From contig JAGHAJ010000128.1 in the NCBI GenBank assembly GCA_021161545.1, positions 1-18,158 on the forward strand: a DNA stretch of 18,158 nucleotides, given 5' to 3'. The notes below the pieces were generated by a model, which saw only the letters and a list, made by a program, of their open reading frames with translations, was not told where the DNA came from and ran no database searches. Position 1 is the first letter of the stretch. Each line of letters starts with the position of its first letter. Positions 1 to 18,158 of the stretch are shown piece by piece. The position numbers and the translations under genes are program-made. The DNA is from Synergistota bacterium (GTDB lineage Bacteria; Synergistota; JAGHAJ01).

Positions 1-167
1 ACAACCTTGAAACGGTAGTCCACCACGACCTTCCCAAGGTTTACACCACCAATGTACAACACAGCACTATAAGCCTTAACCAAGTCTCCCACATCTGCAA
101 GTGCTATACTTCCAAACCCCAAAACCACAACTACCACCAGTAACACAACTCCTAAGCGCTTAAACAT
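1..167 (-). CDS. Secreted protein of unknown function, N-terminal part (cut by window edge)
   Basis: The reading frame starts at ATG 167 and is still open at base 1, giving about 55 codons. GAAGGAGG lies just upstream, inside the end of the racemase gene. The translation begins MFKRLGVVLL and has a short positive N-region, a hydrophobic valine/leucine core and a likely signal peptidase I site after Ala-Leu-Ala near residue 24. The mature part begins DVGDLVKAYS and then has a beta-rich stretch (VLYIGGVNLG). The product is therefore probably exported. The start overlaps the end of the racemase gene by 8 bases, so the two are likely co-transcribed. I do not recognise the family. A resemblance to DUF3108-like periplasmic proteins is only an impression from the first mature strands. 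Confidence 0.7.
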   Translation of the reverse strand, partial: MFKRLGVVLLVVVVVLGFGSIALADVGDLVKAYSAVLYIGGVNLGKVVVDYRFKV

Positions 168-867
168 TTTCCCCTCCTTCAATTGCAAACCTCACAGATG
201 CCTTTGCAAGCACTTCAAGGGTATCTATAAGAGGGATATCTATATCCACCCCATCCAACGCTATTGGAATTTCTGTACATCCTTCCACAACAGCCTTACA
301 CCCCTTAGAAATAAGGGATTCAAGAACTCTTTTCAAAAGCACTTCCGCATACTGAATATTCCCTGCTTTCACACCTTTATATATGGCATCCATCACTTCC
401 CTTTGTTTGTCAGCTATCGGACGGATCAATTCAAAATAACCACCTATGACCTTATCATAGACACCCGACTCAAGTGTCCCATCAGTAGCAAGGATACCAA
501 TTTTACTGCCGGGACCAAAGTTCCTCTTGAGTTCAAGAAATGTCTCTTCTATCATGCTCAAAAACGGAACAGAAAGCTCCTTTCTCAACTCGTCTATGTA
601 GTAATGAGCCGTATTACATGGCATCACGAGGAAATCTGCACCCATTTTCACAAGATTCTTACCTATCGAAATCAGCTTTGCAATGGGAGAAACTCCACCA
701 TGAAGAATAGCATCAGTCCTATCTGGAACAGAAGGGTCGCTGTCTATAAGCACATGTAGATGCTCCTGATCCATAACGGCAGGTGTGCTTCTCACAATCT
801 TCAAAAACAAATAAGCAGTCGCTTCGGGTCCCATACCCCCAACGATACCGATAGTCTTCTTTGCCAT
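160..867 (-). CDS. Aspartate/glutamate racemase family protein
   Basis: This 235-residue protein belongs to the cofactor-independent Asp/Glu/hydantoin racemase superfamily, which interconverts amino-acid enantiomers by two-cysteine acid/base catalysis in the cytoplasm. The family N-terminal motif GIVGGMGPEAT is at residues 7-17. The two catalytic cysteines are in PCNTAH (Cys84) and EGCTEI (Cys197), and the length is usual for aspartate racemases of the RacX/YgeA type. Because the N-terminal motif starts at residue 7, the ATG at 867 must be the start. A strong promoter ends only 6 bases upstream, leaving no room for a ribosome binding site, so the mRNA is probably leaderless. The gene is divergent from the urocanase operon and overlaps the downstream secreted-protein gene. 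Aspartate or glutamate is the likeliest substrate. Hydantoin racemase is less likely, and specificity cannot be read from sequence. Confidence 0.9.
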   Translation of the reverse strand: MAKKTIGIVGGMGPEATAYLFLKIVRSTPAVMDQEHLHVLIDSDPSVPDRTDAILHGGVSPIAKLISIGKNLVKMGADFLVMPCNTAHYYIDELRKELSVPFLSMIEETFLELKRNFGPGSKIGILATDGTLESGVYDKVIGGYFELIRPIADKQREVMDAIYKGVKAGNIQYAEVLLKRVLESLISKGCKAVVEGCTEIPIALDGVDIDIPLIDTLEVLAKASVRFAIEGGENV

Positions 868-873
868 GGTTAA

Positions 874-901
874 ATTATATAGCCTATATCGGAAATGTCA
901 A
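874..901 (-). promoter_or_regulatory. Sigma-70 promoter of the racemase gene (leaderless)
   Basis: On the minus strand TTGACA (901-896) is followed after 16 bases by TATAAT (879-874). Both hexamers match consensus exactly. The last base of the -10 box lies 6 bases before the ATG at 867, so transcription should start at or within a base or two of the start codon. Confidence 0.85.
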
Positions 902-1003
902 GATATAGCAAGATGCGGACCTACAAGTTAGAAAATTATCCGCTCTACGAAACGCTCCTACTTTATCTATCCCAGTTCAATATCAGCTAGCCCACTATCT
1001 CAG

Positions 1004-1009
1004 TATAAT
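1004..1009 (+). promoter_or_regulatory. Candidate -10 box upstream of the urocanase operon
   Basis: TATAAT occurs in the 279-base divergent intergenic region (868-1146), about 137 bases before hutU. I find no matching -35 hexamer at 15-19 bases. TTCAAT lies 22 bases upstream, which is too far. This would suit an activator-dependent promoter but may be chance in AT-rich DNA. A second weak possibility is TATTAT at 1081-1086. The region also repeats CGCTCTAC at 941-948 and 1011-1018. I see no hairpin or RNA gene in it. Confidence 0.25.
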
Positions 1010-1035
1010 ACGCTCTACCCCAGTTAAAGCATACA

Positions 1036-1053
1036 ATAGTATCTTAATACCAT
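1036..1053. promoter_or_regulatory. Candidate operator: imperfect inverted repeat upstream of hutU
   Basis: ATAGTA-TCTTAA-TACCAT is an inverted repeat with one mismatch and a 6-base spacer, about 95 bases before the hutU start. The same arrangement, ATAGTA-N6-TACTAT, overlaps the dctP promoter at 12884-12901. The response regulator encoded between the two operons is the obvious candidate binder. The link is inferred only from the shared pattern. Confidence 0.35.
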
Positions 1054-1146
1054 CGCACAGGAACAATTTTGCTCACATAATATTATAGCTTACCCAATAC
1101 CACAGATGTATTCTAAGGAAGAAGATGTCTAACTGGAGGTGAAAAA

Positions 1147-3192
1147 ATGCCACAGATTGATAATGATTTCATAAGAAAGGCCATAAAAGTTAGCTTAGAC
1201 GAGGATCTACCAGAATACCCAGATTTTGAACCCGGAATACCCCGAGCACCTGCAAGGCCTTTCAAACTATCAAGGGAAAAAGCAGAGGTAGCGTTAAAAA
1301 ATGCCCTTCGGTATCTCCCTGTAAACCTTCACGAAAAACTATCACCTGAGTTTATGGAAGAGCTCATCACAAGAGGAAGAATATACGCATACCGTTACCG
1401 TCCGAAAGGGAGAATATGGGGTAAACCGATAGAACAATACAAAGGGAAAATTCTGGCTGCAAAAGCCATACAAGTGATGATAGATAACAATCTCGATTTT
1501 GAGGTTGCACAATATCCATACGAACTCGTAACATATGGAGAATCTGGCAGAGTATTGCAAAACTGGTTGCAGTATAGGTTAATCAAAAAATACCTCGAAA
1601 TATTAGAAGAAAACCAGACTCTCGTCGTATATTCAGGACATCCATTAGGCATATTTAACTCACGACCAAAAGCACCCCGCGTAATAAACTCCAATGGCAT
1701 AATGGTCGGAATGTATGATAATCTCAAAGACTGGGAAATAGCAGCAGAAATGGGAGTAACAAGCTACGGCCAGATGACAGCAGGAGGATGGTTTTATATA
1801 GGTCCACAAGGTATCATCCACGGATGCTACAATCTACTGCTTCACGCCGCAAGAAAATACGGGTTATCAAGCACCAAGGATGACCTTTCAGGTGTACTAT
1901 ACATTACCGCAGGACTTGGTAGCATAAGTAGTGCTCAAGCCAAAGCAGCCCAGATATCCAACTGCGTGGCAGTTATAGCAGAAGTAAATCACGCTGCCAT
2001 AGAACGAAATCTAAAAAGAAACTGGATAGACAAAGTATCTGACAATCTTGACGAAATATTCAGAGATGTAAACCGTCACTTAGAAAGTAAAAAAGGCATA
2101 GTCATCGCATACTACGGCAACATAGTCAATCTACTCGAGTATGTAGTAAAGCACGAGATAGAGGTAAACATCTTATCAGACCAAACATCATGTCACATAC
2201 CATACGAAGGTGGATACATACCTGTAGAATTAACCTACGAAGAAACAAGAGAATTGCTCAAAAAGGATAGAACCAAGTTTAGAGAGTATGTGGACAGAAG
2301 TCTCCGAAAACACTTTCAATTTATAAAGGCACTCACCGACAGAGGAACCTACTTCTTAGAGTATGGAAATTCCATCATGCAAGCCATGTACAATGCTGGA
2401 GTAAAAGAAATTGCACGCAATGGTAAAGATACGTCTGAAGGCTTCATTTATCCAGATTTTATAGAGGCTATAACCGGCCCAGAGCTATTTGACTATGGAT
2501 ATGGGCCATTCAGATGGGTATGCTTGAGTGGAAAAGCAGAAGATCTAAGAAAAACTGACGAAGCAGCCATGTCTTGTATAGACCCCAATAAAAGCCCCCA
2601 GGACAGAGACAACTATAACTGGCTGAAGAACGCCTGGAAACACGACCTCGTTGTTGGAACAAAAGCACGCATGGTATATCAGAACTTGGAGAACAGGATA
2701 AAGATCGCATTAAAATTCAATGAGATGGTAAGAAGTGGAGAAATAGGACCTGTAATGATTGGAAGAGACCATCACGACACGGGAAGCGCAGACTGCCCCA
2801 TAAGAGAAACATCTAATATAAAAGATGGAAGTAATGTAACTGCAGACATGGCAGTGCACTGCTTTGCAGGAAACGCATCAAGAGGCATGACATTCATCTC
2901 CATAGAAAATGGAGGTGGGGTCGGAATAGGAAGAAGTCTACACACCGGTTTCGGACTCCTATTGGATGGAAGCAGATATACAGATGAAGTTATCAGAAAT
3001 GCCATAAACTGGGATGTGTCAAACGGCATAGCAAGGCGCGCCTGGGCAAGAAACACAAATTCCATCAAAGTAGCAGTAAACCACAACCTAACAACAAATG
3101 ACATTATTACACTCCCATTTCTTGCAGACAATGAAATGGTCAAAGATGTTGTTTCCTGGGCATTCAAAAAATACAACATAAAAACAGAGTAA
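1147..3192 (+). CDS. hutU: Urocanate hydratase (urocanase), long form
   Basis: Urocanase adds water to urocanate to form imidazolone propionate, using a tightly bound NAD+ as electrophile. This protein has 681 residues, against about 555 for the Pseudomonas type, and resembles the longer form of about 670-680 residues. Family motifs are visible: YGESGRVLQNW (130-140), GGWFYIGPQGIIHG (213-226), TAGLGSISSAQA (254-265), SDQTSCH (344-350) and GRDHHDTGSADCP (539-551). The long C-terminal glycine block ENGGGVGIGRSLHTG is at 587-601. Cys459 in GPFRWVCLSG is the likely equivalent of the active-site cysteine of the P. putida enzyme (Cys410). GGAGGTG sits 5 bases before the ATG. It is first in a five-gene operon, and the next gene starts 13 bases on. 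No hutH, hutI or hutG accompanies it, so it may feed an unusual urocanate route or act on a urocanate-like compound. Confidence 0.93.
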   Translation: MPQIDNDFIRKAIKVSLDEDLPEYPDFEPGIPRAPARPFKLSREKAEVALKNALRYLPVNLHEKLSPEFMEELITRGRIYAYRYRPKGRIWGKPIEQYKGKILAAKAIQVMIDNNLDFEVAQYPYELVTYGESGRVLQNWLQYRLIKKYLEILEENQTLVVYSGHPLGIFNSRPKAPRVINSNGIMVGMYDNLKDWEIAAEMGVTSYGQMTAGGWFYIGPQGIIHGCYNLLLHAARKYGLSSTKDDLSGVLYITAGLGSISSAQAKAAQISNCVAVIAEVNHAAIERNLKRNWIDKVSDNLDEIFRDVNRHLESKKGIVIAYYGNIVNLLEYVVKHEIEVNILSDQTSCHIPYEGGYIPVELTYEETRELLKKDRTKFREYVDRSLRKHFQFIKALTDRGTYFLEYGNSIMQAMYNAGVKEIARNGKDTSEGFIYPDFIEAITGPELFDYGYGPFRWVCLSGKAEDLRKTDEAAMSCIDPNKSPQDRDNYNWLKNAWKHDLVVGTKARMVYQNLENRIKIALKFNEMVRSGEIGPVMIGRDHHDTGSADCPIRETSNIKDGSNVTADMAVHCFAGNASRGMTFISIENGGGVGIGRSLHTGFGLLLDGSRYTDEVIRNAINWDVSNGIARRAWARNTNSIKVAVNHNLTTNDIITLPFLADNEMVKDVVSWAFKKYNIKTE

Positions 3193-3205
3193 GGGAGGAT
3201 ATAAA

Positions 3206-5206
3206 ATGGATTATGCTAAACTGTTTGAACCCGTAAAGATAGGAAAAATAGAGCTCAAAAACAGAATAGTAATGGCACCTATGGGACTAACAGGGCTTTC
3301 CACAACAGAAGGTGTATTTAACCAAAGAGCCATTAACTTCTTTGTGGAGCGTGCAAAAGGTGGAACAGGACTTATAATTACAGGACTAGCAAGGGTAGAA
3401 AATGAAATTGAAGAATTTGCAATGCCTTCTTCCCCTTGTCCTTTGCTAAATCCAGCAGCCTTTTACCAAACCGCAATAGAGCTTACTGAAAGAGTTCATG
3501 CATACGACACAAGGATATTCCTCCAACTCACAATGGGGTTCGGTAGGGTAGCACACCCAAGTGTGCTAAAAACTCACCCTATTGCACCCTCTGCAATTCC
3601 AAATTACTGGGAACCTAACATTACTTGCCGTGAACTATCTATAGAAGAAATCGAAACAATTATACACAAATTTGGGCAGGTTGCCATATTAGCACGTGAA
3701 AGTGGATTTGACGGCATAGAAGTGCATGCCGTCCATGAAGGCTATCTATTAGACCAGTTCGCAATATCCATGTTCAACCGTAGAAAGGATAAATACGGTG
3801 GTAGCTTAGAAAACAGGTTAAGAGCTGCCTTAGAAATAGTTAAGGAGATAAAGAAATCAGCAGGAAGAGACTTTCCTGTAATATTGAGGTACAGCCTAAA
3901 GAGCTATATAAAGGATTGGAACAAGGGAGGATTACCAAAAGAGAAGTTTAAAGAGATGGGAAGAGACATTCCTGAAGGGATAGAAGCAGCTATCTTATTA
4001 GAGAAAGGTGGTTATGATGCATTTGATGTAGATGCTGGAAGCTACGATTCATGGTATTGGGCACATCCACCTATGTATTTCGAGGATGGGAACTATCTTC
4101 CGTTCTCAAGCGAACTAAAAAAGCATACAAACGTGCCCATCATAGTCGCAGGGAAATTACAAAACCCAAAAATAGCGGAAAAAGCCATAAAAGAAGGAAA
4201 AACAGACATGATAGCGCTGGCGAGGGGATTACTTGCCGACCCGCACTGGGCAATAAAGGTAAAGAGAAAAAAGATTGACGAAATTAGGCCATGTCTTGGT
4301 TGTCATGTATGTCTCGGAAGGATAGCAAGAGGTAAGAACCTCTCGTGTGCAGTCAATCCACAAACCGGAAGAGAAAGCGACTACAATATATTATTACCCA
4401 CAAATCCCAAGAAAAAAATAGTAATAATAGGCGGTGGCATAGCTGGTATGGAGGCTGCAAGGGTAGCTGCAATGAAAGGGTACAATGTTACACTATTCGA
4501 AAAGAGTAATAGACTCGGCGGACATATCATAGCAGCATCCGTCCCCGATTTCAAAAAGGAAGATAGAACACTTCTAAGGTGGTATGAAAACAGACTAAAA
4601 GAGCAGAAAGTAGACATTAGACTCAACGAAGAAGCAGATATATCCACAATAGAAGAGGAATCCCCAGACAGCATCATAGTAGCAACAGGCTCTGTGCCAT
4701 TCATACCTCCAATAAATGGTATAAATACGGCTTCTGAGATAGTAAGCACTGCTACAGATGTACTCCTCGGAAAGCCTATACCAGGCACGCGTGTAACCAT
4801 AATCGGAGGTGGACTGGTCGGTTGTGAGCTATCCATCTGGTTGAAAAAACAGGGAAAAGAGGTAGCAATATTGGAAATGCTAAATGATATACTTCTACTC
4901 GGTGAAGTAGAGCACCCAAACAGATTGATGTTAAAAGAGATGATAGAATCCTATGGGATTCAGGTAATTACAGGCATAACTGTAACACAGATTGTCAAAG
5001 GAAGTGTGGTATTCAAAAAGGGTTCAAAAGAGCAAAAGATAGAAACGGATTTTGTAGTCTTAGCCACAGGCTTTAGAAGTCAAAATCACCTATACAAAGA
5101 GCTCTTAAAAACACCATACGAAGCCTTTGCAGTCGGAGATACACTCAAACCTTCAAACATTAAACACGCTATATGGACTGCTTATGAAGTGGCACGTAAA
5201 CTATAA
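3206..5206 (+). CDS. 2-enoate reductase-type FMN/FAD/Fe-S oxidoreductase (Old Yellow Enzyme family)
   Basis: This 666-residue flavoprotein has the 2,4-dienoyl-CoA reductase/enoate reductase architecture. An N-terminal FMN-binding TIM barrel (about 5-350) carries GIEVHAVHEGYLLDQF (170-185) and NRRKDKYGGSLENR (191-204). A [4Fe-4S] site follows, with Cys363, Cys366, Cys369 and Cys381 (C-x2-C-x2-C-x11-C). The C-terminal region holds two dinucleotide folds, GGGIAGMEAA (409-418) and GGGLVGCE (534-541), for FAD and NAD(P)H. The block DAGSYDSWYWAHPPMY (276-291) is, from memory, typical of the 2-enoate/cinnamate reductase branch. There is no cysteine near residue 30, so the covalent FMN of trimethylamine dehydrogenase is not expected. 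Such enzymes reduce C=C bonds of 2-enoates. Next to urocanase, an arylacrylate such as urocanate is an attractive substrate, but this is inferred. GGGAGG lies 7 bases before the ATG. Confidence 0.88.
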   Translation: MDYAKLFEPVKIGKIELKNRIVMAPMGLTGLSTTEGVFNQRAINFFVERAKGGTGLIITGLARVENEIEEFAMPSSPCPLLNPAAFYQTAIELTERVHAYDTRIFLQLTMGFGRVAHPSVLKTHPIAPSAIPNYWEPNITCRELSIEEIETIIHKFGQVAILARESGFDGIEVHAVHEGYLLDQFAISMFNRRKDKYGGSLENRLRAALEIVKEIKKSAGRDFPVILRYSLKSYIKDWNKGGLPKEKFKEMGRDIPEGIEAAILLEKGGYDAFDVDAGSYDSWYWAHPPMYFEDGNYLPFSSELKKHTNVPIIVAGKLQNPKIAEKAIKEGKTDMIALARGLLADPHWAIKVKRKKIDEIRPCLGCHVCLGRIARGKNLSCAVNPQTGRESDYNILLPTNPKKKIVIIGGGIAGMEAARVAAMKGYNVTLFEKSNRLGGHIIAASVPDFKKEDRTLLRWYENRLKEQKVDIRLNEEADISTIEEESPDSIIVATGSVPFIPPINGINTASEIVSTATDVLLGKPIPGTRVTIIGGGLVGCELSIWLKKQGKEVAILEMLNDILLLGEVEHPNRLMLKEMIESYGIQVITGITVTQIVKGSVVFKKGSKEQKIETDFVVLATGFRSQNHLYKELLKTPYEAFAVGDTLKPSNIKHAIWTAYEVARKL

Positions 5207-5223
5207 AAGTAGGAGGCATAATA

Positions 5224-6534
5224 TTGAAGCAAATAAAGTTTCTGAAATACAACATCGCAATTCCAGATGAGTGGGAACACATAGGCGAAGTAAAACCCCA
5301 ATATGTCAGTACATCGAAAAACCCAGAAAAGACTATTGAACATGCCTTAAATCACCCTATATCAAGCAAACCTATTCGGGATAGAAAGCTATCAGGCAAA
5401 AACATAGCAATAGTAGTAGATGATATCACAAGGCCTACCCCTACAGCAGCCATATTCCCAATGGTTTTAAAAGACCTAATATCAGCAGGAGCTTCATTGA
5501 AGAATATACATACGATTATAGCAATAGGCACGCATAGAAAACTTTCTTCCAGAGAGATTGCAGAAAGACTCGGCGTAGATGAGCTTTCCAATCTCAACGT
5601 CGAAAACCACGACTGCTTTGATGAAAGTAACTTAAAACACATAGGTAAAACAGAAAGGGGATTAGAGGTAATACTTAACCGCAAAATTACAGAAGCTGAC
5701 CTCATCATATCTATAGGAACAATAGAACCTCATTCTCTCGCAGGATTTGGAGGAGGACTGAAAAATATCATACCCGGATGTGCAGGTATCAAAACCATTA
5801 CAGCAACTCACTTATCGGGCGATGTATCCACCAGATTTGCAAATGTGGGGAAGATGGGAGAATCATGCCCCACGCGCTTGAAGATAGAAGAAGGTGCAAT
5901 GATGGTAAAAGGTGAATACTTCATCATAAACACCATCTCAACACCGGATGGCAAAATGGTTGGAGCATTTGCAGGACACCCAATAGCTGCACATAGAGAA
6001 GGATGCAAACTGGCACAAAAAGCCTACAAAATAGATATAGATACTAAGGCAGATATATTGCTCCTAAGTTCCACACCAATGGATATAGATTTCACACAGG
6101 GAACAAAGTGTTTTGCAAACTCGATAGCAGCGGCAAAGGATAATGCACTATTGATAGCATTTCTGGAAAGCAAAGAGGGTATTGGTGGGTTAACGCTACC
6201 CAAGGAGTTCTTACCTCCCCACCTTATGCAACACTTTGCAAGAGAGCTCGGAACAGAAAAGTTAATAGAGATAAGAGAAAGTTTCTCCGGGAAAATGAAG
6301 ATGTACGATAAATTTATGCAACAGATAATGTGCGAAATGTTAAAACGCCACTACATAATGGTGCATTTAGAAAATCTGCCAAATGATGCAGGAAGGAGAC
6401 TTGGCTTCTTCGAGCAATTTTCCAATACAGAGAGTTTGATGAAACGAGCAATGGAATTGGCAAGAGGCAAAAAGACCATACTTTCGCTACCTTATGCAGG
6501 TGGAAGTTATGTAGTCTACAGAAAAGGAGGTTAA
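5224..6534 (+). CDS. LarA-family nickel-pincer 2-hydroxyacid racemase/epimerase
   Basis: This 436-residue protein is a homologue of lactate racemase LarA (DUF2088), which racemises or epimerises 2-hydroxyacids by hydride transfer to a nickel-pincer (NPN) cofactor. From memory of Lactiplantibacillus LarA, the cofactor lysine (Lys184) corresponds to Lys180 in GGLKNIIPG. The catalytic and nickel-ligand histidines (108, 174, 200) correspond to His104 (GTHRK), His170 (EPHS) and His196 (ATHL). DDITRPTP (66-73) and Gln292/Lys295 are also kept, so the protein should be active. Substrate specificity within the family is broad and is not readable here. The start is TTG at 5224, chosen because AGGAGG lies 7 bases upstream. 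The cofactor-making genes larB, larC and larE are not in the window. The gene ends 2 bases before the aconitase X large-subunit gene and carries that gene's Shine-Dalgarno in its last codons. Confidence 0.88.
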   Translation: MKQIKFLKYNIAIPDEWEHIGEVKPQYVSTSKNPEKTIEHALNHPISSKPIRDRKLSGKNIAIVVDDITRPTPTAAIFPMVLKDLISAGASLKNIHTIIAIGTHRKLSSREIAERLGVDELSNLNVENHDCFDESNLKHIGKTERGLEVILNRKITEADLIISIGTIEPHSLAGFGGGLKNIIPGCAGIKTITATHLSGDVSTRFANVGKMGESCPTRLKIEEGAMMVKGEYFIINTISTPDGKMVGAFAGHPIAAHREGCKLAQKAYKIDIDTKADILLLSSTPMDIDFTQGTKCFANSIAAAKDNALLIAFLESKEGIGGLTLPKEFLPPHLMQHFARELGTEKLIEIRESFSGKMKMYDKFMQQIMCEMLKRHYIMVHLENLPNDAGRRLGFFEQFSNTESLMKRAMELARGKKTILSLPYAGGSYVVYRKGG

Positions 6535-6536
6535 AA

Positions 6537-7742
6537 ATGCAGTTAACAAGGGAAGAAGAGGCTATGCTTAACGGAAAATACGGTGAAGGCACAGCATTTG
6601 CAATGAAGGTTTTAGTTGCTATAGGAAACGCATTTGGTGCAGAGAAAATGGTAGACATATCAAGGGCACACGTAGCATTAAGCAACCAAGAGGCAGACTT
6701 GTGGTTTGTCGAGAGACTTGTAAAGGGAGGTGCAAGATGTAAAGTCCCTCCTACAGTAAATCCAGCATTTGATTTAGAGTACTTTCAAAAACATACTCAT
6801 CTATCACCAAAAGACATTGAGACCATACAAAGGACGCAAAAGGCATACAAAGAGATAGGTGCCATACTAACATACAGCTGCACACCATACTTAGAGGTAA
6901 ACATACCGAGATTCGGGGAAATAGTAGCATTTTCAGAATCGAGTGCTACTCCATACATAAACTCAGTATATGGTGCAAGGACAAATAGAGAAGCCGCCCA
7001 GAGCGCACTTTGTTCAGCAGTAACGGGAAAAACCCCGCTTTACGGATTCCTGTTAGATGAGAACAGAAAGGGAGATATACTGGTAAACGTTGAAGCAGAC
7101 ATAAAAGATGACTTTGATTACCAGTTGCTCGGCTACGCCACTCCCCCATTAGCGGGACATGGTGTACCTGTGTTTGTCAACATGCACCAGAACATAACAC
7201 CAGAACAGTTCATGAATCTTGGAGCTGAGTTAGCCACATCTGGTTCTGTAGCTCTGTACCACATAGTAGGTGTAACACCTGAAGCACCAAGTTTGGATGC
7301 CGCATTCCACGGAGAAAAGCCACAAAGAGAAATCACAATAACCAATGAGGTCCTCCAAAAAGTTCAAGAAAAGATATCAGCAAAACCTGGAAAGATAGAC
7401 TTCGCACTCTTTGGATGTCCTCATTTCACAATAAAACAAGTCAGGGAAATTGCAGAAATGGTAGCTGGCAAAACCCTAAAAGCAAAGCTGTGGATTATGA
7501 CATCTGCTCTTACAAAAGAATTAGCAAAAAAGATGGGATATCTTGAAATCATAAACGATGTAGGAGGCGATATAGTAGCAGATACATGCTGGGATCAACC
7601 CTGCTGGGAATTTTTAAGCAATAAAAGAGGTGTAACAGATTCGGCCAAGATGGCATTTTACTCCAAGAGAAGAGACATGGAGTTTATCGTCAGAAGCGTA
7701 CCAGAATGCATAGAAGCCGCTATAAAGGGGGTAGTCCAATGA
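6537..7742 (+). CDS. Aconitase X large (catalytic) subunit
   Basis: This 401-residue protein belongs to the AcnX catalytic family (DUF521), iron-dependent dehydratases whose known members are cis-3-hydroxy-L-proline dehydratase of bacteria and mevalonate-5-phosphate dehydratase of archaea. Landmarks are GARCKVPPTVNP (65-76), TYSCTPY (112-118), ESSATPYINSVYGARTNRE (134-152), GCPHFTI (293-299) and DVGGDIVADTCWDQPCW (341-357). Cysteines in these blocks (68, 115, 294, 351, 356) include the probable iron or iron-sulfur ligands; I do not assign them individually. AGGAGG precedes the ATG by 7 bases. The stop overlaps the small-subunit start as ATGA, so the two are translationally coupled and form one split enzyme. 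Known members remove a hydroxyl beta to a carboxylate. Which hydroxyacid is used here is unknown. Confidence 0.9.
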   Translation: MQLTREEEAMLNGKYGEGTAFAMKVLVAIGNAFGAEKMVDISRAHVALSNQEADLWFVERLVKGGARCKVPPTVNPAFDLEYFQKHTHLSPKDIETIQRTQKAYKEIGAILTYSCTPYLEVNIPRFGEIVAFSESSATPYINSVYGARTNREAAQSALCSAVTGKTPLYGFLLDENRKGDILVNVEADIKDDFDYQLLGYATPPLAGHGVPVFVNMHQNITPEQFMNLGAELATSGSVALYHIVGVTPEAPSLDAAFHGEKPQREITITNEVLQKVQEKISAKPGKIDFALFGCPHFTIKQVREIAEMVAGKTLKAKLWIMTSALTKELAKKMGYLEIINDVGGDIVADTCWDQPCWEFLSNKRGVTDSAKMAFYSKRRDMEFIVRSVPECIEAAIKGVVQ

Positions 7743-8164
7743 ACACAGAGAAGGTGGTATTCAAATGCCACAAGATAGGAGGAGGAAAGGCAGAAGGAGA
7801 AGCCATAGTATCTTCAGATGATATTTGTTTCTATGTAGTAGACCCCAAGACAGGCAAAGTAATTGATAAAAACCATAGTTTACAAGGTAAAAGCATTGCA
7901 AACAAAGTATTAATACTCCCAAGTGGAAAGGGCAGCTCAGTAGTGCAAGCAGACGGACTATACCAATTAGCAATGAACAACATGGCACCCAAAGCAATGA
8001 TAATAGAGCACCCTGATACTGTATTAGTCGTTAGTGCAATCATTATGGATATACCAATTGTGGATAAGGTAGATAGAAAATTCTACGAAATTATATCAGA
8101 CCATGATTGGATAGAAGTTGATGCCGATAACGAAAAGATAACCGTCATAAAGCGATCCAGCTAA
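7739..8164 (+). CDS. Aconitase X small (swivel) subunit
   Basis: This 141-residue protein is the AcnX swivel-domain subunit (DUF126), which closes over the active site of the large subunit. The block LPSGKGSS (60-67) followed by VQADGLY is the family signature, and Ser66 or Ser67 is the likely catalytic serine, corresponding to the swivel-domain serine of aconitases. The frame is open further upstream to 7706. The start is placed at ATG 7739 because it overlaps the large-subunit stop as ATGA, follows an AAAGGGGG ribosome site and gives the usual family N-terminus. This is the last gene of the operon. Its stop codon at 8162-8164 overlaps the stop of the convergent response-regulator gene at 8161-8163, and no terminator hairpin fits between them. 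Confidence 0.9.
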   Translation: MNTEKVVFKCHKIGGGKAEGEAIVSSDDICFYVVDPKTGKVIDKNHSLQGKSIANKVLILPSGKGSSVVQADGLYQLAMNNMAPKAMIIEHPDTVLVVSAIIMDIPIVDKVDRKFYEIISDHDWIEVDADNEKITVIKRSS

Positions 8165-8826
8165 ACAGATATATACCCTTTGCGAATTGCATACCGGGTA
8201 AGCTCTGCTGTATTCTTTAAGTTCATTTTTTTCATTATGTTCTGTCTATGACGGGCTACCGTATTTACACTTATATGAAGCATATCTGCAATTTCCTTGT
8301 TTATATATCCCTCAGCAAGGAGCTTGAGTACTTCTATTTCCCTAACGGTAAGCCTCTCTTTCTCGTTTTCCTTGGACCTCTCCCTAACAAGCATGTCAAT
8401 AAATGCTTCCGAAAGAACCTTCTTGATACCGGGGCCAACATAAATCCTTCCTTCAGCCACAAATCTTATCGCCCTACTAAGTTCATCAAAAGCACAATCC
8501 TTCAAAAGATACCCAGAGGCACCTGCTTTGAACATCTCCGATACCAAGTTTGCATTAGCATACATGGAAAGGGCTATAACCCTGGTAGTCCTATTCCTGT
8601 TTACTATAATCTTAGTAGCATCTATGCCATTCATTTTAGGCAACATCACATCCATCAATACTATATCTGGTTTTATATCTACAGATAAATCCACAGCTGA
8701 TACCCCATCGCTTGCTTCTGCAACCACATTCATATCCATCTGCTTATTTATAAGAGATCTCAATCCTTCCCTCAAAATCTTATGGTCATCTGCAAGCAAG
8801 ATACTATACACCTTACTCACCCTCAC
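8161..8826 (-). CDS. NarL/FixJ-family response regulator
   Basis: With a GTG start at 8826 the protein has 221 residues. The receiver domain (about 6-125) has acidic residues Asp13/Asp14, phosphoacceptor Asp59 in VLMDVMLPK, Ser87 and Lys109 in YLLKD. The LuxR-type helix-turn-helix (about 157-218) carries LTVREIEVLKLLAEGYINKE and a recognition helix around ISVNTVARHRQNI. The frame is open to 8868, but 8826 is preferred because AAGGAGG lies 6 bases upstream and the receiver fold begins right after it. A GTG at 8820 is the alternative. The gene overlaps the kinase gene by 14 bases, so the pair is coupled. It probably controls the TRAP and/or urocanase operons. The target sites are not known. Confidence 0.92.
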   Translation of the reverse strand: MRVSKVYSILLADDHKILREGLRSLINKQMDMNVVAEASDGVSAVDLSVDIKPDIVLMDVMLPKMNGIDATKIIVNRNRTTRVIALSMYANANLVSEMFKAGASGYLLKDCAFDELSRAIRFVAEGRIYVGPGIKKVLSEAFIDMLVRERSKENEKERLTVREIEVLKLLAEGYINKEIADMLHISVNTVARHRQNIMKKMNLKNTAELTRYAIRKGYISV

Positions 8827-9937
8827 CACCTTCCTCCTTACACCCATCAAAAGCACAAGCAGGAACATACAAAGTTACAGTTGTCCCCTTATATTCACGA
8901 GAACTCACAGTGACATATCCTCCTATGAGCTTCAATGTCTCTTGCAGAGCAAACAAGCCGTAGCATTGTTTCTCCACCGCATTCGACTCAAGTGTATCAA
9001 CGTCAAAACCACGGCCAGAATCCCTAACCTCCATAACGATCATTCCAGTGTCATCAAGTGCAACTTTTACCTCTGCAAAAGCAGTCTTCGCATGCTTAAC
9101 TACATTCATCAAAAGCTCCCGAAGTGCCCGAAATAAAAATGCTTCTAACTCCATAGACAAACCCTTAGGTAACTCACCATACACGTACCTAACTTCAAGT
9201 CCATACCTATTGTAGAACTTATCCTTAAGCCACGATAGAGTTGCCTCAAAACCCAACTGATACAGAATAGGTATGCCTAAATCAAATGTTAAATCCTTCG
9301 TAGATTGGATACTATCATCTATGGCAGAGATGACCTTCCTTATCTGAAGACTGAGCGACTCATTGTTTTTCACATCTTCACACAACATCTGAAGTTTCAA
9401 TTTAGAGAATGCCAAGTTCTGTCCAATAGAGTCGTGTATCTTCTGAGCCACACGGCGTCTTTCCTTTTCTCGCTCTCTGGCAAGTGCAGCAGAAAGGCTT
9501 TGCAACTTCTTGAGATATTGCTGTTCCCTCTTACGTGCCTCACTAATCTCTGTAATATCAAGAAATGCCCCTATTAACCCTGCAACATTACCACTCTCAT
9601 CAAAGAAGACCGTCTTATTCAGTATGACCGTATGATATGTGCCATCGTGGTGAAGTATCTTCCTCTCATCAGAAGTAAATCCCCCTTCAGCAAGCAGCTT
9701 CTTATCACGCTCAAAGAGCTCTTCTGCTTGATCTGGATGCACAACATCAAGCACCATCCTGAATAGAATATCTTCTACATCCTTTCCCATAAACTCTGCA
9801 TATGCCTTATTACACCCCAGATATCTACCATTTACATCTTCATAAAATATGGGTATAGGCACAACATCGAGTAATCTTTGGAAAAAATCCTTCCTCTGAA
9901 ATACTTTCAGTATTTTATTAACATCATCTGATACCAT
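8813..9937 (-). CDS. Soluble PAS-domain sensor histidine kinase (HisKA_3 type)
   Basis: This 374-residue protein has no membrane segment or signal peptide and should be cytoplasmic. A PAS domain spans about 15-130. A short coiled coil (about 132-160) leads to the HisKA_3 dimerisation domain with phospho-accepting His168 in AQKIHDSIGQNL. The HATPase domain shows an N-box around Asn278 (RELLMNVVKHA), the G1 box DSGRGF (306-311) and a G2 box near YGLFALQE (326-333). HisKA_3 kinases pair with NarL-type regulators, matching the next gene. The ATG at 9937 has GAGGAG 6 bases upstream. It lies 50 bases after the TRAP permease gene in the same orientation. The PAS domain is the likely sensor, perhaps for an imported substrate, a pathway product or redox state. 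The ligand is not predictable. Confidence 0.93.
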   Translation of the reverse strand: MVSDDVNKILKVFQRKDFFQRLLDVVPIPIFYEDVNGRYLGCNKAYAEFMGKDVEDILFRMVLDVVHPDQAEELFERDKKLLAEGGFTSDERKILHHDGTYHTVILNKTVFFDESGNVAGLIGAFLDITEISEARKREQQYLKKLQSLSAALAREREKERRRVAQKIHDSIGQNLAFSKLKLQMLCEDVKNNESLSLQIRKVISAIDDSIQSTKDLTFDLGIPILYQLGFEATLSWLKDKFYNRYGLEVRYVYGELPKGLSMELEAFLFRALRELLMNVVKHAKTAFAEVKVALDDTGMIVMEVRDSGRGFDVDTLESNAVEKQCYGLFALQETLKLIGGYVTVSSREYKGTTVTLYVPACAFDGCKEEGGEGE

Positions 9938-9987
9938 TGAGCTCTCCTCACATACTCTTCAAAGTCCTCCTATTTCAATATTATATC

Positions 9988-11280
9988 TTACCGAAACAAG
10001 AGATCCACCAAACATGTGCTAAGAGAGGGAGCATAAGTCACAAGAATAAGCACCATCACAAGTACAACGAAAAACGGGATAACCTTCCTTGAGATTACTT
10101 CCATTCTCACATTAGAAATGGCAGAAGCCACAAAGAGATTCGGGCCATAAGGTGGAGTTATAAATCCCAAGGTCAGGGCTATTGTCATTATAACACCAAA
10201 ATGCACTGGATCTATACCCATCCTCTTAATAACAGGAAGCAATATTGGCGTAAGAATAATCGTAGAGGAAAAGTTATCTATGAAGCAGCCTATAACTAAC
10301 AAGAAAAGATTAATAACAAGCAGAATAACAAGTGGATTTGATGATACTCCAAGCAAGACATTTACTATCTGCACCGGTATACGCTCTATGGTTAGATACC
10401 TTGCAAACGTCATGGAAAGACCTATCATAAATATCACTGCACCTGTGATCTTAGCAGTATCCCTAAAGGCTTCATATATACTCTTCCACGTCAATTCCCT
10501 GTATATAAAAAGACCTATCACTATAGAGTAAACTACAGAAATACCACCAGCTTCAGTAGGTGTAAATATTCCTCCATATATACCACCAAGTATTATCACA
10601 GGTACAAGAAGTGCCCAAAAAGCCCTCCTAAAGGATATCCAAACTTGCTTGAATGATGGCTTTTCAAAACTTCTCACATACCCCCTCTTCTTGGAAACAA
10701 AATAAGAGATTATCATCAATGACAATCCCATGATAATCCCAGGGATAACACCAGCAACAAACAGCTTACCTATGGAAACCTGTGCTACTATACCATACAC
10801 AACGAATGAGATACTCGGCGGAATTATTACGCCTATACAACCCGCTGCTGCAGTCAAAGCTGTGGCGAAAGCGCGGTCATACTTCCTCTTTTCCATCTCA
10901 GGGATCATAAAGCTACCAATAGCAGAGACCGTGGCAGTGCTGGAGCCAGAGATTGCACTAAAAAACATACACGCCAGAACTGTTACCATAGCGAGCCCAC
11001 CGGTCACAAAGCCAACTATGCTATCTGCAAGGTCTATCAATCTCTTCGATACCCCTCCAACACCCATGAGGACACCTGCAAGTATGAAAAGAGGAATTGC
11101 CAACAATGGAAAGGAGTTTAAAGCCGTAAAAGATCTCTGTGCAATAATCACCAGAGGGATACTACTTGTGAAATACATTATTACTGCAGTGGCCACTCCT
11201 ATAGAAACACCTATCGGAACGCCCAAAACCAAGCACGCAAGCAGCAACAAGAATAATATTGTCACATCCACACTACTCAC
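9988..11280 (-). CDS. dctM: TRAP transporter large membrane subunit (DctM)
   Basis: This 430-residue integral membrane protein has about twelve hydrophobic segments and is the sodium-coupled translocating subunit of a tripartite (TRAP) carboxylate transporter. Family landmarks are FFSAISGSSTATVSAIG (106-122), CIGVIIPPSISFVVYG (148-163) and, near the C-terminus, the second related block around GFITPPYGPNLFV. Length matches DctM (about 425). The start is a GTG at 11280 overlapping the end of dctQ by 8 bases. Its Shine-Dalgarno is weak, which suits translational coupling. A GTG nine bases further in is an alternative. The sequence shows a TRAP system but not its substrate. Confidence 0.95.
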   Translation of the reverse strand: MSSVDVTILFLLLLACLVLGVPIGVSIGVATAVIMYFTSSIPLVIIAQRSFTALNSFPLLAIPLFILAGVLMGVGGVSKRLIDLADSIVGFVTGGLAMVTVLACMFFSAISGSSTATVSAIGSFMIPEMEKRKYDRAFATALTAAAGCIGVIIPPSISFVVYGIVAQVSIGKLFVAGVIPGIIMGLSLMIISYFVSKKRGYVRSFEKPSFKQVWISFRRAFWALLVPVIILGGIYGGIFTPTEAGGISVVYSIVIGLFIYRELTWKSIYEAFRDTAKITGAVIFMIGLSMTFARYLTIERIPVQIVNVLLGVSSNPLVILLVINLFLLVIGCFIDNFSSTIILTPILLPVIKRMGIDPVHFGVIMTIALTLGFITPPYGPNLFVASAISNVRMEVISRKVIPFFVVLVMVLILVTYAPSLSTCLVDLLFR

Positions 11281-11755
11281 CCACTTCTCTCTGTGTCTTT
11301 ACTACTCTTATAATCTCTGCAACCAACCTTATACCCATAAGTGTAGCTCCAGCAGGTATAGCAGCATATGCGTACCCCATGGGAATGCGCATAGCTATGG
11401 AAAGCTCCCCATGGCTAAGAAGGAAGATCACAAGCTTTGTTCCCGTCCATACCAGAAAGAGACAAAAAGAAAACCATATCAGTACAGAAGCCATCTCAAG
11501 TACCCTTCTCACCGCACCATGAAATCTTTCAAGGACAAACAGGATTTTGAGGTGTGAACCCTGTTTAACAGCAAAACTTGTGCCAACCCACGCCTCCCAT
11601 ATAAACACATAAGTACACAGCTCCTGAACCCATGCTGGAGAGAAATAAAAGATGTATCTCATTATAACCTGCGCAAAAACCAGAGCTACGATAAACATCA
11701 GTCCACCTACAAGGAGATACTCTTCTAATTTATTAAAGAAATTCCTTATCCCCAT
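11273..11755 (-). CDS. dctQ: TRAP transporter small membrane subunit (DctQ)
   Basis: This 160-residue protein has four hydrophobic segments (about 14-37, 44-62, 88-112 and 127-148), as in DctQ. The DctQ hallmarks are the basic residue after helix one (Arg33), the WVQEL and FIWEAW stretch and AVKQGSHLKI (62-71). It pairs with DctM in the membrane and contacts the solute-binding protein. GGAGG lies 6 bases before the ATG. It starts 43 bases after the dctP stop and overlaps dctM by 8 bases, giving the usual P-Q-M order. Confidence 0.94.
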   Translation of the reverse strand: MGIRNFFNKLEEYLLVGGLMFIVALVFAQVIMRYIFYFSPAWVQELCTYVFIWEAWVGTSFAVKQGSHLKILFVLERFHGAVRRVLEMASVLIWFSFCLFLVWTGTKLVIFLLSHGELSIAMRIPMGYAYAAIPAGATLMGIRLVAEIIRVVKTQREVGE

Positions 11756-11798
11756 CTGTATCCTCCAAACTTCAGAGTGGCCACCTTAAAATGCTCAA

Positions 11799-12782
11799 TC
11801 ATTCAAATATGGAATCAAATAACTCACGCCCAAGCTTATTACGGAGCCTGTCATATACACCTCTTGCTGCCTTGGCAAAGACCTTCTTCTCAGCAGAAGT
11901 CAGCTTATTTACTATCATCCCTTTTTCCTTCAGTATCTCCAAATCCTTTTTCTCCCTTCTATTACAAATATCCCTCTGAGCATTCCTAAATTTTACAGCT
12001 CCATCCTCCAATACTTTCTGCAAGTCCTTAGGCAGAGATTTAAAGAACTTTTCACTCACCAAGACCGATATGCTCGCGTATGTGTGAGCTGTAAGAGAGA
12101 GGTACTTTTGAACCTCGTAAAATTTTAATGCCTTAATCACAAAAACAGGATTATCCTCCCCATCAACAACGCCCTGCTGAAGCGCAGAATAAAGCTCCGA
12201 AAATGCCAAAGGTGTAGGACTTGCACCCCATGTCCTGAACATATCCATATAGGTTGGTGCCCTCATAACCCTTATCTTTAATCCTCTTAAATCCTTCGGG
12301 CTATGTATAGGACGACGATTATTCGTAATATGCCTAAACCCTATCTCTGCAAACGCAAGACTCCTCAGACCATGCTTGGGTAAATAACTAACAAGTTTTT
12401 TACCCTTTGGGCCATCAAGCATCTGGTAAGCCTGATTCTTCGTCATAAAGAGATACGGCAAATCCAATATTTGCAAAGCAGGTTCAAACGAGGCCAAAAT
12501 AGCAGTTGCCGGCAGACACATCTCAAGTGAACCAAGTTGAAGTGATTCAATCGTTTCACTATCACCACCAAGTTGGCCTGCAGGATAAAGCTCAACCTTT
12601 ATCCTACCTCCAGAAGCCTTCTCAACATAAGGTTTGAACACTTGTCGCATTGCCACATCATGCGGGTACCCTACAGGAACTACATACGCTACTTTTAGCC
12701 TATATTGTGTAGCACCAAAAGCAGGTAAAACCATAGCCCCTAATAAACCAATAACTAAACACCCTACTAACACTTTCCTCAC
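11799..12782 (-). CDS. dctP: TRAP transporter solute-binding protein (DctP)
   Basis: With the GTG start at 12782 the protein has 327 residues. It has a clean signal peptide: MRK, a hydrophobic core and probable cleavage after Ala-Phe-Gly at about residue 23. The mature DctP-fold protein binds the substrate outside the membrane. Motifs include ELYPAGQLGGD (64-74), GFRHITNN (148-155), LRGLKIRVM (165-173) and GVVDGEDNP (204-212). Arg150 and Arg171 are candidate carboxylate ligands; one arginine of this kind makes the salt bridge to the ligand in the family. The frame can be read from a GTG at 12800, but 12782 is preferred because GGAGG lies 8 bases upstream and the signal peptide then starts normally. 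As the first gene of the P-Q-M-kinase-regulator operon it has its own promoter region. The ligand is probably an organic acid related to the urocanase operon, but this is inferred. Confidence 0.94.
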   Translation of the reverse strand: MRKVLVGCLVIGLLGAMVLPAFGATQYRLKVAYVVPVGYPHDVAMRQVFKPYVEKASGGRIKVELYPAGQLGGDSETIESLQLGSLEMCLPATAILASFEPALQILDLPYLFMTKNQAYQMLDGPKGKKLVSYLPKHGLRSLAFAEIGFRHITNNRRPIHSPKDLRGLKIRVMRAPTYMDMFRTWGASPTPLAFSELYSALQQGVVDGEDNPVFVIKALKFYEVQKYLSLTAHTYASISVLVSEKFFKSLPKDLQKVLEDGAVKFRNAQRDICNRREKKDLEILKEKGMIVNKLTSAEKKVFAKAARGVYDRLRNKLGRELFDSIFE

Positions 12783-12883
12783 GGCACACACCTCCATCAC
12801 AATTTAGTAAAAACCCATTTTTAGGATAACATTCAGAAGTTGAAAAACTATACTATATATAGGTAGAAGATAAAGGAAAAGCG

Positions 12884-12901
12884 ATAGTAGATTTATACTA
12901 T
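12884..12901. promoter_or_regulatory. Candidate operator: perfect inverted repeat over the dctP -10 box
   Basis: ATAGTA (12884-12889) and TACTAT (12896-12901) form a perfect 6-base inverted repeat around a 6-base spacer, covering the proposed -10 box. Nearby are a second TATACTATA (12849-12857, also at 12894-12902) and a 10-base palindrome CTATATATAG (12853-12862). A similar repeat lies upstream of hutU at 1036-1053. A regulator such as the operon's NarL-type protein could bind here. No binding is known. Confidence 0.4.
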
Positions 12902-12919
12902 ACACAAAATGGAAGACAA
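12892..12919 (-). promoter_or_regulatory. Candidate sigma-70 promoter of the TRAP operon
   Basis: On the minus strand TTGTCT (12919-12914) and TATAAA (12897-12892) are 16 bases apart. Transcription would start near 12885, giving a leader of about 100 bases before the dctP GTG. The DNA between 12840 and 12930 is very AT-rich, so other -10-like boxes also exist. Confidence 0.5.
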
Positions 12920-12930
12920 AGAAAGACAAC

Positions 12931-12962
12931 AAAAAAGCCCCAGCGGAGAAGCTGGGGCTTTT
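12931..12962 (-). terminator. Rho-independent terminator of groS-groL
   Basis: Read on the minus strand, GCCCCAGC and GCTGGGGC form an 8-base GC-rich stem, extended by A-T pairs, around a 6-base loop. A run of six T follows. It lies 19 bases after the groL stop, between groL and the dctP promoter. Confidence 0.95.
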
Positions 12963-12981
12963 GGCCCTATCTGAGTCAGAA

Positions 12982-14625
<1,644 letters not shown>

Positions 14626-14913
14626 CTATTTAAGTATGGCAAGGATATCCCTTTCACTCAGGATAAGATACTCCTCGTCTTCGAGTTTCACCTCTGTACC
14701 AGCATACTTAGAGTATATAACCTTATCCCCAACAGAGACCTCCAAAGCAACTTTCTGTCCATTGTCAAGCACCCTACCAGAGCCAACTGCTATAACCTCT
14801 CCCTGCTGAGGTTTCTCCTTTGCAGTATCAGGAAGCACTATACCTCCTTTTGTCTTCTGTTCCTCCTTAATCGGCTTCACAACAACTCTGTCACCTAGCG
14901 GTTTCAACTCCAT
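14626..14913 (-). CDS. groS: Co-chaperonin GroES (Hsp10)
   Basis: This 95-residue protein is the heptameric lid of GroEL. It begins [14 protein letters not shown] and has the mobile-loop region around [31 protein letters not shown] and the terminal SERDILAIL are also typical. The frame continues upstream to 14955, but that extension overlaps the CIRCE operator. ATG 14913 has AAAGGAGG upstream and gives normal family length, so it is the start. It forms a bicistronic operon with groL. Confidence 0.97.
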
Positions 14914-14944
14914 CCCTATCCCTCCTTTATCCTTTTTCTGATTA

Positions 14945-14971
14945 TTAGCACTCACTACTATCGAGTGCTAA
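14945..14971. promoter_or_regulatory. CIRCE operator (HrcA binding site) of groS-groL
   Basis: TTAGCACTC (14945-14953), a 9-base spacer and GAGTGCTAA (14963-14971) match the CIRCE inverted repeat without mismatch. It lies between the predicted transcription start and the groS ribosome site, where bound HrcA represses the operon in the absence of heat stress. The hrcA gene itself is not in the window. Confidence 0.98.
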
Positions 14972-14982
14972 CAGCAAGCAAT

Positions 14983-15011
14983 ATATTATCCATCAGGAGC
15001 AATATAATCAA
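14983..15011 (-). promoter_or_regulatory. Housekeeping promoter of groS-groL
   Basis: On the minus strand TTGATT (15011-15006) and TAATAT (14988-14983) are 17 bases apart. The start would fall near 14976, a few bases before the CIRCE element, which is the usual geometry for HrcA control. The rest of the tsaD-groS gap (15012-15087) is AT-rich and shows only a weak AACCT/AGGTT hairpin without a T-run. Confidence 0.7.
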
Positions 15012-15087
15012 ACCTAATCAGAAGTAATAAAATAAGGTTATAAAGAATTATCCAGATTTTTTGAGGGAAGAAATAGTTATATGTCAT

Positions 15088-16077
15088 TCATTCTATCAAT
15101 TTTAAGCTGGGATTAACCTCTATATTAAACTCAGAAATTTCTCCTTTTACAAACCTATAGTAACCTGCTTCTGCTATCATAGCACCATTATCCGTACAAT
15201 AGGCAAATGCAGGGAAATATCCCTCTATCCTCTCTTCTCTTATTCTTCGTCTGAGAGCGGTATTTGCAGAAACACCTCCAACAACAGCCAATTTCCTTAT
15301 GCCGGTCTCCTCCATCGCCTCTTTCACTCTCATTACAAGAAAGTCTATAACCGTCTTTTGAAAACTTGCAACTACGTCTTCAACACGATATTCTTTACCC
15401 TTAGTATAATAATATACTGCGCTCTTTATACCACTAAAGCTAAAATCAAGTGTTCTGCCTTTAAAAGCAGGTATAGGAAGATTAATAGCAAATGGGTCTC
15501 CACCTTTTGCTATTCTATCTATAATTGGTCCACCAGGGTAGCCCAGTCCAAGAAGTTTTGCTACTTTATCATATGCCTCTCCTACAGCATCATCCCTCGT
15601 GCTACCTAAAAGTTCATACTCTCCAACATCTTTAACTAACACAAGCTCTGTATGCCCTCCAGAAACTATCAAAGATAGGAATGGAAACTTAAGCTCCGGA
15701 AAACTCAGGAAAACAGAAAATATATGTCCTTCAAGGTGATTTATGCCTATAAGGGGAATATCCCTCATGTATGCTATACCCTTCGCAACAGTAAGACCCA
15801 CAAGCAAAGAACCTATCAGCCCCGGTCCATAAGTAACAGCAATCGCATCCAGCTCCTCCAATCTAACAGATGCATCCTCAAGTGCCTTATCTATCAACTG
15901 AATAATAACCTCTATGTGTTTCCGTGAAGCTATTTCAGGAACAACCCCACCAAAAGGCCTGTGAAATTCTACCTGTGAAGACACAAGATTAACCAACACA
16001 TCATCTCTACCACGAAGAATGGCAACACTCGTATCATCACAGGACGTATCTATACCCATTATCAAAGGTTCCCTCAT
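15088..16077 (-). CDS. tsaD: tRNA N6-threonylcarbamoyladenosine synthase subunit TsaD
   Basis: This 329-residue protein is the catalytic subunit that transfers the threonylcarbamoyl group to adenosine 37 of ANN-decoding tRNAs, working with TsaB and TsaE in the cytoplasm. It has the ASKHA-fold nucleotide motifs GIDTSCDDTSVAI (8-20) and IVSGGHTELVLV (137-148). The metal-binding histidines are in INHLEGH (His114 and His118) and the metal aspartate is in CTDNGAM (Asp297). GGVSANTALR is at 267-276. Length is normal for TsaD. The ATG overlaps the recN stop as ATGA, with GGAAGG upstream inside recN, so the two are coupled. Confidence 0.97.
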   Translation of the reverse strand: MREPLIMGIDTSCDDTSVAILRGRDDVLVNLVSSQVEFHRPFGGVVPEIASRKHIEVIIQLIDKALEDASVRLEELDAIAVTYGPGLIGSLLVGLTVAKGIAYMRDIPLIGINHLEGHIFSVFLSFPELKFPFLSLIVSGGHTELVLVKDVGEYELLGSTRDDAVGEAYDKVAKLLGLGYPGGPIIDRIAKGGDPFAINLPIPAFKGRTLDFSFSGIKSAVYYYTKGKEYRVEDVVASFQKTVIDFLVMRVKEAMEETGIRKLAVVGGVSANTALRRRIREERIEGYFPAFAYCTDNGAMIAEAGYYRFVKGEISEFNIEVNPSLKLIE

Positions 16078-17747
16078 CTCTTCCTTCCCATCTTCACAAG
16101 TTCTTTTGCATGTTCAACCACTTTTGGTGTTATATCTCTTCCCCCAAGCATACGAGATATTTCTTCCACCCTTTCAGCCTCAGTGTCTAAGGAAGAAATC
16201 TCGACAAATGTCCTATCTCCATCCTCATGTTTGAGAACTCTGAAATGTTTGTCTGCAATGGCCGCAAGTTTTGGATGATGAGTAATCATAATAACTTGCC
16301 GACACATTCCTATGTCGCGAATCCTATCAGCTACAGCAGACACAGCCACACCACCAATTCCAATATCTATCTCATCAAACACCAAAGTAGGCACACCATA
16401 GACCTCGGCAAGAACCGATTTTATAGCAAGCATAATCCTTGAGAGCTCCCCACCAGAAGCAACTTTAGAAACAGACAGAAATTCCTGTCCAACATTAGTA
16501 GAAACAACAAAATCAACCTTGTCCACTCCCATTCTACCAAGTGGAGCAGGTGAAACATCCACTTTAAAAGACGCTTTTTCCATCGCAAGAGAGCGAATAG
16601 CCATCTCAATTGCAACTGCAAGGTTCTCTGCACTGTCCTTCCTTGCACCTGAAATTGCGCGTGCCTCTTTATCTAACCAATCCTCCAGTTCCTCCACCTT
16701 CTCTAAAAGACCACTATAGTCACTGGTAAGAGATGCTATTTCCTCCAACCTTTTTCTTACACTATCCCTATATTCGAGCAACCCTCTTACGTCAGGCCTG
16801 TTGTATCTCTTCTTAAGCAACTCTACTCTATCAACCATATCTTTAAGTTCCTGTAGTTTTTCCTCATCCAGATAAAGGCCACTATGATAAGAAAGCATGT
16901 CATTTGCGAGCTCTTTCAGCTCTATTGACAAATCATATATTCTACCTACCATCTTTTCCACATTTCTGTCTAATACAGCTACTTCAGATAATATCTTCCT
17001 CACAGAAAACAGATTTTCCACCACTCCCAACTCTTTGTCATCACCCAACAACACAGATGCAGCTGTAGAAAGCCTCTCTTTGATATCAAGCAAGTTCTCC
17101 AATCTTGCGAATTCCCTTCTCAAATCCTCCTCATCTATATCATCCAAGGGCAGAGACGAAAGTTCCTTCAACTGATATTCATACATCTCAAGTTCATCAT
17201 TAATCCTCTCTTTTTCACTCTGTAACTTTTCAACCTTTCTTTTCACTCGAATATACTCATCGTACCTATCTGCAAACCTCCTCACCCTATCGGATATGCC
17301 AATATATCTATCCAGCAAATAAAGATACTCTGCAGGTCTAAGCAGTACTTGAGTGGAAAACTGACTATGTATATCTACCAACAGGGGTAGCAGTTCCCTG
17401 AGCATAGATAGAGGGACCGCTCTCCCCTGAACATATGCCTTGCTCCTGCCACTTGCAGATAACTCCCGTCTGAGTATGAGTTCATCATCACAGTCCAGCC
17501 CAAACTTCTCCTTTAGAATATCCTTTTCGCCCTCACCCGGGAAAAACGTTGCCTCCACAACGAGAGTATCCTCACCACTCCTTATCATATCATAATCTGC
17601 CCTTCTTCCAGAAAGCAAGTTAATAGCCTCAACTATGATAGATTTACCTGCACCAGTTTCCCCTGTAAGGACATTAACACCTTTCCCAAACTCAATCTCC
17701 ACATGCTTTATAACTGCAAGATTCTCAACATTCAGAGAGAGTAACAT
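16074..17747 (-). CDS. recN: DNA repair protein RecN (SMC-like ATPase)
   Basis: RecN is an SMC-like ATPase acting on chromosomal double-strand breaks in recombination repair. This copy has 557 residues, the usual length. The N-terminal head has Walker A GETGAGKS (29-36). A long charged helical region (about 150-370) forms the short coiled coil. The C-terminal head has the signature SGGELSR (431-437), Walker B LVFDEID (Asp458, Glu459) and the ITHHPKLAAIAD switch region (488-499). The ATG has GGGAGGG 6 bases upstream. It begins 21 bases after nadK, an adjacency common in several bacterial phyla, and overlaps tsaD by 4 bases. No LexA-like site is visible in the short gap, so it is probably read from a promoter further upstream. 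Confidence 0.97.
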   Translation of the reverse strand: MLLSLNVENLAVIKHVEIEFGKGVNVLTGETGAGKSIIVEAINLLSGRRADYDMIRSGEDTLVVEATFFPGEGEKDILKEKFGLDCDDELILRRELSASGRSKAYVQGRAVPLSMLRELLPLLVDIHSQFSTQVLLRPAEYLYLLDRYIGISDRVRRFADRYDEYIRVKRKVEKLQSEKERINDELEMYEYQLKELSSLPLDDIDEEDLRREFARLENLLDIKERLSTAASVLLGDDKELGVVENLFSVRKILSEVAVLDRNVEKMVGRIYDLSIELKELANDMLSYHSGLYLDEEKLQELKDMVDRVELLKKRYNRPDVRGLLEYRDSVRKRLEEIASLTSDYSGLLEKVEELEDWLDKEARAISGARKDSAENLAVAIEMAIRSLAMEKASFKVDVSPAPLGRMGVDKVDFVVSTNVGQEFLSVSKVASGGELSRIMLAIKSVLAEVYGVPTLVFDEIDIGIGGVAVSAVADRIRDIGMCRQVIMITHHPKLAAIADKHFRVLKHEDGDRTFVEISSLDTEAERVEEISRMLGGRDITPKVVEHAKELVKMGRKR

Positions 17748-17768
17748 TGCAGTCCCTCCCGAAAAAAA

Positions 17769-18158
17769 TCATGGAAATCTATGTCTCGGAAACATACCCC
17801 AACCAAGCTTTTTCCTCAAAATATCAAAGTAACTTCTACCTCTAAAACTCACTATCTTTACATTAAACGATGCCCTGAATATTTCAACCACATCTCCAGG
17901 CATCAAGTTCAACCCTTCCTGCCCATCCTGAGTCAGCATAAGGTCTTCATGGTCTGACTTGACCTCTACATACAGCTTCCTATCAGAAGACAGAACCAAG
18001 GACCTCGAATACAAAGTATGTGCACATATAGGAGTTACTATTATAGCATCCACATTAGGACTCACAATTGGTCCACCTGCTGAAAGGGAATAAGCAGTTG
18101 ATCCAGTAGGAGTGGAAACTATCACACCATCAGCAGGATAAGAGACAAGAAACTTATC
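17769..18158 (-). CDS. nadK: NAD kinase, C-terminal part (cut by window edge)
   Basis: NAD kinase phosphorylates NAD+ to NADP+. About 129 C-terminal residues are visible, and the frame is open to the window end. Reading in from the edge it runs DKFLVSYPADGVIVSTPTGS and continues into TAYSLSAGGPI, the conserved C-terminal domain signature. The later MLTQDGQE block contains the conserved Asp-Gly-Gln. The N-terminal GGDG motif lies outside the window. The stop is 21 bases before recN, so nadK, recN and tsaD are probably co-transcribed. Confidence 0.95.
   Translation of the reverse strand, partial: DKFLVSYPADGVIVSTPTGSTAYSLSAGGPIVSPNVDAIIVTPICAHTLYSRSLVLSSDRKLYVEVKSDHEDLMLTQDGQEGLNLMPGDVVEIFRASFNVKIVSFRGRSYFDILRKKLGWGMFPRHRFP

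Follow-up and report, generated by a model that had tools for sequence, protein, structure and literature searches.

A putative catabolic locus for imidazolelactate and urocanate with an aconitase X in a Synergistota bacterium

Gene content of the locus

The window, an 18,158-nucleotide stretch of contig JAGHAJ010000128.1 from a Synergistota bacterium, carried the genes listed in Table 1. All of the genes named in the preliminary description were intact, and its picture of five close-set plus-strand genes facing the TRAP and two-component genes was confirmed. The plus-strand genes were separated, in order, by 13, 17, and 2 bp and then by a 4-bp overlap, and each of the five was preceded by a GGAGG-like site. 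The start of the AcnX small subunit was placed at the ATG at 7739, which had a good ribosome-binding site, instead of at 7706 as in the list of open reading frames. Its gene overlapped that of the response regulator tail to tail by 4 bp. The TRAP transporter set was complete, with DctP, DctQ, and DctM. The GC content of 0.38-0.43 across the locus genes showed no break, and neither did the gene spacing, so by these two features alone there was no sign of a chimeric contig.

Table 1. Genes of the locus, with coordinates in the window
Gene product	Position	Strand	Domains and models
Uro2, long-form urocanase paralogue, 681 aa	1147..3192	+	PF17391/PF01175/PF17392 and TIGR01228 above cut-off
OYE/2-enoate-reductase-type flavoprotein (FMN, FAD, [4Fe-4S]), 666 aa	3206..5206	+	PF00724 and PF07992
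LarA superfamily nickel-pincer 2-hydroxyacid racemase homologue, 436 aa, TTG start	5224..6534	+	PF09861
AcnX type II large subunit, 401 aa, hut-linked clade B	6537..7742	+	PF04412, 450 bits
AcnX type II small (swivel) subunit, 141 aa	7739..8164	+	PF01989
LuxR/NarL-type response regulator	8161..8868	-	PF00072 and PF00196
PAS-HisKA_3 sensor histidine kinase	8813..9937	-	PF08448, PF07730, PF02518
DctM, TRAP large permease	9988..11280	-	TIGR00786
DctQ, TRAP small permease	11273..11755	-	PF04290
DctP, TRAP solute-binding protein	11799..12800	-	PF03480, TIGR00787

Uro2, with 6uek as its best solved relative, scored 415.9 against the hutU equivalog TIGR01228 (cut-off 375) and kept the YGE, GQMTAG, and GPFRW motifs. 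Four paralogues from other genomes shared 65-77% identity with it, versus 55-63% for standard HutU. Fixed substitutions numbered 28, among them a Cys550/His599 pair and the change of the NAD loop from GLGGMSGAQ to G(L/I)GS(I/M)SSAQ; the Rossmann Asp281 was also altered. Of the 144 positions that were the same in all sampled standard urocanases, 27 varied in Uro2, those of the NAD loop included. Because of this divergence and the altered NAD+ loop, urocanase activity should not be assumed. Assignment to the thiourocanate or S-methyl-thiourocanate hydratases was rejected, with scores of 292 (cut-off 930) and 325 (cut-off 880), respectively. A further urocanase of the host genome, a standard HutU, was encoded on a separate contig along with FTCD and HutI.

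The flavoprotein contained the TIM barrel FMN domain (PF00724), the CxxCxxC-x11-C motif, and the NAD(P)H/FAD domain (PF07992) of the 2-enoate reductase/OYE family, and its solved relatives were 6qkg and the E. coli 2,4-dienoyl-CoA reductase 1ps9. None of the characterised families reached its cut-off, and even the nearest NCBIfam models, those of mycofactocin OYE2, BaiCD, and bilirubin reductase (long form), scored far below theirs and were rejected. Orthologues were found in 10 of 185 genomes of the phylum, and the homologues located away from Uro2 (L221-L223, L225) had no neighbours that hinted at a substrate.

The racemase homologue possessed the equivalents of the catalytic His108 and His174 and of the NPN-binding Lys184 and His200, in common with LarAH6, LarAH10, and LarAH22, and LarC, which serves the nickel cofactor, was present in the genome. 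However, it fell outside every named LarA group, since all profile scores were below cut-off, the best being 262.6 for the malate racemase LarAH6 (cut-off 500) and 251.6 for LarAH10 (cut-off 540). LarAH10 racemises aryl-lactates (PMC7583248, PMC11770544), and the main texts of two LarA substrate surveys make no mention of imidazole compounds.

Two conserved units joined in the window

Comparison with relatives revealed that the locus was composed of two separately conserved units, with the junction between the OYE reductase and LarA. Unit A, which comprised the two-component pair, Uro2, and the OYE reductase, usually with the TRAP genes, was present in four further phylum genomes, each without an adjoining AcnX. 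In unit B, AcnX was paired with a racemase or dehydrogenase of 2-hydroxyacids, and this unit was embedded in hut operons in other bacteria. The fusion of all five genes (urocanase, OYE reductase, LarA, and the two AcnX subunits) was seen in the window only and was not found in the relatives surveyed (185 phylum genomes and hut-linked loci elsewhere). Among the 185 phylum genomes, LarA of this type was found in the window alone, with no close relative in the others. The five genes had been proposed as one conserved module, which was not borne out because the fusion was confined to the window and the unit of the reductase recurred without LarA or AcnX. The operon may have arisen when a LarA-AcnX unit was placed behind a pre-existing urocanase-reductase unit.

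The regulators and the transporter were related to those of unit A. The response regulator was 57-74% identical to the counterpart beside Uro2 in the four other genomes, and the sensor kinase 42-65% to kinases adjoining Uro2. DctM was 81% identical to its counterpart in G006, and DctP was 80% identical to the G006 DctP beside Uro2-OYE versus 39-51% to AcnX-adjoining DctP elsewhere. As the TRAP genes were nearest to those beside Uro2-OYE without AcnX, the ligand may be urocanate and not imidazolelactate.

Unit A was found in genomes with both standard HutU and histidase, so the presence of a second urocanase calls for an explanation. The substrate of Uro2 and the OYE reductase could be a compound different from urocanate, such as another arylacrylate or a modified imidazole; the TRAP and two-component genes would then serve its uptake and sensing, and LarA-AcnX would supply it from its hydroxyacid. 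The fixed substitutions of Uro2 described above fit this reading, as does the use of thiourocanates by known urocanase paralogues (NCBIfam models). We consider it possible but rather doubtful, since Uro2 retained the urocanase motifs, passed the cut-off of the hutU equivalog, and fell far short of those of the thiourocanate hydratases. This alternative concerned unit A and was compatible with the explanation preferred below for AcnX.

Aconitase X, urocanase, and histidase across genomes

The AcnX of the window was of type II, with separate large and small subunits that matched the archaeal mevalonate 5-phosphate dehydratase 7cnr (7cnr_A, E=1e-72; 7cnr_B, E=8e-25). In common with this enzyme and the type IIa hydroxyproline dehydratases, it had two subunits, the Ser base, Glu, Lys, Tyr, and three cluster Cys, and the equivalent of the general-base Ser62 lay in the GKGSS motif of the small subunit. 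The shared family and catalytic residues would allow a hydroxyproline or mevalonate-phosphate dehydratase, but the window protein differed in the substrate loop and had the landmark residues of neither function. Asp203, which contacts the substrate nitrogen in the proline enzyme, was replaced by Ala47, and the protein fell outside the cis-3-hydroxyproline dehydratases with scores of 241 (NF051439, cut-off 700) and 68. The phosphate loop of TkAcnX (Gly48-Val49-Ser50-Asn53) was gone, with a three-residue deletion and the loop LSNQEAD instead. Nor were genes for proline or mevalonate noticed in the AcnX loci. Both functions were rejected on the missing landmark residues and are extremely improbable. 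AcnX subclasses IIc-IIf, which are without these residues, are still to be characterised in function (2021 structure paper, PMC8184944).

The large-subunit loop HVALSNQEAD of the window was shared with the AcnX of hut operons. Propionispira arboris and Propionispora had AcnX of the same clade, 57-67% identical to that of the window, in operons that contained HutF-like, AcnX-L, AcnX-S, a D-2-hydroxyacid dehydrogenase, a solute-binding protein, HutU, and HutI, close-set on one strand. Among 380 Negativicutes genomes, 19 carried AcnX of the window clade, and HutU was present in all 19 versus 70 of the 380 overall (hypergeometric 1e-15, ignoring relatedness); in 15 of the 19, HutU was 3-9 kb from AcnX. 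All seven Negativicutes with urocanase and without histidase had AcnX (p=4e-5). In the phylum sample, 2 of the 41 urocanase-positive genomes were without histidase, and these, G000 and G041, were exactly the two with intact clade-B AcnX (p=0.004 even with the degenerate AcnX copy of G029 counted). Since related genomes are not independent, these probabilities overstate the evidence. With a Lachnospiraceae genome (G187) that had urocanase and AcnX and in which no histidase was found, AcnX was present in 10 of 10 genomes with urocanase and without histidase. No further AcnX of this kind was found in 291 Clostridia beyond the one genome already known. The window genome was 82% complete and its standard hut contig ended within HutI, so histidase may merely be absent from the assembly; the absence in G041, which was 96% complete, was less open to this doubt. 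A histidase-family gene was also present in 12 AcnX-positive Negativicutes, so AcnX is not strictly a replacement.

A 2-hydroxyacid enzyme of one type accompanied AcnX in 19 of 22 clade-B loci (the exceptions being L075, L206, and L210); D-2-hydroxyacid dehydrogenase, LarAH22, and other LarA stood in for one another at this place. The predicted step from LarA and AcnX to urocanate was supported by the window-clade AcnX in hut operons of Negativicutes and one Lachnospiraceae genome beside these enzymes. IorAB, an arylpyruvate oxidoreductase, and an ADP-forming CoA ligase were found near several AcnX loci.

The AcnX of clade A showed a different arrangement: together with LarA or D-2-hydroxyacid dehydrogenase and TRAP genes, it occurred away from hut genes, also in histidase-bearing genomes. 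Its predicted substrate loop was SGQEGD versus SNQ[ED]AD in clade B, so clade A need not use the clade B substrate, and in this phylum it may use another hydroxyacid. These loci leave some room for AcnX and its partner enzyme acting on another 2-hydroxyacid (aryl-lactate or malate-like) that is co-regulated with hut, which would place two unrelated catabolic units in one operon of the window. Genes sharing an operon need not share a pathway, and the top model of the window LarA was the malate racemase, though below cut-off. We regard this as unlikely because clade-B AcnX was always accompanied by urocanase, mostly within the hut operon, because it was present in every histidase-negative urocanase genome found, and because the differing loops suggest that the substrates of the clades may differ.

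AcnX could also act downstream, in a CoA-free hydroxyglutarate fermentation from the glutamate that urocanate breakdown yields, through 2-oxoglutarate and 2-hydroxyglutarate to glutaconate. Some Negativicutes are glutamate fermenters, which would suit this route. The D-2-hydroxyacid dehydrogenase neighbour and the LarA groups would fit 2-hydroxyglutarate as well, LarAH7 being a 2-hydroxyglutarate racemase (PMC7583248). However, the route leaves the absence of histidase in AcnX genomes unexplained, the C3 hydrogen of 2-hydroxyglutarate has no acidifying carboxylate or ring next to it, and the IorAB neighbours point to aryl pyruvates; we judge it quite improbable.

Predicted pathway and relation to known systems

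We infer from the gene neighbourhoods that the locus is probably a catabolic operon for imidazolelactate (and urocanate) in an anaerobic bacterium, with AcnX dehydration and LarA as a histidase-free entry. The TRAP transporter would take up an imidazole acid, and LarA would interconvert D and L imidazolelactate to give AcnX the right enantiomer. The AcnX heterodimer would then remove water to form urocanate, the Fe-S cluster binding the α-hydroxycarboxylate and the small-subunit serine taking the C3 proton; in this way AcnX would take the place of histidase at the start of the urocanate pathway. The urocanate formed would be hydrated by Uro2, standard HutU, or both, and converted by HutI and FTCD to glutamate. 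Part of it may serve as an electron sink through reduction by the OYE flavoprotein, and the two-component pair probably senses the substrate. The gene content, the two conserved units, the co-occurrence with urocanase, the lack of a histidase among the genes found in 10 genomes, and the catalytic residues are observations, whereas the substrate, the direction of the reaction, its stereochemistry, and the transporter ligand are predictions. The AcnX step to urocanate is the most certain part of the proposal and appears fairly likely, whereas the reductase step is the least certain and remains tentative. The interpretation in the preliminary description was supported as to LarA and AcnX feeding urocanate to urocanase, given the hut-operon AcnX and the histidase-negative genomes, and was not supported as to the five-gene module.

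To our knowledge, the known AcnX substrates carry a β-hydroxyl, and the α-hydroxyl of imidazolelactate had been named as a weak point. The objection is weaker than it looks, because aconitase removes the hydroxyl of isocitrate, which is α to one carboxylate. The reaction requires that an adjacent C-H be acidified, and the imidazolium ring could do this.

More broadly, the surveys slightly favour a type II AcnX subclass acting as imidazolelactate dehydratase, and with it a histidase-free start of the urocanate pathway, in at least Negativicutes, Lachnospiraceae, and this phylum, fed by LarA or D-2-hydroxyacid dehydrogenases and, in the window, wired to a Uro2 with a changed cofactor site and an OYE reductase that could make imidazolepropionate without UrdA. 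Literature linking imidazolelactate, urocanate, and a dehydratase, or aconitase X and lactate racemase, yielded nothing relevant. Imidazolelactate is a histidine-derived product of fermenting bacteria, and urocanate absorbs near 277 nm. If the proposal is true, urocanase genomes without histidase would be explained, a way to dehydrate a free 2-hydroxyacid with neither CoA nor radical chemistry would be added, and one of the subclasses IIc-IIf, none of which has a known function (PMC8184944), would gain a specific and easily assayed candidate substrate. Imidazolelactate would also be linked to urocanate and perhaps to imidazolepropionate, which one source describes as a metabolite of the gut associated with type 2 diabetes (PMC7921117).

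As in the classical Hut pathway (HutH-HutU-HutI with FTCD or HutF), urocanase, imidazolonepropionase, and FTCD were present in the host, with urocanate as the predicted node. In contrast to that pathway, no histidase was found in the host, and the predicted source of urocanate is imidazolelactate, by way of AcnX and a 2-hydroxyacid racemase or dehydrogenase. Clostridia convert phenyllactate through cinnamate to phenylpropionate, and the logic from aryl-lactate to arylacrylate to arylpropionate with an OYE-type enoate reductase would be common to both. However, the window locus was without a CoA-transferase or radical 2-hydroxyacyl-CoA dehydratase, and an enzyme of the aconitase type would dehydrate the free acid itself. 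UrdA is of the fumarate-reductase type, whereas the window enzyme is of the OYE/2-enoate reductase type. The product would be the same if the latter reduces urocanate, UrdA being the flavin enzyme described for the conversion of urocanate to imidazolepropionate (PMC10882135).

Gene arrangement of the window and of its two units

The window spans contig C40 from end to end; the draft genome to which it belongs measures 1.58 Mb, is 82% complete, and presumably comes from the phylum Synergistota. The preliminary description had listed a urocanase (here Uro2), an enoate reductase, LarA, and aconitase X (here the large and small subunits, AcnX-L and AcnX-S) as one module of five tightly spaced genes facing convergent TRAP and two-component genes. 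The gene set and the layout were borne out: every named gene was intact, the five plus-strand genes were spaced by 13, 17, and 2 bp and then by a 4-bp overlap, each was preceded by a good ribosome-binding site, the TRAP and two-component genes were oriented towards them, and the GC content was even over the whole locus. The single module was not, since two units were conserved separately in relatives. The window joins these, unit A (the two-component pair, Uro2, and the enoate reductase, usually with TRAP genes) and unit B (here LarA and AcnX), in one operon.

Comparison with relatives showed that Uro2 is distinct from the standard urocanase; a second copy in the same genome, outside the window, was a standard HutU with FTCD and HutI downstream. 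Close relatives of Uro2 (65-77%) were found in G006, G032, G038, and G080, where all four had the enoate reductase downstream and an adjoining kinase-regulator pair, three also had TRAP genes (identity up to 82%), and none had an adjoining LarA or AcnX. Uro2 scored above the HutU cut-off, with 28 fixed differences from the standard urocanases. Of the 144 positions invariant in the sampled standard urocanases, 27 varied in Uro2 and its paralogues; the glycine-rich NAD+ loop and an Asp about 23 residues beyond it are among these. An Asp at such a position in Rossmann folds often decides between NAD and NADP, and from these residues we infer that a switch of cofactor is possible. The enoate reductase had a complete OYE-FeS-FAD architecture, and its nearest named relatives scored far under the cut-off; its assignment as a putative reductase of urocanate to imidazolepropionate is tentative and somewhat improbable. 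TRAP probably takes up an imidazole acid.

Coordinates of features in the window and in compared loci (L-numbers; host genome in brackets)
Location	Strand	Feature	Reading
Window 160-867	-	Aspartate/cysteate-racemase-like gene, above CuyB cut-off	
Window 874-901	-	Perfect sigma-70 consensus promoter TTGACA-16-TATAAT ahead of the racemase-like gene	
Window 1912-1989		Altered NAD+ fingerprint of Uro2 paralogues, residues 256-281: GS[IM]SSAQ, Asp281 to Asn/Arg	
Window 12933-12962	-	Strong terminator-like hairpin past groEL (12 pairs, 7 G-C), setting the TRAP genes apart from that gene	
Window 14945-14971		Perfect CIRCE element TTAGCACTC-N9-GAGTGCTAA spanning the groES start	HrcA control of groESL likely, given this element
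L152 2480-5101; L145 2718-5177		AcnX-bearing hut operons coding for a hydrolase close to ErtE (N-carbamyl-glutamate amidohydrolase model) along with a HutF-like deiminase, neither reaching its specific-model cut-off	
L075 8496-9701 (G029)		AcnX-L without catalytic Glu (SESSAT to AASGAS) and PCW cysteine; genome has histidase	Probably degenerate
L233 4981-12882 (G191)		Second, more distant AcnX pair flanked by two histidase/ammonia-lyase-like genes; transporter and 3-hydroxyacyl-CoA-dehydrogenase-like gene	Arylacrylate setting; possibly acts on another aryl-lactate or arylacrylate
L069 1-6600 (G058)		Clade A AcnX-LarA adjoining GlcD and two proteins resembling ETF subunits	Suggests 2-hydroxyacid oxidation by an ETF-linked dehydrogenase

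Linkage of AcnX with hut genes and absence of histidase

In a genome scan with Uro2 as the query, the matches were standard urocanases, and AcnX (56-67% identity to that of the window) was close to them in Propionispira arboris, Propionispora sp., and one Lachnospiraceae genome. The P. arboris operon ran RpiR, carbamoylase-like, HutF-like, AcnX-L, AcnX-S, D-2-hydroxyacid dehydrogenase, solute-binding protein, HutU, HutI, permease, ATPase, and HutD, and that of Propionispora additionally held a second dehydrogenase, IorAB, and a CoA ligase (HutD, RpiR, ATPase, and CoA ligase were named on sequence alone). Clade-B AcnX, the hut-linked group including that of the window, occurred in 19 of the 380 Negativicutes genomes; all 19 had HutU, versus 70 of 380 overall, and in 15 HutU lay 3-9 kb from AcnX.

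Seven Negativicutes genomes had HutU without a HutH-family protein, and all seven carried AcnX (p=4e-5, uncorrected for relatedness and a guide only, because close relatives occur among the several lineages). HutU was present in 41 of the 61 genomes of the window's phylum, and HutH was absent from two of these 41, the window genome and G041, which were exactly the genomes in that sample with an intact clade-B AcnX. The absence from the window genome may reflect an assembly gap instead of true loss. HutH was likewise not found in the Lachnospiraceae genome G187; over the three groups, AcnX was carried by 10/10 HutU-positive, HutH-negative genomes.

Partners and active site of AcnX

No LarA resembling that of the window was found in other genomes of the phylum (185 genomes searched), where the companion of AcnX was LarA, LarAH22, or a D-2-hydroxyacid dehydrogenase and TRAP genes were often nearby. 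These three partners replaced one another beside clade-B AcnX, occurring near it in 19 of the 22 loci, window included; every LarAH22 protein scanned was above the cut-off of model NF052515. Such interchange is expected if each partner supplies the correct form of one 2-hydroxyacid to AcnX, and the partners thus point to a 2-hydroxyacid substrate.

Alignment to solved structures showed the serine base still in place in the small subunit and, in the large subunit, all three cluster cysteines together with the glutamate, lysine, and tyrosine. Features specific to the two known functions, Asp203 in the hydroxyproline enzyme and the phosphate loop in the mevalonate enzyme, were absent. The replacing loop read HVALSNQ(E/D)AD in the intact clade-B proteins covering the region and HVALSGQEGD in clade A, another AcnX group that occurs in the phylum. 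In the tree, the window AcnX clustered with all hut-linked AcnX (support 94/95, just under the tool's star). According to the structure authors, the landmark residues of both known functions are missing from subclasses IIc-IIf (PMC8184944).

Proposed route from imidazolelactate

AcnX would dehydrate imidazolelactate to urocanate, LarA or the D-2-hydroxyacid dehydrogenase would set the stereochemistry or provide a link to imidazolepyruvate, and HutU, HutI, and FTCD would complete the path to glutamate. The core idea of the preliminary description, that LarA and AcnX lead from imidazolelactate to urocanate, gained, unlike its five-gene module, strong independent support from the AcnX-hut linkage and from AcnX in HutH-negative genomes. 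The locus is a variation on histidine/urocanate catabolism built from known families, in which one enzyme function is probably new. The imidazolium ring would render the C3 hydrogen of imidazolelactate more acidic. Aconitase binds isocitrate through its α-hydroxycarboxylate on the open iron, and the open iron of AcnX would hold imidazolelactate in the same way, a contact that is established for aconitase but proposed for AcnX.
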